Shown here: one piece after another, positions 1 through 64,000 of the stretch
Position numbering within the stretch: position 1 is the first letter of the stretch
Layout: every line of letters starts with the position of its first letter
Assembly (NCBI GenBank): GCA_003105035.1
Contig: PQAL01000033.1
Coordinates: forward strand, 141,613 to 205,612
Direction of reading: 5' to 3'
From: Anaerolineales bacterium
GTDB lineage: Bacteria; Chloroflexota; Anaerolineae; Anaerolineales; UBA4823
DNA length: 64,000 nucleotides
Position numbers and translations under genes: made by a program
Notes under the pieces: model-generated
What the model was told of the DNA's origin: nothing
The model's database searches: none
What the model saw: only the letters and a program-made list of their open reading frames with translations

Positions 1-739
1 TGATTTTCAAGTTCTTATCGAGATCCGGGCAGGTATCCAGGCCGGAGCTGAAGGGAGGCACATGCAGCACAGCAATGGTGTGTTCGGGATTGTGGATCAT
101 CCCTGCCAATGTATCCAGCTTGCTGGCAAGCTGATCTTCTTCGATATCGCGGGCGCACAACCAGGGGGTCATGTTAGCATTTGAGCAGCCTACAATTTCG
201 TACCCCTCCTCCAGCTCGAAGTGGGCCATATCGGGATTGCGGATATGCTGGAATTGACTGACCACTTCATCGATGGAAGCAAAATCGTCGTTACCTGCCA
301 TAAAATACAGGGTGGAGTTCAATGGAAGCAGTTTTTCCTCAGCCAGGGTCATCCATTCCTGCACGCGCTGGCACATCTCGTCTTCAAAACGGTGAGCCAT
401 TTTATCAGGCTGGTTTTCCAGCTCTTCAGCTTCCTCTTTTTCAAGCACGATGGGGTAGAAACCCACATTGCTGATGTTCTTTTTGATTTTGTCAAGCTCC
501 TGGGGGGTGGTGGCGGTTTCTTCCTTTCCAAACCAGCTCCCAGTATAACGCCCGTGACCCTGGTGGATCACCGGCACCATGGCTTTGCCTGTCACATCCC
601 CACCAACGATCAGGATATTCGCCTTATATTGCATGCTGGCAGACAGGAACTTGCGAAATACGACGTCTGAGCCATGGAAATCAGACCCGTATAGGATGCG
701 GACCGGCTTGCCTGATTGAGATGATTTGCCAAATTTCAT
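1..739 (-). CDS. Metallophosphoesterase (3' end beyond window)
   Basis: Reading the minus strand from an ATG at 739 gives about 246 codons with no stop before the window edge, so the C-terminus is missing. Calcineurin-like phosphoesterase motifs appear in order: GSDFHGS near residue 19 (metal-binding D-x-H), GGDVTGK near residue 46 (GD), AGNDD near residue 140 (GNxD) and a late AVLHVPP (histidine). The family hydrolyses phosphomono- or diesters with a two-metal centre; the substrate cannot be told. No signal peptide is visible, so it is probably cytosolic. It follows the permease gene on the same strand, but a strong hairpin lies between them, so it may be a separate transcript. Confident on fold, not on substrate. 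Confidence 0.85.
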   Translation of the reverse strand, partial: MKFGKSSQSGKPVRILYGSDFHGSDVVFRKFLSASMQYKANILIVGGDVTGKAMVPVIHQGHGRYTGSWFGKEETATTPQELDKIKKNISNVGFYPIVLEKEEAEELENQPDKMAHRFEDEMCQRVQEWMTLAEEKLLPLNSTLYFMAGNDDFASIDEVVSQFQHIRNPDMAHFELEEGYEIVGCSNANMTPWLCARDIEEDQLASKLDTLAGMIHNPEHTIAVLHVPPFSSGLDTCPDLDKNLKI

Positions 740-769
740 TAACAACTCCAAATATCTTTACTCAACTAT

Positions 770-802
770 CATGGATCGGTGGGAACCACCCACCGATCCA
801 TG
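770..802 (-). terminator. 14-bp hairpin between permease and phosphoesterase genes
   Basis: A perfect 14-bp inverted repeat (770-783 with 789-802) surrounds a 5-nt loop. It sits just after the permease stop at 857 on the minus strand and before the phosphoesterase start at 739. No strong U-run follows on either strand, so it may be a weak terminator, an RNA-stabilising hairpin or an attenuator that lowers phosphoesterase expression. Confidence 0.6.
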
Positions 803-856
803 AACTTTTCCTATCCGGGCAGAGATGATCTGGCGCAGATAAGAAGTAAACAGGTA

Positions 857-2476
857 TTATACAGGAGGAACCGACTGGAAGGTCCAGTTGATATCGATGC
901 CCTCTTTTGATAGGCGGTACCAGCGGGCAACATAAAATACGATGATGCCACTGATCACGAAGCCTGCCAGGGTTCCGAGTGTGCCAACCCCGATACGGCC
1001 ACCGACCGCCGGGTATAAGAACGAGGCAATGATCATCCACAGCAAGTAGGTCATGGTGATACCGCCTACGATCGTGATGACTGGAACCTTGCCAATTCTC
1101 CGTTTTACGAACGCGCTGGCGTTCTCAAAGATATCAGGTTTTGTGAATGGCAACAGGGTAATCGCCAAGACGGGCACCAGCTGGGTACATACCGCGAAGA
1201 ACACAAAGTTGAGCTGGGCACCCATTACACCACCTGTGGCTGCATCGATCACGCCGACTTCGGCGATCAGGGTAATGATGAGGATGGCAATGATCGGGCT
1301 ATGCAGGGTTGGGTGGATGAAGCAGACTTTTTCGGGGATCAGGCGGTCGAATGACCAGGCGAAAATGATCCGGCTGCAATAGAAGAAGTAAGTCTGTGCC
1401 AGGTTAATCAGCGTGTATACCCAGGCAATTGCCACCACCCATAACAGGATCAAATTCGGTCTCAGGATGCTTGCGTAGAAGGTAATCCACGGCATAGGAT
1501 TCGCATCGGTCACCCCGGCATTGCTCAAGTAAGATTCTGCTGCGATCCATTCCAAAGGTACCAGTCGTTGGAGCAGCAAAGCGGCTGAGACGAAGATCGC
1601 CCAGGTGACTAGCAAGGAGGACCAGCTACCCGCCAGGAGGGTCTTCTCAGCCTGCTTCACCTCGCCAGCGAAGAAGGTCGGGATGTAATATCCATAAAAG
1701 ATCCAGAACCCCATGATCAATCCTGCCAGGGTCATGATCGCCACATTTGGATTGATCACCATACCATTGGCTTGTGCCAGGGCAATGCGTCCTTCGTAAC
1801 TGCCTGCCCCCATGAATTTATCCCAGGCGGCAGGGAAGGCATCCTTGCCTGCAGTGCCGAGCTGGAAATACAGGATCGCCCAGGCGATTAAGCCCAGGAA
1901 GAAGCCGACCTCAAGGATGCGCAGGATGGTGCGGGTAGGCAGGATCATGGTGATGAAGGTGATGATGGCACATATTGTGCCGATCACGATGATGCCTGTG
2001 CGCGTGGACGACCAGTCAGCAAATGCCGTGAAGGAGGGGTTATTAGCAATAATCCCCATGGACCGGAACAGTACAGGGAGCGCCGTTTTGGGTATCCAGG
2101 CAATGAGGGATCCAGCAACCATGGCGCTGAAGATCACCAATGTCCAGCTGGCCGCGAAAGCCAGAGGGGCATTCAATGTGCGGCTGGCCATCGTATAGTC
2201 GGCCGCTGAGCGTGGCATGGTGGCGCCGATCACTGAGTAGGTGTAGGCATGGAACAAGCAGAAAAACATGGCTACAGACAGCACACCGATAATGCTGCTG
2301 CCTGGCCACACACCGGCGACCCACGAGAATGGGATGAGGCCGGAGGATGAGAGGCTGATGCAGTGGACACCGAAGACCATCGCACCGAAGATGCCGATCG
2401 TCCTGACGAGGCCTGAGCTTTTGCGTGCGTATAGTTTTTTATCTGTTGCCCCCGTAGGGGCTACGATTGATGCCAT
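857..2476 (-). CDS. APC-superfamily amino acid/polyamine permease
   Basis: A 539-aa integral membrane protein of the amino acid-polyamine-organocation superfamily, expected to carry an amino acid or amine across the cytoplasmic membrane. Hydrophobic segments run through the whole length, starting near residue 28 and ending with two helices near 455-515. The N-terminal part has the small-residue unwound helix typical of APC helix 1 (FGVHCISLSSSG) and a following IGATMPRSAADY segment matching the conserved APC GxxxPxxGG-like region. Length and helix number fit the family, with a somewhat long C-terminus. The start at 2476 follows an AAGGAGA ribosome site. It lies 59 bp downstream of the GntR-family gene, which probably controls it. 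The substrate cannot be named. Confidence 0.85.
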   Translation of the reverse strand: MASIVAPTGATDKKLYARKSSGLVRTIGIFGAMVFGVHCISLSSSGLIPFSWVAGVWPGSSIIGVLSVAMFFCLFHAYTYSVIGATMPRSAADYTMASRTLNAPLAFAASWTLVIFSAMVAGSLIAWIPKTALPVLFRSMGIIANNPSFTAFADWSSTRTGIIVIGTICAIITFITMILPTRTILRILEVGFFLGLIAWAILYFQLGTAGKDAFPAAWDKFMGAGSYEGRIALAQANGMVINPNVAIMTLAGLIMGFWIFYGYYIPTFFAGEVKQAEKTLLAGSWSSLLVTWAIFVSAALLLQRLVPLEWIAAESYLSNAGVTDANPMPWITFYASILRPNLILLWVVAIAWVYTLINLAQTYFFYCSRIIFAWSFDRLIPEKVCFIHPTLHSPIIAILIITLIAEVGVIDAATGGVMGAQLNFVFFAVCTQLVPVLAITLLPFTKPDIFENASAFVKRRIGKVPVITIVGGITMTYLLWMIIASFLYPAVGGRIGVGTLGTLAGFVISGIIVFYVARWYRLSKEGIDINWTFQSVPPV

Positions 2477-2535
2477 TGTGACATTCTCCTTATCATGATG
2501 GTTGAATCAATAGTAAATCACTGGAAAACTGTTGC

Positions 2536-3330
2536 TCATTTCTGGTTGGTCTCCGATTCTGCCTCCTTTCCTGGCGCATCCGGCCTCTCCAGAGAATCCA
2601 CCCCTTCGGGATCAATATCGGTATGGATGCGAGCGTAATCACTGAGTAAGAAATCCTGGAAAAACACGACTGGCTTGGCTGTTTCACGGTTATAGATCAG
2701 GCGAGACAACATCAGAAGCGGAAATCCCTCCTCGATCCTGAGCTGTTGAGCGACGGTGTCAGAGGCAGCCACCGCTTCCACGTGCTGTGAGGTACGTCCA
2801 AGCTTAATCCCATACACTCCCGTCAAAAGGTCGATCGTAGCGGTTTTTTCTAGATCCCAGTCTTCCATTTTGGGGCAACATTGGCAGGGAAAATAGCCGC
2901 GCTCGAGGATTACCGGGTAACGGTTAGCAAAACGCAGGAGAACCAGGTGATAGAGGGGATCGCCAATCTCGATTTCCAATATCTCCGCAAGACGGCGACT
3001 GGCGACAATCTCGCTGAACTCCAGCAACTGGGTCGTGGTGGCGATGTTCCTGCGCTGCATGGCCTTTACGTAATCCACCATCTCCACCCATTCGTAGGTG
3101 ACCTTTGGTTTAGCAACATAAGTGCCGGAGCCATGCTTACGTTCCAGTAGCCCTTCATTGACCAGCTCCGTGAGGGCCTTCCGAACGGTCATGCGGCTTA
3201 CTCCCAGGTCTTCACTGAATTCCCGTTCCGATTGGATCTTGCTTTCCGGCTTGAGCTTGCCCGAAAGGATCAATTCGGCAATATATTCCTGGATGCGCGT
3301 GTAGAGCGGTTTATTGAGGTCTTCGCTCAT
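2536..3330 (-). CDS. GntR-family regulator, HutC subfamily (UTRA domain)
   Basis: A 264-aa transcription regulator. Residues 8-75 form a GntR winged helix: KPLYTRIQEYI, then the recognition part SEREFSEDLGVSRMTVRKAL, ending in the wing GLLERKHGSGTYVA. Residues about 95-240 match the UTRA ligand domain of HutC/FarR regulators (ILERGYFPCQ, DLLTGVYGIKLGR, FPLLMLSRLIYN). Such proteins usually repress a neighbouring catabolic or transport gene and release DNA on binding a small molecule. The permease directly downstream on the same strand is the obvious target and its substrate the likely ligand. The C-terminal tail is short and charged. Family call firm; target inferred from position. Confidence 0.9.
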   Translation of the reverse strand: MSEDLNKPLYTRIQEYIAELILSGKLKPESKIQSEREFSEDLGVSRMTVRKALTELVNEGLLERKHGSGTYVAKPKVTYEWVEMVDYVKAMQRRNIATTTQLLEFSEIVASRRLAEILEIEIGDPLYHLVLLRFANRYPVILERGYFPCQCCPKMEDWDLEKTATIDLLTGVYGIKLGRTSQHVEAVAASDTVAQQLRIEEGFPLLMLSRLIYNRETAKPVVFFQDFLLSDYARIHTDIDPEGVDSLERPDAPGKEAESETNQK

Positions 3331-3565
3331 TTACCACTTCCTGTTTATGACTAAAATGATGTATTAATCAATAAAGTGGTTCGTGGTATAGATCTATTCG
3401 ATATTTTCACCGAATCTGCACGATTTGCCCAAAAAGAGTTACTTTTCAACGATAATTACACGGGAATTTAGCAATATTCTGGATATTATAATCATTTCAT
3501 AAGAAATGACAAGAAGAATCCACCCATTTTTTAAAACTCGTTGGTTTTCATGGAAATTAGCAAAA

Positions 3566-3582
3566 GTGGTATATGGTATACT
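3566..3582. promoter_or_regulatory. Candidate GntR operator / -10 region
   Basis: The 420-bp gap between the divergent GntR gene and the acyltransferase gene has no ORF. At 3569-3581 the imperfect palindrome GTATATGGTATAC has five-base arms GTATA/TATAC, and TATACT at 3577-3582 could be a -10 box. The octamer GTGGTATA occurs at 3566-3573 and again at 3383-3390 close to the GntR start. HutC-type regulators bind short A/T-rich palindromes containing GTnTAnAC-like cores, so these are reasonable operator candidates, but they are pattern-based only. Confidence 0.3.
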
Positions 3583-3751
3583 CGCCAACTTGGATTTTAT
3601 GACTGCCTAAACTGTCTGTGATCCATGCCACAGCCTTGTTGGGGGTCTAACAAAACAGATAAGTATTCATAAAGTAGTGGAATTTTTCTGGAAAACGTAT
3701 AAAATAGAGATGGTAGAAACTGCTTGACAAGAAAGCTAACAATGTGACCTC

Positions 3752-4666
3752 ATGGATAAGTATATTGATATCGACGCGCTGACCCGTAATGTCACTGACG
3801 AGATCTTCCGCATCTTTAAGCAATCACCTGATTCTTGGGTACGGAAGACATTCGGCCCGTTGATGTGGCCGCCAGCCCATCGCTTTGCTGAGCTGGCTGG
3901 CACATTTGATCGTTTGGTAGCTGAATTCAGTTTCAGGGAAGCTGCGCGTCAAATGGCGGTCAGGTTTGTCAAATATTATGAAGCATATAATACGGAGAAT
4001 ATTCCCACCGAAGGGCCACTGCTCATCTCCTCCAACCACCCGGGCACGATCGATTCACTGATCATCGCTGCCAGCATTCCCCGGCCCGATCTGAAAATCG
4101 TTGCCACAGGAATCCCATTTATCCAAGGTATTCGTAATGCAGCCGATCACCTTATCTATGTTCCCCGAAAAGGCATGCATGAGCGCATGATGGTCGTCCG
4201 GTCCGCCATCGATCATCTTAAACAGGGTGGGGCAGTGCTGATCTTCCCAAGCGGGCGGATCGACCCCGACCCGGCATTATCGCCAGAAGCCATGAAAGAC
4301 CTTGGCAAGTGGTCGCGTAGCGTGGAATTAATGTTGAAGCAAGTACCTCAGACCCAGGTACTGTTATCCATCGTGAGCGGTGTTGTATCGGCTCACTGGC
4401 GCTGGAATATATTCGTGCGCTTGATGGGGGATGATCTCAAGCAGCGCACGGTAGCCGAAGTCTTACAGGTCATCCAATCCATCTTCCTGCCGAAATTAAA
4501 TATGGTGGAACCACGGCTTACATTTTCAGATCCGATATCTACTGAAGAACTCACCAAGCCGGACCAGGAAATTCTGGATGTGATGATCGAGCGCGCCCGC
4601 AACCTGATGCAGGCTCACATGGCAGAAGGGCAGAACCTGCTGCCCGTAAGGACTGAAATTGCCTGA
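3752..4666 (+). CDS. PlsC-like lysophospholipid acyltransferase
   Basis: A 304-aa protein of the glycerolipid acyltransferase superfamily. It has the HX4D catalytic motif as NHPGTIDS near residues 92-99 and block III as FPSGRIDPD near residues 167-175, where the usual FPEGTR glutamate is serine. The intermediate segment VPRKGMHERM fits acceptor-binding block II. It probably transfers an acyl chain to a lysophospholipid or related acceptor at the inner face of the membrane; no long membrane helix is obvious, so association would be peripheral. It stands alone, divergent from the GntR gene and convergent with the serine hydrolase. The start ATG lacks a good ribosome site, so the first residues are uncertain. 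Confidence 0.8.
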   Translation: MDKYIDIDALTRNVTDEIFRIFKQSPDSWVRKTFGPLMWPPAHRFAELAGTFDRLVAEFSFREAARQMAVRFVKYYEAYNTENIPTEGPLLISSNHPGTIDSLIIAASIPRPDLKIVATGIPFIQGIRNAADHLIYVPRKGMHERMMVVRSAIDHLKQGGAVLIFPSGRIDPDPALSPEAMKDLGKWSRSVELMLKQVPQTQVLLSIVSGVVSAHWRWNIFVRLMGDDLKQRTVAEVLQVIQSIFLPKLNMVEPRLTFSDPISTEELTKPDQEILDVMIERARNLMQAHMAEGQNLLPVRTEIA

Positions 4667-4740
4667 TCATCCTCCGGCTTGCGGATAAGTAAAGTCACCA
4701 GGAAAACTAGCTAAATAGCTCATATTTCCGAAGTCCGATA

Positions 4741-4770
4741 CAACAGAATCGATCATTATGGATTCTGTTG
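4741..4770. terminator. Inverted repeat at the end of the serine hydrolase gene
   Basis: A perfect 10-bp inverted repeat (4741-4750 with 4761-4770, 10-nt loop) overlaps the last codons and TAA of the minus-strand hydrolase, in the 89-bp gap between two convergent genes. No U-run follows, so it is at best a weak bidirectional terminator. Confidence 0.4.
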
Positions 4771-6252
4771 CACGCCTTCGATCTTCATCACCGAAGTTTC
4801 TAAGGTCATTTTGCTATCCGCGTAGCGAAGCTTGTAGATATTCAAACCATCATAGAAAACTTCAAAGACAAAGGTCTGTGGATCAGACCAGTAGCCTCTG
4901 ACAGCCTTTCCATCGTCTCCCATCCGGTATTTCCCGTCCAGGCCAACTGTCCAAACAACCTCCTGGCCATCATCATTCATGAATAACTTTGCTTCTTTGT
5001 TGCCATTGAACTCAAGACGAATATAACTTATACCAAGGGGATTTGGCTTCAGGTTATAGGTCTTTCCCGAGATCGTTCGAGCTGTGTCCGGCATGGAACT
5101 GGAAGGCCAGGGCTGGGCTGCCTGCCCCAGCGCGGCGACAACCGACTCCAACTTTGCTACACCCGAAGGGTTGGGTGGTAGGGAATTTTCCGGATCGATA
5201 AAGGCTGCTTCCAGGATCTTACCTGCCTGGTCATACTCGAAACCGTTGCCTGTGACAACCACTATGGCATTAAATTGGGGGTATACCTTGATGGTTTGGC
5301 CGCCCCTTCCAAATGCAAAATAGCTATCCTCGGATACCCACCAGCCATAACCATAATCATCCGAAGGGGTAATACTATTGTAGGGTTTGACAGAATCTGT
5401 CACCCATGTGGGAGGGATAATCTGCTTGCCATCCCAAAAGCCTTGGTTAAGCCATAAATATCCCAGCTTGGCAGCATCCAGCGGTTTCAGGAACAAATCA
5501 CCCCATCCATGAGTGTACCCCTGGGGGTCAGCCTGCCAGTACACATCCTGGATGCCCAGTGGTGTAAAAAGGTTTTTCTGAGCATATTCTTGCTCAGTCA
5601 TCCCGCTGGCTTGTTGGATAATTGCAGAAAGCAGGTGCATACCGGGGCTATCGTAACAGAAACTGGTACCCGGTTCCCTTACCATCTTTCGATCCAAGGC
5701 CTGTTGCACCCAATCCGGCGTGGCGCGCATTGCATCTAAAGTCGGCTCGTCACGGGTGAGGCAACCCGATTCATAACCATTGGTATTACTCACCAGGTCC
5801 CGGATGGTCATGCTCTCCTTCCAATCATCCAAATTAGCAATTGTGCGGTTGGGGAAAAAAGACAGCATGGGTTGGTCGAGCTGGATCTTCCCTTGACCAA
5901 TCGCCAATCCGATCAGCGTGGTGGTGAAACTTTTCGTGACCGATGCCAAATCATGCGGGATGGAAGGGTCGTATGGGTAAAAATACGCATCCAGCAACAC
6001 CCGGCCATTGCGGATGATCAGCAAGCTATCAATCAGGGCTTTATTTTTCTTGAGATTTTGTAATCCTTCCGCAAGCTTAACCGAATCAAAGCCTTGTTGC
6101 TCAGGGGTGCTGGTCCGCCATCCTTTGGTCGGCCAGAATGCTCCAGTAGAATCATCAGAGCCTAACCTCGGGATGAGAATGGCAGCCCCGACTCCAAGGG
6201 CTGCCACCAGGACAACGATTACGGCTGCTGTGATGATCGTTTTTTTATTCAT
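4756..6252 (-). CDS. Membrane-anchored serine hydrolase, beta-lactamase class C / EstB fold
   Basis: A 498-aa beta-lactamase-family hydrolase. An N-terminal hydrophobic anchor (about residues 5-25) places the enzyme outside the membrane. The nucleophile motif SxxK appears as SVTK within DLASVTKSFTTT near residue 105; the second motif is YDSPG, with S in place of the usual Asn of YxN; the third is FGRGGQT, where class C enzymes have KTG or HxG. These variants are common in non-lactamase esterase/peptidase relatives. About 130 residues after the catalytic domain form an extra beta-rich C-terminal domain. I chose the ATG at 6252: the upstream in-frame ATG at 6264 overlaps the ribosome site GGGAGGA of the 6252 start. 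The substrate is unknown. Confidence 0.85.
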   Translation of the reverse strand: MNKKTIITAAVIVVLVAALGVGAAILIPRLGSDDSTGAFWPTKGWRTSTPEQQGFDSVKLAEGLQNLKKNKALIDSLLIIRNGRVLLDAYFYPYDPSIPHDLASVTKSFTTTLIGLAIGQGKIQLDQPMLSFFPNRTIANLDDWKESMTIRDLVSNTNGYESGCLTRDEPTLDAMRATPDWVQQALDRKMVREPGTSFCYDSPGMHLLSAIIQQASGMTEQEYAQKNLFTPLGIQDVYWQADPQGYTHGWGDLFLKPLDAAKLGYLWLNQGFWDGKQIIPPTWVTDSVKPYNSITPSDDYGYGWWVSEDSYFAFGRGGQTIKVYPQFNAIVVVTGNGFEYDQAGKILEAAFIDPENSLPPNPSGVAKLESVVAALGQAAQPWPSSSMPDTARTISGKTYNLKPNPLGISYIRLEFNGNKEAKLFMNDDGQEVVWTVGLDGKYRMGDDGKAVRGYWSDPQTFVFEVFYDGLNIYKLRYADSKMTLETSVMKIEGVQQNP

Positions 6253-6297
6253 TTTTCCTCCCATCGTGATGTTGCTTAAGTAATGAAATCGGTCGGT

Positions 6298-7916
6298 TCA
6301 GGTTTTGCTGGAGTCCAGCTCACCTTGTCCTGTACTAAATAGAATCTGCAGCATGAGCAGTCCGATGGCATAGATCAGCAATAATACCGGTGCCTTTGCC
6401 TTATCTATGGGTTTCAGCATGGAGAACTCGATCAGCGGGGCAAACATAAAGATGATTGGGATGGAGCATAGGATAAGGAGTATCAACATTTGTAAAGGCG
6501 CAGTAGAGAAAGTTGCCACGACCAATCCACCTGCGCCTGCCAGTAGTGACCAGGAGGTAAACTCGATCATCAGTGGGTTGCCGAAATCATATGTGGCTGG
6601 TCCGAATAAATAAAACCCGAATGCCAGCCAGGCAATCATGGCTCCTGCAGTTAGGGACGGCACCCGTGTGTAGCGGGCAAGCAAGCTCATCAGCACCACG
6701 AAGATGATTTCTGTTACCAGGAGAAAACCCAAAATTGCCCAGCCGCTGTCGTGGAAATCCTGGAAGGCAACACCAGTTGTGGCTGGATTGGCTGCCAGCA
6801 CCCGGGCCCATAAGACCTCAGAAATCAACACCAAGCTGAATAACAGCACGGCATACACCACTACCCCGATCAGGGTTGGCAGCGGTTTGATTTTCCGCCC
6901 TTTCAGCCACCCAAGGGTGATCGTCACCCCGACCGCAACAATAGCAACCACACTCAAAAGCATATTAATCCAATACGGTTAAGTTACGATCCCGACAATA
7001 GGCCAGGTGATGAAGGAATAGTCTTTTTCCTGGGTCACCTGGCTCAAATCGAGAGCGTCGAAGTAACGGATCCGTTTAAGCATGGCCTCACCCTGGCTGT
7101 GCACCAGGCTGGGGTCCACACCATCCACGGTGTCATTGGGGCTATGGTAGCGCGTGCCGGTGCGATTATTTTCTAACTCTATGCCAGGCAGTCGTGAAGA
7201 AAACATGTCGAAGTCACTGTCAAATCCCGAGCGTTTATTATTAACGCCATACGACATGGCAAAAACACGCGGATTGGCTTTCGCCAGGCTACAAACCAGC
7301 CAGCCATCTCCCTGACTGGTCTGTTTCAGAGTGGTCGGACCATGCCCTGGCCAGGAGTCGAAAACAAATACGAGATCGATCTGGTCGGATAACGACGACA
7401 TCATGAATGCAGTCGACCCCATGTAACCAGCTTCTTCACCATCTGAGAAAAGGAAAATAATGTCGTTTCGAAGTTTCTCTGACGAGAGCAGCATGCGGAT
7501 GGCTTCCAGCATTGCTAGGGTCGAAACACCATCATCACCTGCTCCGGGTGCACCAGAGTGTGTATCGTAATGACCAGTGGGAGGGAATTTTCCGGTCGGT
7601 TGGCTTCCAGGGATACTTACAATGATGTTCAACAGGTTTCCAGTAGCCTGAGTTTCGGTAGAACCCCAGCTTCATTAAGCTTCTTGAGTAAATATTCAGC
7701 CACCTTTGCCTGAGCTTATGAACCCATTTGGTGCGGTTGAGCGGCTACTACCTGCAGGTCTTGCATCTCGCGCTCGGCAGAAAATTTATTGGTCGGAGCG
7801 CTGGCAGGGGTTACATTTACCGCCATGATGGGGATCAGGCCGATGACGATGATGAGCAGCAATGTAGCAGCCATGATCACGTGTTGTAATTTCAGGATTT
7901 TTTAAATGTACTTCAT
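6298..7916 (-). pseudogene. Decayed M28 peptidase with C-terminal membrane domain
   Basis: Three reading-frame pieces join into one M28 aminopeptidase-like gene. The start has an AGGAGG site and ATG at 7916, but codon 5 is TAA (7902-7904). After a membrane anchor comes FSAEREMQDL, then HQMGS and a second TAA (7716-7718). A one-base loss near 7659-7662 shifts frame into TGNLLNIIVSIPGSQ and the zinc motifs GHYDTHSG, GAGDDG and DGEEAGYMGS, ending at a third TAA (6979-6981). The frame then continues as PYWIN and a 221-residue multi-helix membrane region to 6298. The order of domains matches the intact paralogue at 32.8-34.4 kb. The in-frame stops cannot come from indel errors, so the gene looks inactive. 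Confidence 0.85.
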
Positions 7917-7967
7917 AGCAGGCAAGCTACCTCCTGTTAATGTATGCTGCAGTGATGGTCTTATGCC

Positions 7968-8600
7968 TCACATTTTTGCCAGGATATCTGCTTTCTTGGC
8001 CTCGTAATCCGTCTGAGAGATCAAGCCATCGTCCAGCATCTTCTTGAGATTTTGTAACTTAACCTGGGCATCATCTGAAGGGGCAGCAGTCGCATGGATA
8101 ACCTCGGGTTTCTTTTTCGATTGTCGTCCAAGCCAGGTGCCGAGTCCCAGGATGATTGCAATAAGTAGCACGATGGGTAGGACGCAGTACAATAGAATAC
8201 CTTTGGCCAGTATCGAGCCGATGAAAGGTGCAATATTGGTCGTGACGCTGCCTTCCACGGTCGAGCCATTGGATTTGTGGATCGCGATATCATCACTGGA
8301 CAGGATCAGATCGCCGTGGATCACCGATCCTTCTGCCATGTAGACATCTCCAGAGGTCAATGCTACGTCTCCCCCAACCTGGGAATTCTTATCCATGCGC
8401 AAGACACCACTGGTGAGCAGGATTGTCCCGGTCACCCGGCTGCCTTCTTCGAGGGTGACCGTGCCCGATGTGACAAAAAGGTTGCCGTGCATGGTTTTAC
8501 CCTTGCCGACGATATAATTCCCTGAAAACGAAGCACTCATGCAGCTGGAAAGGATCAAGGAGATCAGCACTAAAAAGATTAGAGCAATTTTTCTGTTCAT
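7968..8600 (-). CDS. Lipoprotein with bactofilin-like repeats, one membrane helix and a SHOCT tail
   Basis: A 210-aa protein with four parts. Residues 1-20 form a lipoprotein signal (LISLILSSC). Residues about 30-120 have short repeats rich in G, V, T and S (GNLFVTSGTVTLEEGS, GTILLTSGVLRMD, GDVALTSGDVYMAEGS, GDLILSSDDIAI), with a period near 19-21, like the right-handed beta-helix rungs of bactofilin/polymer-forming proteins. Residues about 133-160 are a membrane helix. The last 33 residues (VKLQNLKKMLDDGLISQTDYEAKKADILAKM region) fit a SHOCT domain. The start at 8600 follows GGAGGAAAA. It lies 48 bp after a small membrane protein gene and downstream of the two-component genes. It may be an envelope-associated polymer or stress sensor; function inferred only. 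Confidence 0.75.
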   Translation of the reverse strand: MNRKIALIFLVLISLILSSCMSASFSGNYIVGKGKTMHGNLFVTSGTVTLEEGSRVTGTILLTSGVLRMDKNSQVGGDVALTSGDVYMAEGSVIHGDLILSSDDIAIHKSNGSTVEGSVTTNIAPFIGSILAKGILLYCVLPIVLLIAIILGLGTWLGRQSKKKPEVIHATAAPSDDAQVKLQNLKKMLDDGLISQTDYEAKKADILAKM

Positions 8601-8648
8601 TTTTCCTCCAAGGGTTTAGATCCATACTCTGGTACCATACCTGCCGCT

Positions 8649-9101
8649 TTATACCTGGGGGGCACGTTTGGTTTTATCTTTGAATATGGCAGCACCGATG
8701 AGGCCCCCGATCGCGCCGACAACGATGTCAAAAATCACTCCAAAGAATGTGACTAAAATATTTCCAACTACGCCTTCTACTCCGCCCATATTGATCTGAT
8801 CTTCCGGAGACATAAACATATTCATCTGGTTGACGATGCCTGCCATGCCTGCCACGCCAATAAAGCTGAGCAGGAAACCGATCACACCTGCGATAACACC
8901 GGCAGTTACTCCCACCCAGACGCCTTCTTTTGTGGTGAGTGAGCCACTCATGCGTTTGTACAGCCAGGTGGCGAACAACGGTCCCACCCAAAAACCTGCA
9001 CAAATCAGACAATTCACGAAGTTAATGAAAGGAATATTGGTAAGTGCCAGGGTGATGACAGCGCCAACCAGGCCAGTTATGAGGATGTTCTTGGTATTCA
9101 T
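8649..9101 (-). CDS. Small polytopic membrane protein, glycine-rich
   Basis: A 150-aa protein with about four hydrophobic helices (residues 6-24, 28-48, 64-88, 112-142). The helices are rich in glycine and small residues (VGVTAGVIAGVIGF, GVIFDIVVGAIGGLIGAAIF), resembling DUF5518/DUF4199-type or YtxH/glycine-zipper membrane proteins; I do not recognise a defined family. It starts 2 bp after the receiver gene stop, and its ribosome site AGGAG is inside that gene's last codons, so the two are probably translationally coupled. That suggests a membrane partner of the receiver or an output of the two-component system. No catalytic residues are evident. Confidence 0.65.
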   Translation of the reverse strand: MNTKNILITGLVGAVITLALTNIPFINFVNCLICAGFWVGPLFATWLYKRMSGSLTTKEGVWVGVTAGVIAGVIGFLLSFIGVAGMAGIVNQMNMFMSPEDQINMGGVEGVVGNILVTFFGVIFDIVVGAIGGLIGAAIFKDKTKRAPQV

Positions 9102-9103
9102 TT

Positions 9104-9517
9104 TTATTCTCCTGTGTGGGGTTTGGATGTGTGGATTGCTTCGATCAGGCTTATATAAGGGCTGCCTTTTTGCACGAATGCGTCAGCACCAGCTTGCTTT
9201 GCACTTTCCACATTAGCGGGAGTTGAATGCACACTGAGGATCACGATACGCGTGGCTAAGCTTCGTTGTTTTATCTCTTGTGTGGCCAATAATCCATCAA
9301 GGACTGGCATCTCCAGGTCCATGATGACAACATCTGGCTTGAGGCGTTCGGCCTGTTTAATGGCTTCCTGGCCATTTCCTGCTTCACCGACGACCTCCAA
9401 TTCTCCCGAGAGCTGTAGCAAGAGGCGCAGCTCCTTGCGAACCTGGGGCATATCGTCCACGATCAGGACTCGAATTTGCTGTGTTTTGGAATGGACATCA
9501 GAAGATGATATTGCCAT
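9104..9517 (-). CDS. Stand-alone response regulator receiver domain
   Basis: A 137-aa protein made almost only of one REC domain. It has the acidic pair in LIVDDMPQ (residues 18-25), the phospho-acceptor Asp in VVIMDLEMPV near residue 67, the switch serine in ILSVHS and the conserved lysine in FVQKGSP near residue 118. Sequence style is that of NarL/FixJ receivers, but the HTH domain is absent and the chain ends soon after the last REC helix. Without an output domain it must act by protein contact or as a phosphate sink. It lies between the ATPase-less kinase gene and a coupled small membrane protein gene, and is probably part of the same phosphotransfer network. Confidence 0.88.
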   Translation of the reverse strand: MAISSSDVHSKTQQIRVLIVDDMPQVRKELRLLLQLSGELEVVGEAGNGQEAIKQAERLKPDVVIMDLEMPVLDGLLATQEIKQRSLATRIVILSVHSTPANVESAKQAGADAFVQKGSPYISLIEAIHTSKPHTGE

Positions 9518-9685
9518 GGGAGGCTCCGGGTTGCACTCCTACCCATCATATAGGAATTCAACCTGAAACACACCCGGCTTGGGTCGGAATGTCACTGCTA
9601 TCCGGATGTATTTATTTTCTAATCCACAAGGTGGAAGGAGCTCAGACGTTCGTCCTAGGGCGAAAGTAGTAGTACTTTGAAAACC

Positions 9686-10495
9686 TTAATTGGTCTTGTC
9701 GGTACGCAGCTCGGAAATCAGGCTGCGCATCTCTGCCAGGGCTGCCTGGGTAAGCTGCTGTAATTGCTCGAGCTGCGGGCGTATGCGTTGCGGATCACGC
9801 TCTAGCAAAATCTGGGTCGATCTCGTATTGAGGATAATACCGAACATGGTTTGCGAGACTGAGTCATGCAGTTCACGCGCCAGCCGGTTACGCTCTTCAA
9901 TCGCCGCAATTTGCTCCACCTGGCTGGCATATTCCTGCAGTTGGGTATTCTTTACCCGAAGCTCAGCTAACATCGTTTCGCTGTGTTGCTTTGCCTGTTC
10001 AACTTCCTGGCTGGCTATAACATAAGAAAGCACGGTAATGCTGCCCGCAATCGGGATCAATGCTAAAGCCAGCCCGAGAATCATTCCCTTCCAGACGATC
10101 AAGCCGATGAGTATTAATGCACAGAATACCCCACACCAGGCCCAGCGGTCTTTTGCCTGCAAAACCAACGCCATCTGATAGCAAATCAGGGTGAACAATG
10201 ACATGATGATATCCAGATGGGGTGGCAGCGAAATCATACTCAAAATAATTACCGACTGTAGCAGGTAGATTACGTAAAATCGCTTTTTTGGCTGCAAGGG
10301 ACGGAAAGATACCAGCAGGAATAGGATGAGAAACGCGAAAACTAAGCCGGAATACCAGGTGAAAAGGCTGGGGTACTTGGAATAACTGTATGTGACCACC
10401 CTCAGCAGGAGGGCGCCACAAGCCATGAACAAGGGGATTACCCCGACCTGGATTCTCAGTGGTGTGTTGCGGATGTGTCTATCAATGACGGTCAT
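9686..10495 (-). CDS. Histidine-kinase-like membrane protein lacking the ATPase domain
   Basis: A 269-aa protein resembling NarX/LiaS/DesK sensors. Five or six membrane helices fill residues about 15-160, a coiled coil follows (about 165-200), then the HisKA_3 dimerisation/phospho-acceptor segment RNRLARELHDSVSQ with His near residue 210, and the second helix of the bundle (LEQLQQLTQAALAEM). The protein stops after SELRTDKTN, where the full kinase upstream continues into HATPase_c. No ATPase remnant is visible in the following 168 bp. It keeps the phospho-acceptor His but cannot bind ATP itself. I prefer the ATG at 10495 with AAGG upstream over the TTG at 10504. It is 16 bp downstream of the NarL-type regulator, so likely in one operon. 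Confidence 0.85.
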   Translation of the reverse strand: MTVIDRHIRNTPLRIQVGVIPLFMACGALLLRVVTYSYSKYPSLFTWYSGLVFAFLILFLLVSFRPLQPKKRFYVIYLLQSVIILSMISLPPHLDIIMSLFTLICYQMALVLQAKDRWAWCGVFCALILIGLIVWKGMILGLALALIPIAGSITVLSYVIASQEVEQAKQHSETMLAELRVKNTQLQEYASQVEQIAAIEERNRLARELHDSVSQTMFGIILNTRSTQILLERDPQRIRPQLEQLQQLTQAALAEMRSLISELRTDKTN

Positions 10496-10511
10496 CGATT
10501 CCAACCTTAGC

Positions 10512-11171
10512 TCATATCTCCACCAGGTGATTTTTTATTGCATATATGGCGAGCTGGGTCCTTTGGCTCAGGTGGAGTTTGCTCAAACTATTACTGATAT
10601 GTGTCTTCACTGTTTTTTCACTGATATAAAGCTCTTTTGCGATCTCACGATTATTACGTCCCAATGCTACCAGACAGATCACTTCTTTCTCGCGGCCGGT
10701 AAGTTCTTCTTTGGATATTTCCTGGGAGGCCGAGTTCACCTGAGACACCTGGTCCATCAATCTGCGGGTGATATCCGGATGTAAGCGCGCGTCGCCGCGT
10801 TGGACCGCCCGGATCGCTTCCACAAGCTCGTCTGGTGAGACATCTTTTAATAGATAACTGGCAGCACCCGCTTGGATGGTGGAAAATACTTTATCATCAT
10901 CTGAAAAGCTAGTCAGTGCGATAATCTTGGTCGGAATACCAGACTCACGTACTTTACGAATGGTGGTGATGCCGTTCATCCCAGGCATGACCAGGTCCAT
11001 CAGTACAACATCCGGATGGTGCAGCTCGATCATCTCCAGTGCTCTCAGGCCATCCTCAGCTTCACCAATCACCGAGATATCTGCATGCAATTCGAGAAAG
11101 GTCCGCAGACCCTGGCGCACTACCTGGTGATCATCCACGATCAAAACTTTTATGATTTCGTTTTCAGCCAT
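10512..11171 (-). CDS. NarL/FixJ-family response regulator
   Basis: A 219-aa two-domain regulator. The REC domain has LIVDDHQVV, the phospho-acceptor in VLMDLVMPGMNG near residue 57, IALTSFSD and YLLKDVSPDE. The C-terminal LuxR/GerE helix-turn-helix is LTGREKEVICLVALGRNNREIAKELYI followed by SEKTVKTHISNSLSKL, a clear DNA-binding four-helix unit. The partner is the upstream full-length kinase: the two genes overlap by 8 bp, so they are translated together. The start is the ATG at 11171; a GTG three bases earlier is less likely. It is expected to activate promoters after phosphorylation; candidate targets are its own operon and the envelope genes downstream. Confidence 0.93.
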   Translation of the reverse strand: MAENEIIKVLIVDDHQVVRQGLRTFLELHADISVIGEAEDGLRALEMIELHHPDVVLMDLVMPGMNGITTIRKVRESGIPTKIIALTSFSDDDKVFSTIQAGAASYLLKDVSPDELVEAIRAVQRGDARLHPDITRRLMDQVSQVNSASQEISKEELTGREKEVICLVALGRNNREIAKELYISEKTVKTHISNSLSKLHLSQRTQLAIYAIKNHLVEI

Positions 11172-12369
11172 CACAGTTAGTCTCCAACTGGTAGTTTTTT
11201 TTCAGGTGGATTCGTGTGCCTTCACCCGGAGCAGATTGGATCTTGATATCCCAGTTGATCTCATTCGCCCGTTCGTGCATCCCCGGTATGCCCAGACCAG
11301 AACTGCCAGACGGATATACCCTAGAAAACCCTGTGCCATTATCTATGGCTTCAATCCACATTGGATCATCCAGATGGATTTGAAAGCTTGCCTGGCTAGC
11401 TTGGGCATGCTTAATGATATTGTTTAATGCTTCCTGGAGGATATGAAATAGTGCCTGGTCTTCTTGAACTGATAGAGTCTGTTCTCCATCAATCTGAACG
11501 GAGACAGCTAACCCATCTGAGATCCGCCTGCGCTCGACCTCTTTTTGGAATTCGGCAACCAAACCTATGCCAGCCATATGGTCGGGTCGTAATTCTGAGA
11601 TGAGGGTGTGCATCTCTTCCAGCGCCCCCTCGACAAGCTGGTTCAAACGGTCAAGTTGTCCGCTCACCCGGGTGGGGTCACGGTCCATCAAGAGTAAGGC
11701 GGATTGGGTGGTCAAGGTCATGCTGAAAATCGTCTGGGTGACTGAATCATGCAGCTCACGCCGCAGCCGTTGACGTTCATTAGCGATTCCCAGCTGCCTG
11801 CGTGTGTCCGAATAAGTTTCAAGCTGTTGATTGGCTGTCTGAACCTGGTTCATAAGTTTTCGGAGATCCTCGTTAGCGACCTCTGCCTGGCGTGTGGACA
11901 ACGAATAGGCACACAGGAATATGATCACCGATCCGAACAAGAGCACGTTAATCAAGGCTGCTAGCACTCCCTGGAGGCTGATGAACCGGTAACTGATCAG
12001 AATAAAGAAGATAACTAACCAGGCTATCCGGCTAGCACGGTTGACCTGACGCATCACCTGCATGCCCAGGATGCCAAATAGCAACGAATAATAATCGAAT
12101 TGCTTCAGATCGGGATTGTAAAATAACAGGCAAACCAGGGTGGTTTGGACTAGTAAATAAAAATGGAAGTACCTATCGATGCGAGGCGATAGCCATTGTT
12201 CTACGAGGAAAAGCGCCAGGAAACCGAGTAACGCCTCCACTACAAAAGCCAGATTGGCGGTATCACGATTAGTCAGAGCAGAGCGGAGCAGGATGGCGGC
12301 GTAAGTCAGCCCCGCTGCCAGTAAGAAAACACTCTGGTGCATCCTTTCGGTCGTCTGCCCGCTTCTCAT
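11164..12369 (-). CDS. NarX/LiaS-type sensor histidine kinase
   Basis: A 401-aa kinase. Residues about 12-160 hold five or six membrane helices with no large external loop, so the signal is probably sensed in the membrane. A coiled coil (about 165-195) leads to the HisKA_3 segment RQRLRRELHDSVTQ with phospho-acceptor His near 210. The HATPase_c domain follows with N-box HILQEALNNIIKHA, G1 box DNGTGFS and G2 box GLGIPGMHERA. It overlaps the response regulator gene by 8 bp, which identifies its partner. The downstream ATPase-less paralogue has a very similar H-box and could form mixed dimers with it. Similar membrane-sensing kinases respond to envelope stress, which fits the SHOCT lipoprotein nearby. 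Confidence 0.92.
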   Translation of the reverse strand: MRSGQTTERMHQSVFLLAAGLTYAAILLRSALTNRDTANLAFVVEALLGFLALFLVEQWLSPRIDRYFHFYLLVQTTLVCLLFYNPDLKQFDYYSLLFGILGMQVMRQVNRASRIAWLVIFFILISYRFISLQGVLAALINVLLFGSVIIFLCAYSLSTRQAEVANEDLRKLMNQVQTANQQLETYSDTRRQLGIANERQRLRRELHDSVTQTIFSMTLTTQSALLLMDRDPTRVSGQLDRLNQLVEGALEEMHTLISELRPDHMAGIGLVAEFQKEVERRRISDGLAVSVQIDGEQTLSVQEDQALFHILQEALNNIIKHAQASQASFQIHLDDPMWIEAIDNGTGFSRVYPSGSSGLGIPGMHERANEINWDIKIQSAPGEGTRIHLKKNYQLETNCDG

Positions 12370-12621
12370 ATATGCTTATCTTTTTTTGGTTAGTGACACC
12401 TAGAATCATAGCATGAAAACAAGATAGCATTGATTGGATGGATACGGTAATAAATTATCCATCATCGATGCGTGATCATTTACATTATCCCGATAATCAG
12501 GCTCGTTTTCATCTAGAATCAGTTGTGTTATACTGCAGATATATATTATTGGTAACCGAACGGCTGCACAAGTGTTTTACGGGTCATTACTGGTAAATGC
12601 TGCATCCGGGGAACGAGATTT

Positions 12622-13560
12622 ATGGTTGTTTATGATCTATGTATTGCCTGGAATTGGGCATACGATGCTGACTTTGTAAGTTTGCTTGAGCAAAGTTGCT
12701 TATCCAGGGGGATGACATTACTGCAAATCAAGCCGGATAACCTGCCGCAGATGTTAAATATGCTCGTGGGGGGTGAAATCCACTGCCGGGTGTTCTTTGA
12801 CCGCGCCTCCGATGTGGATAGTCAATTCTTACCTCTCGTCCAGTGGGTGAGTGAAGATGCTGTTGTCTCGATCAATCCTTACGAACAGGCTTCACGCACC
12901 TGGAACAAGGCAGATATTCATACCATGCTGCTCGTGGAAGGCTTGAATGTGCCCCCCACGATCATCCTACCGCCATTTATCGAATACCCCGAGCTGCCTG
13001 AGATGGACCTGGGTTCTCTCGGTGAACAATTTACTATAAAGCCAGCGCATGGCAGTGGCGGGGTCGGTGTGATGACCAATGCTACGACGTGGAACCAGGC
13101 ATTGACAGTTCGCCAGGAACATGCCACCGATCATTATCTGCTGCAGGCACACATCACCCCGGTAGAGCTGGATAGCCGCCCCGCCTGGTTCAGGGTGATC
13201 TTTTGCAGTGGTCAGGTATTCCCTTGCTGGTGGAATCCATCCAATCATATCTATGCGCCAGTCACCGAAGCGGAAAAGCTATGCCACCACCTGCATGCTT
13301 TAGATGAAATCACCACTTCCATCGCTAATTTATGCGGTTTGGACCTGTTCTCCACTGAGATCGCGCTGAACTCTGATGGGAAATTCACGATCGTGGATTA
13401 CGTAAACGACCAGATTGACCTGCGCCTGCAATCCACCACCCCCGAAGGTGTGCCAGATGAGATCGTCAGGGCAGTCGCTCACCAGCTGGCTTGCCATGTG
13501 GAAGGGTATGCCTGCCCTGAAAGATTGCCCCAGTCCAAGCTATCGAAAGTTGATCGGTGA
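12622..13560 (+). CDS. ATP-grasp-fold ligase of unknown substrate
   Basis: A 312-aa protein with the layout of RimK/glutathione-synthetase-like ATP-grasp enzymes. The central ATP-binding segment is FTIKPAHGSGGVGVM near residues 135-150, preceded by a pre-ATP-grasp region with SINPYEQASRTWNKADIHTM. Metal-binding residues appear late, in DLFSTEIALNSDGKFTIVDYVNDQIDLR near 245-275 (E, D, N positions). Such enzymes join a carboxylate to an amine or thiol through an acyl phosphate. It is 145 bp upstream of a heterodimeric ABC exporter on the same strand, suggesting that a ligated product may be exported, but no peptide precursor gene is evident. No signal peptide. Fold fairly sure, substrate unknown. 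Confidence 0.75.
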   Translation: MVVYDLCIAWNWAYDADFVSLLEQSCLSRGMTLLQIKPDNLPQMLNMLVGGEIHCRVFFDRASDVDSQFLPLVQWVSEDAVVSINPYEQASRTWNKADIHTMLLVEGLNVPPTIILPPFIEYPELPEMDLGSLGEQFTIKPAHGSGGVGVMTNATTWNQALTVRQEHATDHYLLQAHITPVELDSRPAWFRVIFCSGQVFPCWWNPSNHIYAPVTEAEKLCHHLHALDEITTSIANLCGLDLFSTEIALNSDGKFTIVDYVNDQIDLRLQSTTPEGVPDEIVRAVAHQLACHVEGYACPERLPQSKLSKVDR

Positions 13561-13705
13561 TCGTATATACAGATTACCCGAGAGAATAACCCCAAGTTTT
13601 AGCGGGGGGATTCACAATAATTTATCATAATCTCATTGGCGGGTTACGCAAACTGGATTATGATTTAGCCTTGTTCCAGGGGAATGGGAATACGGGCAAT
13701 TATCG

Positions 13706-15487
13706 ATGAATGACGTTCTCAAGTTACTCAAATATGCAAAACCTTACTGGCGCCGGGCAGTGGTGGCTTTAGTGTTGCTTTCCACCCTGGTGATTTTTGA
13801 CCTGTGGATCCCCACGCTGGTGAAGAAGATCATCAATCAAGGGATCAACCAGCAAAACCAGGCTGTGGTCATCCAGACATCGCTGATGATGCTGGGTATA
13901 TCACTGGCGAGTTTTCTCATTGCGGTTGGTAACAATATCACCTCCGTACAGGTAAGCGAGAATTATGGACGCGACCTGCGGGATGCTATCTTCTCCAAGA
14001 TCCAGACTTTCTCATATGGAAATCTCGACCGGATGAAAACCGGCCAGCTGATCGTCCGGTTGACGAGTGACTCGGGGGCAGTCCAGCGCCTGGTACAGAT
14101 TTCGCTGCGTATTGGCACCCGCGCTCCGTTGCTGATGATCGGTAGTCTGATCCTGATGTTTTACACCAGCCCAACCCTGGCGCTGTGGATCGTCCCACTA
14201 TTAATTGTGACGTCTATTGTGATCGTCTTTTTCATTGGCCGGATGGAGCCGCTTTTCCTCAGTGTGCAGCAGAAGCTCGACCGGCTGAACAACGTCTTGC
14301 AGGAGAACATCGCCGGAGCACGCATCGTGAAAGCTTTTGTGCGGGCCGATTTCGAAAACCGGCGCTTTGAGACTACCAATGAAGGCTTTACAGAACAGTC
14401 TGTGAAGGTGATGCGCTTTATGTCTACCATGTCACCCGCGCTGACTGTTTTTGTGAACTTCGGGGTGGTGATTGTCATCGGTGTGGGAGGGTTAAAAGCC
14501 ATCAACGGGACGATGACCACCGGCGAAATTGTGGCGTTCACCAATTACCTCACCACCACTATGGTGCCCCTGGTGATGATGACCCAGCTTTCGCAAGTCT
14601 GGGCAAACGGCATCGCTTCAGCTAAAAGGGTCAACCAGGTGTTGGATGTCGAACCGGAAGTCCAGGATGTGCCAGGAGCATTAAGCATGCCTGCAAAAAC
14701 CCCCGGGAGGGTGGTATTCGAGAATGTCAGCTTTCATTACAATGGCTCGGGGGACGAACCCGTGCTTACGGATGTGAATATCACAGCCGAAGCAGGCCAG
14801 ACGATTGCCATCCTGGGGGCAACTGGTTCGGGCAAGACCAGCCTGGTCAACCTGATCCCACGCTTATACGACCCTTCCAACGGTCAGGTGACCATCGATG
14901 GAGTGAATATCCGGGAGCTGAAGCAGGAATCGCTATTGGAAAATATTGCTATAGTACCCCAGGAGTCGGTGCTATTCAGCGGGACCGTGAGGGATAACAT
15001 CCGTTATGGGCGCCCGACGGCTACAGATGAAGAAGTGATTGCCGCGGCGAAAGTCGCCCAGGCGCATGACTTTATCATGGAGTTAGCCAAGGGTTATGAC
15101 AGCCATGTAGAACAACGCGGAGCAAATTTCTCTGGTGGTCAAAAGCAGCGCCTGGCAATCGCCCGAGCCTTGCTGCTGAAGCCGCGCGTGCTGATCATGG
15201 ATGACAGCACCAGTGCAGTGGATGTGGAGACAGAAACCCGCATCCAGCAAGCTCTGGAGGACCAGGAATATAAGCATACGACTTTTATGGTCGCCCAGCG
15301 CATCAGCACAGTGCTCAATGCCGACAAGATCATCGTCATGGATGAGGGCCGCCTGGTAGCCCAGGGCACGCACAAGGAGCTGATGAAAACCAGCCGGATC
15401 TATCGTGAAATCTATGATTCCCAGCTTGGCAGCGGAAACCATTCCATGCGTGCCTTGTCGCCCGAGTTGGAGGAGGTGCCTCAATGA
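13706..15487 (+). CDS. ABC exporter half, degenerate-site subunit
   Basis: A 593-aa half-transporter: six membrane helices in residues about 15-300, then an ATPase domain. Walker A is LGATGSGKTS near 370, the signature is FSGGQKQRL near 480 and the Walker B region is VLIMDDSTSAVD, where the catalytic Glu is Asp. That change marks the non-hydrolysing site of asymmetric exporters such as TM287/288 or LmrCD. The next gene overlaps by 4 bp (ATGA), so the two subunits are co-translated and form a heterodimer. The transported compound is unknown; relatives export lipids, drugs or peptides. No C39 peptidase domain is present, so it does not cleave leader peptides itself. It may work with the upstream ATP-grasp protein. 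Confidence 0.93.
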   Translation: MNDVLKLLKYAKPYWRRAVVALVLLSTLVIFDLWIPTLVKKIINQGINQQNQAVVIQTSLMMLGISLASFLIAVGNNITSVQVSENYGRDLRDAIFSKIQTFSYGNLDRMKTGQLIVRLTSDSGAVQRLVQISLRIGTRAPLLMIGSLILMFYTSPTLALWIVPLLIVTSIVIVFFIGRMEPLFLSVQQKLDRLNNVLQENIAGARIVKAFVRADFENRRFETTNEGFTEQSVKVMRFMSTMSPALTVFVNFGVVIVIGVGGLKAINGTMTTGEIVAFTNYLTTTMVPLVMMTQLSQVWANGIASAKRVNQVLDVEPEVQDVPGALSMPAKTPGRVVFENVSFHYNGSGDEPVLTDVNITAEAGQTIAILGATGSGKTSLVNLIPRLYDPSNGQVTIDGVNIRELKQESLLENIAIVPQESVLFSGTVRDNIRYGRPTATDEEVIAAAKVAQAHDFIMELAKGYDSHVEQRGANFSGGQKQRLAIARALLLKPRVLIMDDSTSAVDVETETRIQQALEDQEYKHTTFMVAQRISTVLNADKIIVMDEGRLVAQGTHKELMKTSRIYREIYDSQLGSGNHSMRALSPELEEVPQ

Positions 15488-17316
15488 GCACCCAGGCAAC
15501 CGGCTACGGGGCAGGTAGCGTGCGCGTGGCGATGATGCAACGCCGGCCTACGGACCCTGGGAAGATCGAAAAGGCAAAAAATCCCCGCAGCGCTGTGATG
15601 CGCCTGGCTGCATACTTATTACCGTTCAAGGTTCAGCTGGTGTCGGTGCTGGTGTTCGTGGTTATCTACACCTTGTTAGGCCTGGCCGGACCTTACCTGA
15701 TTCATATTGCCCTGGACAATTACATTATCCCAGGAAAAGCAGCAGGTTTGGGGTGGGTCATGCTGATTCTGGCAGTCTCTTACCTGTTTAATAACGTGTT
15801 CCAGGCTATCGCCAACTGGATCATGTCAAATGTCTCGCAGCGCGCCTTGAAGAGCATGCGCAAAGACTTGTTCACCCAGCTACAGCTGCTGCCATTGAGC
15901 TTCTATGACCGTAACCAGTCGGGCGAGCTGATGAGCCGCCTGACCAACGACATTGACGCCATTAATCAGGCAGTATCGCAAAACGTCACGTCGCTCATCG
16001 CCAGTGTGCTTTCAATGGTGGGTATCCTGCTGACCATGTTCCTGATGGATTTTTGGTTAGCCCTGGCTTCCCTGGTTGTGGTTCCGATTATGTTTGCATT
16101 CACCAATTTTGTGGCCCGCTACACCCGCAGGGGATACCAACAGCTGCAGAAGAATCTGGGTGAGCTGAACGCGGTCATGGAAGAGTCGATCAGTGGTGAG
16201 AAGGTCATCAAGGCTTTCCGGCGGAATGAGTCAGTGCTGGATAATTTCCGCACGCGCAACCAGGCAGTATTCAAGGCAGGTGTGACCGCCAATAGTTATG
16301 CCCTGCTGCTCATGCCCATCACCAATGTGCTGGGCAACCTGTTTGTGATCGTGATCGCCGGGCTGGGTGGCTTGTTGGCATTGCAAGGCAAGGTATCGGT
16401 GGGCGTCATCGCCGCTTTTATCTTATACGCGCAAAACTTCATCAACCCACTGCGTAACATCGCCAACATGTACAATTCCATCCAGGCCGCGTTAGCTGGC
16501 TCGGAACGGGTCTTCGAAGTCATCGATACAACGACCGAGATCGGCGATGTGGCTGAAGCCTATTCATTGAAGACAATCAACGGCGACGTAAATTTCGAGC
16601 AGGTGAACTTCAGCTACATCCCCGGCAAGCCGGTGATCAAGGATATGTCGTTGCAGGCTAAGGCCGGGCAGATCATTGCCCTGGTTGGCCCGACCGGAGC
16701 CGGGAAGACCACACTGATCAACCTGCTCTCACGCTTTTATGAGATCGATGAAGGCAGCATCACCATTGACGGCAAGGACATCCGCCAAATCTGCAAAGAT
16801 GACCTGCGCCAGCAGCTGGGCATCGTCCTGCAGGATACCTTCTTGTTTTCTGACTCGGTGATGGAAAATATCCGCTTTGGCCGGCTGGATGCCACGGATG
16901 AAGAAGTTGTTCAAGCGGCACACATGGCCGATGCAGACCACTTCATCAGGCAGCTACCAGAAGGCTACCAGACGATCCTCTCGGAGCGGGCTGGCAACCT
17001 GAGCCAGGGTCAACGCCAGCTGCTGTCTATTGCCCGGGCGATCCTGTCTGACCCGGGCATCCTGATCCTGGATGAAGCTACCAGCTCGGTGGACACCCGC
17101 ACGGAAGCGCGCATCCAGAAAGCCCTGTTGCGTCTGATGGAAGGACGCACCAGTTTCGTGATCGCCCACCGCCTGAGCACCATCCGGGAAGCCGATAATG
17201 TGATCGTGATCAACGAGGGGGAAATCGTGGAGCAGGGCAGCCACCAGCAGCTGCTGGATAAGAAGGGATTCTTCTATAAGCTGTATACGGCGCAATTCAA
17301 GGGGCAGGAAATCTAG
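15484..17316 (+). CDS. ABC exporter half, catalytic subunit
   Basis: A 610-aa partner of the preceding gene, with which it overlaps by 4 bp. An N-terminal cytosolic extension of about 45 residues precedes six membrane helices (about 50-330). The ATPase domain has Walker A VGPTGAGKTT near 405, an altered signature LSQGQRQLL near 510 and a standard Walker B with catalytic Glu, ILILDEATSSVD. An altered signature here and a missing Glu in the partner fall on the same degenerate ATP site, while the other site is complete; this is the known pattern for heterodimeric exporters. The gene ends with TAG at 17314-17316, which shows that TAG is a normal stop in this genome. Confidence 0.93.
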   Translation: MSTQATGYGAGSVRVAMMQRRPTDPGKIEKAKNPRSAVMRLAAYLLPFKVQLVSVLVFVVIYTLLGLAGPYLIHIALDNYIIPGKAAGLGWVMLILAVSYLFNNVFQAIANWIMSNVSQRALKSMRKDLFTQLQLLPLSFYDRNQSGELMSRLTNDIDAINQAVSQNVTSLIASVLSMVGILLTMFLMDFWLALASLVVVPIMFAFTNFVARYTRRGYQQLQKNLGELNAVMEESISGEKVIKAFRRNESVLDNFRTRNQAVFKAGVTANSYALLLMPITNVLGNLFVIVIAGLGGLLALQGKVSVGVIAAFILYAQNFINPLRNIANMYNSIQAALAGSERVFEVIDTTTEIGDVAEAYSLKTINGDVNFEQVNFSYIPGKPVIKDMSLQAKAGQIIALVGPTGAGKTTLINLLSRFYEIDEGSITIDGKDIRQICKDDLRQQLGIVLQDTFLFSDSVMENIRFGRLDATDEEVVQAAHMADADHFIRQLPEGYQTILSERAGNLSQGQRQLLSIARAILSDPGILILDEATSSVDTRTEARIQKALLRLMEGRTSFVIAHRLSTIREADNVIVINEGEIVEQGSHQQLLDKKGFFYKLYTAQFKGQEI

Positions 17317-17373
17317 TAAATAAACCTGAATCCCAGCATTATTAATCACCACTAAATAGTATCGGCTACCGGT

Positions 17374-17454
17374 TTACGGATTGTTGATGAGAAATATACC
17401 CAGGATCAGGGATGGGAAGCCCACGACCATGTAAGGGATCACGGCAGCCATCAT
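17374..17454 (-). other. Short hydrophobic ORF, possible gene remnant
   Basis: A 26-codon ORF, MMAAVIPYMVVGFP followed by a hydrophobic stretch and TAA, preceded in frame by the residues QITPE and a TGA. It has the look of a single membrane helix cut from a longer small protein. There is no convincing ribosome site. It could be a real mini-protein or a decayed fragment of the neighbouring small membrane genes on the same strand. Confidence 0.25.
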
Positions 17455-17506
17455 TTCCGGTGTAATCTGTCAGCCGTTGGAGATGCTACACAAAAAGTAA
17501 AAAAAA

Positions 17507-17686
17507 TCAGCCCAGGGATGTCAAGATAGCCCCCAAAATCGATAAGTAATTTCCCCACAAATGGCGATTGCCTTTGCCCTTTTTCGCTTGCTTCGTTAAG
17601 AAGGGAGCATTGATAATGCGAAAGATGATTACACCAATGATCAGAAATGCGATGATTTCTGCTACGCTACTTTTGGGTATGGTCAT
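17507..17686 (-). CDS. 59-aa single-helix membrane protein
   Basis: A complete 59-aa ORF starting 4 bp after the TAA of the DUF4190-like gene on the same strand, a spacing that suggests translational coupling. It has one hydrophobic helix at about residues 8-26 (SVAEIIAFLIIGVIIFRI), a basic segment (KQAKKGKGNRH) and a short second hydrophobic stretch at the C-terminus. I do not recognise a family. The amphipathic and charge layout and tight spacing support a real gene, but its own ribosome site is weak. Confidence 0.5.
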   Translation of the reverse strand: MTIPKSSVAEIIAFLIIGVIIFRIINAPFLTKQAKKGKGNRHLWGNYLSILGAILTSLG

Positions 17687-17690
17687 TTGT

Positions 17691-18020
17691 TTAGAAATAC
17701 AAAGGCAAGCTCAAGTAGATGAAAAGCAATAAGGCACATGAGAATGGAATAGCCCCAAGGATTATCCCAATCAACGCAATGCCTGTTCCCGCCTCACCGG
17801 ACTTCTTGATCTGAAACAGGGCGACTATCCCGCTGATTATGGCAGTGAGTCCGGAGAGTGGCATGAGGATATAAGCGATCAACAGTAGGGGATTTTGACT
17901 GGAAGGAATCTCAAGGTTGGAAGTATAAACAATAACTACGCAAAGAACGGCTATTATTCCAGCAATCAGGCTCACCAGAGAAGCGATATTCCTGCGATAG
18001 GTCTTGGGTGTGTCTTCCAT
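17691..18020 (-). CDS. DUF4190-like small membrane protein
   Basis: A 109-aa protein with three helices (about residues 12-32, 44-68, 78-106). Between helices two and three is the motif ALFQIKKSGEAGTGIALIGIILG, which matches the DUF4190 pattern of a polar loop followed by GxGxAxxGxxLG. Proteins of this type are unstudied and often found in multiple copies. A paralogue with the same layout is at 20462-20803. The start at 18020 follows GGAGGCAGGT. A 59-aa membrane ORF follows within 4 bp. Confidence 0.7.
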   Translation of the reverse strand: MEDTPKTYRRNIASLVSLIAGIIAVLCVVIVYTSNLEIPSSQNPLLLIAYILMPLSGLTAIISGIVALFQIKKSGEAGTGIALIGIILGAIPFSCALLLFIYLSLPLYF

Positions 18021-18215
18021 ACCTGCCTCCTGTGAGTGCTAAGATTTGCCCTGATAATCGGATGTAATCAGAGTATATAACAGATTTATACGTCAAATAC
18101 GAACTATCTGGGAATTAATAATATCAAAATCCCCCAAGATGACTTGACGGATCGTAATTAATTTAATCCATCGACTGATACTGAAGCGCCCTGTTAAAAA
18201 ACCGACATGGACCGT

Positions 18216-18419
18216 TTACTTGAGGATCCCATGTTCGTAAAGGTAGAGAAAAATCAGGATAAAGAGCAACCCAGCCCACATGAAGCAGCCAAACGCAATG
18301 GTAAGCCATTTACAGCCTGCAGGTTTATTTTTATATACAGTGCGTGCCAACCAACTGATCAGTAACCCTGCTGCTACGAAGGCTGCGAGTATATAGGGAT
18401 TATCACTGAAATCCTGCAT
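18216..18419 (-). CDS. 67-aa two-helix membrane protein
   Basis: A short protein with two hydrophobic helices (about residues 9-26 and 38-62) separated by a basic loop, RTVYKNKPAGCKW. No family recognised. It stands between two unrelated minus-strand genes, 70 bp from the one upstream. There is no catalytic or metal site. Coding is plausible from composition and helix layout, but the ribosome site is not clear. Confidence 0.5.
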   Translation of the reverse strand: MQDFSDNPYILAAFVAAGLLISWLARTVYKNKPAGCKWLTIAFGCFMWAGLLFILIFLYLYEHGILK

Positions 18420-18489
18420 AACGCTTCTCCCCTCGCAGCCTGTTCACTTGTGAACTCGGCTCATACCCTTGCCAGGCACGTGACCAGCT

Positions 18490-19032
18490 CTACCTTGTTT
18501 TTGCCAGCTGGCGAATGCGCTCTAGCTTGAGCTCTCCGACTGCACCCCAACCCTGCACACCCTCGGGGACGGTAGGGCGGAACTGCTCATATAGCCCAAA
18601 AGCTCGCCGCTCCAGCTCATGGGGAGGATATGCGTGCGCCAGAGCTTCAAGTGCCTGGCGTGCTTCGTCTAGCCCTGGACCGAATTTCTTTTCAAGGTAA
18701 CGCTCGACGCTTTGCGGGTCGATCGCTTCGTCCTTATTGGTTGCCCGCAGCCCATGCTCGGTTTGCACAGCTGGGATACGCCTGCCGACCACTTCGACCC
18801 ACAGCACCTCACCTGGTTTCCGCTCCCTTGGCTTTTTACTGGCCTTTTCATCCAGCTCAGCTTCTACCTTCGTGTAAATACCCAGCCGCTGACCTTTGGA
18901 TTGGGCAGTCAACCCTGCTACCGCTTTCCCGAGGGTCAGGGCTTCTTCGTGGTTATACCCAAGTCTTTCAGCTACAATTGCACCCCACAGCGTTAGCACC
19001 GGGGCACGGTTGATTTTAATTGTGTCAGTCAT
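18490..19032 (-). CDS. Conserved-looking soluble protein of unknown function
   Basis: A 180-aa soluble, charged protein. The N-terminus TDTIKINRAPVLTLWGAIVAERLG then GYNHEEALTLGKAVAGLTAQSKGQ looks like a helical fold; the middle (PGEVLWVEVVGRRIPAVQTEHGLRA) has beta strands; the C-terminus is helical and rich in Glu/Arg. I recall no named domain. The start has AGGAGGG upstream and codon use looks normal, so it is very likely a real gene. GC content is higher than in the A/T-rich flanking gaps. It is next to the promoter region of the divergent secreted protein. No basis for a functional guess. Confidence 0.65.
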   Translation of the reverse strand: MTDTIKINRAPVLTLWGAIVAERLGYNHEEALTLGKAVAGLTAQSKGQRLGIYTKVEAELDEKASKKPRERKPGEVLWVEVVGRRIPAVQTEHGLRATNKDEAIDPQSVERYLEKKFGPGLDEARQALEALAHAYPPHELERRAFGLYEQFRPTVPEGVQGWGAVGELKLERIRQLAKTR

Positions 19033-19126
19033 TTACTCATCCCTCCTGTTGACATGCATCCCCATTATACAATCGACCCAGATTGAGAAGGCGATGATTC
19101 GATATTTTCATCGCTGATTTTAATTA

Positions 19127-19154
19127 TTGACAACCATTTAGATTTTTCTATAAA
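19127..19154 (+). promoter_or_regulatory. Promoter of the secreted protein gene
   Basis: TTGACA at 19127-19132 and TATAAA at 19149-19154 are 16 bp apart, an almost ideal housekeeping promoter on the plus strand. Transcription would begin near 19161, leaving a leader of about 235 nt before the coding start at 19397. Confidence 0.65.
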
Positions 19155-19265
19155 ATATTTAGAAAATAAATCCAGGGCGGTTATTCCTTAAGCAGCTCAC
19201 CAGGCTATCTACAACTTCATCAAGCACCGCTAGGTAACTAGAAACAGGTATCTATTGGAGGGGAG

Positions 19266-19307
19266 GTGATCACTGTCATTAGTTGCTTGTCTACTGTGAA
19301 CCGGTAG
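19266..19307 (+). CDS. Possible 13-codon leader peptide
   Basis: Inside the long leader, 19257-19271 contains GGAGG followed by GGAGGTGATC, a ten-base match to the complement of the 16S rRNA 3' end. A GTG at 19266, four bases after the first GGAGG, opens a 13-codon ORF ending in TAG at 19305-19307. It could be a leader peptide that controls the downstream gene or simply a standby ribosome site. No runs of a single amino acid are present, so classical amino acid attenuation is unlikely. Confidence 0.25.
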   Translation: MITVISCLSTVNR

Positions 19308-19396
19308 ATATCTCAAGTAGGATTGACTAACGACTGCCAATGTTTTGATAGAGCCAATCTAAACCGTAAATGCATTTTTACCCTGAGGAGGATAGC

Positions 19397-19951
19397 ATGA
19401 GGCGCAAAATTCATGTTCGCAGTGTCCTGATCGTAATGCTGCTGGCGATTTGTTTCGTCATACCCGCCAGCGCAACAAAGCCTGTTCACGAAAGAGAAGC
19501 CATTGAAATTGATTTTCCTGACTGGGACACCTGTGGGCCTGTCTTAGGGGTCTGGGTGGCTGGACACCTTGATATGAGGGGAAGTTCATTTTTATGGTTC
19601 GATAAAGATGGACAAATAGTAGGTGAAACTTTTACAGGCTCTAATGTAGGAAGTGTTTCGTATGAAGACAGAACTGTCCATACACGGGCGAGTGGACTAA
19701 CCAGAATCACATATCTTGGTTTTGAAAATGGAGTCTGGAGAGACAGGGTCGAGATTTCTGGTACTTCATGGATCATGGCGATTCCTGGTCATGGTGCGGT
19801 CGTCGGCACTTCCGGGCGATCGGTCTTCGAGGAAGCTTGTGTTGAGGTCACTCCGGGGGACTGGCAGTGCTCAATCACTTCATACGAATGGTCAGGTATA
19901 TCTTTTGATGATCAAGAACTACTATGTAATTACCTGGTCTACGGTGAGTAA
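19397..19951 (+). CDS. Secreted protein of unknown function
   Basis: A 184-aa protein with a clear Sec signal peptide, MRRKIHVRSVLIVMLLAICF then VIPASA with probable cleavage after residue 26. The mature part is beta-rich with four cysteines (DTCGPV, EACVEV, DWQCSI, LLCNYL) that could form two disulfides, consistent with an exported protein. Length and pattern suggest a small beta-sandwich or barrel. I chose the ATG at 19397 because GAGGAGG lies 6-12 bases upstream; the longer reading from 19370 would put the ribosome site inside the gene. It is monocistronic, with its own promoter and a following hairpin. Confidence 0.7.
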   Translation: MRRKIHVRSVLIVMLLAICFVIPASATKPVHEREAIEIDFPDWDTCGPVLGVWVAGHLDMRGSSFLWFDKDGQIVGETFTGSNVGSVSYEDRTVHTRASGLTRITYLGFENGVWRDRVEISGTSWIMAIPGHGAVVGTSGRSVFEEACVEVTPGDWQCSITSYEWSGISFDDQELLCNYLVYGE

Positions 19952-19990
19952 TAAGGAATAGCGCGGATTTTATCGAATCTTTACAAATAG

Positions 19991-20020
19991 GGGCTGTCCC
20001 AAAAGTAACTGAGACAGCCC
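19991..20020 (+). terminator. Hairpin after the secreted protein gene
   Basis: GGGCTGTC at 19991-19998 pairs with GACAGCCC at 20013-20020. It lies 40 bp after the coding end; no U-run follows, so termination may be inefficient. Its sequence resembles the hairpin after ftsH (GGGCTGCC/GGCAGCCC). Confidence 0.5.
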
Positions 20021-20035
20021 TGCATCATGACGTAC

Positions 20036-20095
20036 GGGCGAAGCATTCAGATGGTGCCGGTTGATGTCAGATCGTCAGGCTTGAATGCTTCGCCC
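20036..20095. repeat. 14-bp inverted repeat with 32-nt centre
   Basis: GGGCGAAGCATTCA (20036-20049) is repeated exactly in inverse orientation at 20082-20095. The arms are GC-rich within an A/T-rich gap and the whole unit is 60 bp. It looks like a REP/MITE-like dispersed palindrome rather than a terminator, since no U-run follows and a separate hairpin precedes it. Confidence 0.6.
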
Positions 20096-20461
20096 CTACC
20101 GCCATACAACCGGCATGAAAATAAGGAACGGACGCTTTTTGCCTTTCTATTATTTATTATTAAGATAAGCACCCCCCTATCAACCAGCATAATTAATGTG
20201 AGGTCAATCTACCAATCCAACGGGTGATAGAGTGGGTCTTTGACGGGAACTTCGAAGGTGATATTGCAACCAGGCATTCATAGCAACACCTCGATCATCG
20301 ACAGGCGACCTGCATATACCTACTCATACTCATTCATCCTGGCACACTGGTAAAAAGATATCCATCTATTTGGACAGCCCATTTTTCTGTATCATAACAG
20401 CATAGTTCACCATCAAAGCTCACAGAAAATAGCTGAGTAATGGGCATTATTAAAATCGCGG
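20096..20461. other. Non-coding gap
   Basis: About 366 bp of A/T-rich sequence between the inverted repeat and the DUF4190-like gene. The short ORFs on either strand lack ribosome sites and coding-like composition. I see no RNA gene. Confidence 0.5.
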
Positions 20462-20803
20462 TTACCCATTCCGTATAAATAATTGATAAGCAAAGGCAAA
20501 AATTACCAGCAGCCCCAGCGCCCCTAAAATGATTCCCGCAATACTGATGCCTTTTCCCTCTCGGTGATCCTCTCTAATTCGTTGCAAAGAGAGGATGCCC
20601 GTGGATATGGCTGTAATTGCTGCGCTTATGCTGATTGCAGGCGTGCAAATGAAAAGCAACAAACCAATCCCATATTGATATTCAGGGGGCAGTAATCTTG
20701 CCAATAGGATATCCAGCGGATAAACCAGGATCGAAATGATGCCAGCCACTAAACTCACGATCGAGGCGTTGTTTTTGGGTTGTGTCGATTGGATTGTTTC
20801 CAT
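20462..20803 (-). CDS. DUF4190-like small membrane protein (paralogue)
   Basis: A 113-aa protein with three hydrophobic segments (about residues 13-34, 44-70, 84-108) and the loop LSLQRIREDHREGKGISIAGIILGALG, matching the DUF4190 pattern. The N-terminus QPKNNASIVSLVAGIISIL aligns with YRRNIASLVSLIAGIIAVL of the protein encoded at 17691-18020, so the two are paralogues with the same topology. Function unknown. It stands alone, with a weak ribosome site. Confidence 0.65.
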   Translation of the reverse strand: METIQSTQPKNNASIVSLVAGIISILVYPLDILLARLLPPEYQYGIGLLLFICTPAISISAAITAISTGILSLQRIREDHREGKGISIAGIILGALGLLVIFAFAYQLFIRNG

Positions 20804-20950
20804 TTTTCTTTTTTTGGCTACCTGCTCTTAGCTTGCTGATTAGTTGGTTTCAATATTTTTCTCGAAATGTTAATCAGATTTTGCTGAAACCAAAATGTGC
20901 TCATTATTCTAAGTTTATCACTGGATCAATGTCAATCACAGACGCAGCAT

Positions 20951-21277
20951 TTATTTTCCTACCCAGTTAATTTGATTGCCTCTGTCGTTCCTTTCCAAGG
21001 TGACCGTGCCAAAGGGAAGTTTGACATTGCGGATACTATCGCGCAGGAATTTTTCCAGGTGTGCACATGGATAACGTTCAGCTGTGCGTTCGCCATACGT
21101 GAGGCGCATTTCAACTGCCAATCTGGCCAGTATTTCGGGATTTGTGCGCATAAAGCTTCTGACCCAAGCCATCATGCCCATATAAAAGTCCAGCTGGACG
21201 ATAATTTTCTTGCAGCGAGTGATCTGTTGATGGGTGAGTACGCTGAAAATTGCCTGGTGCCATTTCTTCACGCACAT
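20951..21277 (-). CDS. Hypothetical 108-aa protein, possibly a gene fragment
   Basis: The ORF has a protein-like composition in its C-terminal two thirds (PEILARLAVEMRLTYGERTA, RYPCAHLEKFLRDSIRN) and ends with a short beta-like tail. I do not recognise a family. There is no ribosome site, and an in-frame TAG lies five codons before the ATG, so this may be the 3' part of a longer, damaged gene. ORFs on the opposite strand and in another frame upstream (to about 21473) overlap it and look less protein-like. Confidence 0.35.
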   Translation of the reverse strand: MCVKKWHQAIFSVLTHQQITRCKKIIVQLDFYMGMMAWVRSFMRTNPEILARLAVEMRLTYGERTAERYPCAHLEKFLRDSIRNVKLPFGTVTLERNDRGNQINWVGK

Positions 21278-21593
21278 CAGGAAACCCGGCTAGAGGTAAC
21301 AAACAATATGTTACGCCTTCCCATCCTGTCTGGTGAAGGCCACCGGAGGATAGTTTGGAAAACCCAAGCTGGATTCCCTTTGTTTTTAATATAAACTTAA
21401 GCAGAAGTGGAAAATATAATAACGAAAATTTGTTTATTGATTCAAAATAGTTCAATACGCTCAATTTTTTCACTACGAGCAGGATGTCTACGATGAGCTC
21501 ACCCCAGATTTGTCTTAATGAAGCTTAATCCTGCACCTCTTTACACCTTTTTTCATTGGGTTACAATTGACCATGGGGGTGGAGGAGGATTCA
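21278..21593. other. Gap upstream of ftsH
   Basis: About 316 bp of A/T-rich sequence. It should contain the ftsH promoter, but I cannot choose a convincing -35/-10 pair. No RNA gene or repeat is visible. Confidence 0.4.
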
Positions 21594-23513
21594 ATGGAAT
21601 CAGAAAAACAGCCAAAAAGATCAAATCTCAATCCCATTTGGTGGGTGATCATGGTCGGCCTGCTGGCCTGGAACCTGTATGCATTTTGGCCACGCAGCCA
21701 ACCGCAGATTACACTGCCATACAGCAGTTTTATCGCGCAGGTAAAGGATGACCACGTAAAAACGGTACAGATCAGTGGTAGCTCAATCAAGGGTGAATTC
21801 ACCCAGCCAATGCCGGGGTCTGATTTGATATTGCCCACGGCACCGGTTCCAGGCACAACGGTTGGATCCACCACGCCAGTCACCTACACCACATTCACCA
21901 CCACCTACCCAGAAGTAGTTGGTGATACGACCTTGCTCCCATTATTGACCGCACACAACGTTGAAGTTAGCGTTACACCCTCATCCAGCCCATTGCTGGC
22001 TTTGGTGCTAACCTACGGTTTGCCCATCCTGCTGATGGTGGGTTTCCTGGTGTTATTGGGCAGGCAGGCTTCACGCGGGCAGGAAACGATCTTCTCTTTC
22101 GGGCGCAGCAAAGCCCGCCGCTTCGTGGAGGATAATAACAAGGTCACTTTCAAGGACGTAGCCGGTGCGGATGAAGCCAAGCGAGAGCTGAAGGAGGTGG
22201 TGGATTTCTTGCGCAGCCCGCAGAAATACCATAAATTAGGGGCGCGCATCCCACGCGGGGTGCTGCTGGTGGGGCCTCCCGGAACAGGCAAAACGCTGCT
22301 TGGTCGGGCAGTAGCTGGAGAAGCCAACGTCCCATTCTATAACATCAGTGCCTCTGAATTCGTCGAGATGTTTGTGGGAGTGGGCGCCAGCCGGGTACGC
22401 ACCCTGTTCGAACAGGCAAAAACCACCGCACCTGCCATTGTATTCATCGACGAGCTGGATGCAGTGGGTCGTCGCCGTGGGGCTGGCATCGGCACCGTGA
22501 ACGATGAACGCGAGCAGACCCTCAACCAGCTGCTGGTGGAAATGGACGGGTTTGATGCCAACCATGAGATCATCATCCTGGCTGCCACCAACCGGCCAGA
22601 CGTGCTCGACCCGGCCTTGTTACGCCCGGGCCGCTTTGACCGCCAGGTGAATGTCGCATTACCTGACCGTAAGGGCAGGGAAGGTATCTTGCAGATCCAC
22701 ACCCGTCAGATCAACCTGGCCAGCGATATCGATCTCAACACCCTGGCGCGCTCCACAACAGGCCTGAGTGGGGCAGACCTGGCTAATTTATGCAATGAAG
22801 CCGCCCTGGTCGCCGCCAGCAAGAACCACGACAGCGTGGATATGCAGGATTTTGAGGAGGCCATCGACCGTATCATCTTGGGAGAGGTGCGTCCATTGAT
22901 ATTAGAAGAGGAAGACCGGCGCATCGTGGCCTACCACGAGTCAGGGCACGCCCTGGTGGCATGGCTGACGCCGAACACTGACCCGGTCCACAAGGTAACC
23001 ATAATTCCGCATGGGCGTGCCCTGGGGGTGACGGAGCAGATGCCAGAAGAAGACCGTTACAACTACACCAAGGATGAACTGCTGGCACGCATCCGTGTGA
23101 TGCTGGGCGGGCGCTCAGCTGAAGAGATCGCCTGTGACGATATCACTACCGGGGCAGAAAATGACCTGGTGGAAGCTACCCGACTTGCCCGGCGTATGAT
23201 CACCCGTTGGGGGATGGGCAGCATCGGCCTGCAGACGATCGATACGGATGAAACACAACCCTTCTTAGGTTATGAGCTGACCCAGGGCAGGGACTATTCT
23301 GAACAGACTGCCGCGCTGATTGATCGCAACATTCAAGCGATCCTTGACCAGTGCCATAATGAGGTAAAATCCATGCTTGAGCGCGAACATGCTAAGCTGG
23401 ATGCCCTGGTGGATACATTGCTTAAGGACGAGACCATTGACCAGGATGACCTGGAGCGTATCCTTGGCCCACGTGTAGGCGCAGCGATGCTCGCAGTAGA
23501 TTCTAAAGCGTAA
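21594..23513 (+). CDS. ftsH: ATP-dependent zinc metalloprotease FtsH
   Basis: A 639-aa membrane AAA+ protease that degrades misfolded or regulatory membrane and cytosolic proteins as a hexamer. Membrane helices are at about residues 15-33 and 135-155, enclosing a short periplasm-side domain rich in Thr and Pro. The AAA domain has Walker A GPPGTGKT near 226, Walker [16 protein letters not shown] and the second region of homology [20 protein letters not shown]. The protease has HESGHALV (HEXXH zinc site) near 450 and the third ligand in the [10 protein letters not shown] segment. The ATG at 21594 follows GGAGGAGGA by five bases; the upstream TTG and ATG are inside that ribosome site. A strong terminator follows, so it is monocistronic. 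Confidence 0.97.
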
Positions 23514-23539
23514 GCATCGAGATTAAGAATAAATAACGT

Positions 23540-23574
23540 AAGGGCTGCCCCATATAGTTTTTGGCAGCCCTTTT
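23540..23574 (+). terminator. Intrinsic terminator of ftsH
   Basis: A 10-bp stem (AAGGGCTGCC with GGCAGCCCTT, 23540-23549 and 23563-23572) with a 13-nt loop, followed by a T-run, 27 bp after the ftsH stop. Confidence 0.85.
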
Positions 23575-23630
23575 CGTTTACTAATATTTATTTACCAAAC
23601 TTGAGGTTTACCGTAGCTTAGCCAACAGCA

Positions 23631-25646
23631 CTATTTCACTGGAAGGAATCTCTGTGTATGTCGGAAATACCAGCGGATATAGCCTGATTCGACTGGTAAA
23701 ATGCCCAACTCGTACGCCTCGTTGTTCAGCGGCATACCTCCAGTAATCTCGAGATTTCCACCCTGGGCAAGCATCTCCTGGATGGTGATAGGCGGTGAGC
23801 TGCTGAAGCCATGCTGGAGCAAGGTGGTGTAATTCGGAGCAGGGATCACCTGATCTGCAACTGTCTCACATTCTTCCTTTTCATCATTGTATCTCTCCGC
23901 ATGAGCTCCGTACGTCACCGTGGCTGAGCCACCTTCAGATTGAAGGTCTCCCACCGAAAAGGCATAGCCGTCATATGTGCCATCAAACTTCATAATAATG
24001 TTACCGCCTGCCTCAAGCCCATGGGTCAGGTAGTTGTGGCAATTATCACGGTCATACTTGCCGTATTTCACCTCGTCAAAATCAAGCTTCACCGTATCTT
24101 CACCCCGAAGGGCGTAGGTTTTCACATTGGTCGCCATCATCACGCGATGATCCTCTGTCCACATTGGCCAGCCGGATTCACGAGCATATCGCTCAAGTCC
24201 CGGGTTCGTGCCGCTCAGGTTTAAAGCAACACTGATATGCCCAAGCCACTCGTCGCATTCGGCCAGCTCAGCGATTTTATTATTCATGGCATCCACTTTG
24301 GCCGAGCTGCCTCCCACCAGGATGAGCAGTTGTAATACATTTGTCATTTCGCGGATGCGAGCACAATTGGGATCTTTCAGCAGGTCATCCGCCATCTTCT
24401 CCACCAGTGTAGCAGCCTCATTCAATAATCTGGCAGCCAGTTCAAGCTCCCCAAAGGCAGTCGCCAGGTCGGCTGCCTGGAGTAAATGGGAGACAGCCGA
24501 AGGTCCTGGGTAGCTGGCAGCATAGGCTTCAGCAGCTTCCGCAAGCTTACCCAAGCGGTTTACCATTTCCTGTTGTGACTCGGGGCTGTTCGAGCCGGTG
24601 CGCGTATGCTCCCATTCCATGATGCGACCCCATTCCTGTACATCGATTAAGGCATCCTGATAGGTCTGGTCATCGCTGGCGAATATGGGACGGAATAAAT
24701 GCTTCATGGCGGATAGTCCTTGCTGCAATAAAAGATCTGGCAAAACCGCTTCAACATGCGGTACAAATAATCCAATGTGAGAGCTGAGCTGAGAGACAGT
24801 GCACAACAACCCCCCATCTGATTCTGGTATGCAAGCCCCATCGTCTACCTGCCATTCTCCGGCTTGCGCATCGAAGATCGCCAGGGTTGGATTGGCAGGC
24901 AAGTTCACATCGGGTGAGATTTTTATGGAAATCGCCTTCCCGGGTGTTATAGACACGGCAGTACCATCATCCGTGCTTCCCTCGATGGCCAATACAAAGG
25001 CCAACTCCATCTCCGCGCCATTGTTAAGCGGTGCCTGGGCTGGTCCAACATTGTGGACGTTTACGGTCGTTGCCTCAAGGATCGTCGGTAAAGGTGAGAC
25101 AGAATCTGCTGGAATCGAGATCCCTGCTTGTAACTGACCAGCCTCTCCAACTTCCAGCCTGGCTTCTTCTCCCGAATTCACCAACAGGAAAGCCTGGAAA
25201 GGTGTGAGGCGGCTTTCGAAGAAGGCGGTCCCGTTGATCGGCGTCCCTGGCCTGGTAAAAGAGGTGGCATAACCCAAAGACTTGACTGCCAACCAGCCTT
25301 CCGAGCTGCCCTCCAGGTCTCCTGAAACCGCCCCGTTGATGTCGGTGATTGCATCCGCTACCAGGGCATAAGGGACAGGTGTTACATCTGGATCGAACAC
25401 AAATCCGAGCACAGATGGGTTAGCTGAACCAGTAGTGGTTTGTAATGGCTGTTCACTGACCGCATCTGAGGCCTCAGGATTGATGGATTGCGTTTCAATG
25501 GTTGATTGCACATCAGTCCCAGTGATTTGCTCTCCTGCTACCGTGGGCTTTGAAGGCTGGCAGCTGGGGAGGGAAGCACCGATCAGCGTGATAATGATTA
25601 TCAGGCACAATACCTGAGCAGTTGTGTGGGTTTTAGGCAAGTGCAT
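23631..25646 (-). CDS. Large lipoprotein of unknown function
   Basis: A 671-aa exported protein. The signal peptide ends in a lipobox (GASLPSC, Cys near residue 29), followed by a Ser/Thr/Gln-rich linker. Residues about 75-135 look like a carboxypeptidase-regulatory/Big-like beta domain (GFVFDPDVTPVPYALVADA); about 200-290 contain a ZU5-like or sandwich domain (SISIPADS... and GTAVSITPGKAISI) ending near a cysteine pair CIPES/LLCTVS; the middle (about 320-470) is alpha-helical and TPR-like; the end is beta-rich. No enzyme motif was seen. The ATG at 25646 follows GGAGG by seven bases. It may bind a surface ligand. A hairpin and about 300 bp separate it from the upstream hydrolase gene. Confidence 0.7.
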   Translation of the reverse strand: MHLPKTHTTAQVLCLIIIITLIGASLPSCQPSKPTVAGEQITGTDVQSTIETQSINPEASDAVSEQPLQTTTGSANPSVLGFVFDPDVTPVPYALVADAITDINGAVSGDLEGSSEGWLAVKSLGYATSFTRPGTPINGTAFFESRLTPFQAFLLVNSGEEARLEVGEAGQLQAGISIPADSVSPLPTILEATTVNVHNVGPAQAPLNNGAEMELAFVLAIEGSTDDGTAVSITPGKAISIKISPDVNLPANPTLAIFDAQAGEWQVDDGACIPESDGGLLCTVSQLSSHIGLFVPHVEAVLPDLLLQQGLSAMKHLFRPIFASDDQTYQDALIDVQEWGRIMEWEHTRTGSNSPESQQEMVNRLGKLAEAAEAYAASYPGPSAVSHLLQAADLATAFGELELAARLLNEAATLVEKMADDLLKDPNCARIREMTNVLQLLILVGGSSAKVDAMNNKIAELAECDEWLGHISVALNLSGTNPGLERYARESGWPMWTEDHRVMMATNVKTYALRGEDTVKLDFDEVKYGKYDRDNCHNYLTHGLEAGGNIIMKFDGTYDGYAFSVGDLQSEGGSATVTYGAHAERYNDEKEECETVADQVIPAPNYTTLLQHGFSSSPPITIQEMLAQGGNLEITGGMPLNNEAYELGILPVESGYIRWYFRHTQRFLPVK

Positions 25647-25689
25647 GGGAACCTCCACTGAAGGGATGACCGTGTGGAAAGGATATTAA

Positions 25690-25727
25690 AGAAAAAAATC
25701 GAAATCCTTGTTAGAGGATTTCGATTT
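25690..25727 (-). terminator. Intrinsic terminator or attenuator on the minus strand
   Basis: A perfect 13-bp stem (25696-25708 with 25715-25727, 6-nt loop) followed on the minus strand by a run of seven U. It lies 228 bp after the alpha/beta hydrolase stop and 44 bp before the lipoprotein start, so it may end the first transcript or attenuate read-through into the second. Confidence 0.75.
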
Positions 25728-25954
25728 AGAGTTCAGGCCTTCGTTATAAAAAAATCCCCACAATGCTGGAGCCTGCATGGATGGGTCAGTTGTAATTTAG
25801 ATGATATCACATTATGTTGTGAATTTCAACACGAATAGCAACCAAGATATTCGCCCTTGGAAAAGAGATTTAGCACTATCCAACGTCTATTTATTGATAT
25901 CCTATGCTGCTTTGCTGGACTAGAAATTAATCTATCTATCCGTAATCAAAAATT

Positions 25955-27121
25955 CTAGCCATCACCTTTCAAGTACTTATCAAAAAACTCGATCGTGCGC
26001 CTCATCGCCAGGTTGAAATAATTGGCAATATCATGGTCATTGCCAGGATACTCGTAATATTCCACTGGATAAGGTGAGCCACTCTCCAGGATCGCCTGGT
26101 ACAAATCTTGCGAGAACTTCACCGGCACTTCGCTATCCCCAACATCGTGATGAATTTGGAGTGGTCCCGATAAATCTTGCAGGTACGAATTTGCGGAGAT
26201 CTGCTTCCAAAGATCAGGGTTTTCTTCAGGGGTACCGAATTGGCTCTGCCACACATCCCGCCAGCGAACCTGGTAATCCGGGTCGGGGGATAGCGTCGGG
26301 TCCCTGGGTGGGATATGGTGCCAGCAGCATAACAAGTCGGGATATGACGCGACTACCCCCGACCAGATCACCCCAGTTTTGATCTGGGATGAAATGACCA
26401 TAGCGCGAAGGGTAATGAAGCCTCCCATGGAATGGCCCCACATGCCAATCCGCTGTGGATCTGCTTGTGGGAAGGTCTGCAGGGAAGAAACAGCGTTCAG
26501 TGTGTCGGTGGTATAGCCTGGGTTGCCGTACGCTCCTCCGGCATCTCCTTCTGAGCGGTCATGTCCGCGGTAATCGATCTTAAACACGATATAACCACTG
26601 CGTGCCAGCTGGTCGACGTAAGAAATATATCTTTGAGTGGTCCGGTAGGCCATTGGAGCGATGTAGCCATGGTTGAATACGATGGCAGGCCAGCCAGCTT
26701 CAGGCTTCTCACCAAAGGGAACGGTCAACAGGCCGTAAATCTTCAGTCCATCCGATTTATACCAGGCGATATAGCGGTAATAATTTGCACCCGTTTCCAG
26801 GGTTTGCTCAATGGTGATCTGGCTGCCTGGATAAGCTTTACCCCTGGCAACGGGGATACTCATTGGGTGGGGAATGGGTGTGGAAGTGGGAACCAGGGTT
26901 GGGGTAGGTGTTGCCGTCTCAGTCGGTGTACTGGAGGGCAGCGGCGTGCTGCTTGGTGAGGTGGTGACACTCGGGAGCGCCGTCAGCGTCATGGCAGGTG
27001 AGGTGGATGCCTGTGAGGGGGTATGATTAATGGTTGGGATGCACCCATTACTGCTGATCATCATCACCAATAAGAGCACAGAGATGGCTGCGTAATGTAT
27101 CTTCCGGGGAGATTTCACCAT
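25955..27121 (-). CDS. Secreted alpha/beta hydrolase lipoprotein (S9-like)
   Basis: A 388-aa exported hydrolase. The signal peptide ends at a lipobox (MMISSNGC, Cys near 27), followed by about 55 residues of a Ser/Thr/Pro linker with repeated STPLPSSTPTETATPTPT-like units. The catalytic domain begins near residue 100: oxyanion region VFNHGYIAP, nucleophile elbow GMWGHSMGGF with Ser near 225, acid in DVGDSEVP and His in YPGNDHDI near the end. The arrangement resembles the prolyl oligopeptidase/dienelactone hydrolase group, so it is an outside-acting peptidase or esterase. It appears monocistronic. Confidence 0.85.
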   Translation of the reverse strand: MVKSPRKIHYAAISVLLLVMMISSNGCIPTINHTPSQASTSPAMTLTALPSVTTSPSSTPLPSSTPTETATPTPTLVPTSTPIPHPMSIPVARGKAYPGSQITIEQTLETGANYYRYIAWYKSDGLKIYGLLTVPFGEKPEAGWPAIVFNHGYIAPMAYRTTQRYISYVDQLARSGYIVFKIDYRGHDRSEGDAGGAYGNPGYTTDTLNAVSSLQTFPQADPQRIGMWGHSMGGFITLRAMVISSQIKTGVIWSGVVASYPDLLCCWHHIPPRDPTLSPDPDYQVRWRDVWQSQFGTPEENPDLWKQISANSYLQDLSGPLQIHHDVGDSEVPVKFSQDLYQAILESGSPYPVEYYEYPGNDHDIANYFNLAMRRTIEFFDKYLKGDG

Positions 27122-27365
27122 AATGGCCTTGACGAGCGGATTATTATAAGGCTTGTTATTATAATCGCACAGACTTTTTAATAAATAGGCAGTAAGAAAT
27201 AACCAGCTATTCCTGAGATCTCAGGTGTCTGGTGGTTGTTGCTGGATTAAGCTAGAAATGAGCGATGCATTCCGGCCAGTAATGGCCTGGCACCAACGCA
27301 GCTGGTGATTATTGCTGCCTAAATATTTTGGTGGCCTCAATTGCGGATAAAACAATCGATATATG

Positions 27366-27755
27366 CTAAAAAGCCCCGATGCGGTTCGGTGATTCTAACG
27401 GGATGGTTTGCCCCACATCCCACATTTCGACGATCTTACCTTGCTCGAAGCGGAAGATGTGCACGACTGCCATCCCGGGCTCACCGGGTTTGAGGATGAT
27501 ATTCGAGTGCACAGCTACCAGGTTGTTCTCCCCCAACACATTCTTGACCATGATGCGTTTATTCGGGAATTGGGCATGGTTTTCGAGCATCCCTTCTTTC
27601 AAAGAGTTGAGGTCGGCCGAGTAATACATATTGTGGTGTTTACCATGCATATTGACATAGGTTTGGTAAGCCTCATCGATGTTCCCAGCCACTACCAGCT
27701 GTAGAAAATCAACTGCGCGCTCTTTCTGTGCCTGTATGCTGTCCCGATTGGTCAT
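27366..27755 (-). CDS. SnoaL-like / NTF2-fold protein
   Basis: A 129-aa protein with the cone-shaped NTF2/SnoaL pattern: helical N-terminus (QKERAVDFLQLVVAGNIDEAYQTYV), HGKHHNMYYSADLNSLKEGM, strands VKNVLGENNLVAVHSNI, then VVHIFRFEQGKIVEMWDVGQTIP. Relatives include polyketide cyclases and many uncharacterised stand-alone proteins. The ATG at 27755 follows GGAGG by seven bases; the GTG at 27761 is less likely. It is the last gene of the minus-strand cluster of small soluble proteins. Substrate unknown. Confidence 0.85.
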   Translation of the reverse strand: MTNRDSIQAQKERAVDFLQLVVAGNIDEAYQTYVNMHGKHHNMYYSADLNSLKEGMLENHAQFPNKRIMVKNVLGENNLVAVHSNIILKPGEPGMAVVHIFRFEQGKIVEMWDVGQTIPLESPNRIGAF

Positions 27756-27777
27756 ATCCACACCTCCACGAAAACCT

Positions 27778-28274
27778 TCAATCCTTCGTTGGTAAACCTT
27801 CGTCCATCATCTCAGGGTGAGAGTCGGCAACTAAATTCAGCCCGATGCAGAATTCCAGATACGCTGTAAAATCGGCTAAAACCAACGCAAAGCCGGATGC
27901 CGAATCCATGGCCTGCTCGACAATCTTATCACCATTCCCACTGAAACCTGAATTCGTCATCGCAACATACGTTCCTCTGCCAGGTCGTTGCTGGAAAAAC
28001 CGCTTGAGAGAATCCGAGATCCGGTCCACAACCCAATCCAGCAGGCTGCGCTTGCCGGGCTCCAGCGCTTTAACGTCACGCAGGGTGAAGACGCCGAACA
28101 TTTCCCAGTCCCCGTGGATCCACCTGCCGGCTTTCAACCTGCCACGCTGCGGGTAAACCAGAACCGGGTGGTGATGGTTGGATCAACCAATGCCTCGTAG
28201 ACCAGCTCAGCTGGCTTCCGAATCAACATGCCTGCCCTGGCGATTGGAACTTGCGATAGCGATCGCTTGTCCAT
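27778..28274 (-). pseudogene. Frameshifted AHSA1/SRPBCC-domain gene
   Basis: The ATG at 28274 begins an AHSA1-like N-terminus (VPIARAGMLIRKPAELVYEALVDP, then TTRFWFTRS) that runs into a TGA after VAG. One base appears to be missing near 28145-28146; the next frame resumes exactly where the family expects, with RLKAGRWIHGDWEMFG, and ends with VAMTNSGFSGNGDKIVEQAM and LVLADFTAYLEFCIGLNLVAD. The start is 7 bp after the RibD_C gene stop, so it was once an operon member. It could also be an assembly error, because only one base is involved. Confidence 0.75.
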
Positions 28275-28281
28275 GGATGGA

Positions 28282-28848
28282 TTAAGCTGATGTGGCAGGT
28301 TGGTAGGTCAGTAGCACGTTGCCGTTTTTGAATACCTTAGTATTGAGCAGGTTGAATTTGAGGTCTTTTCCGTTCACCTGGAATAACGCTCCACCTGTGC
28401 CCAGGATCACCGGATTAACCATCAACCGGTATTCATCGATTAAGCGATGGTTAGTGAAGGTGGCTGAAAGGTTAGCACTCCCAAAAATGAATAAATCCTT
28501 GTTGGAGCGCTGTTTTAGCTTGCGCAGCTCATCCACGGCATCTCCCTTGATTAGCTGGGTATTGCTCCAATCTGCTTTTTCCAGCGTCCTAGAAAATACA
28601 TATTTGGGGATGGAATTCATCTTCGCCGCCACGGTTGGATCGTCATTAATGGCAGCTGGTGTCGGCCAGTAGGAGGCCATGCCCTCGTAGGTAACCCGCC
28701 CAAAGATCAACCCACTGGCGGTATCCAGCTGTTCGATCGAAAATTGGTTAAACTCGTCATCCACACTGTGCCAGGCAATGTCCCACTTGTTCATACCTTC
28801 GAAATACCCATCCAAAGTGATTAGATTGAACATGATTACTTTGCTCAT
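28282..28848 (-). CDS. RibD_C / dihydrofolate reductase-like protein
   Basis: A 188-aa NADPH-binding reductase-like protein (YyaP/YwjB group). It has MFNLITLDGYFEG near the start, the conserved GLIFGRVTYEGMASYWP region, FIFGSANLSATF in place of the cofactor-binding GGG loop, and LMVNPVILGTGGALF near the end. Proteins in this group are homologous to dihydrofolate reductase and the RibD C-terminal domain but usually are not part of riboflavin synthesis. It lies 7 bp upstream of the frameshifted SRPBCC gene and 135 bp after DUF2277. A paralogue is at 31457-32029. Confidence 0.88.
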   Translation of the reverse strand: MSKVIMFNLITLDGYFEGMNKWDIAWHSVDDEFNQFSIEQLDTASGLIFGRVTYEGMASYWPTPAAINDDPTVAAKMNSIPKYVFSRTLEKADWSNTQLIKGDAVDELRKLKQRSNKDLFIFGSANLSATFTNHRLIDEYRLMVNPVILGTGGALFQVNGKDLKFNLLNTKVFKNGNVLLTYQPATSA

Positions 28849-28900
28849 TGGTAATTTTCCACCTTTGTTTCGTTCGCTGGTTTGTGATTAGTTAAGAATT

Positions 28901-28954
28901 ATCGTCACCGGCATGGCTGATCGTTGCATAGACGCCTCAACTGCCGGTGACGAT
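28901..28954. repeat. 13-bp inverted repeat in an operon gap
   Basis: ATCGTCACCGGCA (28901-28913) and its exact inverse (28942-28954) enclose 28 nt, in the 135-bp gap between DUF2277 and the RibD_C gene. No U-run follows. It could be an RNA hairpin that adjusts expression within the operon or a protein-binding site. Confidence 0.5.
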
Positions 28955-28983
28955 TGTGTGCTTCAGCCACACCCTCGCTCCTG

Positions 28984-29250
28984 TCAGGCCTGCCCCGTCA
29001 GAGAAGGTTTCTGGTGAGGATTTACCCCTACCATCCTTGTCCTCCCAGGTGCGTTCGTTTCAAGGCTGGATAATAGCCTGGTAGAGATCTCAGCAATCTC
29101 ATCCACGGCAGCCAGGAATGCTCCCTCATTGGCTTTAGAAGGATGGTGATATCCACTAATTTTACGCACGAATTGTAAAGCAGCCGCATGGATCTCCCCT
29201 TCGCTGGCTGGTGGCTCGATATTGTAGAGGGTGTGAATGCTCCTGCACAT
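28984..29250 (-). CDS. DUF2277 protein
   Basis: An 88-aa protein matching DUF2277: MCRSIHTLYNIEPPASEGEI at the start, AALQFVRKISGYHHPSKANE in the middle and EIAEISTRLLSSLETN near the end. The family is small, single-domain and of unknown function, and common in actinobacteria and Chloroflexota. The start follows a GAGGTGAAGC site and is 3 bp from the stop of the upstream double-AHSA1 gene, so the two are translationally coupled. That partnership is the only hint to function. Confidence 0.9.
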   Translation of the reverse strand: MCRSIHTLYNIEPPASEGEIHAAALQFVRKISGYHHPSKANEGAFLAAVDEIAEISTRLLSSLETNAPGRTRMVGVNPHQKPSLTGQA

Positions 29251-29253
29251 GCT

Positions 29254-30234
29254 TCACCTCAGGCAACTGGCGAGTTTATCGAGAGACTGATTCCAACCCT
29301 GGCGGGCATTGTCCAACATGTCACCCTCTGGAAAGCCGCAATGTTCGAGGATCATCTTAGTTTGTCCCCCAATATCCTCAAGTGTCACTTCCACTTCCAT
29401 GTCCAGTGGTTTGTCTGAACCCATCCCATAATACGAGGCTGGAACGACATTGCCGTTCTCGTCAGCAAAGGTGTCAGTATAGACGAGGCGTTGATTTTCA
29501 ACGACTTCTTCGTACTTGCCCGTATCCCAATATTGTTTACCATCGGGTGCCTGCATACTCACCAGGAACTTACCCCCTCGACGTACCTCCAGGTTAGCAT
29601 ACGGTGAGGTGAAATCCTTAGGCCCCCACCAGCACTTGTACTGCATTGGCTCCGTCCACTGTGCCCATACTTTCTCGCGCGGGGCATCGAAGATGCGGGT
29701 GATGGTGATGCAACCATCCGTTCCTTTTTGTTTTTCCATAGTTGCCTGCATTTGTCCTAGCATTGAAACAGGTGCCAGAAGTTCATTTAATCGGCTGGTC
29801 ATGGCGGCTGTGCCCTCCTCCATCCCCCATTGGAGCATCTGGTCGCGATCCTCCACCGAAGGGAACAGGATCTTGGTGATGATGATCGTCTTCCCATCTT
29901 GCTCTCGAAACTCCTCTGTGTAGAGGGTCACGTGATCTGGCACGCCTTCATATTCTGATGTGTATACCAGGCGCTCAGGAATACGCACGCTATGGTACAC
30001 ACCATGGAATCCATATTCCTTACCTTGCTCGTCACGCTGGAGGAACCGCCATGTGCCACCCGGCATGACCACCATGTTGATCACCCTGGTCTGGAACCTG
30101 GCTGGCCCCCACCACTTGGGGATTTGCAGCGGATCAGTAACAGTTTTATAAACGACCTCCCGCGGAGCGTCGAAAGTTTGTGTAATGGTCACCTCCTGTA
30201 AGCCAGGAGGAACCTTAAGTTCATAGTTAGCCAT
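29254..30234 (-). CDS. Fused double AHSA1/SRPBCC protein (copy A)
   Basis: A 326-aa protein of two AHSA1 (Hsp90-activator-like START fold) domains in one chain. Domain 1 spans residues 8-150 (ITQTFDAPREVVYKTVTDP, PKWWGPARF, LYTEEFREQDGKTII) and domain 2 residues 175-325 (ITRIFDAPREKVWAQWTEP, KCWWGPKDF, VTLEDIGGQTKMILEHCGFP). Each ends with the family pattern MLxxGxxxGxxxxxxRL/L. Single-domain relatives bind small hydrophobic ligands; the fused form is less usual. The ATG at 30234 has AAAGGAG upstream; the ATG 14 codons earlier does not. It is 3 bp from DUF2277 and 48 bp after a close paralogue. Confidence 0.88.
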   Translation of the reverse strand: MANYELKVPPGLQEVTITQTFDAPREVVYKTVTDPLQIPKWWGPARFQTRVINMVVMPGGTWRFLQRDEQGKEYGFHGVYHSVRIPERLVYTSEYEGVPDHVTLYTEEFREQDGKTIIITKILFPSVEDRDQMLQWGMEEGTAAMTSRLNELLAPVSMLGQMQATMEKQKGTDGCITITRIFDAPREKVWAQWTEPMQYKCWWGPKDFTSPYANLEVRRGGKFLVSMQAPDGKQYWDTGKYEEVVENQRLVYTDTFADENGNVVPASYYGMGSDKPLDMEVEVTLEDIGGQTKMILEHCGFPEGDMLDNARQGWNQSLDKLASCLR

Positions 30235-30282
30235 TTTATTTTCTCCTTTCGTGTTTTTTTTTACCGTCTCCAACACATTGCA

Positions 30283-31257
30283 TTATTTCAGGCATTGTTC
30301 AAGCTTATCGAAGGATTCATTCCAGCCTTGCCGGGTTTGTTCGAGGATCTCTCCCTCTGGCAGGCCACAGTGTTCGAGGGTCATCCTGGTTTGGCCCCCT
30401 AAGTATTCCAGGGTGACTTCAACTTCCAACTCCAATGGGAGATCGGAGGTCATCCCATAATAGGAGGCTGGTACGACATTACCGCGCTCATCTGCGAATG
30501 AGTCGGTGACGACGAAACGATTAGGTTCAGCAATTTCCTTATAAACCCCTGTGCTCCAGATCTGCTTTCCATCTGGACCAACCATGCAATTGAGATATTT
30601 CCCTCCAACCCGCAGGTCAACCTGGGCGCCGCAATAGTTGTAATCCTTGGGACCCCACCAGCACATATACATGTTCGGATTGGTCCATTCCTGCCAGACC
30701 CGCTTGGGAGAAGCGTTGAAGGTACGGGTGATGATCAGGCTTTTACCATCCTGCATGGTATAAGCTTTACCCATCATCGGATCTCCTTTGATCCTGGCAA
30801 GTAGCTCGTTAAAACGCTCATCACCTTCGGTAAATCCCTGTTCCATGCCTTGCGCGATCATCCCATCCCTATCCTGGACCGACTGAAAGATATTCTGCTG
30901 GGTGACAATCGTTTTACCATCCTTCTCATCAAAGCTCGTGGTAACCAGGATGACATGCCCCGGCATACCTTCCCACTCGAAGGTGGAGATAATGCACCGG
31001 CTGGGCTCAAGTGAGTGGTAGATACCGTGGAACGCGAAGAGGTTGCCCTGAGGATCGCGCTGGAGGTAGCGCCAGACGCCACCTTGCAGTACATCCATTT
31101 TTTCAACAGTGGTGGTCAGATTGCGCGGTCCCCACCATTCGGGAATGAGCTTCGGATCGGTGTATATTTTATAAACAAGATCGCGGGGGGCGTCGAACTT
31201 GTGGGTGATCACCAGTTCCAGGCTGCCTGGAATGGCGGAAAAAGTTGGTTTTTCCAT
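30283..31257 (-). CDS. Fused double AHSA1/SRPBCC protein (copy B)
   Basis: A 324-aa paralogue of the next gene with the same two-domain layout: VITHKFDAPRDLVYKIYTDP with PEWWGPRNL in the first domain, ITRTFNASPKRVWQEWTNP with MCWWGPKDY in the second, and a closely similar tail (RMTLEHCGLPEGEILEQTRQ). The two genes look like a tandem duplication of an already fused gene, because first domains match first domains and second match second. The ATG at 31257 follows AAAGGAG. Probably first of a short operon with copy A and DUF2277. No catalytic residues known. Confidence 0.88.
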   Translation of the reverse strand: MEKPTFSAIPGSLELVITHKFDAPRDLVYKIYTDPKLIPEWWGPRNLTTTVEKMDVLQGGVWRYLQRDPQGNLFAFHGIYHSLEPSRCIISTFEWEGMPGHVILVTTSFDEKDGKTIVTQQNIFQSVQDRDGMIAQGMEQGFTEGDERFNELLARIKGDPMMGKAYTMQDGKSLIITRTFNASPKRVWQEWTNPNMYMCWWGPKDYNYCGAQVDLRVGGKYLNCMVGPDGKQIWSTGVYKEIAEPNRFVVTDSFADERGNVVPASYYGMTSDLPLELEVEVTLEYLGGQTRMTLEHCGLPEGEILEQTRQGWNESFDKLEQCLK

Positions 31258-31456
31258 CAAAATTCTCCTTTCTTTACAAATTATCATTTTCTATACTCAC
31301 AACATATGTACATGGTTTCAAGCGTGTTGTTTGGCGGTCCTTACCTCTGGTGTTCTGCTTAGAGTCTCATTACCATGTCAGCGAGTTCTGGGTTTCATTT
31401 CACCTTATGCCACGATCTACTGGCTTGGAAAAACTCGGTGTGTTTATTCTTCGGTT

Positions 31457-32029
31457 TCATGCTTTCCCGTCGAGCCGGTAAGACAGAGCTATTGCCCCCG
31501 AGGGAAAAGGTTTTATCCATTGGAGATGAAGATTAACTACATGATCAAGATCCTGGAAAAAAGGCTTGCCTGCTCCAATTTCAACAGGATGAACTACAAG
31601 CTGGATCTCATCCACTAAGTGATTTTCTATAAATGGTTGCACCAGGCTTGCACCTCCTCCCAGAAGGATCACCCCCTTCGTGCTGGCTTTAATCTTCATG
31701 AAATTTTCTGGAAGAAACTGCCTCATCAACCTGGTATTCCAGTCAACCTTTGTCAAGGTGGTTGAATACACGATCTTCGCCATGGGGTTTAATGCCTCGG
31801 CAAAGTGACGCTCACCAGAACTGATATTCGGATCGTTTGAAGCGGTAGGCCAGTAGCTGGCCATCATATTGTAGGTCACCCGCCCGAAGACAATCAGGTC
31901 AGCATGGGAGAGCAGGTCGGCATAGAAATCGTGTAAATATTCATCAGCGATTGACCAGTCCAGCTCATGATGCGGGCCTTCGAAAAAACCATCCAGGCTG
32001 ATGTTCATTGACAGAATAACCTTTGCCAT
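31457..32029 (-). CDS. RibD_C / dihydrofolate reductase-like protein (paralogue)
   Basis: A 190-aa protein of the same reductase-like group as the one at 28282-28848. It starts MAKVILSMNISLDGFFEGP, has LIVFGRVTYNMMASYWP, the cofactor loop VILLGGGASLVQ (here with the GGG kept) and VVHPVEIGAGKPFFQD. The intact glycine loop suggests that this copy binds NADPH. Start preceded by AGGAGAAG. It lies 199 bp upstream of the double-AHSA1 genes and may share the same regulation. The substrate is unknown. Confidence 0.9.
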   Translation of the reverse strand: MAKVILSMNISLDGFFEGPHHELDWSIADEYLHDFYADLLSHADLIVFGRVTYNMMASYWPTASNDPNISSGERHFAEALNPMAKIVYSTTLTKVDWNTRLMRQFLPENFMKIKASTKGVILLGGGASLVQPFIENHLVDEIQLVVHPVEIGAGKPFFQDLDHVVNLHLQWIKPFPSGAIALSYRLDGKA

Positions 32030-32660
32030 GTGCTTCTCCTATCCCTCTCCCACTAAGATGCAACATATCACAAATTTGACGGTGATGATGATACCAGTTC
32101 GATCAGACAAACGATTAAATAACCCCAAGATAATCAGAGTATCTTCATCCCAATAGTATGATTTTAGAACTGGTGTCCTACCGTGTCAAGACACACGGCA
32201 TTAATATTCGATAATAATCAGACAGAACCTGGATTTTCAGTTTAATTATCGAAATACGGGGCACTCTGATCGGGTGATAGCCTGGTAAGGCACAGAGTAC
32301 CAGCAATATTGAATTCATAGCTAAATATTTGCATACCTGGCGGGCAGATCAACCAAGAAATGATATGCGAGCTAAAAATTTGTCTGCTTTAGAAATTAGC
32401 TTTAATCCTTACTAAACGAATTTATTCCCATGACCCGAAAGGTTTTCTATAGAAGGATGTCTTGCGTTAATCGCCTCTGTGTTTGGCTTTTTAGCCTGTG
32501 GACCCATATTCAACCAGAAAAAAGTTGATTGAAAAAAAAGATAGCGATCGCCAATTTGGCAGTGATCTCCGAGATACTGACTGTCGTAATCAATTCTATT
32601 ACCAGCCCAATTAGCAGGATTTTGAGGCGCTTATGTTAAGGCGCGATTGTAAACCTGGCA
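32030..32660. other. Long non-coding gap
   Basis: About 630 bp of A/T-rich sequence between the reductase-like gene and the extension of the M28 peptidase gene. All ORFs are short and lack ribosome sites. I see no tRNA, terminator with a clear U-run or repeat. It should contain the promoter of the reductase-like gene at its left end. Confidence 0.45.
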
Positions 32661-32777
32661 TCAATCTCTTGATAATTTTTCACTAACCATGTTTGCCTTT
32701 TCCGTGGGCATCCTGACGACCATTGAGAGACCTGCAGCCAGTATGCCAAAGATGACACTTCCTGTTATGAAGCTTAC
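32661..32777 (-). other. In-frame 38-codon continuation beyond a TAG stop
   Basis: After the TAG at 32778-32780 the frame stays open for 38 codons to a TGA at 32661-32663. It reads VSFITGSVIFGILAAGLSMV and then a basic, polar tail, which is a credible last membrane helix and cytoplasmic end. No start codon with a ribosome site precedes it, so it looks like the former C-terminus of the M28 protein. Confidence 0.6.
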
Positions 32778-34412
32778 CTACTTGATGGAGAACATCATCA
32801 TCAGGTACCACAACACAGCCAGATTGGAGCGCTGGATGACAAAGCCGAAGAAATAAATTAAGGCAAACACGATTAGCAGTCCGAATAGTAGAAGGACGAT
32901 GTCGAGCAATCGCCATGCACCTTTTCGGCCTGTGATAAGGAACCAGAAGAGGGTTGGTACCAGGAACAGCAATGAAAACGGATTGATGATCATGAAGTAC
33001 AGCGCGCCAAGGCCCACGATCATAAAGGCCAGGCTTTTGACGACCCCAAAACTTGGAGTTTTTACATCCTTAACAAAGCGTTGCAATATACGACGAGAAA
33101 AAAAGTAGAACGCAACCAGACTGGCGAGAAATATAATCACAGCAGGCCAGTGCGGGGTGACGATTACCGGGTCTTTCGTAGTGCCAGGATAAACAGCATA
33201 TTTATCCATCAAGCCTAAGGCAACCAATAGATAAAGAACCAATAAGGAAGCAACTAGCGGCAGCCACAGGCTCAGGAAGTGAGGCAGTGCGCTTGCCCAC
33301 CTTGCTAACTTGGTTCTAAAATCAGTTCGAGCGAAGGAGACTGCACCAACAAAAAATATTGCCGTGAAGCCGATGAAGAGTGAGTATAGAGCCGGCCCGC
33401 GAAAGAGCTGGTGGCTCGCTTCAAAGTACAGGTATGGCCCGGGGATATTCGGAAAGGACTGCATCGAGAGCAGTTGGCGGATGAGGGCTTCAGGGATACG
33501 TCCGGCGTGGTAGAGCGTATCAGCTGATTCGTACTCCATTGTGTCAAGTGGCGTGTGGTAGGTAGACCAGCTTAACTCGGCTGATTCAGGAGGAATTACC
33601 CCCGCGAATCCGATGGATGGTATTCCAAGGGCAACCATAGGTCCTTGGTCCATAAATGAAATTGGGACTGCCTGGTCTAAAATCTGGTCAATCGGAGCAC
33701 GGAGCTGGACAGTCCATAGATCTCCAGCTGCTTCAGCTACATCCTGTGCCATTAGGGGTAGCCAGATCTGCCCGTATTTTCGGAACTGGCCAACAACCTC
33801 AACTTTTAAGCCAGTGTAGAGCGCTTTACCGACATTGTCCAGAGAGATACCTGCGATAATGTTATCTGGCATGGCATGGGTCTGAAGGTAGCGTCGAGTG
33901 CCAAGCATGCCATACTCCTCTCCATCGGTTGCGACATAAGCCAGGGAGTACGGGAGTGGCTTCTCTGCATAAAACACCTTCCCAAGCTCGAGCAGAATGG
34001 CAATCCCCGAGGCGTCATTATCCGCTCCTTCAATGGTGGTGGATGCTTGATCAAGGTGAGCTACTACCAGGATTTCCTTATTCGACTCACCTGGCAACGT
34101 ACAGACAACATTGTTCATAGCCACCGGCACGCTATAGTTTATTACTGTCCAGGTGTCGATTTGGCAAGACCATCCATAAGCAATCATCTGCTTCTCAATC
34201 CATTCTGCAGCCAGGTGATTGTTTGGTTGACCGCTGGAACGGTTGGGAAATTGGCTGGCAAATTGACCTTGTAACGCAAAGGCGTTTTGCTTATCAAAGT
34301 TTAATGAATCAGGGTCATAAGTTATGAGTGATTGAGGTTCTGCGCTGCATGCGGTTAGGATAAGTGTGACAAATAAAATAATTCCTACATATTTAATATT
34401 CATGTTCGTCAT
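32778..34412 (-). CDS. M28-family metallopeptidase with C-terminal membrane domain
   Basis: A 544-aa exported zinc peptidase. The signal ends in a lipobox (LILTACSAE). The M28 domain (about residues 50-310) has the zinc and catalytic residues in VVAHLDQ, GADNDASG, ATDGEEYGMLG, SLDNVG and TYHTPLDT. Residues about 345-540 contain six to seven membrane helices. Enzymes of this group release N-terminal amino acids from peptides outside the cell; the membrane part is of unknown role. The start at 34412 has GGAGAG upstream. The TAG stop falls inside the last hydrophobic segment and the frame continues for 38 codons, so the protein may be slightly truncated. It precedes no other gene; a decayed paralogue lies at 6.3-7.9 kb. 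Confidence 0.88.
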   Translation of the reverse strand: MTNMNIKYVGIILFVTLILTACSAEPQSLITYDPDSLNFDKQNAFALQGQFASQFPNRSSGQPNNHLAAEWIEKQMIAYGWSCQIDTWTVINYSVPVAMNNVVCTLPGESNKEILVVAHLDQASTTIEGADNDASGIAILLELGKVFYAEKPLPYSLAYVATDGEEYGMLGTRRYLQTHAMPDNIIAGISLDNVGKALYTGLKVEVVGQFRKYGQIWLPLMAQDVAEAAGDLWTVQLRAPIDQILDQAVPISFMDQGPMVALGIPSIGFAGVIPPESAELSWSTYHTPLDTMEYESADTLYHAGRIPEALIRQLLSMQSFPNIPGPYLYFEASHQLFRGPALYSLFIGFTAIFFVGAVSFARTDFRTKLARWASALPHFLSLWLPLVASLLVLYLLVALGLMDKYAVYPGTTKDPVIVTPHWPAVIIFLASLVAFYFFSRRILQRFVKDVKTPSFGVVKSLAFMIVGLGALYFMIINPFSLLFLVPTLFWFLITGRKGAWRLLDIVLLLFGLLIVFALIYFFGFVIQRSNLAVLWYLMMMFSIK

Positions 34413-34689
34413 TCTCGTCTCTCCATTAACTTTTGGCTCAAATAGTGTTCTTTAAATCTTTTCGTGAAGGAAATCTTGTCAAGCTCAATCCTTTTTGTGC
34501 CAGTGACCAAAGCATTGTATATATTTTGTCTCGTGTAGGCTGATTTTCCTTAGTTGCGTTGTTGGGTGTGTGAAGAAATCTTCCTACTTATAGCTTTATC
34601 ATTGCATAAAATTACTGCCAAGAGAAGCTGGCGGGCTGCCAAAAACCGCCATTTTTACACAAACAGACCGAATTTGATTGCCTACCGGA

Positions 34690-34724
34690 AGAAAAACCCT
34701 CCCTGGTCTATCGACAAGGGAGGG
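34690..34724 (-). terminator. Intrinsic terminator of the importer-amidase operon
   Basis: An 8-bp GC-rich stem (CCCTCCCT with AGGGAGGG, 34697-34704 and 34717-34724) followed on the minus strand by a run of five U. It is 33 bp past the stop of the nitrilase-family gene, the last gene of the operon. Confidence 0.8.
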
Positions 34725-34757
34725 CACAAGTGGGGGTCAGTTATGGGGGTTGGTTGA

Positions 34758-35675
34758 TTACTTGTTATTGACCCCCACTTCCAGTTGGCGGTGATACTTG
34801 AGCACACCCAGGTTGGCAAAGGCACCTTTGGCGAGGCTGCCGTCTTCGTAGATGGGGAAGGTCATATCCGAATCACGTAGCTGCTTGAGGGTTTGGGCCA
34901 GGCCAATGGTACCGAACTCCCGGGTGCGCGTGGTGTGGTCCAGGTCGATCATCTCGGTCAGGATAGTCTGGTTGGTGGAGGCTTCTTGTAAAATGCGCCC
35001 ATCCGGATCAATGATTGTTGATCGGCCACCACCCCAGGTGCCGACGCCATTGACACTGATGAAGTAGCACTGGTTAAATAAGGCATTTGCCCGGCACATG
35101 ACCAATTCCAGCTCACGGTCAGAGGTTGGAGTCAGCGTCGGCTGAAGGATAACTTCAGCGCCTTTCCAGATCAAGGTACGTGCCACCTCTGGGAACCACA
35201 TATCATAGCAGATGCACAGGCCAAATCGACCCACATCCGGGATATCGAAAACACAGAACTCATTTCCCGGTGTTACCCCGTTTTCATACGGCAACCACGG
35301 GAACATCTTGCGATATTTGCGGATGACCTCTCCTTGGGGTGAAATTACCAGGGCGGTGTTGTATAACTTATCACCATCCACCTCGTACATTGAACCTGGG
35401 ATCAGCCAGCGGTTCAGGCTACGTGCCAGGTCGCACAACTTTTCGGTAAGCGGGCCGGGGATGGTCTCAGAATTCTTTACCCGCCAGTCACGGTCCTGCG
35501 AGCTCACAAACTGGTCAAGACCGGGCACTACCAGCTCATGGAACATGATCAGCTGTACCCAAGGGAAAGATAGAGTCAGGTTGGTAGCAATTTCCTTCAT
35601 TTTATCCACAGTAGCCTGGGCATCAAACGCCACCACCTGCATTTGGACTCCAGCAATACCAAATAATCGGCTCAT
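34758..35675 (-). CDS. Nitrilase-superfamily carbon-nitrogen hydrolase
   Basis: A 305-aa cytosolic amidase-like enzyme. The Glu-Lys-Cys triad is present: Glu in MFHELVVPG near residue 45, Lys in IRKYRKMFPW near 120 and Cys in LCICYDMWFPE near 155. Length and motifs fit the aliphatic amidase/N-carbamoylase/beta-ureidopropionase branch, which splits C-N bonds of amides or carbamoyl compounds. It is last in a six-gene ABC importer operon, 4 bp after the ATPase gene, so it likely acts on the imported compound. I prefer the ATG at 35675 because the earlier one at 35690 overlaps the ribosome site GAGGAG and the end of the upstream gene. Substrate not determined. Confidence 0.9.
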   Translation of the reverse strand: MSRLFGIAGVQMQVVAFDAQATVDKMKEIATNLTLSFPWVQLIMFHELVVPGLDQFVSSQDRDWRVKNSETIPGPLTEKLCDLARSLNRWLIPGSMYEVDGDKLYNTALVISPQGEVIRKYRKMFPWLPYENGVTPGNEFCVFDIPDVGRFGLCICYDMWFPEVARTLIWKGAEVILQPTLTPTSDRELELVMCRANALFNQCYFISVNGVGTWGGGRSTIIDPDGRILQEASTNQTILTEMIDLDHTTRTREFGTIGLAQTLKQLRDSDMTFPIYEDGSLAKGAFANLGVLKYHRQLEVGVNNK

Positions 35676-35679
35676 AAAA

Positions 35680-36651
35680 TCACTCCTCATTCACCATATG
35701 GCAGGCGACTAACCTATTGGTTTTGACCTGCCTTAAAATCGGTTCATGCTCCCAGCAGATTGATTGGACCAATGGGCAACGCGTATGGAAACGGCATCCT
35801 GATGGCGGATTGATCGGGCTGGGGACATTGCCTTCAAGAATAGTAAGCTCGCGGGGATTATCTACATCGGGTAAGGGGATGGCACCAAACAAAGCTTGCG
35901 TATACGGGTGAAGCGGTAGTGCAAAAATGTCATCCGCTGGGGCAAGCTCCACCAGCTTTCCCAGATACATCACCCCGATGCGATCACTGATGTGCTGCAC
36001 GACGTTCAGATCATGCGAGATAAAAACGTACGTCAGGCCGTGTGACTTGCGCAGATCATCCAGCAGGTTGATTATCTGCGCCTGCACGGAGACGTCTAAG
36101 GCGGAGGTAGGCTCATCCAGCACGAGCAACCTGGGGTTTAGCGCCATGGCGCGCGCCACCGCCACGCGCTGGCATTGTCCACCCGAAAGCTCGTGGGGGA
36201 AGCGGTCAAGATGTTGGCGACCCAGGCCTACCTGTTCAAGCAGCTCAAGCACTCTGCCCCTGATCGCACTCTTCTCCACTTCCTTGTGGGTGACCAGCGG
36301 CTCAGCCACCACCTGCTCAATCTTCATGCGCGGGCTGAGTGAAGACAGGGGGTTTTGGAAGACAATCTGCATCTGTTGGCGCATCTGCCGCATCGCTTCA
36401 CCACTCAGGGTATTCAAATCCTTTCCATCAAACAATACCTGCCCGGACGTGGGCTGGATCAGCCTTAGTATGATGCGCCCCAGGGTCGTCTTGCCGCAGC
36501 CCGACTCTCCCACCAGACCGAAAACTTCCCCGTTCTCAACCGCAAGGTCCACGCCATCGACAGCATACACATAACGAATCTTACCGGTGAGCCAGCCGCC
36601 TGGCAGGCGAAAATATTTCTTGAGCAGGCGGACTTCCACCAGGGGCGTCAT
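35680..36651 (-). CDS. Peptide/nickel-type ABC importer ATPase (DppF/OppF-like)
   Basis: A 323-aa ATPase. Walker A is GESGCGKTT, the signature LSGGQCQRV and Walker B RLLVLDEPTSALD. The C-terminal oligopeptide-transporter extension has GCRFHTRCPLVQSICWE, with the Cys spacing seen in OppF/DppF that can bind a 4Fe-4S cluster. It is the second ATPase of the pair and overlaps its upstream partner by 4 bp. Together they power import of peptide-like or other organic solutes. It is followed by the nitrilase gene. Confidence 0.93.
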   Translation of the reverse strand: MTPLVEVRLLKKYFRLPGGWLTGKIRYVYAVDGVDLAVENGEVFGLVGESGCGKTTLGRIILRLIQPTSGQVLFDGKDLNTLSGEAMRQMRQQMQIVFQNPLSSLSPRMKIEQVVAEPLVTHKEVEKSAIRGRVLELLEQVGLGRQHLDRFPHELSGGQCQRVAVARAMALNPRLLVLDEPTSALDVSVQAQIINLLDDLRKSHGLTYVFISHDLNVVQHISDRIGVMYLGKLVELAPADDIFALPLHPYTQALFGAIPLPDVDNPRELTILEGNVPSPINPPSGCRFHTRCPLVQSICWEHEPILRQVKTNRLVACHMVNEE

Positions 36652-37637
36652 GCGCTTACCGCCTTTGGGTTTTCAGGATCCACCAGGAAGCAAGCACTGT
36701 TATGGCCTTCTGTGATTTGGTACAACGGGGGCACTTCCTGTGTGCAGCGTTCGAAGGCATACTGGCAACGCGGGGCAAACGGGCAACCGGGCAGGGCTCC
36801 GGGGTTGGAAGGCACCACACCAGGAATGACGGCCATCTTTCTCCCCCGGTCTCCAAGGCGGGGTACTGCTTCCATCAGCCCGCGTGAATAGGGGTGTTGC
36901 GGATTTTTGAATACCTGGTGTTTGGTACCAATCTCTACCACCCTTCCAGCATACAGGATCACCAATCGATCGACGGTTTGAGCCACCACCCCCAGGTTAT
37001 GCGTGATCAGGATGGCTGAAATATCGAACTGCTGTTGGAGCTCTTTCAGCAGCTTGAGTATCTGTGCCTGGATGGTCACATCCAGGGCTGTTGTGGGCTC
37101 ATCCGCGATAAGCAGCCTCGGCCGGCAGCTGAGGGCCATGGCAATCATCACCCGTTGCTGCTGCCCGCCAGATAGCTGGTGGGGGTAACTTTCAAGAATA
37201 CGCTGTACGTCGGGTAAGCCAACCGCCTGAAGCATGATCGAAGCATGGGCCTTTGCCCCGCTTTTTGAGAGCGGCGTATGGCGCCGGATGACGCGGATCA
37301 TCTGGTCGCCAATGGTAAACACAGGGTTAAGCGATGAGCTGGGGTCCTGGAAGATCATGGCTACCTGGCTACCACGCGCCTTCTCCATTTCAGCCTTGGG
37401 AAGCGTTAGCAGATCAGTGCCATCCAGCAGGATCTCCCCACGAGTGATGCGTGCTGAACGGGCCAGCAAGCGCAAGATGGTCAGCCCTGTGACGGTTTTA
37501 CCGCAGCCTGTCTCGCCTACCAAACCAAGTACCTCGCCTTTTTGCACATCGAAACTAATGCCGTTCAAGGCTTTCAAGTCACCCCGCGAGGTCTTGAACT
37601 CGAGGTACAGGTCGCGTACTTCCAGCAAGGTGCTCAT
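36648..37637 (-). CDS. Peptide/nickel-type ABC importer ATPase (DppD/OppD-like)
   Basis: A 329-aa ATPase with Walker [10 protein letters not shown], signature LSGGQQQRV, Walker [14 protein letters not shown] and the C-terminal extension [15 protein letters not shown]. It overlaps the permease gene upstream and the second ATPase gene downstream by 4 bp each, so subunits are produced together. The pair would form the two-ATPase motor of a family-5 importer. Confidence 0.93.
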
Positions 37638-38527
37638 CGATACTGCCTCGGGTCGAAGATATCACGCAACGTATCGCCCAACAGGTTGAAGGCCAGTACG
37701 ACGACGAAAATCGCCAGGCCTGGGAAGGTTGAGATCCACCATTGTTCCAGGATGTAGGTACGACCTTCCGAGACCATCAGGCCCCAATCGGGCGAAGGAG
37801 GCTGCGTGCCTAAACCCAAAAACGCCAGACCGCCCATTGCCAGGATGACTGTTCCAAGGTCAACCGTGGCCTGGACGAGGATGGCGGAGATTGTGTTGGG
37901 TAGGATGTGGCGCAGGATGATGACTGAATCACGCACACCGATCGCTTGGGCTGCTTCCACAAAGTAGCGCTCTTTCAGGCTGATCGTGACGCCACGCACC
38001 AGTCGCGTATACCAGGGCCACCATGAAACGATCAGGGCAATAGCGGCGTTTTGCAGACCCCGGCCCAGGGCGGAGGCAATGGCCATGGCCAGCAGGAGGG
38101 ATGGGAAAGCCAGGAATAGATCGGTGATGCGCATGATCACTTCATCTACCCAGCCGCCTTTGTAACCGGCGATAGCTCCCAAGGGTGCTCCGATCAACAC
38201 CGCGAACAGCACCACACCGATGGGTACGATCAAGGCAGGGCGCGCCCCCACGATTACACGGCTGAGTACATCCCGGCCGAGTTTGTCACAACCGAATGGG
38301 TGCTCTATAGAAGGTGGGCACAGCGAAGTTGGCACATTGGTTTTCCCCGCACCTTGCCCAGGGTAAGGTGCCACCTGGTAGGCAAATATTCCAATCAGGA
38401 TAAAAACAATGATAACAATGGTGCTGATCAACGAAAGGGGGTCACGCAGGATGACATTCAGCACATGCCTGGAGGTGCGGGTGCTCTGGATTTCGGGCTC
38501 AACGGTTATTGCAGGTAAGGATGACAT
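37634..38527 (-). CDS. Peptide/nickel-type ABC importer permease (DppC/OppC-like)
   Basis: A 297-aa permease with six membrane helices and the OppC-type N-terminal segment FGCDKLGRDVLSRVIVGAR, followed by the EAA loop EAAQAIGVRDSVIILRHILPN contacting the ATPases. Residues near the end (LGLGTQPPSPDWGLMVSEG) match the conserved family tail. It starts 1 bp after the partner permease gene and overlaps the next gene by 4 bp. Confidence 0.93.
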   Translation of the reverse strand: MSSLPAITVEPEIQSTRTSRHVLNVILRDPLSLISTIVIIVFILIGIFAYQVAPYPGQGAGKTNVPTSLCPPSIEHPFGCDKLGRDVLSRVIVGARPALIVPIGVVLFAVLIGAPLGAIAGYKGGWVDEVIMRITDLFLAFPSLLLAMAIASALGRGLQNAAIALIVSWWPWYTRLVRGVTISLKERYFVEAAQAIGVRDSVIILRHILPNTISAILVQATVDLGTVILAMGGLAFLGLGTQPPSPDWGLMVSEGRTYILEQWWISTFPGLAIFVVVLAFNLLGDTLRDIFDPRQYR

Positions 38528-38528
38528 A

Positions 38529-39551
38529 TTATTTCAGAGAAACACGCGGGTCAATCCAGGCCTGGAGCAGATCAACTCCCAGGTTAATGAGCACATACAT
38601 GGTGGCCCCATACAGGGTGATGCCCATGATGGCGGGGTAATCGATATTCAGCAGGGAATGGACAGTGAATAAGCCCAATCCGGGCCAGTTAAATATAATT
38701 TCGACGAAGAAAGTACCGGTTAAGGCATAGGCGAAAGTCAGGCCAATGACGGTGAGCGAAGGACTGATCGCGTTCTTTAATGCGTATAGATATACGATCA
38801 CTGTCTCCCGGATGCCATAGGCGCGGGCGGTACGGATGTAATCCTGTTCCAGCACTTCGAGCATGGTGGCGCGCGTCATGCGGGCTACAAGGCCTGCTGG
38901 ATAGGCTGCCAGGGTGAGCGCTGGGAGAATTAGGTGAAAAACCACGTCCTTGAAAGCGATCCAGTTGCGCATCAGCAAAGCATCGATCAGAAGGAAATTC
39001 GTGACCGGGTCGATCGGATTGGTGAAGCGTAATTCATTACTGAACCTGCCTGCCAGGGGTAGCAGGTCCAGCCGACGGAAAAATAGTATTTGCAACAAGA
39101 GTCCCAGATAAAAAGCAGGCAGAGAAACGCCGATGATGGATACAGTGCGGACAAAAATATCGGTTGGTTTCCCCTGCCAGCGGGCGCTCAGTACACCCAT
39201 CGGCACGCCGATGAGCACAGCCAGCAGCATGCCGGTAAAAAGCAGTTCCAGGGTAGCGGGCAAGCGGGTTGTCAACTCTGTTAGAACCGGGCGCTTGGTG
39301 CTTATTGATGTCCCCATGTCACCATGCAACAGGTCACGCATGTAAATGTAGTACTGCTCTGGTAAAGACTTATCCAACCCTAATTGTGCAGTCACCCGGG
39401 CGATATCTTCGGCCCGCGCTTTAGGGCCGATGTACAACACCGCCGGGTTGGAGGGGATGACCCGCGCCAGCGCAAAGGTGATGATCGATACCCCGATCAG
39501 CACGAATATTGAAGTGATCAAGCGCCGGATGATGTATTCAAGTCTGCGCAT
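38529..39551 (-). CDS. Peptide/nickel-type ABC importer permease (DppB/OppB-like)
   Basis: A 340-aa permease with a first helix (residues 9-30), the OppB-type external segment DLLHGDMGTSISTKRPV and the EAA loop RTARAYGIRETVIVYLYALKN. Six helices in all. It lies 95 bp downstream of the binding-protein gene, with a stable hairpin in the gap, and 1 bp before the second permease. The two permeases form the membrane channel. Confidence 0.93.
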   Translation of the reverse strand: MRRLEYIIRRLITSIFVLIGVSIITFALARVIPSNPAVLYIGPKARAEDIARVTAQLGLDKSLPEQYYIYMRDLLHGDMGTSISTKRPVLTELTTRLPATLELLFTGMLLAVLIGVPMGVLSARWQGKPTDIFVRTVSIIGVSLPAFYLGLLLQILFFRRLDLLPLAGRFSNELRFTNPIDPVTNFLLIDALLMRNWIAFKDVVFHLILPALTLAAYPAGLVARMTRATMLEVLEQDYIRTARAYGIRETVIVYLYALKNAISPSLTVIGLTFAYALTGTFFVEIIFNWPGLGLFTVHSLLNIDYPAIMGITLYGATMYVLINLGVDLLQAWIDPRVSLK

Positions 39552-39605
39552 AAGGCTCCCAAATAAGGCGGGCCCGCAATGGATAAATGGTGTGTAAATG
39601 GGGTA

Positions 39606-39632
39606 GGGAGCGGGCTAGTTGATCCCGCTCCC
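39606..39632 (-). other. Stable hairpin between binding protein and permease genes
   Basis: GGGAGCGGG (39606-39614) and CCCGCTCCC (39624-39632) form a 9-bp GC stem with a 9-nt loop in the 95-bp gap after the binding-protein stop. On the transcribed (minus) strand no U-run follows, so it more likely protects the upstream mRNA or partly stops transcription, giving more binding protein than channel subunits. Confidence 0.65.
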
Positions 39633-39646
39633 CTTTTCTTGCCAAG

Positions 39647-41347
39647 TTATTGCGCCGGAGTCAACTGGTAGAACCAGAAGGGCGTGAAGGGATAGTTCAA
39701 GTTGTACTCGAAGCCGGCAATGTGATTAGGTATGACGTAGGCAGCCATGGTGTCAAAGAAGAATACACCTGGAGCCTTATCAACCAAGTAGTTCATCGCT
39801 GTGATGTAATCCTGCTGGGAGGCAGTAGGATCGGTCACTGTTTCACCAATAGCCTTGTCGAGCGTAGTATTGTATTCCGGGTCGTACCAGTACGACAGAT
39901 TGAAGGCGGTCACATTCAGGTGAGGGGCTGCCTCAGCGCCATAGAACATTGACCACAGGTTGTCTGAACCGGCATCGGAGTAGGTTGGCCAATAGAGCAG
40001 GAGGAACATGTCTTGGGCATTAGCCGGGTCAGCTTTGGCTTGCTCCCATTGCTGGCTGAACAGGATAGGCTCGATGGTGACATCGACACCGATTTGGGCG
40101 AAGGAATCCTTGATCAGCGGGGCGAACAGGGTTTCAGCAGGGTTTTCGGAGGCATGCGTTAGACGAATGGAGAAACCACCATCGGGGTAACCTGCCTGGG
40201 TCAGCAATTCCTTGGCTTTGTCCAGGTCATACGTGTATTGAGTCACCTGGTCAGACCACGGCCATACGCCCTCAGGGACGGGGCCTCGGCTTTGTGTGCC
40301 AAGCCCAGTCACAGCAATATCGATGATGTCCTGGTAGGGAATCGCATAAGAGAGCGCCTGTCGCACAAGTGGGTTATCCAACGGTGGTCGCAAGACGTTG
40401 AAGAAGCCAACGTAATTGAAGAATGACTTTTCGCGATACACCTTGTAATCCGGGTTACCATCGAAAGAGGTCAGGTTCTGGGTCGGAATGGTGCCTGCCA
40501 GGTCAACTTCACCACCCTCAAGCAGTTGCTGCTGAGTGGTGGCTTCTGGCACGATCTGCACCAGGACGATGTCATAATTGTTTGGCTGCCAGCCGCCCCA
40601 ATAGTTATCGAATTTCTTAAACACCACTTCCTGATCGGGGGTAAAGGAATCGAGCATATAGGGGCCAGTCCCAGCTTCCTTACCTGTCTCATAGTAGGCT
40701 CCATCGGCTGCCACGGCTTCCAGGGCTTTGGGGCTGATGATCCAGGCGCCGTAGAGTGAAGAGGCAATCAGGTCCATTGGTGCAGAATAGGACAGGTTGA
40801 AGACTACCGTATAGTCATCGGGTGTTTCGATGGTATCGAGGGGCAGCCAGATAAAGGAGGCACCACCATGATCCTTGGCAGCTTCGATGGACAGTTTGAC
40901 CGCATTGGCGGTCATCGGCTCACCATCATGGAAGGTGACGCCCTGGCGTAGATGGAAGGTCCATGTCAGGCCATCCGCGCTGGATTCCCAGCTCTCCGCC
41001 AGAAGGGGGGTGAAACGTTCAGCAGCGCTTGGAGGGTTGATGCGCAGGAGCTGCTCGTACATGTTTGCCATGTAAGCCGCTTCAGTAGAGAAGGACTTGA
41101 CCGGATCCCATGTGGTGAAGTTGGCTGTCAGGGCGATGCGCAGCACTGTGGGTGCCTTGGTGGGCTCTGGTTTGGGTACCTCCGTGGGAGGCACTTCCGT
41201 CGGGGGCACTTCGGTGGGTTTTACTTCAGCGGTGGGCGGGGTAACCGGTGCCTCAGTTGCAGCAGGGGTAGCCGTCTGCCCGCCACAAGCGGTCATCAAA
41301 AGCACAACCGCCAGCAAAATGAAAATGACCAAACGATTAGGTTTCAT
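39647..41347 (-). CDS. Extracellular solute-binding lipoprotein, family 5 (DppA/OppA-like)
   Basis: A 566-aa binding protein. Signal and lipobox LLMTACGG place Cys near residue 21; a linker with three PTEVP repeats follows. The domain begins near residue 75 (LRIALTANFTTWDPVKSF) and shows family-5 features: LAESWESSADGLTWTFHLRQ, GVTFHDGEPMTANAVKLS, GTGPYMLDSFTPDQEV and RQALSYAIPYQDI. Family members bind peptides, nickel, sugars or other organic compounds; I cannot say which. The ATG at 41347 has GAGAGGAG upstream. It is first in the operon and has a clear promoter at 41390-41418. Confidence 0.93.
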   Translation of the reverse strand: MKPNRLVIFILLAVVLLMTACGGQTATPAATEAPVTPPTAEVKPTEVPPTEVPPTEVPKPEPTKAPTVLRIALTANFTTWDPVKSFSTEAAYMANMYEQLLRINPPSAAERFTPLLAESWESSADGLTWTFHLRQGVTFHDGEPMTANAVKLSIEAAKDHGGASFIWLPLDTIETPDDYTVVFNLSYSAPMDLIASSLYGAWIISPKALEAVAADGAYYETGKEAGTGPYMLDSFTPDQEVVFKKFDNYWGGWQPNNYDIVLVQIVPEATTQQQLLEGGEVDLAGTIPTQNLTSFDGNPDYKVYREKSFFNYVGFFNVLRPPLDNPLVRQALSYAIPYQDIIDIAVTGLGTQSRGPVPEGVWPWSDQVTQYTYDLDKAKELLTQAGYPDGGFSIRLTHASENPAETLFAPLIKDSFAQIGVDVTIEPILFSQQWEQAKADPANAQDMFLLLYWPTYSDAGSDNLWSMFYGAEAAPHLNVTAFNLSYWYDPEYNTTLDKAIGETVTDPTASQQDYITAMNYLVDKAPGVFFFDTMAAYVIPNHIAGFEYNLNYPFTPFWFYQLTPAQ

Positions 41348-41389
41348 GACGATTCTCCTCTCTTTTATTTGAGATACTGTTAGAATACT

Positions 41390-41418
41390 ATCATATCCGG
41401 TTTGCAAAATCTTTGCAA
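41390..41418 (-). promoter_or_regulatory. Importer promoter overlapping two heptamer direct repeats
   Basis: On the minus strand, TTGCAA (41418-41413) and TATGAT (41395-41390) are 17 bp apart, and transcription would start about 36 nt before the binding-protein ATG. The heptamer TTGCAAA occurs twice here (41412-41418 and 41401-41407), with an 11-bp period. SARP-type regulators bind such helix-phased heptamers next to the -10 box. The divergent neighbouring regulator has a SARP-type domain, so this is a good candidate operator. It also sits 4 bp from that regulator's start codon. Confidence 0.6.
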
Positions 41419-41421
41419 TTT

Positions 41422-44400
41422 ATGAAGCCCTCCACGTTGCTTTCAACTAAATTTCTGCTGCCACGGCCAGGACGGGGCTATTTACCCAGGCCGCATCTCA
41501 TCCAATGGCTTAATAATCATCTGGATAGGCGCATGGTATTGATATCTGCCCCTGCAGGTTATGGAAAGTCCAGCTTATTGGCTGAGTTCCTGACGAGCAT
41601 TGATCTGCCTGCAGCCTGGTACCAGCTTGATCCCACTGATTCTGACCCATATATCTTTATGACCTATTTGATTGAGGCCATGCGGCGGATGCGGATGACC
41701 CACCTGCCGCGTGGCGCCATCCTTGGCCAGAATGCCGAGGCGTTGCTTGAAAACCCGCAGTCCATCAGCGAGCCACTGCAGGTGATGACCGTCTTGATCA
41801 ACGAGTTGAGCGAGCAGTTGAATCAACCCTGCTTGGTTGTGATGGATGATTATCATTACATCACGTCTCTGGTCGTCCACCAGCTGGTGGATTATCTGCT
41901 TGAGAATGCACCACCAGTTTTTCACCTGGTGCTTTCAACGCGCATTGACCCACCGCTTTCGCTGGCTCGCCTGCGCGCACGTGGCAACCTGGCAGAGCTG
42001 CGCTTGAATGACCTGCGCTTTAGGGAAGATGAGATTAGTGAACTTTTACAAATGGATGTGCCGGGCTTGTCAACAGAAAGCCTCAACATGCTGAATGAAA
42101 AAACTGAGGGATGGGCTGCAGCTTTACAAATCGTACGCTCATCCCTGGCTGGCTGTGATTCGGCAGGGGCATCGGAAGTGATTTCGAGCCTGAGTGGTTC
42201 GCAAAGGTTCGTTTTTGAATATCTCACCGATGAGGTCTTTCGACGCCAGCCGGAGTCTACCCAGCAGTTTTTGTTGCATACAGCCGTACTGGCTCAGATG
42301 GATCAGCCGGCCTGTAATGCACTGACAGGGATGAGTGATGCCCAGGAAATGCTGGAAAAACTGGAGGAACAGAACATCTTCGTCACCAGCCTGGATGTCC
42401 ACAGGCAATGGTATCGTTACCACTATCTGTTCCGTGAATTTTTGCTCAGCAAATTGCGTCGTGAACAGGTTGAGCTATTAAAAAAGCTTGAAGGTGAGGC
42501 TGGACGTTACTATGAAGCTCTCTCCGAATGGGACACAGCCTTTCAGCATTATCTCCAGGCAGATGAGCCTGAATCGGCTTCACGCTGTGCGTGTAGTTTT
42601 GCTGCAAACTATGTCGAGAGAGGCCGCGTGGAAGCCTTACACCGCTACCTTTCCAGCCTACCACCCGATGTTATCAACCGCTACCCGGAGCTTTTACTTC
42701 AGCTTGGGAATGTATACTGGCGCATGGGTAAGTCGGGGTTAGCAGTGGCTGCCTATGAGAAAGCTCAGACTGCGTATCTTTCGGAATCAAATGCCTCGGG
42801 GGTCAGCCGGGCGCTCACTTGCCTGGCTGAGGTCGATAGGTCTCAGGGGAATTACCAAAAAGCTGAAGGGTTGGCTTCAGAGGCCTTACATGCTGCACCT
42901 GCCAATGACCATGCTTGCAAGGCAGAAGCACTGATCGCTTTGGCTAAAAGCACGGGCTTCCTCACGGGTATGGATCGCGGCCGATCACTGGCTGAGCAGG
43001 CAGTCAGTGAATCGCGTCTTGCAATGGGAAGCTTATCCCCTTTGGCTATGGCTGGCTTCCTCCAGTCGCTTGGGCAAATCTGCTGGTGGGCAGGTGACCC
43101 GCAGGCTGCGGTGGAGCACGCACGGGAAGCCCTACGCCTAGCACCGGATGAGCTTTCTCCCATGGCCGCCCAGGCGTATATATTGCTGGTCAGCCCCTAT
43201 CTTTACTGGCGTGATTTCCAAAATGCCCTGCATTATGCTGAGCGGGGCTTGGGCATCGCTCAAACCCTCCACCTGACGGAGCTTCTCCCTGCGGCTTACA
43301 CCGCTCTGGGTAATGTGCTTACCCGCCTGGGAGAAATGGCGAGGGCAGAATCAGCCCTCAAACAATCCTTGGAGCTGGCCAGCCAGTTGGGCACAGCTTC
43401 GTATGAACGGATGCTGGCTACGGGTTATCTGGCACTAAACCTGTGTAGCCAGGGCCGTGTGGATGAAGCCTGGCAGCTTGCTGAAGGTGCCCTGTGGGTT
43501 TACAGGGGTCATCCGGACGCGTATGAAGTGTACGTCTGCCGCAGTGTGCTGGCAGATACGGCCCTGGACAAAGGCATGTTAGCAAGGGCAGAGCAGCTCT
43601 ATCTTGAGCTGGTGGAAGTGGGAGAGCGCAGGCAATTCCGCATCCCTCTTGCCCTGGTGTACCTCGGATTAGCTTACATCCACCTGGTTAGTGGACGCAA
43701 GGAGACGGGCATCGAGCACGCTAACCACGCTTTACGCTTGATCGAACCAACCGGGGCATTTCAGTTGTTCATCGACCAGGGAGAACGCTCGCGGGTTGTC
43801 TGTAATGCTTTGATGGAAGCTGGCTGCCGTACTCCCTTTATCGAGCGTGTGCTTGAGAATTTACCATCAACACACCGCAGGGGAGTGATCACTTTTAGCG
43901 ATCATTCTGCCATTATGGTACATTGCCTGGGAAGTTTTCGGGTATACCGGGGAGGTGAGGAGCTCACCCATGAACACTGGGTATCGGCCAAGGCGCGCGA
44001 CCTTTTGGCTTATTTCGTCACTTATCGCACCGAGCATATTCCTGCAGAGCAAGCTTTTGAAGCCATCTGGTCTGAAAAGCCCGGACGTAGCCTGACGGCT
44101 TTCCACACGGCACTGTCACGCTTACGAAGCGCTTTAAAGGGGCGGGACCCTGCACCGCGTTTTATCCTGGTTGAAGCAGGTGAGTATCACCTGGACATCG
44201 CCCGTTTTAGCATCGACGTGGAAGAGTTCGCAGCAGCCATGGCTAACGCCCGGGCAGCAACAGAAGATGAAGCCCTCGCTCACTGGCTGGAACAGGCGAT
44301 CAACCTGTACCAGGGAGAATATTTACAAAACCTTTATTATGATTGGCTTCTCCACGAACGCAGGCGGCTAGCTCAAGAATATCTGGGGATACTCAGGCAG

Positions 44401-44655
44401 CTGGCGGATTTCCATTTTACCCATGAACGGTACACTCGCTCGTTGGATCTGTTGCATCGCGCCTTGCGCGTGGACAATTTGCTGGAGGAATTGCACTGCC
44501 AGGTGATGAGGGTATACTGCGCCCTGGGTGATCGGGCTGGATTGATGCGCCAGTATCAGGATCTGGTTGAGATTTTAGCGGATGAGCTGGGGGTTCAACC
44601 TTTACCCACCACTGATAAACTTTATACCCGCTTGCTCTCGGTGCTTGCCGGGTAA
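41422..44655 (+). CDS. MalT-like ATPase regulator with C-terminal SARP/BTAD domain
   Basis: A 1077-aa transcription regulator. Residues about 5-30 have the MalT-type lead-in STKFLLPRPGRGYLPRPHL; the STAND/AAA ATPase follows, with Walker A SAPAGYGKSSL near 52 and Walker B CLVVMDDYH near 140. A winged-helix part (about 240-330) leads to TPR-like helical repeats (about 330-820). The C-terminus has an OmpR/SARP winged helix (VHCLGSFRVYRGG then VSAKARDLLAYFV, about 835-920) and a BTAD domain (about 930-1075). MalT itself ends in a LuxR HTH; here that is replaced by SARP. It is divergent from the importer operon, 74 bp away, and probably activates it in response to an inducer. The ATG at 41422 lacks a ribosome site. 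Confidence 0.88.
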   Translation: MKPSTLLSTKFLLPRPGRGYLPRPHLIQWLNNHLDRRMVLISAPAGYGKSSLLAEFLTSIDLPAAWYQLDPTDSDPYIFMTYLIEAMRRMRMTHLPRGAILGQNAEALLENPQSISEPLQVMTVLINELSEQLNQPCLVVMDDYHYITSLVVHQLVDYLLENAPPVFHLVLSTRIDPPLSLARLRARGNLAELRLNDLRFREDEISELLQMDVPGLSTESLNMLNEKTEGWAAALQIVRSSLAGCDSAGASEVISSLSGSQRFVFEYLTDEVFRRQPESTQQFLLHTAVLAQMDQPACNALTGMSDAQEMLEKLEEQNIFVTSLDVHRQWYRYHYLFREFLLSKLRREQVELLKKLEGEAGRYYEALSEWDTAFQHYLQADEPESASRCACSFAANYVERGRVEALHRYLSSLPPDVINRYPELLLQLGNVYWRMGKSGLAVAAYEKAQTAYLSESNASGVSRALTCLAEVDRSQGNYQKAEGLASEALHAAPANDHACKAEALIALAKSTGFLTGMDRGRSLAEQAVSESRLAMGSLSPLAMAGFLQSLGQICWWAGDPQAAVEHAREALRLAPDELSPMAAQAYILLVSPYLYWRDFQNALHYAERGLGIAQTLHLTELLPAAYTALGNVLTRLGEMARAESALKQSLELASQLGTASYERMLATGYLALNLCSQGRVDEAWQLAEGALWVYRGHPDAYEVYVCRSVLADTALDKGMLARAEQLYLELVEVGERRQFRIPLALVYLGLAYIHLVSGRKETGIEHANHALRLIEPTGAFQLFIDQGERSRVVCNALMEAGCRTPFIERVLENLPSTHRRGVITFSDHSAIMVHCLGSFRVYRGGEELTHEHWVSAKARDLLAYFVTYRTEHIPAEQAFEAIWSEKPGRSLTAFHTALSRLRSALKGRDPAPRFILVEAGEYHLDIARFSIDVEEFAAAMANARAATEDEALAHWLEQAINLYQGEYLQNLYYDWLLHERRRLAQEYLGILRQLADFHFTHERYTRSLDLLHRALRVDNLLEELHCQVMRVYCALGDRAGLMRQYQDLVEILADELGVQPLPTTDKLYTRLLSVLAG

Positions 44656-44791
44656 ATTTCACCAGGCGGGTGAGCAAGTCAGCCAATTTCTACCTGTCTT
44701 CCTCGATCCGAAATTCTCATGTTCGGATTACCGAAGGTATTCTGTCGAATTTTTCTCAAGCATTGCGATAATAGATTTTTAGTAGACCGGC

Positions 44792-46459
44792 TTATGGATG
44801 TGTATTTTCAGGCCAGCGACGGTGAATTTTGCCATTTTCGACCCACCATATTTCGTCGGCGAAACGATCGATAAAATAACGGTCATGGACCACAACCAGC
44901 ACAACCCCGCCGAATTGACTCAGTGCTTGCTCGAACTGCACCCGGCTGGGTATATCCAGGTGATTTATGGGTTCATCCAGCAGCAAGAAGTTACACCCCT
45001 CCGCGACCAGTTTAGCCAGTAACAGGCGGGTGCGCTGGCCGTAGCTAAGCAAGGAGATCGGTTTGAGTGGCTCAGGGCCGGTGAATACGAAATAAGCTAA
45101 AAAGTTGCGTACCTGGGTCTCGTTCGGGAAGTAATTCAGCAACATTTTCACAGGCGTTTGATCTGGATCCAATCCTGACTGGTCCTGCTGCAGATACCCC
45201 AGCTGGACCGTGCTACTCAAGAGCATATTGCCACCCAGGACAGGCATCTCTCCGGAGATACAGCGTAGCAGGGTGGTTTTCCCACAACCATTAGGCCCGG
45301 TGAGAGCCACACGCTGTCCGGCATGGATTTCCAGGTTGATCGCTTCAATGAGCGGTCGCGCAGTATTGTAGCCAATACTCACTTCTGCCATGCGCATCAC
45401 CGAGCGACCCAGGTGATTAGCCTTGTCGAATTCCAGCTTCATTTCCCGGCCGTTGGAGGGTTTATCCACCCTATCATCCGACTCCAGATAGCGATCAAGT
45501 TTTTTCTGGCGTGATTTAGCTTTTTTGGCTACCTTCTTGGCAATGCCCTGCTGGTACGACTTATAACCTTTCTGCTTATAGTCACTGCCTCCAATTCGTA
45601 TTGACGAGGCTTCACGCTCGGTTTTGGCAGCCTGTTCACGTGTACGGAGAATATCCTGGCGCATACGGCGAATTTCCGCCTGCTGGTCATGATAAGCAGT
45701 CCATTGGTGCTCAATCTCTAGCTGCCGTTGTTCCACATAAGCTGAATAATTCCCGGCATACTGCTTGATGGTGTGGCTTAAAGGATCCAGCTCAAGGATA
45801 TGAGTTACCGTATGATCGAGGAATGTCCGGTCATGCGAGATGATCAAGGTTGCACAGGGTGAAATGACCAGCCAGTTTTCCAACCATTCCAGCATACTGA
45901 TGTCTAGATGGTTGGTAGGTTCATCTAATAATAACAGCTGGGGATCATCGAGCAGCACCAACGCCAGAGAAAGGCGAGTTTGCTGGCCACCGCTCAGCAT
46001 TCCTACCGTCAAAGCCGGATCGATCTGGTCCAATCCCAGACCTGCCAGGATATGCGTTACCCGTTCCGTATCGTCGACCTGAATTTGCTGCAACAAGGCG
46101 TCATACGCAACTTGCAAAGCCTGGTCATCAGGCTGCTTCGCCAGGGCTTCTGCCGTTGTTGCCAGCTGAAGATCTATATCCGCTGGCAAACCACGATGCA
46201 GTCGGATCACTTCCTGTACATATAGGCTCGGATCGGGTTCGAGCGCCTGGGGTAGGTAACCGATACGCAGGGATGGGTCGCGGCTTACCGATCCACCGGT
46301 GGGCTGCTCCAGCCCCGCCAGGATACGCATCAGGGTGGTTTTACCGCTGCCATTCGGCCCTACCAGGCCAGTGCGTTCACCGCTATTCAGGCTGAAGGAT
46401 ACATTTTCAAATAAGGTTTGGATATCAAAAGATTGCGTTAAACGATGCACGGTAAGCAT
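44792..46459 (-). CDS. ABC-F family ATPase
   Basis: A 555-aa soluble protein with two ATPase domains and no membrane helix. Domain 1: Walker A LVGPNGSGKTT, signature LSGGQQTRL, Walker B LLLLDEPTNHLD. Domain 2: LTGPNGCGKTTL, altered signature LSYGQRTRL and FLLLDEPINHLD. The linker (about residues 240-330) is long, basic and helical with QQGIAKKVAKKAKSRQKK, as expected for the ribosome P-site arm. ABC-F proteins act on the ribosome during translation, and some confer antibiotic resistance; I cannot decide between a housekeeping and a resistance role. It is monocistronic and convergent with the large regulator gene. Confidence 0.92.
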   Translation of the reverse strand: MLTVHRLTQSFDIQTLFENVSFSLNSGERTGLVGPNGSGKTTLMRILAGLEQPTGGSVSRDPSLRIGYLPQALEPDPSLYVQEVIRLHRGLPADIDLQLATTAEALAKQPDDQALQVAYDALLQQIQVDDTERVTHILAGLGLDQIDPALTVGMLSGGQQTRLSLALVLLDDPQLLLLDEPTNHLDISMLEWLENWLVISPCATLIISHDRTFLDHTVTHILELDPLSHTIKQYAGNYSAYVEQRQLEIEHQWTAYHDQQAEIRRMRQDILRTREQAAKTEREASSIRIGGSDYKQKGYKSYQQGIAKKVAKKAKSRQKKLDRYLESDDRVDKPSNGREMKLEFDKANHLGRSVMRMAEVSIGYNTARPLIEAINLEIHAGQRVALTGPNGCGKTTLLRCISGEMPVLGGNMLLSSTVQLGYLQQDQSGLDPDQTPVKMLLNYFPNETQVRNFLAYFVFTGPEPLKPISLLSYGQRTRLLLAKLVAEGCNFLLLDEPINHLDIPSRVQFEQALSQFGGVVLVVVHDRYFIDRFADEIWWVENGKIHRRWPENTHP

Positions 46460-46740
46460 AATCGCCTCGGTTCTGATCTGAGCAATTCTGTCAACCCCGC
46501 TATCCGGGTGGATAAACTGGTGTAGAAACGATCAGTGAGAGCTGCTTACCGCGTCATGTTCTTTGCGTACCTGTCCCTTGTTTTGTAAACGCATATTAAT
46601 CCACAGCGCATCACATGTCAAGGGCAGTCGCACTACTCGCAATTGTTACCTTGAAGTTGTAACCGATTAATAAAGCTCTCATCGAAATTACAGAGCATCC
46701 GGAGCTAGAACTGATATACTCCGCGGAGAAACAGGTGGGT

Positions 46741-47394
46741 ATGGTTCTTATTGATCAGATCAGGCAATTTATGGCTGGGATCGACCTCACGCAACTTGCG
46801 TCACTGGGATTGTTCAGCTATCTAATTCTGGCACTACTGGTTGCCATAGAAGGGCCAATTGCCACCCTGCTTGGGGCAGCAGCAGCTTCCCTGGGGTACA
46901 TGAACCCAGCCCTGGTTTTCTTCGCTGCTGCAGCAGGTAACCTGACGGCTGATACGCTTTGGTATTACCTGGGTTACATCGGCAAGCTTGATTGGGTCAA
47001 CCGCTTCGGCCAACGCCTGGGGGTAAGCCTTGAAAAGCTGGTTCGCTTGGAAGACATGCTGCGTGAGCATGCGCCCAGGGTACTCTTCGTGTCAAAGCTG
47101 ACCGTCAGCCCGATGATCCCAGCGTTGATCTCTACCGGATTGATCAGGTACCCCTGGCAGCGCTGGTTCCCGGCAGTCTTCGCCGGTGAAATGATTTGGA
47201 CCGGCTCTTTGGTGACGATCGGTTACCTTGGAGTTCAAGCCATCAAAAAGGTCGAGTTGGGATTGGAACACGCCATCCTGGCTGGTACGGTAATTTTTAT
47301 TGGCTTGATCATCTATTTTGGACGGCAATTCCTCAAGAAAGCGGAGAAAGTTCCAGATTCAACCATTAAAGAGGCAGGAGATGGGCATGACTAA
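46741..47394 (+). CDS. DedA-family membrane protein
   Basis: A 217-aa protein with about five helices. The N-terminal re-entrant segment ALLVAIEGPIATLLGAAAAS and FFAAAAGNLTADTLWYYLGY match the DedA/SNARE-associated (VTT) pattern, and a second re-entrant part is SPMIPALISTGLIRYPWQRW. Relatives work as lipid or undecaprenyl-phosphate flippases at the membrane. The ATG at 46741 follows AGGTGGG; a GTG at 46735 is possible. Its stop overlaps the glycosyltransferase start by 8 bp, so both are made from one transcript, which suggests a role in lipid-linked glycan or glycolipid handling. Confidence 0.88.
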   Translation: MVLIDQIRQFMAGIDLTQLASLGLFSYLILALLVAIEGPIATLLGAAAASLGYMNPALVFFAAAAGNLTADTLWYYLGYIGKLDWVNRFGQRLGVSLEKLVRLEDMLREHAPRVLFVSKLTVSPMIPALISTGLIRYPWQRWFPAVFAGEMIWTGSLVTIGYLGVQAIKKVELGLEHAILAGTVIFIGLIIYFGRQFLKKAEKVPDSTIKEAGDGHD

Positions 47395-48616
47395 ACCGAT
47401 GCGCATCCTGATAGCTACTTCAACCTACGCCCCAGCCAGGAACGGGCAGGCTGTTTTCACTACCAACCTGGCAGAAGGGCTGGTTGCACGTGGGCATCCC
47501 GTGCTGGTGGTTGTGGATTCTTCTCACCGAAAAGGTTTACACACCTTCCGAAACGGTGTTGAGGTGGTAGAGCTTCCCTCGATTGGCTTGAACTTATTCG
47601 ATGCTGGGGTGAACTTCACTCCCTTTCCAGGAAACCAGGTACGTCAATTAATCAACAAGTTTCAGCCAGACATCGTTCATATTCAGGACCATTACCCGGT
47701 TTGCAGGGCTGCTCTGCATATCGCCAGGCAATTGGGAATAATAACTGTCGGCAGTAACCATTTCATCCCCGAAAATCTTGCTCCGTATATCCCTGGATAT
47801 TCCTTAACCAAGCCGCTGATCGATTGGGCTTTATGGCATTGGATGCTAGAAACCTATGGCCACCTGGATGCCATATCTGCTCAATCCTGTGCAGCAGCCG
47901 AGATTTTATCCCACCAGGGACTGGCGATGCCCGTCTCTGCCATCTCCTGCGGCCTGGACGTGAGCCGGTACAAGTTTGACCCACTGACAGACCGCCAGGC
48001 CTACCAGCAACGCTATGGTCTTGATCACACGAAGACCATCTTCATGTTCCTGGGCAGGATTGATGGTGAGAAACGGATCGAATTGCTCATCAAAACGATG
48101 CAGCAGCTGCCGCGGGACGATATCCAGGTGGTGATTGCCGGGAAAGGCAGGGCTGAAGATAAGCTGCATATAATGGCGGCTAATTTACTGGCTAATAAAA
48201 AAATTGTGTTTACCGGTTTTATCCCTGATGAAGATCTGCCCGGATTATTGAATAGCGTAGATATATTCGTGATGCCCAGCGAGGCTGAGCTGCTCAGCAT
48301 TTCCACGCTGGAAGCCATGGCATGTGGGTTGCCGGTGTTGGTGGCCGATGCCCTGGCTTTGCCAGAACTGGTGAGGCAGGGAGAAAATGGGTATTGTTTT
48401 AAAGCTGGGGATGTAGATGACCTGGCAGGTTATATGATCCTGATGGCTGACCACCCTGAACGATGGCCAGCGATGGGCCTGGTCAGCCGGAAGATTGCCA
48501 TGGAGCACAGCCTTGATCACGTCATCAATGAGTTTGAGCAGCTTTACCAGCGGCTTGTCGAGCGCACATCTGTCATACCCAGTAAACAGCCAACTAAAAT
48601 GCCACTGAAGGCATGA
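47387..48616 (+). CDS. GT4-family glycosyltransferase
   Basis: A 409-aa GT-B fold enzyme. The N-terminal half has IATSTYAPARNGQAVFTTNLA and the acceptor-binding region IVHIQDHYPV; the C-terminal half has FLGRIDGEKRIELLI, IAGKGRAEDKL and the sugar-nucleotide EX7E motif in PSEAELLSISTLEAMACGLPV. Similar proteins make monogalactosyl- or glucuronosyl-diacylglycerol or add mannose to lipids. The start at 47387 has GGCAGGAG six bases upstream, overlapping the DedA gene end. Co-transcription with the DedA-type flippase suggests a membrane glycolipid product. Acceptor unknown. Confidence 0.92.
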   Translation: MTKPMRILIATSTYAPARNGQAVFTTNLAEGLVARGHPVLVVVDSSHRKGLHTFRNGVEVVELPSIGLNLFDAGVNFTPFPGNQVRQLINKFQPDIVHIQDHYPVCRAALHIARQLGIITVGSNHFIPENLAPYIPGYSLTKPLIDWALWHWMLETYGHLDAISAQSCAAAEILSHQGLAMPVSAISCGLDVSRYKFDPLTDRQAYQQRYGLDHTKTIFMFLGRIDGEKRIELLIKTMQQLPRDDIQVVIAGKGRAEDKLHIMAANLLANKKIVFTGFIPDEDLPGLLNSVDIFVMPSEAELLSISTLEAMACGLPVLVADALALPELVRQGENGYCFKAGDVDDLAGYMILMADHPERWPAMGLVSRKIAMEHSLDHVINEFEQLYQRLVERTSVIPSKQPTKMPLKA

Positions 48617-48754
48617 ACTTTTCAAATTCACTGGCCAGCTTTGCCCCCCGTCTTTATGTTAATCAAATTATTAGCCACATAGCCTTGACCTTTAATTTGC
48701 CAGGCTGTAAAATCAATAATTAAGACATAATATGTCTAATTAAGGAGGATATTT

Positions 48755-49117
48755 ATGACGAACCATACGATCGTACATATTGAGTTAGCAGCAAAAGACC
48801 GCAAGGCATTGAGCAAATTTTATGCCGATGTGTTCGGCTGGGAGATCGAGCACATTGATGGTATGAATTACACAACGTTTAAGGCTGGGGATGGCGTGGG
48901 TGGAGGTTTCAATCCAGTAACCGATCAGAATCCGGCTGGGACAGTGATCGTTTATATTAATACCGATGATGTCACCGCTTCACTAAATCAGGTGATGAAG
49001 GCGGGCGGAACCATCCTGGTTCCTGAGATGGAAATCCCCAACACTGGAAAATTTGGTATATTTCGCGACCCACAGGGGAATATGATAGGATTATTCAAAT
49101 CCTATCCGATGCCCTAA
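48755..49117 (+). CDS. VOC (glyoxalase/bleomycin resistance) domain protein
   Basis: A 120-aa single VOC protein. Two beta-alpha-beta-beta-beta units: VHIELAAKDRKALSKFYADVFGWEIE, and VIVYINTDDVTASLNQVMKAGGTIL ending in GIFRDPQGNMIGLFK. Metal-ligand positions (His in VHIE, Glu not evident in the second half) are only partly kept, so catalysis is uncertain. AAGGAGG lies seven bases upstream of the ATG. A strong terminator follows, so it is monocistronic. Confidence 0.9.
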   Translation: MTNHTIVHIELAAKDRKALSKFYADVFGWEIEHIDGMNYTTFKAGDGVGGGFNPVTDQNPAGTVIVYINTDDVTASLNQVMKAGGTILVPEMEIPNTGKFGIFRDPQGNMIGLFKSYPMP

Positions 49118-49167
49118 GGGGATGAAAAGTAAATACAAACTGCATGCATTAAACTGTAATGGAAATG

Positions 49168-49200
49168 AGTCGGGTTTGTAAAAAATAACCCGACTTTTTT
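49168..49200 (+). terminator. Intrinsic terminator after the VOC gene
   Basis: A 9-bp stem (AGTCGGGTT with AACCCGACT, 49168-49176 and 49187-49195) followed by a run of six T on the plus strand, 50 bp past the VOC stop. Confidence 0.9.
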
Positions 49201-49216
49201 ATTTATAATGGGAAGC

Positions 49217-50626
49217 ATGGCGATTTCCAGGCAGCGCATAACTTTTTACTTGAAGCGCATCATCCCATTAATAATCATTTTCCTGGTAGGTAGCAGCCTG
49301 GTGTATGACCGTTCACTGGTTGGTGGGCACCAAACGCTGAACAATCTTCCTGAATTAACCTTAGCTGGAGTCCGCGAGCTGCTGGTCGTCGCCCCTCATC
49401 CAGACGATGAGTCTCTCGGTCCAGGAGGTCTCATCCAGGCAGCCCTTGCGCAGGGCATTCATGTAGAGGTGGTAGTGGCGACCAACGGTGATGGCGAGGA
49501 GATCGCTCCGGCTGCCCTGGGGATGGGGGTCATCCCAAAAACCGCTGATTTTATCGCCATCGGGAAAGCAAGGCAGCAGGAATCCATGGCTGCCCTACAA
49601 ATAATCGGTGTACCACGCGAGGACATAAATTTCCTGAGTTATCCTGACCGGGGAACCAAGCCAATGTGGATGGCAGATTGGAACACCCAGTGCCCGTATT
49701 ACTCCAGTTATACCAAGTCAACCTCCAGCCCTTATCCCCTAACATATGACCGCCAGGCAAGCTACTGCGGTAAGGATATCCTACATGACCTGCAGTCAAT
49801 CATCTCCAGCCAGAAACCAGACCTGATCATCCTCCCCCACCCTGATGATCAACATCCTGATCACCTGGCAATCAGTAACTTTACCCGCATGGCTGCTGCG
49901 CTAGAACTCCAATCAAACGCAGCCTACCATCCCAAGTTATTCGGATATCTGGTCCATTATGGATATTACCCTGCCTGGCGAGGGTTTTATCCTGACAAAC
50001 CCCTGCTACCGCCCCTGCCATTGACTGGAGTGAACTATTCCTGGCAGGTTGCCTTGCTCTCTCAAAAGCAGGAAGCCACGAAAATGACAGCCATATCCAG
50101 TTATTCATCCCAGATAAAAATGATGAAAAACTTCCTGGTCAGCTTTGACAGGCTGAATGAGCTGTTCATGCCGGTCTCGTTGCCAGTTTTGTCTGCTCAG
50201 GCCACCAGTGGCTTACCGGCACCCTACCTGACCGGAGGCGGCAAGGATTATCTTGAGCCAGGTCGCGAAACCTCACGCCTGCTTGTCGCACCAGGGGCTG
50301 ATATCATCGGCTGGCAGATTGAGCGACAGGGTGACAAGGTATCCATTACTGTGATCATGAACGGAAAACTAATCGATGGGATTAAATACACGATTTATCT
50401 CAAAACTCGCGATGGCCAGACCCAGAAATACCAATTATCTGACCAAAAAGAAGCCCAAGCTTCCGCATCATTTACCATCTCGATTAGCCTGGCAGAATTG
50501 AATTACCCCTCATTGGTGTCATTTTCAGCGGAAACACGCCAGGATGTGCTTCTGGATGCTTCTGCATGGGAATTTATCTTGCTTGATTACCCGCCGCTCG
50601 CTCAAGCCACACCAGTGCCACAATAA
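49217..50626 (+). CDS. PIG-L/LmbE-family deacetylase, membrane-anchored
   Basis: A 469-aa protein with an N-terminal helix (about residues 15-32) that anchors or exports it. The LmbE domain has APHPDDESLGPGG near 60, VVATNGDGEE and the second metal motif LPHPDDQHPDH near 205; these bind zinc in N-acetylglucosamine deacetylases. A C-terminal domain of about 150 residues is beta-rich and unassigned. No good ribosome site precedes either ATG; TATAAT at 49204-49209 is seven bases before the ATG at 49217, which would fit a leaderless message. The ATG at 49208 is the alternative. The next gene starts 9 bp after its stop. Confidence 0.85.
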   Translation: MAISRQRITFYLKRIIPLIIIFLVGSSLVYDRSLVGGHQTLNNLPELTLAGVRELLVVAPHPDDESLGPGGLIQAALAQGIHVEVVVATNGDGEEIAPAALGMGVIPKTADFIAIGKARQQESMAALQIIGVPREDINFLSYPDRGTKPMWMADWNTQCPYYSSYTKSTSSPYPLTYDRQASYCGKDILHDLQSIISSQKPDLIILPHPDDQHPDHLAISNFTRMAAALELQSNAAYHPKLFGYLVHYGYYPAWRGFYPDKPLLPPLPLTGVNYSWQVALLSQKQEATKMTAISSYSSQIKMMKNFLVSFDRLNELFMPVSLPVLSAQATSGLPAPYLTGGGKDYLEPGRETSRLLVAPGADIIGWQIERQGDKVSITVIMNGKLIDGIKYTIYLKTRDGQTQKYQLSDQKEAQASASFTISISLAELNYPSLVSFSAETRQDVLLDASAWEFILLDYPPLAQATPVPQ

Positions 50627-50635
50627 TCATCTCCC

Positions 50636-51319
50636 ATGGCAGAAATCAAGATCCGACCCTATCAAGCCTCCGACCAGCAGGCCGTTTACCAGATCGCCGC
50701 TGATACTGCGTTCTTTGGCGAGCCAGTGGAGGCATTCATGGATGATCGCCGCTTATTTTGTGACCTTTTCATCAGCTATTATCTAACTGCCAATGCGCAG
50801 TACTGCTGGGTGGTTGAGGATGGAGCCCAGATCGTGGGGTACCTGCTGGGTAGTACGGAAAACCCGATTCGCTCCAGGCGATGGCAGCAGCACATCCTTT
50901 ATCAGGTACTTCCAGGTGTTTTAAAAGGGCATTATCACATCGGCATGCGGACCATCCGATATGCATCTGGTATGCTGGCAAGCTACCTGAGGGGAGAAGA
51001 ACCACCCGTAGACAAAGCTGCCTACCCAGCCCACCTGCATGTCAACGTACGGGAAAATCAGCGCGGCAAAGGCATCGGAGCAAAGCTCATTACAACCTAC
51101 CTTTTACAATTGGCTGATCAAGGCCTCCAGGGTGTGTACCTGCACACTACCAACCATAACCAGGCAGCCTGCCACCTGTATGAGAAGCTCGGTTTTCAAG
51201 TGCTCAGTCAGCGGCCCAATGGTTACTGGTCTCATTGGTTCGGGTTTCCCGTTGATAACCGCAGCTATGGTATAAAATTGGATCAATTCAAGGCATCAGC
51301 AGCCGCAGAAAACAGGTAA
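50636..51319 (+). CDS. GNAT-family N-acetyltransferase
   Basis: A 227-aa acetyltransferase-like protein. The acetyl-CoA motif A is RENQRGKGIGAKLI near residue 143, followed by the C-terminal VYLHTTNHNQAACHLYEKLGF motif B. The N-terminal part (IKIRPYQASDQQAVYQIAAD) fits the family. It lies 9 bp after the deacetylase gene and 11 bp before the RibD-type gene, so it belongs to this transcript. The acceptor amine is unknown. Confidence 0.88.
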   Translation: MAEIKIRPYQASDQQAVYQIAADTAFFGEPVEAFMDDRRLFCDLFISYYLTANAQYCWVVEDGAQIVGYLLGSTENPIRSRRWQQHILYQVLPGVLKGHYHIGMRTIRYASGMLASYLRGEEPPVDKAAYPAHLHVNVRENQRGKGIGAKLITTYLLQLADQGLQGVYLHTTNHNQAACHLYEKLGFQVLSQRPNGYWSHWFGFPVDNRSYGIKLDQFKASAAAENR

Positions 51320-51330
51320 AAAGCTTATCC

Positions 51331-52050
51331 ATGTTAATAAAAATCATACGCCCGTATGTTATCCTGAATGTAGCGGTCACTGCAGATGGTAAGACCGATA
51401 CTTACAAGAGAGAAGCCGCAAGCATATCCTCCACAGAAGACATGCACCGCGTGGATCAGCTACGAGCCAGTGTGGATGCTATCCTGGTCGGAGGCCGGAC
51501 GTTAATGGAAAACGATCCCAGGCTTACGATCAAGTCTGCCGAGTTGCAGGAGCAACGCATTCGGCAAGGTCTCACTCCAAACCCGACAAAGATCGGAGTC
51601 ATCACACAGGCTGAGCTGGCACCTGGTTGCCGCTTCCTGATCTTCGGGCCTGCGGAGAAAATGATCTTCACCACCCGCCAGACGAGCCAGGAGCAAATCA
51701 ACGGGCTTGAAAAGCTGGGTGCCAGCGTGTTTATCATGGGTGACGAGCGAGTGGATTTGATCGAAATGATGCACCAACTGTGGCAGGCGGGTATCCGCCG
51801 GGTGCTGGTCGAGGGCGGAGGCACGCTCAACAGCGAGCTCTTACGCCTGCAGCTGGTGGATAAGATCAATATCTATTTGGCGCCCATGATTTTCGGTGGT
51901 AAAACGGCACCGACGTTCGTCGACGGCCTGGGTTTCAACAGCGAAGAAGCCGTCAGACTAAAATTATCCGGTATCGAGCAACTTACAGGTGATGGGATCG
52001 TACTTCATTACCTTCCCATTTATGAAGAAAGTACATCTTCAACACAATAG
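51331..52050 (+). CDS. RibD C-terminal-type reductase (archaeal-like)
   Basis: A 239-aa NADPH-dependent reductase-like protein. It has RPYVILNVAVTADGKTD, LVGGRTLMENDPRLT and the cofactor loop RVLVEGGGTLNSELL, as in 5-amino-6-ribosylamino-pyrimidine phosphate reductases; without a deaminase domain it matches the archaeal ArfC/Rib7-like type rather than bifunctional RibD. The gene after it encodes GTP cyclohydrolase II, so both act near the start of riboflavin or deazaflavin synthesis. The genes are 9 bp apart. Other rib genes are not in the window. Confidence 0.88.
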   Translation: MLIKIIRPYVILNVAVTADGKTDTYKREAASISSTEDMHRVDQLRASVDAILVGGRTLMENDPRLTIKSAELQEQRIRQGLTPNPTKIGVITQAELAPGCRFLIFGPAEKMIFTTRQTSQEQINGLEKLGASVFIMGDERVDLIEMMHQLWQAGIRRVLVEGGGTLNSELLRLQLVDKINIYLAPMIFGGKTAPTFVDGLGFNSEEAVRLKLSGIEQLTGDGIVLHYLPIYEESTSSTQ

Positions 52051-52059
52051 GAGATCAGC

Positions 52060-52851
52060 ATGCCATTAAGTCATATGCAAATCAAGGAGATCCTGGAAGA
52101 GAACGCCTGCCATGAGTGTGAGGGGTTTGGCAAGGATCATATCTGTGTATCGATCGCCTCCATTGCCGATTTACCGTCACGCTTCGGCGATTTCCAGGTG
52201 GTGGCTTTTTACAATAACCGTGACGGCAAGGAACACGCCGCCTTCGTCCACGGGGATATCACCGACCGTGAGAATGTACCGGTACGGATGCACTCAGAAT
52301 GCCTGACTGGCGATGTGGCAGGTTCATTGCGCTGCGATTGTCGCGACCAGTTTGAAGCAGCCATGCGCATGATCGGGCAGATGGAGAACGGTGTTTTGCT
52401 TTACCTGCGCCAGGAAGGCCGCGGTATTGGCTTCACCAACAAGATCCGTGCGTATTCGCTACAGGATGCCGGCTATGATACCGTCCAGGCTAACCTGGCG
52501 CTGGGCTTCCGCGATGACGAGCGTGATTATTCCGTGGCAGCCCACATGCTGGAGTCGCTCAAGATCAGGTCAATTCGCTTGATGACCAATAACCCACTCA
52601 AGCTGAATGAACTCACCCGCTTCGGAGTGAAGGTCACCGAGCGTATTCCCCTGGTCATTCCTCCCAATCCGTACAACGAATTCTACCTGCGGACCAAAGC
52701 CGAAAAATCGGGTCACCTGATGACCTTTCCTAAGGATGTACACTTTATGGAGCAGATCGACCGGCCCGTGATCGAGGGCATGTCGAAAGAGCAGATCAGC
52801 GCCTGGCAGGATAGCGACCTTGGCGACCACGTAACTGATAATAAGAATTAA
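52060..52851 (+). CDS. ribA: GTP cyclohydrolase II
   Basis: A 263-aa enzyme that opens the imidazole ring of GTP as the first step of riboflavin (and F420/deazaflavin) synthesis. Zinc ligands are in HSECLTGDVAGSLRCDC, and LRQEGRGIGFTNKIRAYSLQ and LMTNNPLKLNEL match the substrate-binding blocks. It is a single-domain protein without a DHBP synthase part. Compared with E. coli RibA it has about 60 extra residues at the C-terminus and an N-terminal segment with Cys17, His18, Cys20, His27 and Cys29. GGAG lies eight bases upstream of the start. Preceded by the RibD-type reductase gene. Confidence 0.95.
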   Translation: MPLSHMQIKEILEENACHECEGFGKDHICVSIASIADLPSRFGDFQVVAFYNNRDGKEHAAFVHGDITDRENVPVRMHSECLTGDVAGSLRCDCRDQFEAAMRMIGQMENGVLLYLRQEGRGIGFTNKIRAYSLQDAGYDTVQANLALGFRDDERDYSVAAHMLESLKIRSIRLMTNNPLKLNELTRFGVKVTERIPLVIPPNPYNEFYLRTKAEKSGHLMTFPKDVHFMEQIDRPVIEGMSKEQISAWQDSDLGDHVTDNKN

Positions 52852-52861
52852 TGGGGTGGAT

Positions 52862-53578
52862 ATGGCAGCAGACAGCGAACGTGTCGTATTAATCACGGGA
52901 GCCACGGGCGGGTTAGGCCGGGTGGTTGCCCAACGTTTTGCGCAGGCAGGTTATCAGCTTGCCCTGGTCGGTAGCCAGGCTGGTAGGCTAGCCGAGCTGG
53001 CTGGTGAGCTCACTGTGCCCGTTGAACGGGTGCTGACCTTTGCAGGCGATCTCACCCAACCCGATACAGCCGGCAATCTTCGCCAGGCAGTTTTAGACAA
53101 GTTCAACCGCGTGGATATCTTGCTGCACTTTGTGGGCGGATGGATCGGTGGAAAGGGATTCGACCAGGTGACGAGCGATGACCTCGCCACGATGCTTTCC
53201 CAGCACGTCTGGACGACATTCTACCTGGCCAAGGCATTCATCCTAGATATGCGCGATCAGGGTTGGGGCAGGCTGATTGTGATCTCGTCGCCCGTTGTGG
53301 GAGCTCCCCCAGCCAGGAACCTGCCTTACACACTGGGAAAATCAGGCCAGGAGGCTTTGGTGCTCACGTTGGCTGAAGAGCTGAAATCCAGCGGGGTGAC
53401 TGCCAACATCCTGCGGGTGCGCACGATCGACACCCAGCAAGAGCGTGATGCCTCGCCATCAGTTAAGAATTCGTTTTGGACGACACCTGAAGAGATCGCA
53501 TCGGCGATCGAGTACCTGTGCTCCGAAGATGGGGCAGTGGTGAATGGGGCGCGCCTCCCCCTGTATGGCAGCCCGTGA
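52862..53578 (+). CDS. Short-chain dehydrogenase/reductase
   Basis: A 238-aa classical SDR. The NAD(P) motif is VLITGATGGLGRVVA near residue 12, the catalytic Ser is in VISSPVVG near 144 and the YxxxK motif is in LPYTLGKSG near 157. It lies 10 bp after ribA, so probably the end of the same transcript; a reaction on a flavin precursor is possible but unproven. The ATG at 52862 has GGGGTGG upstream; the GTG at 52856 is part of that site. Confidence 0.92.
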   Translation: MAADSERVVLITGATGGLGRVVAQRFAQAGYQLALVGSQAGRLAELAGELTVPVERVLTFAGDLTQPDTAGNLRQAVLDKFNRVDILLHFVGGWIGGKGFDQVTSDDLATMLSQHVWTTFYLAKAFILDMRDQGWGRLIVISSPVVGAPPARNLPYTLGKSGQEALVLTLAEELKSSGVTANILRVRTIDTQQERDASPSVKNSFWTTPEEIASAIEYLCSEDGAVVNGARLPLYGSP

Positions 53579-53653
53579 GTCCGAAAACACATCACGTAGA
53601 TTGGTGTCCATCAGCTGAATGTCTATCCAGGATAAGCTCTTCCGACGAAGATC

Positions 53654-56080
53654 TCATTGCCCACGGGCATACAGCCGGGAATAGATGCTGAACACCTCGT
53701 AAATACCCATCAGGTATTGGCGTGTCTCATCATAGCGGATGATTTCCACAAACAGGTCGGGGTCACCCTTGGCGAGTGCCTGCCAGGCGGCAGCATTTCC
53801 CGGGCCACCATTGTACGCTGCCAGGGCAGCATACAGGTCACCACCCAGGTTGTCGCGCTGGTCAGCCAGGTAATCCTGACCCAGTGTCAGGTTTACTTTC
53901 GGCCGCAGCAGGTCGGATTGGGTGAAATCTGCCGGCCAACCCAGGCGAGAGACGATGTTTTCACCTGTAGCAGGCATGATCTGCATCAACCCATATGCCC
54001 CGGCGCTGGATTGAATGGACGGGTCAAACAGGCTTTCCTGCCTGATGGTGGACCAGACGAACAATGGATCGAAGCTGTAAGCTTGCGCGATCGGAGCCAC
54101 CAGGTCGGGGTAATAGGCACCGAAGCGTATATGGCTGAATAACACGGGGGCAGTTAGCGTGCCGGCGTCATCCAAGCCTGCCAGGTCCAGCACCTGCCTG
54201 GCCGCGAGGATAGCCTGGCGGTACATCCCCAAATCGGATAGATACACAGCCAAACGGTAGGAGGTGAGGGGATTCCCGACAGCTTCATCGCGCAAGTTGT
54301 TAAACTCAGCTTCAGCGTGGTCGTACAGGCCCAACCGCCAGAATTCCTGCCCGCGAATGAAGCGCGGGTCGCTGGCCAGTGGACCGGGGACCGAAAAATC
54401 GGCGCTGGCAGGAAATTGAAAGGTGTTCTGCATCCACTGCTCCGCCTGGCGGAGCTCAGATTCACGGTCAAGTCCAAGGTCAATAGTAGCAGGGGGAGTG
54501 AATGGGAGGCGATCGTTCGCCAGGTCGCGAGCACGTTCGGAATAGTAGCCGGTGGGGTCGATGGAAGCGGCCTGCTGCCAGGTGCTCTTCGCAGTGTCGC
54601 TATCACCCTGGGCCGCCTGGGTTTTTCCAAGCCAGAAGTATGCTCCCGCTCGTTGGGCAGGGCTGGTAGCCAGCGTTTGCGCCTGCCAGAAAATCGTTTG
54701 AGCTGAAGGATAATCTCCGAGGCGGTAATAACACATGCCTGCCAGGAATGCGGCTCGATAAACGTAGTCGGAATTGGGGTATTCGGTGGCGATGCGTTGC
54801 CAGATCTGGGCTGCATCTGCCAGGCGGTCATCCCGTTCGGCTACCCGTCCGGCATCGAATAAAAATTCGGCCGCACGTGGGTGGGATGGCGCGGCTGCGA
54901 CAACATCGAGCAAGGTTTTCTCTGCTGCAGCATAATCCTCCTGGTATGCCCACTGGGTGTAGGCTTTATCCTCCCAGGCAGAATCCCATACCGGGCTGGT
55001 TGCATCGCCCTGGATGACTGCATCCCAGCTGGATAGGGCGCCTTCCAGGTCCTCCTGGTCGCGCAGGATCAAGCCCTGGTAATATTGGGCAGTCGAAGAA
55101 TCCGAGGGATTGAGGGCAATATATCGGTCAAACGCGGAGAGCGCGACGCCGTACTGCCCGGCATTGAAATCCACGATACCGCGTTGGAGCTCACTGACCG
55201 GGTAACCCGAATTAACCAGCTCTACCAATGCAAGGTAGGCGTAATACGTCTGGGGGTAATTGATGACGGCATCCACGTAAGCTGTCGTCGCCTGGTCAGT
55301 CTGACCTTGCGCGGTATACATTTGACCACGGGCATAATCGATCTGGGCTTTGATATCCTGAGAGGTGGTGCGATTGAAAACATCATCATAAACCACACCT
55401 GCGGTGGCATAGTCTCCCAAGATTGAATATGTCTGGGCCAGCTTAAGCTCAAGGTCAAAATTTGTGGCTAGCCTTGGAGATTGGGTAGCTGAGATGTATG
55501 CAGCCAGTGCGGAGCTGTAATCGCCCCCGGCGGTGTAGGCATCTCCGCGCCGCTCATTCATGAATGCATCCAGGATGCCGGGACGGATGGCAAGATAACT
55601 TGCAAAGGCTTCAGCGGCTTCTGAAAAGCGGTCAAGCTGTATGAAGGTTTCACCCAGGTAATACCAGGCATCAGCAGCCTGAGAGTAGCCCGGGTAGTTG
55701 TCAGTCACCTGCCGGAATGCACTCAGCGCATTGGGAAAGTCATTCCTCAAAAGGTATATTCGCCCCTGACCGAGCATTCCGGCTGCCTGGATGGCCGGGT
55801 CAGCCGTAGTGGCTAAGGCGCTGGTATATTCTGCTAAGGCGGTGTCGTAATCACCATTGAATAAAGCCTGGTCCGCACTGGCAACATATGCTTCCGGGAC
55901 TGGGGTGGGCGTAAAAGTCGGGTTGGGGGAGGCAGTTGGGACGCTTGTGGGTTGCAAGGTCGCTGAGGACAGCACCACTGGTGCTGAGGAGCTGGGAACG
56001 CCAGTTGGGTTCTTGATAGCTACCGAACAAGCCTGAGTCGCGATCATAATCACCGATAATAAAATTTGGAACTTCTTCAT
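53654..56080 (-). CDS. TPR-rich lytic murein transglycosylase (Slt-like lipoprotein)
   Basis: An 808-aa exported protein. Signal MKKFQILLSVIMIATQACS ends in a possible lipobox, followed by a Ser/Thr/Pro linker (TLQPTSVPTASPNPT). Residues about 60-600 consist of TPR-like helical repeats. The C-terminal SLT domain has the catalytic Glu in WSTIRQESLFDPS near 680, then SSAGAYGLMQIMPAT and AAYNGGPGNA. It cleaves peptidoglycan glycan chains to form anhydro-muropeptides; the TPR part resembles the ring of Slt70. The start at 56080 is supported by an excellent promoter exactly seven bases upstream; the longer reading begins at the TTG of its -35 box. Confidence 0.9.
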   Translation of the reverse strand: MKKFQILLSVIMIATQACSVAIKNPTGVPSSSAPVVLSSATLQPTSVPTASPNPTFTPTPVPEAYVASADQALFNGDYDTALAEYTSALATTADPAIQAAGMLGQGRIYLLRNDFPNALSAFRQVTDNYPGYSQAADAWYYLGETFIQLDRFSEAAEAFASYLAIRPGILDAFMNERRGDAYTAGGDYSSALAAYISATQSPRLATNFDLELKLAQTYSILGDYATAGVVYDDVFNRTTSQDIKAQIDYARGQMYTAQGQTDQATTAYVDAVINYPQTYYAYLALVELVNSGYPVSELQRGIVDFNAGQYGVALSAFDRYIALNPSDSSTAQYYQGLILRDQEDLEGALSSWDAVIQGDATSPVWDSAWEDKAYTQWAYQEDYAAAEKTLLDVVAAAPSHPRAAEFLFDAGRVAERDDRLADAAQIWQRIATEYPNSDYVYRAAFLAGMCYYRLGDYPSAQTIFWQAQTLATSPAQRAGAYFWLGKTQAAQGDSDTAKSTWQQAASIDPTGYYSERARDLANDRLPFTPPATIDLGLDRESELRQAEQWMQNTFQFPASADFSVPGPLASDPRFIRGQEFWRLGLYDHAEAEFNNLRDEAVGNPLTSYRLAVYLSDLGMYRQAILAARQVLDLAGLDDAGTLTAPVLFSHIRFGAYYPDLVAPIAQAYSFDPLFVWSTIRQESLFDPSIQSSAGAYGLMQIMPATGENIVSRLGWPADFTQSDLLRPKVNLTLGQDYLADQRDNLGGDLYAALAAYNGGPGNAAAWQALAKGDPDLFVEIIRYDETRQYLMGIYEVFSIYSRLYARGQ

Positions 56081-56087
56081 GCAAGCG

Positions 56088-56116
56088 ACTATACCCGGGA
56101 GAGGGAGTGGTGTCAA
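56088..56116 (-). promoter_or_regulatory. Consensus promoter giving a leaderless transglycosylase mRNA
   Basis: On the minus strand TTGACA (56116-56111) and TATAGT (56093-56088) are exactly 17 bp apart. Seven bases separate the -10 box from the ATG at 56080, so the usual start of transcription falls on or beside that A. No ribosome site can fit; the message should be leaderless. Confidence 0.75.
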
Positions 56117-56182
56117 GGAGCGAGGATGCTTACGTATATCCCGACAGAATCAGCCCACAGTAGTGTGAGATCTGGATGGATG

Positions 56183-56211
56183 TTTACAGGAGTTAACTCG
56201 TCTTGTATAAT
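56183..56211 (+). promoter_or_regulatory. Promoter of the SH3-like protein gene
   Basis: TTTACA at 56183-56188 and TATAAT at 56206-56211 are 17 bp apart on the plus strand. Transcription would begin near 56218, about 30 nt before the ATG at 56248. It is back-to-back with the transglycosylase promoter. Confidence 0.75.
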
Positions 56212-56247
56212 GACAGACCGACGCATCATTTTGCAGGAGCCATATAT

Positions 56248-56847
56248 ATGAAAGCCAGGATTCTTGACCCGCAGGTAAAAGCATACAGCAGCATGGATGA
56301 GAAAGCGTTATCCATCGCATACCTGAAAGAAGGTGATGAGATTAATTTTGGCTCACCGAAGAAAAAAGCCGGCAAGCTGTGGGTGCCGATTGTTTTATCC
56401 AGTGGGCAGCAGGCGTATATCTCCGGGGATACGCGCCTCTTTGTCATCCGTGAAGCTGCCTTGATGCAGGCGAAGGTGGATGTTTTCACGGAACCATCTG
56501 CTGAGTCGACCATCAAATATCAGCTCAGCCGCAATGCTAAATTTTCCATTCAGCGGGTGATCAAAGGTGGAAGCCAGGATTGGGTGCGCATCAAGGATAC
56601 CAACGGGAATGAAGGTTACGTCTTTGGCGATACGCGCATCCGGCTGTTCCAACAGAAAACCAAGGCGATGGGTAAGAAGAATATCTTGACGGGTGTTATG
56701 TGGCTGTTGATTGGGGTGGTGATCAGTTTTTCCAAAATTACCGTAACGAGCGGGGGTAGTTTTACCGTGCTTGGCTATGGGGCGCTCCTATTCGGCGCAG
56801 TGATGCTGATCTACGGCCTGGTGCAGTTCTTTACTTCAACAACTTAA
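56248..56847 (+). CDS. SH3b-like domain protein with two C-terminal membrane helices
   Basis: A 199-aa protein. Residues 1-65 and 70-135 look like two SH3b-type beta domains (KAYSSMDEKALSIAYLKEGD, LWVPIVLSSGQQAYIS; VDVFTEPSAESTIKYQLS, WVRIKDTNGNEGYVFGDTR), with the second much like classic bacterial SH3 domains. Two helices at about 150-170 and 177-197 anchor the C-terminus. No N-terminal signal peptide is present, so the SH3 part may be cytosolic. CAGGAG lies eight bases upstream. It is divergent from a peptidoglycan-cleaving enzyme gene, which fits a cell wall link, but that is only inference. Confidence 0.75.
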   Translation: MKARILDPQVKAYSSMDEKALSIAYLKEGDEINFGSPKKKAGKLWVPIVLSSGQQAYISGDTRLFVIREAALMQAKVDVFTEPSAESTIKYQLSRNAKFSIQRVIKGGSQDWVRIKDTNGNEGYVFGDTRIRLFQQKTKAMGKKNILTGVMWLLIGVVISFSKITVTSGGSFTVLGYGALLFGAVMLIYGLVQFFTSTT

Positions 56848-56870
56848 TAAAGGGCAGTGGGGTAATCGCA

Positions 56871-57311
56871 ATGATGTCAGGAGATCGTGACATATTCGAA
56901 CCCACACTGACGAGGTGCGGATACCGCTGTGATCTATGCCTGGCATACAGGCGAAATGTCGAAATACATCCGTTCAACCAGCAATTACTAAGCGATGGAT
57001 GGTACCAGTACTTCGGTTTCAGGATCGAGCCGGAAAAGATCATCTGCGATGGCTGTATGGCGAATGGCCCAATCTTAATCGATCGAACATGCCCAGTGCG
57101 TCCGTGTGTCATCGCCAGAGGCATTGAGAATTGTTCGGCATGTGCGAATTTCGCCTGCGAAAAGCTGCAGGAGCGGATTGTCGAGTATGATGAGGTATAC
57201 ACCAGAATCGGTGGCAAGATCCCGGATGACGATTACCTCAATTTCATTCAGCCCTATGAAAATCGGCGCAGGTTGGAGCATTATCTGAAAACCGGAGAAG
57301 TCATCCGATGA
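56871..57311 (+). CDS. DUF3795 cysteine-rich protein
   Basis: A 146-aa protein with about nine cysteines in pairs: RCGYRCDLCLAYR, ICDGCMANG, RTCPVRPCVI and NCSACANFACEKL. This pattern matches DUF3795, expected to bind metal ions or an iron-sulfur cluster. The function is unknown. It lies 23 bp after the SH3-like gene and may share its transcript. The start could be either of the two adjacent ATG codons. Confidence 0.85.
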   Translation: MMSGDRDIFEPTLTRCGYRCDLCLAYRRNVEIHPFNQQLLSDGWYQYFGFRIEPEKIICDGCMANGPILIDRTCPVRPCVIARGIENCSACANFACEKLQERIVEYDEVYTRIGGKIPDDDYLNFIQPYENRRRLEHYLKTGEVIR

Positions 57312-57415
57312 GGTGAGCATCTCCCATAGATTGGGCGATGTGGATGCATACCATATTTGAATCGATGGACTCTCACGAATATTTTATAGGTTCATCCTAG
57401 ACATACTGGCAGGCA

Positions 57416-57976
57416 ATGATGGAGCTGATCACACCCCGACTATTGATAAGAGAATTCACGGAGTTAGATTTTCCTGCCTTGCGTGAGATCGACTCCCAAC
57501 CCGAAATGCATACCTACGAGAGGGAGCTGCCTGATGAGCAAGCTACACGGCTGTCTTTGCAAGAATTCATCCGGGAGCAACAAGAGCTGCCCCGCACCTG
57601 CTGCCGTCTGGCGATCACCATTCCACCCGAGGATACTGTCAGGGGCATCATCAAGCTCTCCAGGCAGTGGGCAACCATCCGCGAATGGGAAGTAGGTTGG
57701 GCAGTCCACCCGGATGATTGGGGGAAAGGAATTGCAACCGAAGCAGCCTGGAATCTGATTGACTGGGGATTCAGGGAGTTGCAGATCCACCGCATCGTTG
57801 CATTCTGCCATGTGGAAAATAATGCATCGATAAGGGTGATGGAGAAGCTAGGCATGCACCGTGACGGCCGGCTGCGGGAGACGCGTTGGTTGGATGGGAA
57901 GTGGAACGATGAGCTCCTGTATGCCATCCTGGATAGGGAGTGGGAAGCGGAACAGAAACCCCGCCAGGCTGGTTGA
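57416..57976 (+). CDS. GNAT acetyltransferase, RimJ/RimL-like
   Basis: A 186-aa acetyltransferase. It opens with ITPRLLIREFTELDFPALRE, has the acetyl-CoA motif VGWAVHPDDWGKGIATEAAW and HRIVAFCHVENNASIRVMEKLGM, then RDGRLRETRWLDGKWNDELLY. This order is typical of RimJ/RimL-type enzymes that acetylate protein N-termini or antibiotics and other amines. Target unknown. It ends 61 bp before tRNA-Val. Confidence 0.92.
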   Translation: MMELITPRLLIREFTELDFPALREIDSQPEMHTYERELPDEQATRLSLQEFIREQQELPRTCCRLAITIPPEDTVRGIIKLSRQWATIREWEVGWAVHPDDWGKGIATEAAWNLIDWGFRELQIHRIVAFCHVENNASIRVMEKLGMHRDGRLRETRWLDGKWNDELLYAILDREWEAEQKPRQAG

Positions 57977-58037
57977 TGCGTGAATTTCTCCTTGATTCAT
58001 GACCAGCAAGCGATTATAATGTGGGCCTATTCAGTTC

Positions 58038-58112
58038 GGGCGCGTAGCTCAGTTGGTCAGAGCGCACGGTTCACATCCGTGAGGTTCGGAGGTTCGAGCC
58101 CTCTCGCGCCCA
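58038..58112 (+). tRNA. tRNA-Val (anticodon CAC)
   Basis: A full cloverleaf: acceptor GGGCGCG with CGCGCCC, D stem GCTC/GAGC, anticodon stem CACGG/CCGTG around the loop TTCACAT, and T stem GGAGG/CCTCT around TTCGAGC with one G-U pair. The anticodon is CAC, for valine. The discriminator is A and CCA is not encoded. The variable loop appears to be six bases, one more than usual for this tRNA. The 3' part is repeated 74 bp downstream. Confidence 0.95.
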
Positions 58113-58158
58113 CAGAAAAACGATCATATCCGTGTCCCCACAGGGGGGATGATCAGGT

Positions 58159-58188
58159 TTCGGAGGTTCGAGCCCTCTCGCGCCCACA
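58159..58188 (+). repeat. Duplicated 3' end of tRNA-Val
   Basis: The 30 bases at 58085-58114 (T arm, acceptor 3' strand and three bases after) recur exactly at 58159-58188. Between the copies, CATATCCGTG resembles the anticodon arm CACATCCGTG. It is either an attachment-site scar from an excised element or the remnant of a tandem tRNA. Confidence 0.8.
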
Positions 58189-58230
58189 AGCAATCTTTGA
58201 ATGCAATATCAGCTACCAGGTAATAAGCCA

Positions 58231-58260
58231 AGGACTGCCAGATGCTTAATCGGCAGTCCT
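58231..58260 (+). terminator. Terminator-like hairpin after tRNA-Val
   Basis: A 9-bp stem (AGGACTGCC with GGCAGTCCT, 58231-58239 and 58252-58260) with a 12-nt loop, followed by an A/T-rich sequence. It probably ends tRNA transcription. Confidence 0.7.
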
Positions 58261-58465
58261 AAATATTTAAAGGCTTAGAGTGATAAAGTTCATCAAAGAA
58301 CTGTCCAGAATGGTGAAGCAGCTCTTTTTAATCAATGTGTAAGGGCGTACTCCGCACGCAGCAAGATTATGTTTACAATTAGGAGGAGTCAATCTGCCCT
58401 TGCAAATCCCTTTTCGGTGTTCAAGTATAGGCTTCAGGCAGCCTTAATCACCTTTCCGATAACAT

Positions 58466-59029
58466 CTAATTCTTATTATGTCTCAGCGCTTCCAGGGCCC
58501 GTTCTGCTGCCCAAGGAACCGTCACCATCGGTTCAAGGTCTTCCAGCGCCTGGTAGACTCTTTCCTCGGTGGAAGTCAAATTGCCACTATCCTTAAGCAC
58601 ATGCAGGATATGGTGAGCGCTCTGTCGCAACCAGGTTGAATCGGCATCTCGCATCAGTGCTTCCAGGAGGGCAGGGATTGCTTGACGTCGAAAACCCAGC
58701 AACGCATTAGAAGCCGCCCAACGTACACCTGCATGCTCGTTCTTTAGCTGTTCAACGAGGGCGGGTATGGTATTGGTGTTCTGGATTCCCTCGAAAACCT
58801 TGATGATTTCCCAGCGCAGCTGGGTATCAGCAGTGGTTAATGTGTTTAGAAGCTCAGGGATTGCGAATGCTCCGATACAAGTCAGGATCTCGCGGGCTTG
58901 TAAACGATCAGAGTCGTTCGGGACTCTCAGCTGGGTAATCAAAGTGCCGACATTTGCTCGGGGTAGTTCTTCCATGCAATCGGCAGTGCGGTTTATCCTA
59001 CTGACAATTGAATTATTCATAGTAACCAT
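58466..59029 (-). CDS. HEAT-repeat protein
   Basis: A 187-aa helical protein with about four HEAT-like repeats: DRLQAREILTCIGAFAIPEL, TQLRWEIIKVFEGIQNTNTI, AGVRWAASNALLGFRRQAIPAL and STWLRQSAHHILHVLKDSG. Each has the paired helices and the conserved Arg/Ala and Ile-Pro-Leu positions. HEAT proteins act as binding scaffolds; no partner can be named. The start could be 59029 or the ATG three codons later; GAGGA lies upstream of both. It stands alone. Confidence 0.8.
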   Translation of the reverse strand: MVTMNNSIVSRINRTADCMEELPRANVGTLITQLRVPNDSDRLQAREILTCIGAFAIPELLNTLTTADTQLRWEIIKVFEGIQNTNTIPALVEQLKNEHAGVRWAASNALLGFRRQAIPALLEALMRDADSTWLRQSAHHILHVLKDSGNLTSTEERVYQALEDLEPMVTVPWAAERALEALRHNKN

Positions 59030-59442
59030 TTCCTCACGGAGAACTTTTCAATATTATTCTCCGATATTTATGATGATTAATATACTAATTTAGATACATA
59101 TTATCCTATATATTAATACAGTATAGGTCGATTGTCAACTTATGCCCGTATTAAGCCTGCTACGGTGAAGCAGCAACGCAGGAATAGGGTCAATTAATCT
59201 TTATTCAGTTTTATCGGGCAGCAGCCCTCGTGAAGATATTATTGATGAAACAAGACCAGCTAAAGCGCATCAGGCGATTGAACGCCTCGAGCGGCAACGA
59301 AGCGGTGAATCCTTGTCCGGGCTCCTTGTATTCTTCTAGCTGTTGTGTTTGCCCTGGGAAACGAAAGGGAAAACCATTTGCAGGCTGGGATTCGATACCC
59401 AGAGGGGGGCGCCTAACCTGGTAATACAGATCCGTGGCGCAT
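59030..59442. other. Non-coding gap
   Basis: About 413 bp without a convincing gene. The left part is A/T-rich and should contain the HEAT gene promoter. The right part (59230-59440) is GC-rich and open for 64 codons on the plus strand, but it has no ribosome site and no recognisable protein; it could be a gene remnant. Confidence 0.45.
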
Positions 59443-60021
59443 TTATTTTAATTTCAAGGGATAGAACACACCGATCTGAGAGGTGGTAGGCATCGGGAAA
59501 ATTCCTTCCTGGGTCGAATTGATATCCTGTACCGACAGAAAGGCACGTGGGTGAGTTTCGTGGATGATGGATAGGACATATTTAAGGTTCCTGCGACGGA
59601 CGATGGTATAGATCAATGTGACCGCTCCATTCGCTCCTGTCCCTTCCACAGAGGTCACCCCATAGCCGGCGGTGCGCAAATGGTCGATCAGCTGGGCAGC
59701 ATGCTCCTGCACAATGGTCAGCACCACCTGGGTGCCAATTGCAAGGCGCGATTCGATATACATCCCCACGTAGTTACCAGCCGCAAAACCAGCCGCGTAT
59801 GCTAAATAAGCTAGGATATTGTTGGCATGACTGACAATTTGAGAAACGATGGTGATCCAGATGAAAACCTCGAAAAAACCCAATATGGGTGCAACGTTTT
59901 TTTTGCCCCGTGAAATAAAGATGATCCGTAGTGTACCCAGGGTCACATCCATCACCCGGGCAAAAAACACCATCAGGGGAATGACTAGATACACATAGTA
60001 GTTGCTATCGATAAAACTCAT
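59443..60021 (-). CDS. UPF0316 (DUF5698/DUF2179) membrane protein
   Basis: A 192-aa protein. Three helices (about residues 8-28, 42-62, 68-90) include MVFFARVMDVTLGTLRIIFISRG, typical of UPF0316/YebE. The C-terminal cytosolic DUF2179 part has VTSVEGTGANGAVTLIYTIVRRR and the end of a ligand-binding-like domain. Function unknown; DUF2179-like domains elsewhere are thought to sense small molecules. The ATG at 60021 follows AGGAGG by seven bases; the GTG at 60036 is part of that site. Confidence 0.88.
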   Translation of the reverse strand: MSFIDSNYYVYLVIPLMVFFARVMDVTLGTLRIIFISRGKKNVAPILGFFEVFIWITIVSQIVSHANNILAYLAYAAGFAAGNYVGMYIESRLAIGTQVVLTIVQEHAAQLIDHLRTAGYGVTSVEGTGANGAVTLIYTIVRRRNLKYVLSIIHETHPRAFLSVQDINSTQEGIFPMPTTSQIGVFYPLKLK

Positions 60022-60183
60022 TGCAGACCTCCTCACTCATACCAACAAAGTTGGGCACACCAGGGTTCAGATGTTGCTTGCACATACATATGTTCTGATA
60101 TAGTGAAAACCTACGATTGATTGTCGAGTTATACTTGAAAACATGAAGATATCCGCCGCGTAATGATACTCAATTAACCAGAG

Positions 60184-62199
60184 TTAACCAGGATTGTGTT
60201 CTTCTGGTGTATTATCAATTTTGGAAAGCTCATCTATGCAGGAGCTTTCAGTGATGAGAACCAAAACATCGCCAGGCCTGATTACTGTGTCTCCGTGAGG
60301 AACCACGATCTGCCCCTTTCTGCGTATCGAAGCCACAAGGCAATCTACTGGCCAGGCAACATCCCGGACAGGCTTGTTGGCACACACTGTGCCTTGTTCG
60401 ACCTGGAATTCCTCCACATGCATATCACTGGGGGCAAGCGCACCTAATTGGAGTTGGTGGATCCGGTGGCGCATGGCTGCTTTGCGGGTGAGGGCAGCAT
60501 CGTAGGCACGGATCACATCTGTCCGGCGGAGCAGCCCCAGCAATGTACGAGGATTCTCAGGTGACACCACAGGCATGCGACCAACATCCCTTTGGGCCAT
60601 CTTCCTCAGCGCAGAGCCAATGGTTTCATCGGGATATGCCACGATCAGGTCATGTGTACATGCCTCCCCGATGCTCACAGACGACCATTGGTCAGCATCG
60701 GTTGCATCCATATCTTGTAGCGTGAATATACCCACCAGTTCGTTCTGGGCGTTAAGCACTGGAGCGCCGTGATGGTGGGTTTTGAAGAAAAATTCGGATG
60801 CATGGCTGAGACTATCCGTGTCGCGCAACGTGAAGGCAGCTGGTTGCATTACTTCTTGCACCAGGATGGTCTGAAGGATTTCCACATCCTTGCCGCGTTC
60901 AAGGCGGATTCCTTTACGCCTCAGGCTCAGTGTATACACCGAATCTTGCACCAGACGCTGAGAAGTTACCTGGCTAACGACCACTGCAAACATAACCGGC
61001 AGGATGATGTGATAATCATTGGTCATCTCGAATAACAGAATGATAGCGGTCAGTGGCGCATGGACTGAGCCTGCTAATACGGCTGCCATCCCGACCATGG
61101 CAAAGGTTGCCGGGTTGATACCTAATGCTGGAAAAACGATGTTCGATATTTGACCAAATGCTCCGCCGAGTGTAGCCCCAATGAAGAGAGACGGAGCAAA
61201 GACACCTCCGATAAATCCTCCAGCCAGGCTTGTGGGGGTTAAGAACAGCTTGGCAACCATCAGGATGAGCAATAAGCTCACATCGGTAATTGATCCATTC
61301 AGGATGTTTCCGATAGTGACGTATCCAATCCCAAGGACTTGCGGAAGGAACAGCCCGATGATCCCGAGAAGGAGACCAGTGATAGCTGGTTTTAGCCAAC
61401 GCGGTATCTGCGAAATATATGCAAACGCATCCTTAATAATGAACAGCAGCCGGATATATACCGCAGCGATCGGGCCAGCCAGGAGACCTAAAAGTAGATA
61501 AAGCGGCAGCTGCCAGTTGATGCTATAAACATAAGGGGGAATTTGAAAGGCAGGTTGGGTGCCGGAGATAGTCTGGGTGAGAATTGCGGACGTGACTGAA
61601 GCAAGCATCACCACACCAAAGGCAGCGCCACTGATCTCACCTAAAATTATCTCTAATGCAAAGAAGACGCCAGCGATGGGTGCATTAAACGCAGCGGAGA
61701 TACCACTGGCTGCTCCGGCAGCTACCAGGGCACGCATCCGCTCATCGGAGAAGTGTAATCTCTGCCCAACCATTGAGCCCAGATTCGCACCGATTTGCAC
61801 CGACGGATCTTCAGGACCGACGGATGCACCACTGCCAATTGATAGCGCAGCTGCAACCATCTTAGCCGGAGCTCGCTTATAACGCAGGCGGCCTCCAGTT
61901 AGAGCGACTGATTCCATGATGCCCGCCACACCGCTATGCCGTTCTTCCCCGATGAAAAAGTGGGATATGGCACCAACAAGCAAGCCACCCAACACCGGCA
62001 GGACAAATAAGGTCCACTTACTTATGGTGGATAACCAGCTGCCTAACTTACCATATTCCAGCATGAAGGTCAGCTGTATGATTTCTTTGAAGAGCCAGAC
62101 ACCCATAGCGGTTGCCAGGCCAACCCCCACTGCTAAACCCCATAAGATGAGGGTGTCCGATAATTTTAAGCGGTTGAACCAGTTGCGAAAGCTTGTCAT
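60184..62199 (-). CDS. ClC-family chloride protein with CBS pair and RCK_C
   Basis: A 671-aa protein. The ClC domain (about residues 15-430) has about 16 helices; selectivity motifs are GASVGPEDPS (gating Glu kept, normally GREGP) near 125 and GGVFAPSLF near 330. At the position of the internal proton-handling Glu of E. coli ClC (IEE) the sequence has LEI. Two CBS domains follow (about 440-560: VMQPAAFTLRDTDSLSHA, IGEACTHDLIVAYPDETI), then an RCK_C domain (about 595-660: VASIRRKGQIVVPHGDTVI, RPGDVLVLITE). The CBS and RCK_C parts should bind nucleotides or other cytosolic ligands that gate chloride movement. It starts 15 bp after the antiporter gene. Confidence 0.92.
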   Translation of the reverse strand: MTSFRNWFNRLKLSDTLILWGLAVGVGLATAMGVWLFKEIIQLTFMLEYGKLGSWLSTISKWTLFVLPVLGGLLVGAISHFFIGEERHSGVAGIMESVALTGGRLRYKRAPAKMVAAALSIGSGASVGPEDPSVQIGANLGSMVGQRLHFSDERMRALVAAGAASGISAAFNAPIAGVFFALEIILGEISGAAFGVVMLASVTSAILTQTISGTQPAFQIPPYVYSINWQLPLYLLLGLLAGPIAAVYIRLLFIIKDAFAYISQIPRWLKPAITGLLLGIIGLFLPQVLGIGYVTIGNILNGSITDVSLLLILMVAKLFLTPTSLAGGFIGGVFAPSLFIGATLGGAFGQISNIVFPALGINPATFAMVGMAAVLAGSVHAPLTAIILLFEMTNDYHIILPVMFAVVVSQVTSQRLVQDSVYTLSLRRKGIRLERGKDVEILQTILVQEVMQPAAFTLRDTDSLSHASEFFFKTHHHGAPVLNAQNELVGIFTLQDMDATDADQWSSVSIGEACTHDLIVAYPDETIGSALRKMAQRDVGRMPVVSPENPRTLLGLLRRTDVIRAYDAALTRKAAMRHRIHQLQLGALAPSDMHVEEFQVEQGTVCANKPVRDVAWPVDCLVASIRRKGQIVVPHGDTVIRPGDVLVLITESSCIDELSKIDNTPEEHNPG

Positions 62200-62214
62200 T
62201 TACTAAATCATATC

Positions 62215-64000
62215 TTATGTTAGCTTGTCATCAACCTTAGAGTTGTTTAATGCGTGCTTTACTTCAGGAATTGCCTCACGCTCGCATAGCAGGGTAATTA
62301 TGTCGCGCGTATGCAGGACGGTATCGCCGTGCGGGATGATCACCTCGTCACCGCGCTGGATGGAAACCAACACAGCACTGCGGGGGATGTCGAGCTCGGA
62401 GATCGATTTCCCAACCGCATCAGAAGAGTCGGATATTGGAACCTCAATAAATTGGGTGCGGGTTTCGGTTTTTACTGGCTGGGCAGCGTAACCTTCACTC
62501 AATTGGGCATCCACCTCACTGGCCAGCAGGTCAAACGTCTCGTCAGTAATCACGCCGTCATGACGTAAGCTGAGCAATGCAGATCGCTGGGCGCGCAGGA
62601 GCTCACGCCAGCCGGTTTCCAATTCCTCAGCTTCAAGGGTAGGGTCTGCCAGCAGCTGGCCACGCACCTGTTCAGCTAAAAGACTGGCCTGCTCGGTGAT
62701 GCCATGTTTTAGTTTATCCCTGGTAAGGCTGGATAGCATCCCGTCATTGTGCAGGCGATCCAGACGTGAATCGGCACTTCGCAATGCGGTTAAGCGGGCG
62801 TGATTCAGCTCGTATTCTAGCTGGGCGTCGTTACGCGTGATGATCTTCAAGCGTTTGACCAAGGGTGCCATGGTTGTGCTCTGTACCAACAGGGTAAAAA
62901 GAACAACTCCAAACGCCATCGTTTGCAGTAAGTCTGCCTGGGCACCCAGAGCCACCGGCAGGCTGAGCGCCAGAGCCAGGCTGATGGCTCCCCGCAGGTC
63001 TCCCCAATTGAGAATATGCTGCCAGCTCATTGGAATCGGTTCAGCTACTCGTTTTCCCACCCAACATAGGCCATAGACAACCACACAGCGCGCCACAAAG
63101 ACCGCCAATACCGCCCACAAGATGGGTTGCCAGGCATTTACCAGGGTAGTGATATTAACCTGCAAACCAATCAATAAAAATAAGATTGAGTTACTCAGAA
63201 ATGTGGTGTATTCCCAAAAATTAAAAATCACGATACGGCTGGTAGGGCTCATTGATTGCTGGCTGGTATTGCTGGTCACCAAACCCGCAATCAGAACGGC
63301 CAGGATGCCGCTAACCCCAAGCCGATCCGCCAGCAGGTAAGAACCAAAGGCCAAGATCGTGGTCAATGTGGTTTCGATTAGGTAGTTATCTACCCGGGCG
63401 ATGACCTGGGAGATCACCCAGCCTACCGCCAGCCCAACTGCAATGCCGCCAAATGAGACGATCAGGAAGTTCCACATGCCCGCAAACAAGTTGTACTGGC
63501 TGGTAAGGACAGCAGTAAGCACGAGATTAAAAAGCACCACTGCAGTACCATCATTAAATAGGCTTTCGCCTTCGATGAGCACTGCCAGGCGTTTTGGTAC
63601 ACCCAGAGAGCGGAAAAGTACCACCACGGCCACCGGGTCGGTAGCAGACATCAATGCACCAAAGAGCAACGCCATAGGCAAGCTGAGGTTGATTCCTAAG
63701 GCCATGGTGCCAGCAACAATCAGCATGGTGATGACTACACCTGGGACTGCCAGTAGTAGGATGGCTGCATAATTTCGACGTAACTCCTGAATATTCAAGT
63801 GAAAGGCAGCTTCAAAGATCAGGGGTGGTACAAACAAGGCCATGATCATCTCTGGAGTGAGTTCAAACTTAATCGTGCTTTGGAAGGTGATCACCAGCCC
63901 CACGACTACCAATGCAACTGTGTAGGGAATACGCAAGCGCCTTACCGCGATGGCAACGATAGATACGATGACTAATAGCTCGATGATGATGGTTTCAGTG
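62215..64000 (-). CDS. CPA1-type Na+(K+)/H+ antiporter with RCK_C domain (5' end beyond window)
   Basis: The frame is open to the window edge and the residues before the internal TTG at 63936 are helical (ELLVIVSIVAIAVRRLRIP), so the true start is outside. About 395 residues form the transport domain; core motifs are SATDPVAVVVLFRSLG and ESLFNDGTAVVLFN, with the Asn-Asp and catalytic Asp regions of NhaP/NHE proteins. The C-terminus (about 400-590) is helical and ends in an RCK_C domain (LVSIQRGDEVIIPHGDTVL). It exchanges a monovalent cation for protons. It is 15 bp upstream of the ClC gene, which has a similar RCK_C domain; the two may move cation and chloride under common control. Confidence 0.92.
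   Translation of the reverse strand, partial: TETIIIELLVIVSIVAIAVRRLRIPYTVALVVVGLVITFQSTIKFELTPEMIMALFVPPLIFEAAFHLNIQELRRNYAAILLLAVPGVVITMLIVAGTMALGINLSLPMALLFGALMSATDPVAVVVLFRSLGVPKRLAVLIEGESLFNDGTAVVLFNLVLTAVLTSQYNLFAGMWNFLIVSFGGIAVGLAVGWVISQVIARVDNYLIETTLTTILAFGSYLLADRLGVSGILAVLIAGLVTSNTSQQSMSPTSRIVIFNFWEYTTFLSNSILFLLIGLQVNITTLVNAWQPILWAVLAVFVARCVVVYGLCWVGKRVAEPIPMSWQHILNWGDLRGAISLALALSLPVALGAQADLLQTMAFGVVLFTLLVQSTTMAPLVKRLKIITRNDAQLEYELNHARLTALRSADSRLDRLHNDGMLSSLTRDKLKHGITEQASLLAEQVRGQLLADPTLEAEELETGWRELLRAQRSALLSLRHDGVITDETFDLLASEVDAQLSEGYAAQPVKTETRTQFIEVPISDSSDAVGKSISELDIPRSAVLVSIQRGDEVIIPHGDTVLHTRDIITLLCEREAIPEVKHALNNSKVDDKLT

Follow-up and report, generated by a model that had tools for sequence, protein, structure and literature searches.

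Locus and regulator

The 64,000-nucleotide stretch of Anaerolineales DNA analysed here (the window) carries a large regulator gene divergent from an operon for a peptide-type importer and an amidase. The importer ATG (41347, minus strand) and the regulator ATG (41422, plus strand) are separated by a gap of 74 bp. The features are as follows.

34758..35690, minus strand: CN hydrolase (amidase/nitrilase superfamily)
35680..36651, minus strand: ABC ATPase, OppF/DppF-like
36648..37637, minus strand: ABC ATPase, OppD-like
37634..38527, minus strand: ABC permease
38529..39551, minus strand: ABC permease
39647..41347, minus strand: substrate-binding protein of the importer (SBP_bac_5, Pfam)
41385..41390, minus strand: TAGTAT, predicted -10 box of the importer, separated from the downstream heptamer by 10 bp and assigned from the TA...T spacing in orthologs
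41390..41395, minus strand: TATGAT, the -10 box of the earlier note, probably not the -10
41392..41393, minus strand: TG of the TG-extended -10, one base ahead of the box in 31/36 in-register loci
41401..41407, minus strand: downstream heptamer TTGCAAA, kept in orthologs (-29 to -23 if TAGTAT is -12 to -7)
41412..41418, minus strand: upstream heptamer TTGCAAA, kept in orthologs (-40 to -34 if TAGTAT is -12 to -7)
41422..44655, plus strand: regulator, 1077 aa, with a MalT-like ATPase and TPR part (aa 6-825) and a C-terminal SARP domain (winged helix and BTAD, about aa 826-1077)

The order of binding protein, two permeases, two ATPases and CN hydrolase is common to the window, G354, G047 and G299, the loci read that far, which supports the proposal of the earlier note that regulator, operator, importer and amidase form one unit. 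The best models were those of peptide, nickel and glutathione transporters and of formamidase/aliphatic amidase, all scoring under their cut-offs. In the window the amidase gene is followed, in the same orientation, by a Peptidase_M28 gene (32778-34412); no counterpart was noted there in the other loci, which were read for gene order.

In the regulator, Pfam detected AAA_16, TPR_MalT and BTAD (79.7 bits, cut-off 22.1), with Trans_reg_C (24.0 bits) just under its cut-off of 26.2. The NCBIfam models MalT and AfsR covered aa 6-825 and aa 826-1073, respectively, both under cut-off; the MalT equivalog model, matched by residues 6-825 only, scored 304.6 bits where its cut-off is 537. The C-terminal 251 aa matched AfsR (8hvr, E 2.2e-14) and EmbR (1.9e-8), and with an AlphaFold model from 11 orthologs (pLDDT 89.4), every one of the six PDB structures matched below E 0.001 was AfsR or EmbR. 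AfsR is therefore the closest known protein by sequence and predicted fold, and the earlier assignment of this C-terminus to SARP/BTAD holds. An OmpR-type winged helix is followed by BTAD, as in SARPs generally, but the domain occupies aa 826-1077 rather than the N-terminus, its place in the large actinobacterial SARPs. Among the DNA-contacting residues of AfsR listed in the excerpted text of PMC10936776, W74, P79, T88, S91, R92 and R94 are kept, those of the recognition helix corresponding to T896, S899, R900 and R902 of the window regulator; Q48, R87 and K95 are replaced by Lys, His and Ser. Twelve places in the same genome match the regulator, and seven of these (itself included) extend to the C-terminal SARP domain.

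Repeats and promoter in the gap

The minus strand of the gap reads TTGCAAA (41418-41412), gatt, TTGCAAA (41407-41401), a direct repeat with a period of 11, and 10 bp later TAGTAT (41390-41385). TATGAT (41395-41390) begins 5 bp past the second repeat and 17 bp from TTGCAA. The gap length, the divergent 1077-aa regulator and the exact 11-bp period of TTGCAAA had all been described correctly. The string TTGCAA-5-TTGCAA is found a single time in the window (0/100 shuffles), and the 4.45-Mb genome has it nowhere else. When only the 90-bp stretch was shuffled, identical 7-mers recurred 11 bp apart in 87/20,000 cases, and at any period of 8-30 in 405/5,000; because such repeats arise by shuffling, the window repeat by itself is only suggestive, and orthologs had to decide.

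We placed TAGTAT at -12 to -7 by assumption. In this assumed register, the two 11-bp units would span -40 to -19 with their centre at -29.5. The earlier note had taken TTGCAA as a -35 element, but it stands 22 bp from the conserved -10. Across the 36 in-register loci, hexamers at 15-19 bp spacing gave means of 0.33-1.69 of 6 matches to TTGACA, with no clear -35. Because no hexamer at this spacing resembles a -35, the promoter looks activator-dependent.

Conservation in orthologous loci

Regulator orthologs (38-66% identity) came from searches of 61, 396, 152, 46 and 151 genomes, in overlapping sets; a single-protein query of genome contigs returned no matches, and an alignment-based search succeeded (at least 80 loci). 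The 44 ortholog loci used are those given as loci with a gene start. Twenty-nine of them belong to one family (f12), a kinship that inflates the counts, and loci L094-L122 in part duplicate the same genomes under public names. G351, where no site precedes the importer gene, was left out of the 44, its regulator being a fragment at a contig end. A binding-protein gene lies on the divergent side in 39/44 loci; L079 runs out at the contig edge before reaching it, and L047, L049, L053 and L093 have none adjoining.

A pair of heptamers with at least 5/7 identity, set at period 11 and followed by TA...T after 10 bp, was present in 37/44 loci (shuffle mean 1.59, maximum 6), and at 6/7 identity in 35/44 (shuffle mean 0.17, maximum 2). 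When other periods were tried at 5/7 identity, 8-10 and 12-21 yielded 0-3 loci, and 22, two turns, yielded 12. The earlier note had staked its proposal on heptamer conservation in orthologous loci, and the heptamers are conserved: in 36/44 loci they stand in exact register before the binding-protein gene of the importer, and in one more (L079) with a 9-bp gap. The site lies ahead of an importer gene located away from the regulator in 3/44 loci, and in 4/44 (G195, G079, G069 and G072) the repeats are degenerate but in the same register, as aligned by eye. L109, an ortholog on a public contig, reads CTGCGAA-4-TTGCGAA-10-TACAAT. In L054 the importer gene adjoins the regulator and no clear site was seen.

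These alignments also bear on the simplest account of the gap, an ordinary sigma-70 promoter accompanied by a chance repeat. A simple promoter scan does report TTGCAA-17-TATGAT, and the shuffled gap yields a period-11 7-mer repeat at the rate given above. However, across 39 loci (the 44 minus L047, L049, L053, L093 and L054), TA...T follows the second repeat at 10 bp in 34 cases and at 5 bp, where TATGAT would fall, in five, and the repeat itself is conserved, so that we give this account a practically negligible chance. The conserved -10 is thus TAGTAT, TG-extended and 10 bp from the repeat, in place of the TATGAT at 5 bp that the earlier note had proposed. The five of the 39 loci that depart from the 10-bp spacing are L079 and the three-repeat loci L051, L055, L056 and L057, which had been anchored on their first two repeats; from the last repeat of these four, the gap is 10 bp to TAGAAT, TATAAT, TATAAT and TATGCT, respectively (L051 and L057 by eye).

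A rule covering all SARP-ended regulators was considered and rejected, since 49 distant homologs, for which a SARP end was not required, showed no clear excess of adjoining sites. Directly upstream of these low-identity homologs, the layout occurred in three minus-strand loci (L124, L152 and L170) and one plus-strand locus (L133), and periods of 8-10 and 12-16 gave 0-2 loci on the minus and 0-3 on the plus strand. Two of these occurrences, both within chance, are CTGTGAC-4-CTGTGAC-10-TACACT in L152 (a Chloroflexales contig) and TTATTGA-4-TTGTTGA-10-TATGAT in L124 (a Bacillota contig), each upstream of a distant regulator homolog.

Association with the regulator and with the importer gene

The strict pattern YTGCAAA-4-YTGCAAA-10-TANNNT was scanned over 152 genomes of one family, giving 34 sites in 32 genomes and none with the reversed control. 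It was present in 31 of the 37 genomes with a regulator ortholog against 1 of the 115 without (G468), for which Fisher's test gives p = 3.6e-25 with kinship ignored. The sensitivity of the pattern is partly circular, because it was drawn after sites from some f12 genomes were known; its near-absence from the 115 regulator-less genomes is not. Among the six genomes that carry the regulator but not the strict pattern, G455 and G427 have one-base variants and G522 a 9-bp gap, the regulator is truncated by the contig end in G523 and G552, and in G457 only aa 269-1073 of it are found, inside a long contig. The sites at the importer gene make up 31 of the 34; the remainder are G354:C38:19568, G540:C60 and G468.

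Both TTGCAA and TCGCGA, a word of another lineage, are palindromic, and another protein might read the site as a dimer. We regard this as quite improbable, since the pattern tracks the regulator, the GTGTCAG/GTGTGAG words of G038 are not palindromic, and direct repeats at 11 bp agree with the SARP rule as the excerpted sources give it.

A site within a divergent gap could equally face the regulator. In the window only 3 bp separate the operator from the start codon of the regulator, so that binding could affect the regulator gene there, and autoregulation might be the main role of the site. Over 36 loci, however, the distance from operator to regulator start ranges over 3-213 bp, and the spacing from operator to -10 is constant; the target is therefore the importer promoter. 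Four genomes (G206, G414, G589 and G072) have the importer gene without an adjoining regulator. In G206 the site precedes the importer gene 11 kb from the regulator, and in G414 and G589 it likewise precedes an importer gene away from the regulator, with three repeats in G589. A site mainly for the regulator's own promoter is thus highly improbable. The degenerate site of G072 reads, by eye, GTGTCAG-4-GAGTTAT-10-TATAAT; that of G069, where the importer gene adjoins the regulator, reads GTGTCAG-4-TGGTAAT-10-CATAAT, also by eye.

Apart from the operator, an exact TATAAT lies 6-11 nt ahead of the regulator start codon in 29/44 loci (e.g. L044:1486-1503), a position that suggests leaderless transcription of the regulator in those loci. 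The window has no TATAAT at the regulator start, the nearest similar hexamer being TATCAT, 27 nt off.

Operator words and recognition helix

Heptamers vary by lineage, while copies inside one site remain alike and change together. Words of the TTGCAAA type occur in f1, f12 and f52, TCGCGAC/TCGCGAA in f29 and GTGTCAG/GTGTGAG in f3, and three repeat copies are found in f60, f53, f72 and f34. Recognition-helix residue 899 is Ser (once Thr) in the TTGCAAA-type lineages and Tyr where the repeats are of another type or threefold; over 73 loci, duplicates included, there were 51 Ser, 14 Tyr, one Thr and seven without a match to the search expression. A link between residue 899 and the operator word is possible and is confounded by phylogeny; because the state of the residue follows phylogeny, it provides no independent proof. 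The lineage-specific heptamers and the recognition-helix difference nonetheless form natural data on how SARPs read DNA.

Comparison with known systems and proposed mechanism

The nearest parallel is AfsR at the afs box of the afsS promoter in Streptomyces coelicolor. AfsR shares the SARP domain by sequence and fold and has additional ATPase and TPR domains. As described in the excerpted text of PMC10936776, the afs box also spans -40 to -19 with its centre at -29.5, comprises two 11-bp direct repeats beside a poor -35, and, when bound by AfsR, activates; the SARP offers sigma region 4 another docking point over the poor -35. AfsR differs in that its SARP domain is N-terminal, whereas the domain here is C-terminal and the ATPase/TPR part is MalT-like, and in that its target is a regulator of antibiotic genes and not an importer. 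The afsS repeat, CGTT(T/C)ATCGNN in the part of PMC10972967 available to us, differs from TTGCAAA. The earlier note held that actinobacterial SARPs bind heptamers 11 bp apart next to the -10. The 11-bp spacing stands (direct repeats at 11 or 22 bp being the SARP arrangement), as does a box over a poor -35 region, but the last repeat lies 10 bp from the -10 in this heptamer frame, whose start is partly convention, against the 8 bp that the excerpt of PMC10936776 gives for SARPs in general.

The SARP-LAL regulators PimR, SanG and PolR of Streptomyces likewise combine a SARP domain with a large ATP-binding regulator part, and read 7-bp repeats of CGGCAAG, with 4-bp spacers for PimR (excerpts of PMC5930380 and PMC10972967), a word close to TTGCAAG/TTGCAAA. 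Their domain order is reversed relative to the window regulator, they control antibiotic gene clusters, and the main PimR operator, as far as the excerpt of PMC5930380 describes it, does not overlap the -35, unlike that of the window. EmbR of Mycobacterium tuberculosis has the same winged helix and BTAD fold, but with a C-terminal FHA domain (PMC10936776, in excerpt) and no MalT-like part; MalT of Escherichia coli resembles the regulator in its N-terminal ATPase and MalT-like TPR region. Among the matches listed from the open-access literature, no title concerned a SARP operator in Chloroflexota or Anaerolineae.

We propose, with a probability of roughly 0.8, that the divergent regulator uses the heptamers as its operator and acts as a SARP activator in place of a -35 at the importer promoter. 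What sequence comparison establishes is a conserved site of fixed spacing that occurs together with the regulator and is linked to the importer gene, and a C-terminus homologous to SARPs; from these we infer binding by the SARP domain, activation as the sign of control and gating by a ligand. Two C-terminal SARP domains would sit next to each other on the same face of the DNA, each protomer contacting one heptamer. Since the importer promoter has a TG-extended -10 (TAGTAT) but lacks a clear -35, the bound SARP would take over the role of the -35 and, like AfsR, dock RNA polymerase. A ligand, perhaps the compound taken up, probably gates activation through the MalT-like ATPase/TPR part. Under this control would stand the peptide-type importer and the amidase, and in some relatives also an aldehyde:ferredoxin-oxidoreductase-like gene.

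The same protein at the same site could instead repress the importer until a ligand releases it, as a protein bound over -40 to -19 (in the inferred register) might also block polymerase. Yet the lack of a -35-like hexamer gives the promoter its activator-dependent look, and AfsR at the same position activates according to the excerpt cited above, which makes repression unlikely.

Chloroflexota have many MalT-like regulators, and for one of them the window offers an operator, a promoter and a target operon that can be put to the test. It also suggests that SARP activation by -35 replacement is not confined to actinobacterial antibiotic genes. On a wider reading we see the odds as even: the AfsR-type promoter may be an old bacterial switch and not an actinobacterial antibiotic device, joined in Chloroflexota, in reversed domain order, to MalT-like sensor ATPases that govern the uptake of peptides or amines and, in several lineages, also an aldehyde:ferredoxin-oxidoreductase step, its operator words having drifted in step with the recognition helix. 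Were this so, these families could allow some of the SARP-DNA code to be deciphered.

Possible further targets

No second target is claimed in the window's own genome, where up to two mismatches gave nine matches (one perfect) against two with the reversed control. The 160 bp ahead of the aldehyde:ferredoxin-oxidoreductase relative encoded there (64% identity) contain no site. Elsewhere, the strict pattern precedes a peroxiredoxin-like ORF at G540:C60:21048-21081 and a transporter-like ORF at G468:C549:7574-7607, the latter genome being without a regulator ortholog; from the neighbouring ORFs, both matches were judged probably chance rather than real targets.

G354 has another perfect site (L212:1570-1602), whose end lies 20 bp ahead of an aldehyde:ferredoxin-oxidoreductase-like gene, near a class III aminotransferase gene. 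A search of 19 genomes gave 14 relatives of this gene (at least 72% identity, G354 included), and six of them, in G354, G494, G572, G548, G577 and G047 (L262-L266 besides G354), have the operator directly upstream. The oxidoreductase-like gene, beside aminotransferase genes, is on this sequence evidence likely a second target in part of the lineage, and with the importer and amidase it would make up a regulon for peptide/amine breakdown. Five of the six sites have the 10-bp gap and one a 9-bp gap, the second heptamer being mostly degenerate (e.g. TTGAAAA), and scanning the 14 upstream stretches on one strand recovered five of the six and nothing more.
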